From Candidatus Tectimicrobiota bacterium (lineage in GTDB: Bacteria; UBA8248; JACPRG01), in NCBI GenBank assembly GCA_016190025.1, contig JACPRG010000115.1, positions 1-7,539 of the forward strand: DNA of 7,539 nt, read 5' to 3'. Of the stretch, positions 1-7,539 are shown piece after piece. Every line of letters begins with the position of its first letter. Position 1 is the stretch's first letter. The position numbers were made by a program, and so were the translations under genes. A model generated the notes under the pieces. That model did not search any database. It saw nothing but the letters and a program-made list of their open reading frames with translations, and was not told the origin of the DNA.

Positions 1-1
1 G

Positions 2-685
2 CTCGCGGCCTTGCGGGGGGAGAACGAGAGATTGCGGGGCGAACTGCAGAACTTCTCGGACCGGGTCCGGGAGCTGGAAGGGGCCAGCCTGGAAGTCCGG
101 GCGACGCGGCAATCGCTCCAGGAGAAGATCGGCCAACTGCGCAGGGAGTTGGAGGAGGCCGTCCGCCGCAAAGAGCGGGAAGTCCAGGAGATCAGGGCCA
201 GCCACCAGCTGCTGCGGGAAAAGCTGAAGGCGGAGATCCAGAGGCAGGACGTGACCGTCCGGCAGGAGAAGGAACACATCACCATCCGCCTGGTGGACCG
301 CGTGCTGTTTGAGACCGCCAGCGCCGAGCTGACCGAGAGGAGCAGGAAGACGCTCGAAGGGGTCTACGAGGGGTTGAAGCCCATCCGGGACGGCCTCGTC
401 GTCGTCGAGGGCCACGCCGACGACCGCAAGATCCACGGGCGCCTGAAGGGAAAGTACCCGAGCAACTGGGAGCTCTCGCTGGCGCGGGCCGTCGCGGTCG
501 TCCGGTTCCTGGAGTCGAGGGGGATGGACCCCCGGCGCATGGCGGCGGCCGGATACTCCTATTTCCGCCCGCTCGACACCCGCTTGACCGCCCTCGGGCG
601 AAGCCGGAACCGGAGGGTGGAGATCAAGCTGATCCCGCCGGGATTCTCGGTCGCGGACGGCGCCCCCGCGCTCATGAAGCGATAG
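2..685 (+). CDS. Coiled-coil OmpA/MotB-domain envelope protein (5' partial)
   Basis: The frame is open to the left edge, so the N-terminus is missing; a TTG at 11 has no visible ribosome site and is probably not the start. The visible first ~85 residues are charged, heptad-like coiled coil rich in E, R, L and K. An OmpA C-terminal (peptidoglycan-binding) domain follows. It shows the VLFETASAELT strand, EGHADD (the Asp expected to contact diaminopimelate), NWELSLARAVAVVRFL (the conserved NxxLSxxRAxxV helix with its Arg) and the closing GRSRNRRVEIKL. Family knowledge says such domains bind peptidoglycan in the periplasm. The long coiled coil resembles MotB-like or OmpA-like tethering proteins, not a beta-barrel porin. 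It ends in TAG and overlaps the convergent fdrA stop by 14 nt, so no room exists for a terminator between them. The domain call is secure; the specific role is unknown. Confidence 0.88.
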   Translation, partial: LAALRGENERLRGELQNFSDRVRELEGASLEVRATRQSLQEKIGQLRRELEEAVRRKEREVQEIRASHQLLREKLKAEIQRQDVTVRQEKEHITIRLVDRVLFETASAELTERSRKTLEGVYEGLKPIRDGLVVVEGHADDRKIHGRLKGKYPSNWELSLARAVAVVRFLESRGMDPRRMAAAGYSYFRPLDTRLTALGRSRNRRVEIKLIPPGFSVADGAPALMKR

Positions 686-2252
686 CCTTCGCCAGGGCGG
701 CGGCGAACCGGGCCGCCCGGGCGTTGCTGGGGAACACCCGGACGCCCGCCTCCCGCAGGGCCTTCTCCTGGACCGAGAGGACCTGGGGGTCCCTCTCCGT
801 CCCGCAGACCGCCGCCGCCGCCGCGAGCCCGCGGCCCGCCCGCGCGGCCGTCTCCCGCGCGATTCGCACGGCCTCCGCCGCCGCTCCCGCCGGGTCCTTG
901 TGCGCGCCATAGCCCAGGACGACGTCCAGGAGGAGAACGGCCGTCTCGGGGTCTTCGGCCTCCCGGAGGATGCGCTCGTTGCGCGTGCCGGGGTCGATCA
1001 TTGGGTGGGGGCGGCCCCGCGTGAAGAAGTCCTCGCCCAGGTCGATGAGCGTGTGCCGGACGCTCCGGCGGGGGTCGGCCAGACGAAGGCCCTCCTCCAG
1101 GGGCACGTTGGAGTGGATGCCCCCCACCTCGTCCCGCAGGATGAGCATGGCCTCCTCGCAGAGGGTTCCGCCGGAGTAGAGCCCGCGGATGAACCGCTGC
1201 CCCGGGGCCAGGCGCCGGCGCTCTTCTTCGATCCAGGGCGCCCACGCGGAGTCCGGCGGGTTTTGTAGGGGCGCAGCCCGCTGCGCCCGGCCCGCTGGCG
1301 GCTCTTCTCCGCGGACAAGGGCCGCCGCTGCGCCGGCGGCCTCCTCCAGGTCCCCCGCCGCGTACACCCCGGCGTCCCGGACGGCCTCCGGGTCCCCGCC
1401 CAGGAAGACCCCCACGGCCGGCTTTCCGGCTCCGGCGGCGGCCTCCAGGACGCGCTTCATCACCTCGGGGTCCGGCGGCTTGGAGATCAGGACGAGGACC
1501 TTCGTCCCCTCGTCTTCCGCCAGCATCCGGATCCCCCGGAGCATGGACCGCCCGCCGACGGCCCGGGAGAGGTCCCGCCCGCCGGTCCCGATGGCGTGGC
1601 TCACGCCCGAGCCGAGCCGGTCCACGAGAACGGAGACTGCCTGGATGCCCGTCCCCGAGGCGCCGACGATCCCCACGGGGCCCGTGGAAACCGCGTTGGC
1701 GAAGGCCAGGGCCTTTCCCCTGAGGATGGCCGTCCCGCAGTCGGGCCCCAGGACCAGGAGCCCTCTTTCGTCAGCGAGGGTTTTCAGGCGGATCTCGTCT
1801 TCGAGGGAGACGTTGTCGCTGAAGACCATGCAGTGGAGGCCCGCCTCCAGTGCCGCCTCGGCCTCCCGCCGGACGTAAGGTCCCGGGATGGAGATCAGGC
1901 AAAGGTTGGCGTCCGGCCGCTGACGCAGGGCGGAGGCCAGTGTCCTGGGCCTGGTCCCCCCCCCCTCGCCGCTGGAGGCCGCCGCCGAGAGCAGGGCGTC
2001 CATGGCGTCCAGGGCCGCCCGGGCGACCTCCTCCGTGCCGGCCCGTGCCGCCAGGAGCAGGTCGTTGGGCGAGACCGGCCCGGCGGCCTCAAGGTCGAAT
2101 CCGGCGCTCCGGAGGTTGTCCAAGTTGTTCTCGGTCGCCATGACGGCGGCGGCGGTCTCGACGCCCGGGCGCGCCGTCCCGGCGGCGGAGATCCGCATGA
2201 GCTTCACCGAGTCCTGGTAGGTTCCCCGGCGGACGCGGTAGGCGACGGTCAT
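672..2252 (-). CDS. fdrA: FdrA-like acyl-CoA synthetase/carbamoyltransferase-associated protein
   Basis: This encodes 526 residues, close to E. coli FdrA (about 555). The ATG at 2252 is chosen because AAGGAGG lies 7 nt upstream (2260-2266); the open frame upstream of it is a shadow of the dehydrogenase gene. Landmarks are a family-typical MATENNLDNL (~38-47), a succinyl-CoA-ligase-alpha-like Rossmann part with GPVGIVGASGTGIQ (~191-204) and AIGTGGRDLS (~220-229), then GLYSGGTLCEEA (~357-368), IDLGEDFFTRGRPHPMIDP and LLDVVLGYGAHKDPA in the C-terminal half. I see no clear catalytic phosphohistidine of the ligase type. In E. coli FdrA (AllF) works with YlbE and YlbF as the oxamate carbamoyltransferase of allantoin breakdown. 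Those partners are not beside it here: it is last in its run, after a dehydrogenase. The family call is strong; the substrate is unknown. It stops with TGA. It carries a G10 tract (residues ~96-99) and a palindrome-encoded linker (~322-329). Confidence 0.88.
   Translation of the reverse strand: MTVAYRVRRGTYQDSVKLMRISAAGTARPGVETAAAVMATENNLDNLRSAGFDLEAAGPVSPNDLLLAARAGTEEVARAALDAMDALLSAAASSGEGGGTRPRTLASALRQRPDANLCLISIPGPYVRREAEAALEAGLHCMVFSDNVSLEDEIRLKTLADERGLLVLGPDCGTAILRGKALAFANAVSTGPVGIVGASGTGIQAVSVLVDRLGSGVSHAIGTGGRDLSRAVGGRSMLRGIRMLAEDEGTKVLVLISKPPDPEVMKRVLEAAAGAGKPAVGVFLGGDPEAVRDAGVYAAGDLEEAAGAAAALVRGEEPPAGRAQRAAPLQNPPDSAWAPWIEEERRRLAPGQRFIRGLYSGGTLCEEAMLILRDEVGGIHSNVPLEEGLRLADPRRSVRHTLIDLGEDFFTRGRPHPMIDPGTRNERILREAEDPETAVLLLDVVLGYGAHKDPAGAAAEAVRIARETAARAGRGLAAAAAVCGTERDPQVLSVQEKALREAGVRVFPSNARAARFAAALAKAIAS
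1269..1288. repeat. GC-rich REP-like palindrome inside fdrA
   Basis: GGGCGCAGC (1269-1277) and its perfect complement GCTGCGCCC (1280-1288) are separated by only CC, giving a 9-bp stem. It is preceded by TTTTGTAG. The form GTAGGGGCGCAGC-nn-GCTGCGCCC resembles palindromes I recall as dispersed, usually intergenic repeats in environmental GC-rich bacteria; that likeness is from memory. Here it sits in frame in fdrA and encodes the low-complexity linker around residues 321-331 (GRAQRAAPLQN) between the two ligase-like halves. Confidence 0.6.
1956..1965. repeat. Ten-cytosine homopolymer within fdrA (G10 on its coding strand)
   Basis: Ten consecutive C on the given strand read as GAG GGG GGG GGG ACC in fdrA, coding E-G-G-G-T near residues 96-100. 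The gene is in frame with ten. A one-base change would truncate it about a fifth of the way in. The tract is either a slippage-prone site or a place where read errors could accumulate. Confidence 0.85.
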
Positions 2253-2292
2253 GATCGGGCCTCCTTGGCGGGGGCGGAAGGGATAGCCGGGC

Positions 2293-3336
2293 CTAGAGCG
2301 CGACGACGACCCGGCCGGCGATCTCCCGGTTGAGGAGCCTCCGGTGCACGCCCTCGATTTCCTCCAGGGGGATGACCTCCGTGATGACGGGCTTGATCTT
2401 GCCCTGCCGGACGATCTCCAGCGTCTCCCCCAGTTCCGCCATGTTGACGTAGCGGGAGCCGTGGATCTCCAGCATCTTCCCCAGGACATCGGCGGGGTCC
2501 ACGACAAACTTGGGGCTCTGGCCGAAGACGTGCGCGGGGTGGAACCCGATGATGACCAGCCGTCCCATCTTGCCGAGGCTCGCCACGCAGGCCTCCAGCG
2601 TGACCTTGCTGGCGACGAAGTCAATGGCGCAATCCACCCCTTTTCCGTCGGTGAGGCGGAGGACTTCCTCGGGGATGGACTGCCTGCCGGAGAGGATGGT
2701 CTCGCCGGCCCCGTGCCGGCGCGCGAGCGCGAGCTTTTCCTCGGTGATGTCGGCGGCGATGACGCGCCCGCCGCACAGCTTGGCCATCTGCACGCCGTGG
2801 ATGCCGACGCCCCCGGCCGCTCCGACGATGAGGACGTCGTCCCCCGGGCCGACGCGCCCCTCCTCCCGGCAGGCGTGAAGGGGGGTACAGATGGCGTCCG
2901 CGGCGATGGCGGCGTCCGGGTAGGACACCCCTTCGGGGATCGGGATGAGGTTTCGGGCGGGCAGCGTGACGTATTCCGCGTAGCCCCCGTCGCAGGCCAT
3001 CCCGACGTAGCCCTGCCAGTGGTCGCACAGGGTCTCTTTGCCCATGCGGCAGAACCGGCAGTGCCCGCAGGTGAGATAGAAGTGGCACGTCACGCGGTCA
3101 CCGGGCTTGACGTTCGCGACCCCCTCTCCCACCTCCACCACGTCGCCCGCGATCTCGTGGCCGGGGATGCGGGGGAGCTCCGTGACCAGCTCCGGCGTGG
3201 CCTTCAGGATGGCCACCGTGAGGCCCACGCCCGCGGCCCGCGTCTTGACCAGGGCCTCGCCGATGCCCGGCTTGCGGACCTCCCGCTCTTCCAGGACGAC
3301 GGGCCCGCCGATCTCGTGAAGCACCATGGCCTTCAT
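2293..3336 (-). CDS. Zn-type medium-chain alcohol dehydrogenase, atypical catalytic site
   Basis: This encodes 347 residues, the normal length for the family. The ATG at 3336 starts the canonical MKAMVLHEIGGPVVLEE strand and has a GAGGA 8 nt upstream. Known-family features seen: PGHEIAGDVVEVGEGV (His60-Glu61), structural-zinc cysteines C90, C93, C96 and C104 (CGHCRFC...C), a GAAGGVG nucleotide loop (172-178), and Asp196 after the second Rossmann strand, which favours NAD over NADP. Oddities: the usual first catalytic-zinc Cys (GVCHSD position) is Gly38 in AAGVGLTV, and the third ligand position, by alignment to the CAGxTxYxA segment, is Asp147 (ADAICTPLHA). Catalytic zinc may therefore be absent or differently held. 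It is the first gene of a run with fdrA, 40 nt downstream, and diverges from the cyclase gene. It likely oxidises an alcohol or hydroxyacyl intermediate in the cytoplasm; the substrate is unknown. Confidence 0.9.
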   Translation of the reverse strand: MKAMVLHEIGGPVVLEEREVRKPGIGEALVKTRAAGVGLTVAILKATPELVTELPRIPGHEIAGDVVEVGEGVANVKPGDRVTCHFYLTCGHCRFCRMGKETLCDHWQGYVGMACDGGYAEYVTLPARNLIPIPEGVSYPDAAIAADAICTPLHACREEGRVGPGDDVLIVGAAGGVGIHGVQMAKLCGGRVIAADITEEKLALARRHGAGETILSGRQSIPEEVLRLTDGKGVDCAIDFVASKVTLEACVASLGKMGRLVIIGFHPAHVFGQSPKFVVDPADVLGKMLEIHGSRYVNMAELGETLEIVRQGKIKPVITEVIPLEEIEGVHRRLLNREIAGRVVVAL

Positions 3337-3508
3337 GGAGGATGTCCTCAGTGGCGTTGCGGTGGTGTAAGCTATCGCCGGGCGGATGAAAGCCGCGGGG
3401 GAGATCTTACCAGAGTCCGGGCGAAAATGCCGGGGGCGGGCGCTCGAGCCCGCTTCTTTTTGACCGCCCCATGGCGGGAAGGCGTCCCTTTTGATGCGGA
3501 GGTGAACC
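3337..3508. other. Divergent intergenic region between dehydrogenase and cyclase genes
   Basis: This 172-nt spacer separates two divergent starts, so it must hold at least one promoter for each direction if both runs start here. I see no convincing -35/-10 pair; a weak leftward TAAGAT (complement of 3404-3409) lacks a good -35. The right half holds a terminator-like hairpin (3436-3461) and a second small hairpin, CCGCC-CCAT-GGCGG (3464-3477), just before the cyclase ribosome site. Confidence 0.6.
3436..3461 (+). terminator. Terminator-like hairpin in the cyclase leader (possible attenuator)
   Basis: GCGGGC (3436-3441) pairs with GCCCGC (3448-3453) across a 6-nt loop, followed at once by TTCTTTTT (3454-3461). 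The U-tract is on the rightward strand, 47 nt before the cyclase start. It can therefore act only on RNA heading into that gene or on antisense transcripts. The stem is short and the T-run has one C. Confidence 0.5.
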
Positions 3509-4198
3509 GTGTTCAAGGAGATCATCGACCTCTCCAATGACATCTTCGACGGGATGACCTGCTACGGCAGCCCCAAGACGACGTTCTGGAAGTGGTACTC
3601 CCACGAGGAGACCGCGAAGAAGTTCGGCGGGCGGGTCTCCCTGGAGGGCCACTGCTTTTTCGCCACCGAGCACCTGGGCACCCATCTGGACGCCCCCTAT
3701 CACTTCAACCCCAAGGGGAAGAAGATCGCCGAGATCCCCATCCAGGAGTTCATCCTGCCGGGCCGGGCGGCGGACCTCTCCCACAAAAAGGAGTGGGAGC
3801 CCATCTCCGGCGAAGACCTGGAGGGGGCGTGCCGCAAGGGCGGTTTCCGGGTGAGGCCGGAAGGCGCCCTTTTGGTCTACACGGGCTGGGGGGAGAAGTT
3901 CGACGACCCGGCCAAGGCCGTCCCGCGGCCCTATCTCGACGCGAGCGCGGCCGATTGGGTGCTGGACCGGGGGCTCCGCCTCATCGGCGTCGATCTCGTC
4001 AGCGTCGAGGCCCCGGAGGTCATCCCCGATGACCGCCCGGTCCACAGAAAGATCTGCGGCAGCAACCGGGTGTACATGGTGGAGATGCTCAGAAACGTCG
4101 GGGCGCTCCTCGGCAGGGAGTTCTGGCTCTTCGCCGTCCCCATCAAGATCAAGTACGGCACCGGCGCGCCCTGCCGGGCGTTCGCGGGGATCTTGTAG
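3509..4198 (+). CDS. Cyclase-family metal-dependent hydrolase (kynurenine formamidase-like)
   Basis: This encodes 229 residues, typical of the PF04199 cyclase family. The GTG start is supported by GGAGGT 5 nt upstream (3498-3503), and the protein opens with the family-typical IIDLSNDIFDGM. The signature metal-binding motif HxGTHxDxPxH is present as EHLGTHLDAPYHF (~residues 59-71), supplying the His/Asp ligands. Downstream are YTGWGEKF, LIGVDLVSVEAPEV and the Glu in the VEML segment near the C-terminus. The family hydrolyses amides or cyclic amides and related small molecules (N-formylkynurenine, isatin and others). No signal peptide is seen, so it should be cytoplasmic. The KynB-type tryptophan pathway is not represented nearby, so kynurenine is not implied. 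Divergence from the dehydrogenase/fdrA pair suggests a shared regulator or pathway, which is inference. Confidence 0.9.
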   Translation: MFKEIIDLSNDIFDGMTCYGSPKTTFWKWYSHEETAKKFGGRVSLEGHCFFATEHLGTHLDAPYHFNPKGKKIAEIPIQEFILPGRAADLSHKKEWEPISGEDLEGACRKGGFRVRPEGALLVYTGWGEKFDDPAKAVPRPYLDASAADWVLDRGLRLIGVDLVSVEAPEVIPDDRPVHRKICGSNRVYMVEMLRNVGALLGREFWLFAVPIKIKYGTGAPCRAFAGIL

Positions 4199-4367
4199 GC
4201 GCAAGGGGGGGCCTCCCGACGGTTCTCCCTGCACCGCCCGGCGGTCCCCTCCGTGCCGCCCCATCCCGCGTTGCCGCCGGGGCCGAAGGGGCTTACATTC
4301 TCTGTATAGCCGTCAGGTCAGCGAGGAGGCGCCGGGGCGGGGAGAACCGGGGGGCAGGAGACAGGCG
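4199..4367. other. Spacer between cyclase and deacylase genes
   Basis: These 169 nt carry no gene I can support. They include a perfect small inverted repeat (4233-4245, ACCGC-CCG-GCGGT) without a U-tract, and a TATAGC hexamer (4305-4310) with no -35 at proper spacing. A separate promoter for the downstream gene is plausible but not shown. Confidence 0.5.
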
Positions 4368-4838
4368 ATGCCCATCGCGGCGGCTCTCCAGCGGTATCTG
4401 GCCCGGCAAGGGATCGAGTACGAGGCGGTGCCCCATTCCCAGGCCTTTTCCGCCTCGCGGATCGCCCAGGCCAGCCACGTCCCGGGCGACCGCGGCGCCA
4501 AGGCCGTCGTGCTGAAGGGGGAAGGCGGCTACTGCCTGGCGGTCCTTCCCGCCTCTCGCCGTCTCCAAGTGGATGAGCTGCGCGACAGCTACAACCTGCT
4601 CGTGGAGATGGCGACGGAGAAGGAAATCGGCGCACTGTTCCAGGACTGCGAGCTCGGGGCCATCCCCCCCATCGGGGCTGCCTACGGGCTGGAGGCCATC
4701 GTGGATGAAAGCCTTCCCGAGGAGGGGGAGGTTTACTTCGAGGCTGGAGACCACGCCACGCTCCTCCGGGTCGCGGCCGGCGCGTTCCGCAAGCTCATGG
4801 GGGACGTGAAGCGCGGGCGGTTCAGCGCTCGCACCTGA
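4368..4838 (+). CDS. YbaK/EbsC-type aminoacyl-tRNA deacylase
   Basis: This encodes 156 residues, the size of stand-alone YbaK/ProX-type editing proteins (about 150-180). The ATG at 4368 has AGGAG 7 nt upstream, and the protein begins with the usual helix IAAALQRYLARQGIEYEAVPHS. Family signs are AKAVVLK with the conserved Lys (YbaK Lys46 type), DCELGAIPPIG (the GxxxPxG loop) and the C-terminal VYFEAGDHATLLRV. The family hydrolyses mischarged tRNAs, such as Cys- or Ala-tRNA(Pro), in trans in the cytoplasm. Which tRNA this one edits cannot be read from the sequence. It appears to be a housekeeping quality-control gene with no obvious link to its catabolic neighbours. It stops with TGA. Confidence 0.9.
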   Translation: MPIAAALQRYLARQGIEYEAVPHSQAFSASRIAQASHVPGDRGAKAVVLKGEGGYCLAVLPASRRLQVDELRDSYNLLVEMATEKEIGALFQDCELGAIPPIGAAYGLEAIVDESLPEEGEVYFEAGDHATLLRVAAGAFRKLMGDVKRGRFSART

Positions 4839-4923
4839 GCGGCGGTCTCTTTTCCGCGGCTATCGCGCGCCTTTTCGTCTCTCCTCCCTAAGTTCTTGGA
4901 AAAACAGAAAACTTTTAATTTCC

Positions 4924-4935
4924 TGATCTAGATCA
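4924..4935. promoter_or_regulatory. FNR/CRP-family-type operator palindrome with downstream -10
   Basis: TGATCTAGATCA is a perfect 12-bp palindrome with the FNR/ANR/DNR half-site pattern TGAT-N4-ATCA; the outermost T and A of the full TTGAT-N4-ATCAA are changed to C and T. A TAGACT hexamer (4960-4965, 4 of 6 matches to TATAAT) would start RNA near 4971-4972. That puts the palindrome centre about 42 bp upstream, the spacing of a class II activator site. A stretch of A and T runs precedes it. The spacing match strengthens the call, but the regulator is inferred. Confidence 0.45.
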
Positions 4936-5008
4936 TTTTTGCGCGGCGGGCAGGACGGATAGACTGTTTTTATCTCAGCGTCAACATTCGCCTGCTGACC
5001 GGGCGGGA

Positions 5009-5066
5009 GCGAGTCGGCCTTTCGGAGCGGCCCCGAGCGGGTCGCCGGGGAGGAAGGCCGGCTCGC
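5009..5066 (+). promoter_or_regulatory. Long stem-loop in the 5' leader of the racemase-like gene
   Basis: GCGAGTCGGCCTT (5009-5021) pairs with AAGGCCGGCTCGC (5054-5066) over 13 bp with one G-U wobble, enclosing a 32-nt loop. Within that loop CCCCG (5031-5035) can pair with CGGGG (5046-5050). It lies downstream of the putative promoter and 55 nt before the ribosome site. It could be a structured leader RNA or a dispersed palindrome; no known riboswitch class is recognised. Confidence 0.5.
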
Positions 5067-5133
5067 GGCGATGCTCCCTTTTTCCCGAACCGCCGTCTAT
5101 CGAGGGATCCGCTTGAGGCAAAGGAGGCAGGAG

Positions 5134-5874
5134 ATGTTCGGAGAGCGAGGAATCATCGGGTTCATCAGCCCCACGATCCTGACCAACCAGGTGTTGGACT
5201 TTTACCAGATCGCCCCGGAGGGGGTGAACCTGGCCAGCACCACCCTGGGGGTGGAGAACACGGTCTTCGAGGAGCTGTGCCACAACCGCGAGGGCGTGCT
5301 GGAGGCGGCACGGAAGCTGGAGCGGGCCGGCGCCCAGGTCGTCGTGGCCGGCGGGTGAGCGGTCATCTGGACCGCCGGGAGCGGTGCGGACCTGAGCATC
5401 ATCGACGACATCCAGCGCGCCACGGGCCTCCCCGCCACGACCAACGTGACGGCGGCCATCCGGGCGCTCCGGCGGCTGGGCGTGAAGAAGCTGGCCGTGG
5501 CCATGGGCTTCACGGTCCCCGCTCGGGACTCCGCCGTCGAGCCCCACGAGATCCACAAGCAGTTCCTCCGGGACAACGGGTTCGAGCTGGTGAGCTACGA
5601 GATCCTGCCCCACTCGCGGATGTACGACGTCCTGCGGCTGCCGTCCGAGACGGCCGCGCGCCTGGCGCGGGAGGCGTACCGGAAAGCGCCGGCGGCCGAC
5701 GGGATCTACATCACCTGCGGGCGGCTCGACACCCTGCCCGTCATCGGCCCCCTGGAGGACGAGCTGGGGGTCCCGGTGGTCACGGCCAACCAGGCCTGGA
5801 CCTGGGAGACGCTGAGGACGCTTGGCGTCCGGGAGTCCATCCCGGGCTTCGGGCGGCTGTTGGAGACGGCGTGA
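5134..5874 (+). CDS. Arylmalonate decarboxylase/Asp-Glu racemase-like protein with in-frame UGA at codon 75
   Basis: The ATG at 5134 has AAGGAGG 6 nt upstream (5121-5127). Reading through UGA (5356-5358) gives 246 residues, near the ~240 of arylmalonate decarboxylase. Before the UGA are IIGFISPT and GAQVVVAGG. After it, in the same frame, are GSGADLSIIDDIQRATGLPATTNVTAAIRALRRLGVKKLAV, the second catalytic Cys in YITCGRLDT (Cys195, matching AMDase Cys188) and PGFGRLLE. The UGA lies in the first catalytic loop. Ungapped alignment puts it at AMDase Thr75, beside Gly74, the site of the racemase Cys; one residue of shift would put it on that Cys. The family uses Cys to racemise, isomerise or decarboxylate carboxylic acids. 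The protein may be a selenoprotein, a fresh pseudogene, or an artefact of a base error. Nothing else is disrupted, and the binding-protein gene follows after 24 nt. Confidence 0.8.
5359..5392 (+). promoter_or_regulatory. SECIS-like stem-loop directly after the in-frame UGA
   Basis: ACCGC (5371-5375) and GCGGT (5381-5385) form an upper stem with apical loop CGGGA, which starts 18 nt after the UGA. GGTC (5361-5364) and GACC (5389-5392) can form a lower stem. Bacterial SECIS elements need a short stem-loop at about this distance with a G in the first two loop bases. The E. coli fdhF loop, as I recall it, starts at the same offset with AGG. A competing hairpin, GCGGTC-ATCTG-GACCGC (5359-5375), is equally perfect, and the fdhF bulged U is absent, so the assignment is tentative. 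Confidence 0.4.
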
Positions 5875-5898
5875 AGGCTCAGTAGGGAGGAAGGGGCG

Positions 5899-6918
5899 AT
5901 GAAAGGATGGGTCAGGTTTCTGCTGTTGTTGGCGGTCTTTTGGGCGCTCGCGGCCGCCCCGGAGGCGCCGGCCCAGACCAAGGTCACCTTCGGGATGGAC
6001 TACATCATCTACGGCAAGCACGCCGGGTTCTACGCGGCGCTCGACCGCGGCTTTTACCGCGACGCGGGCCTGGACACGGCCATCCTTCGCGGATACGGCT
6101 CGGGCGACACGGTCAAGAAGGTCCACACGAGGGTCGTGGATTTCGGGTTCGCCGACAGCGGGTCGGTGATCGTGGGGCGCACGAAGGGCACCCAGGTCCG
6201 CCTCATCGGCATGATCCACGACAAGTCGATGTTCGCCATCGTATCCCTGAAATCCACGGGGATCCGGACCCCCAAGGACCTGGAGGGAAAGGCCATCGGG
6301 GGGCCCGCGGGAAGCTCCACGTGGCTCATCTTCCCCGCCTTTGCGAAGCTGAACGGCGTGGACGAAAGCAAGGTGAAATATCTGCCCATGCCCGACGCCG
6401 CCAAGACCGCCAGCATCCTGGCCGGCAAGATCGACGGCGCCCCGTACTACATCACCGAGCTCCCCACGGCGAAGGCCCTGGCGACGAAGCAGGGAAAGGA
6501 GCTCTCGGCCCTGCTCTACGCCGACTGGGGGGTCGACATTTACAGCAACGGCCTCATCGCGCCGGACGCCACGATCAAAGGCAAGCCCGATCTCGTCCGG
6601 GGCTTCACCGCGGCCACGATGAAGGGCATGGCCTGGGCGATAGAGAACCCGGACGCCGCGGTGGACATCCTGCTCCGCCACTACCCGGCCATCCAGAAGG
6701 ACCTCGCCCGCGCCCACTGGGGCATCGCGGCGGAGTACCTCTTGACCCCGACGGCCAAAAAGCACGGGATCGGGTACATGGGCCGGGAGAAGATGGCGGA
6801 GACCGTCCGGCTGATCTCGACGTACATGGGCCTGAAGTCCGCGCCCCCCTTGGGTGAGGTGTACACCAACGAGTTCCTGCCGAAGCTCTTCCCCAAGTGG
6901 AAGGGAGGGGGCGCCTGA
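5899..6918 (+). CDS. NMT1/THI5-like ABC transporter substrate-binding protein
   Basis: This encodes 339 residues. The ATG at 5899 has GGAGG 8 nt upstream. Residues 1-26 form a signal peptide: MKGWVR, a Leu/Ala/Phe core, and a cleavage-like APA-Q. The mature part opens with KVTFGMDYIIYGKHAGFYAALDRGFYRDAGLD, the classic start of NMT1/SsuA/TauA-type binding proteins, followed by GYGSGDTVKKV, DFGFADSGSVIVGR and GIRTPKDLEGKAIGGPAGSSTW, which are the ligand-cleft loops. Family members deliver sulfonates, pyrimidine precursors, aromatic acids or similar small molecules to an ABC importer from the periplasm. No permease or ATPase is visible in the window. It lies 24 nt after the UGA-containing enzyme gene, probably in one transcript, and before a related enzyme gene, so its ligand is plausibly their substrate. 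That last point is inference. It stops with TGA. Confidence 0.9.
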   Translation: MKGWVRFLLLLAVFWALAAAPEAPAQTKVTFGMDYIIYGKHAGFYAALDRGFYRDAGLDTAILRGYGSGDTVKKVHTRVVDFGFADSGSVIVGRTKGTQVRLIGMIHDKSMFAIVSLKSTGIRTPKDLEGKAIGGPAGSSTWLIFPAFAKLNGVDESKVKYLPMPDAAKTASILAGKIDGAPYYITELPTAKALATKQGKELSALLYADWGVDIYSNGLIAPDATIKGKPDLVRGFTAATMKGMAWAIENPDAAVDILLRHYPAIQKDLARAHWGIAAEYLLTPTAKKHGIGYMGREKMAETVRLISTYMGLKSAPPLGEVYTNEFLPKLFPKWKGGGA

Positions 6919-6922
6919 GAGG

Positions 6923-6953
6923 CCACGGGCCTCAAGCGGCGAGGCCCGCGTGG
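6923..6953 (+). terminator. Hairpin just after the binding-protein gene
   Basis: CCACGGGCCT (6923-6932) pairs with AGGCCC...GTGG (6942-6953), 10 bp with a 2-nt bulge and a 9-nt loop, starting 5 nt after the stop codon. No U-tract follows (the next bases are AAGAAGG). It is therefore not a textbook factor-independent terminator; it may protect the mRNA 3' end or mark a rho-dependent stop. Confidence 0.35.
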
Positions 6954-6971
6954 AAGAAGGACGCGTGGCCC

Positions 6972-6987
6972 TGCCTGCCGGCAGGCA
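6972..6987. repeat. Perfect 16-bp palindrome TGCCTGCCGGCAGGCA
   Basis: A perfect self-complementary 16-mer lies in the 269-nt gap between the binding-protein and second enzyme genes. Two more pairs (6969-6970 with 6989-6990) follow after one mismatch. It resembles the CCTGCC/GGCAGG palindromes I recall as highly repeated in some environmental genomes, which is from memory. The rest of the gap (6991-7170) shows no gene I can support, only the ribosome site near its end. Confidence 0.55.
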
Positions 6988-7187
6988 AGGGGGATCCGCC
7001 GCCGATGACAACCGGATCGACCCAGCTGGCGAAGCAGCCCGAAAGGTGGCAAAGGGGTGCGGCTTTAGAACCAGCCCAAACAGGAAGCTGACGTGGCGAT
7101 CCGGGGTTCGGCGCCCGCATTCGGCCACCGGGACGAGCCTCGGGGGGGTCTGTTGACGCGGCCAAGACGGTTTTGGAGGGAAAGGTT

Positions 7188-7539
7188 ATGTATGGATGGC
7201 GGGCATTGATCGGTCTCATCGAGCCGACGGGGGGCCCCATGTTGCAGGCGGAGGTCAGGAGTGCGGCGCCCGAGGGGGTCTCCTTCGTAGGGAGTCGGAT
7301 GTACATCGAGACCGTCGACCTGAAAGGTATCGAGGGGATGGTGCAGCATGTGGAACGGTGCGGTCGGGACTTGGCCATCATGAAGGCGGACTGCGCGGTC
7401 CTTTGCGGGACGCCGGCGGGGTTTTTCAGGGGACACGCCGGCAACCGGGAAGTGACGGAGCGCCTTCGAGGCGCCTCGGGGCTTTCCTGCATGACACAGA
7501 TCTCGGCCGTCGTGGAGGGCCTGCGCCGGCTGAATTGCC
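7188..7539 (+). CDS. Second arylmalonate decarboxylase/maleate isomerase-family protein (3' partial)
   Basis: The frame runs from an ATG at 7188, with GGAGGG (7175-7180) 7 nt upstream, through 117 codons to the window end without a stop. The start reads WRALIGLIEPTGGPM, the usual first strand of this superfamily. The first catalytic loop is VLCGTPAGFFRG, then ERLRGASGLSCMTQISAVVEGLRRL, closely paralleling AMDase (MGTSLSFYRG ... ATGLPCTT). Gly74-Thr75 match the AMDase numbering exactly, with a Cys at 73. The lack of Cys at 74 favours a decarboxylase-like over a racemase-like first half-site, but the second Cys region lies beyond the window. It is a divergent paralogue of the UGA-interrupted gene 1.3 kb upstream, and the two flank the binding-protein gene. 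The product is cytoplasmic; the substrate is unknown. Confidence 0.85.
   Translation, partial: MYGWRALIGLIEPTGGPMLQAEVRSAAPEGVSFVGSRMYIETVDLKGIEGMVQHVERCGRDLAIMKADCAVLCGTPAGFFRGHAGNREVTERLRGASGLSCMTQISAVVEGLRRLNC

What the first reader, a model, noticed from the sequence alone, without database searches (positions are those of the whole stretch)
5134..5874. In-frame UGA at the catalytic loop: possible selenocysteine enzyme of the Asp/Glu racemase superfamily
Seen: the frame is intact and family-like for 74 codons before and 171 codons after the UGA, with no frameshift. The UGA falls in the first active-site loop (AGG-U-AVIW), opposite a conserved second Cys (Cys195). Known: members of this superfamily use Cys residues in exactly these two loops, and Sec normally replaces catalytic Cys. 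Inference: a Sec/Cys pair in a racemase, isomerase or decarboxylase, a type I do not know to be described. Against it: strict ungapped alignment places U at the Thr75 position, one residue past the Cys site, and the neighbouring paralogue has Thr there.
Basis: partly seen in the sequence, partly recalled or inferred. Interest (0 to 1): 0.85.

Follow-up and report, generated by a model that had tools for sequence, protein, structure and literature searches.

The report
Likely selenocysteine enzyme, arylmalonate-decarboxylase-like
A bacterial gene for a decarboxylase/racemase-type enzyme carries a stop codon inside its active-site loop that close relatives appear to share, which suggests it is read as selenocysteine and would put selenium into an enzyme superfamily that a recent inventory does not list.

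Summary
Confirmed: ORF 5134-5874 has one in-frame UGA at codon 75 (5356-5358), and the Pfam Amdase domain aligns across it without a frameshift. The deciding new evidence: the closest relatives in a 5.8-billion-protein collection are predicted as two pieces, 74 aa (99% and 82% identical) and 142 aa (97% and 85%), so their frame stops at the same codon 75. Codons 76-104, skipped by both pieces, are as conserved as their flanks. Error, decay and a split gene are therefore unlikely; selenocysteine (Sec) is the best reading. The window's genome is not held, so its sel genes are untested, and its phylum is uncertain. In the phylum of the Tectomicrobia/Nitrospinota genomes, a possible home, 16 of 18 genomes have tRNA-Sec and 14 of 18 SelB. 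Against: none of 92 aligned homologues has Cys at position 75, the UGA was not seen in relatives' DNA, and the SECIS-like hairpin is weak evidence. Sec75 sits in the oxyanion loop opposite Cys195 (AMDase Cys188), probably as a second catalytic acid/base or nucleophile. No such family is among the 119 of a 2026 inventory.

The parts
5134..5874 (+). AMDase-like selenoprotein candidate, 246 residues if UGA at codon 75 is read through
   Evidence: Pfam Amdase 5.6e-35 over residues 22-243; model pLDDT 88.1, pTM 0.89
5356..5358 (+). in-frame UGA, codon 75, proposed Sec75, aligned with AMDase Thr75
   Evidence: relatives stop at the same codon
5366..5390 (+). candidate bacterial SECIS hairpin: 9 pairs with one mismatch, 5-nt apical loop 5376-5380 (CGGGA)
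   Evidence: -13.4 kcal/mol alone; pair probability about 0.9 in 45 nt but 0.47 in 65 nt and 0.35 in 80 nt; 89 of 1072 background codons give a loop of this kind
5359..5445 (+). codons 76-104, translated only if the UGA is read through; conserved like the flanks
   Evidence: 481 of 1384 aligned positions identical in 49 homologues against 1012 of 3412 (codons 1-74) and 2341 of 6276 (codons 105-246)
5716..5718 (+). Cys195 codon, second active-site loop (AMDase Cys188)
5122..5127 (+). Shine-Dalgarno-like AGGAGG before the ATG at 5134
5899..6918 (+). NMT1/SsuA-type substrate-binding protein, 24 bases downstream, probably the same operon (inferred from spacing)
   Evidence: Pfam NMT1 1.9e-48; TIGR01728 2.7e-16, below its cut-off
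7188..7539 (+). paralogous AMDase-like gene, cut by the contig end; reads C-G-T-P in the first loop (no Sec)
   Evidence: Pfam Amdase 4.2e-13 on the frame from 7173; sequence
4924..4935 (+). palindrome TGATCTAGATCA upstream of the gene; resemblance to FNR/CRP-type sites is recalled
   Evidence: 1 match in the window, 0.03 expected; 6 of 200 shuffles have one

Best explanation
The gene encodes a selenoprotein of the AMDase / Asp-Glu racemase superfamily. UGA codon 75 is decoded as selenocysteine (shown: a stop codon implied at this position in close relatives, with both sides conserved; inferred: that it is UGA there and Sec is the residue). The enzyme probably works in the cytoplasm on a small carboxylate brought in by the transport system whose binding protein is the next gene (inferred). 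Sec75, at the start of the helix after the third strand, in the loop that in AMDase forms the oxyanion hole, lies across from Cys195 of the other loop. It probably supplies a second acid/base or nucleophile from the face opposite Cys195, giving an isomerase-, racemase- or decarboxylase-type reaction through an enediolate or a covalent adduct (inferred). My shares: Sec insertion about 0.77; acid/base or nucleophilic rather than redox role, given Sec, about 0.55.
Against: 0 of 92 homologues aligned has Cys at position 75 (63 T, 10 A, 8 V, 3 D, 3 S, 2 G, 2 M, 1 I), whereas almost all selenoproteins have Cys homologues (passage in PMC12013277). No DNA of the relatives was available, so UGA itself is unseen there and the hairpin could not be tested for covariation. 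The hairpin is not special: 584 of 1072 background codons have a stem of at least 5 pairs of that kind, 89 of 1072 a similar loop and 20 of 1072 one as stable; in 65 nt, 174 of 200 shuffles fold at least as well. The window's genome is not held. The phylum link is weak: it rests on the dehydrogenase's best-named relative, 86% to a 'Nitrospinota' MAG, while the Tectomicrobia/Nitrospinota genomes themselves have only 38-45% matches over most of that protein and Rokubacteria 57-62%; Sec genes in Rokubacteria were not tested. No internal TGA at this codon appears among the listed matches of any genome search.
Confidence: 0.7

Rival explanations
1. Redox selenoenzyme: Sec75 and Cys195 form a selenenyl-sulfide, or Sec75 attacks the substrate carbon reductively, as proposed for the Sec-dependent glycine and D-proline reductases; the AMDase fold is reused for a reductase.
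For: Most uncharacterised Sec proteins are thought to be redox (PMC13188914 section 7). Sec75 and Cys195 align with residues of the two active-site loops of AMDase. GrdB and D-proline reductase are Sec enzymes of reductive amino-acid cleavage.
Against: No UxxC or CxxU motif: the residues around are G-G-U-A-V-I. No electron-transfer partner among the window genes scanned. Sister rows carry D or G at 75 with the same second-loop Cys, which are not redox residues.
Confidence: 0.25
2. Relic gene: an ancestral nonsense mutation inherited by these relatives, the pieces now decaying or kept for another reason.
For: The stop is shared, as common descent of a relic would give; a simulation shows that absence of further stops is unremarkable at this divergence (P of no further stop 0.65 and 0.51).
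Against: Identical piece lengths (74 and 142) in relatives 82-85% identical; milder than neutral changes in both halves; ribosome-binding site and codon structure.
Confidence: 0.11
3. Split gene: UGA is a true stop and a separate downstream protein starts at GTG 5446, the two pieces assembling into one enzyme.
For: Exactly these two pieces are predicted in relatives.
Against: No Shine-Dalgarno seen before 5446; codons 76-104 would be untranslated yet are as conserved as the flanks; the cut falls in the active-site loop.
Confidence: 0.06
4. UGA read as another residue (Trp, Gly, Cys) by a suppressor or a changed code.
For: The genome relatives of highest identity have Gly at 75 (GGG codon), so such a residue may be tolerated.
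Against: UGA ends the YbaK-like, binding-protein and FdrA-like genes in the same window.
Confidence: 0.05
5. Sequencing or assembly error at 5356-5358.
For: Single contig, reads not available.
Against: The same stop is implied in relatives 97-99% and 82-85% identical on other contigs.
Confidence: 0.02

Closest known systems
Arylmalonate decarboxylase (AMDase, Pfam PF17645; PDB 3dg9, 3ixl)
   Different: Thr75-Ser76 of the oxyanion hole is Sec75-Ala76; NCBIfam AMDase cut-off not reached (116.7 of 225 bits); the LMGTSLSF motif is absent
Maleate cis-trans isomerase (PDB 2xed, 4fq5)
   Different: Which loop Cys carries the succinylcysteine of 2xed (entry title) is recalled as that of loop 1; here loop 1 has Gly74 and Sec75
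Amino-acid / hydantoin racemases of PF01177
   Same: Superfamily (33.0 bits, gathering 31)
   Different: The second active-site Cys of racemases stands at position 74 (PMC4996985 passage), which is Gly here; Sec is one residue on
UGSC selenoproteins (NF041046, PF24696)
   Same: Sec placed after a strand and before a helix of an alpha/beta model; abundant in a possibly related phylum
   Different: No sequence relation found (no NF041046 hit at E 0.1; hhalign probability 0.3%); UGSC motif absent; the UGSC model matches varied alpha/beta folds, no racemase among the 50 rows shown in either search
Glycine and D-proline reductase Sec subunits GrdB/PrdB (PF07355, TIGR04483)
   Same: Sec enzymes acting on small amino acids (PMC13188914)
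   Different: UxxC motif absent; no match of P0001 to their Pfam/NCBIfam models

Membership tests
Bacterial selenoprotein | in-frame UGA inside a conserved domain | tested here: met
Bacterial selenoprotein | UGA conserved in homologues | tested here: inconclusive
   A stop at the same codon is implied in relatives at 82-99% identity, but its identity as UGA was not seen; none listed in genome homologues at about 41% identity or less
Bacterial selenoprotein | Cys homologues at the Sec position | tested here: not met
   0 of 92 homologues aligned; one gapped tblastn row (L141) put a Cys there, which MAFFT places at 74
Bacterial selenoprotein | SECIS hairpin just downstream | tested here: inconclusive
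   hairpin present, loop one nucleotide off that of 8 of 8 UGSC genes folded, all one family, but 89 of 1072 background codons match
Bacterial selenoprotein | selA, selB, selC, selD in the genome | not testable with these tools
   genome not held; SelB and tRNA-Sec common in a possibly related phylum; selA and selD not searched there
Bacterial selenoprotein | selenium in the protein | not testable with these tools
   needs experiment
Amdase domain PF17645 | gathering score 25.9 bits | tested here: met
   121.5 bits
True AMDase (EC 4.1.1.76) | T75-S76 and LMGTSLSF motif (criteria of PMC4996985, passages) | tested here: not met
   U75-A76, AGGUAVIW; NF052327 116.7 of 225 bits
True AMDase (EC 4.1.1.76) | G74 and C188 | tested here: met
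   Gly74, Cys195 aligned
Two-Cys racemase / maleate isomerase | Cys in both loops (74 and 188 in AMDase numbering) | tested here: not met
   Gly74; Sec at 75
UGSC selenoprotein | match to NF041046 and UGSC motif | tested here: not met
GrdB/PrdB | UxxC motif and PF07355/TIGR04483 match | tested here: not met

The most novel reading that the evidence does not exclude
A selenoenzyme family in the Asp/Glu racemase superfamily where Sec was recruited at a position that no homologue seen fills with Cys, to act as a catalytic acid/base or nucleophile rather than a redox centre, paired across the active site with the old proton-donor Cys.
Probability: 0.4. Interest if true: 0.85.

Novelty: new variant of a known kind. 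Interest (0 to 1): 0.7.

Why it matters
Sec is almost always found where homologues have Cys, and mostly in proteins thought to be redox. A Sec at a former Thr/Ser/Asp/Gly position of a cofactor-free decarboxylase/racemase fold would show Sec gained without a Cys counterpart at that site, and possibly used for acid/base or nucleophilic chemistry. AMDases are studied as biocatalysts for chiral acids, so a natural Sec version could be assayed. It would also be missed by searches that look for Cys/UGA pairs, so other such families may be hidden as broken genes.

Tried and rejected
Genome-contig scan with P0001 gave 44 pattern hits, none a relative; viral-contig scan with A2 gave 76 pattern hits, none a relative. 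Rfam found nothing in the window up to E 10. The plasmid collection gave 411 records, all under 60% identity. Genome searches for a UGA homologue, at each call's own E limit: matches in 9 of 12, 16 of 18 (31), 35 of 95 (32), 1 of 7 (46), 0 of 4 (49), 49 of 400 (52), 6 of 16 (55), 1 of 398 (62) and 3 of 29 (64) genomes. In some searches at most 6 first-look candidates per genome were scored. The one TGA listed (G090) is that gene's own end; one TAG lies in a 24%-identical match. Genomes recur between calls (those were all). Desulfobacterota, Actinomycetota, Bacillota and Myxococcota were not sampled as phyla.

UGSC as a hidden homologue: rejected on sequence, left open on fold (no Asp/Glu racemase among the rows shown). 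The SECIS-like hairpin was not used as main evidence. Sigma-70-like promoter and terminator scan of 4820-5940: none found.

Rows dropped: tree used 93 rows (the window; those of P0004-P0046 with at least 200 aa; tblastn hits with query end minus start of at least 180; repeats and L134, a repeat of L121, left out; the pieces P0002, P0003, P0047, P0048 not included). It names the window row among its long branches, whose place is unsure. One search used 49 distinct hits with a query span of at least 200. In one search minus-strand loci were mis-oriented; its locus rows are not used and one search replaces them. The neutral simulation has no insertions or deletions. The bSECIS limits used are recalled or set by me.

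Full report
What is there. The window is apparently a whole 7539-base contig (one search lists the window's own protein on a contig of that length), 69% GC. Genes: an OmpA-like end (2-685, +), an FdrA-type acyl-CoA synthetase (672-2252, -; 493.5 bits, over its cut-off of 433), a zinc alcohol dehydrogenase (2293-3339, -), a putative cyclase (3509-4198, +), a YbaK-like editing domain (4368-4838, +), the finding (5134-5874, +), an NMT1-type substrate-binding protein (5899-6918, +) and a second AMDase-like gene cut by the contig end (from 7188, +).

The observation. The frame 5134-5874 has one in-frame UGA, codon 75, with 74 codons before and 171 after. Pfam Amdase covers residues 22-243 (5.6e-35) and Asp_Glu_race 54-225 (33.0 bits, gathering 31) across it. 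AMDase aligns without a gap at the UGA: Gly74 to Gly74, U75 to Thr75, Cys195 to Cys188. The start has a Shine-Dalgarno-like AGGAGG; the internal GTG at 5446 has none.

Is the stop real and kept? A search of 5.8 billion proteins with the read-through protein gave 45 proteins at E 1e-10 among 7620 candidates. The two best, P0002 (97%) and P0003 (85%), are 142-residue pieces that begin at the GTG corresponding to 5446; of the other 43 none is above 37% identical. A search with the first 74 residues found 2 proteins, P0047 (99%) and P0048 (82%), both exactly 74 residues long. Thus two further lines, one clearly diverged, imply a stop at codon 75 and an intact continuation. That P0048 and P0003 come from one organism is an assumption (their listed contigs differ, 4758 and 3993).

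Both halves look selected: changes to P0048 (13 of 74) and P0003 (21 of 142) are milder than simulated neutral changes (P 0.004 and 0.034). The absence of more stops is not telling (P 0.65 and 0.51). Codons 76-104, which neither predicted piece would translate, are 34.8% identical to 49 homologues, between the 29.7% of codons 1-74 and the 37.3% of codons 105-246. This argues against a split gene and for translation through the UGA.

Sec or something else? UGA ends three other genes in the window (YbaK-like, binding protein, FdrA-like), so a general reassignment is unlikely. The window's genome is not held, and its phylum is uncertain. The dehydrogenase gene's best relative with a name is 86% identical and labelled Nitrospinota. 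But among the GTDB r220 genomes scanned the best 80 of 158 relatives start at 62% (Rokubacteria), and the Tectomicrobia/Nitrospinota genomes reach only 38-45% over most of its length.

In the phylum of those Tectomicrobia/Nitrospinota genomes, SelB is over the cut-off in 14 of 18 (controls 2 of 14). tRNA-Sec is over gathering in 16 of 18 (controls 5 of 14, so the threshold is loose; the best hit of each of the 16 is 72-76 bits). UGSC genes are over the cut-off in 18 of 18, with one TGA in 89 of 90 matches (controls 0 of 14). This makes a Sec-using host plausible but does not prove it. Sec genes in Rokubacteria were not tested.

The hairpin. Bases 5366-5390 fold into 9 pairs with one mismatch and a CGGGA loop at nucleotides 21-25 counted from the U of UGA. 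In 8 of 8 UGSC genes folded, all homologous, the 5-base loop is at nucleotides 22-26. But 584 of 1072 background codons have a stem of at least 5 pairs of this general kind, 89 of 1072 a loop of this register, and 20 of 1072 one as stable. In longer folds the pair probability falls to 0.47 and 0.35; 21 of 200 shuffles fold as well in 45 nt and 174 of 200 in 65 nt. I count it as compatible only.

What residue 75 does. In AMDase, T75 and S76 belong to the oxyanion hole, G74 stands where racemases have a second Cys, and C188 protonates the enediolate (passages of PMC4996985 and PMC12576825). In 92 homologues column 75 is T 63, A 10, V 8, D 3, S 3, G 2, M 2, I 1 and never Cys. The window row groups (97/95 support, but on a long branch) with Gly75 rows (L121, L130, both genome G291, drawn from the phylum of a Chloroflexi record) and Asp75 rows (second gene of L121, P0022, P0030), inside a group of 31 rows that all have Gly74. 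All five sister rows keep the second-loop Cys. So the loop-1 Cys is absent in this clade and the next residue varies, including Asp, Ser and, here, Sec.

Context. The next gene is an NMT1-type binding protein. In genome G243 of the same sampled phylum the related AMDase-like gene (Ser75) is also followed by an NMT1-type binding protein. In G291 none was found among the ten ORFs scanned on two short contigs. A TGAT-N4-ATCA palindrome lies about 200 bases upstream (0.03 expected); its FNR/CRP likeness is recalled. An uptake-coupled catabolic enzyme is the simplest reading; the substrate is unknown.

Known or new? Table 1 of PMC13188914 (2026, 119 families; section 7 read) has no Asp/Glu racemase or AMDase family. 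PMC12013277, PMC9312934 and PMC2398784 were seen as passages only. Paper searches: selenoprotein with arylmalonate decarboxylase, 0 papers. Selenocysteine with 'asp glu racemase', 0 papers, though the phrase may miss the usual slash. Selenocysteine with 'glu racemase', 1 paper, PMC6015842, whose passages are unrelated. Selenocysteine, racemase, UGA and metagenome terms, 2 papers, one seen as listing only and one, PMC7435645, concerning lactate racemase. Selenoprotein terms, 17 papers, eight of which hold the word racemase, one of these checked. A broad search listed 15 of 43 papers, three of them with selenocysteine and a racemase term, not read. The library holds only open-licence PMC papers. 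So I call it a new variant of a known kind: a selenoprotein in a superfamily not in that inventory, at a site without Cys homologues.

Noticed in passing
genomes of the phylum of G006 (loci L147-L154 hold examples): All 18 genomes searched have 2-8 matches to the UGSC family, 89 of 90 matches with one TGA inside; 8 of 8 loci read show the UGSC motif: a selenoprotein-rich group.
   Followed up: partly
window 4924-4935: Perfect palindrome TGATCTAGATCA (TGAT-N4-ATCA), 0.03 expected, about 200 bases upstream of the finding in an AT-rich stretch; FNR/CRP-like spacing is recalled.
   Followed up: partly
L121 and L124 (genomes G291, G293): Two different AMDase-like genes stand side by side, one pair mixing Gly75 and Asp75 types; the window also has two AMDase-like genes in one likely operon.
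   Followed up: no
P0022, P0030 and L121 672-1397: An AMDase-like subfamily with Asp at the Thr75 position and Cys kept in the second loop, grouped near the window protein; no function known to me.
   Followed up: no
window 672-2252: FdrA-type acyl-CoA synthetase over its NCBIfam cut-off (493.5 of 433 bits) near a putative cyclase and AMDase-like genes; may hint at catabolism of a ring or ureide-like compound (speculative).
   Followed up: no
window 5009-5066: 13-nt inverted repeat (92% complementary, 32 nt apart) between the palindrome and the gene start.
   Followed up: no
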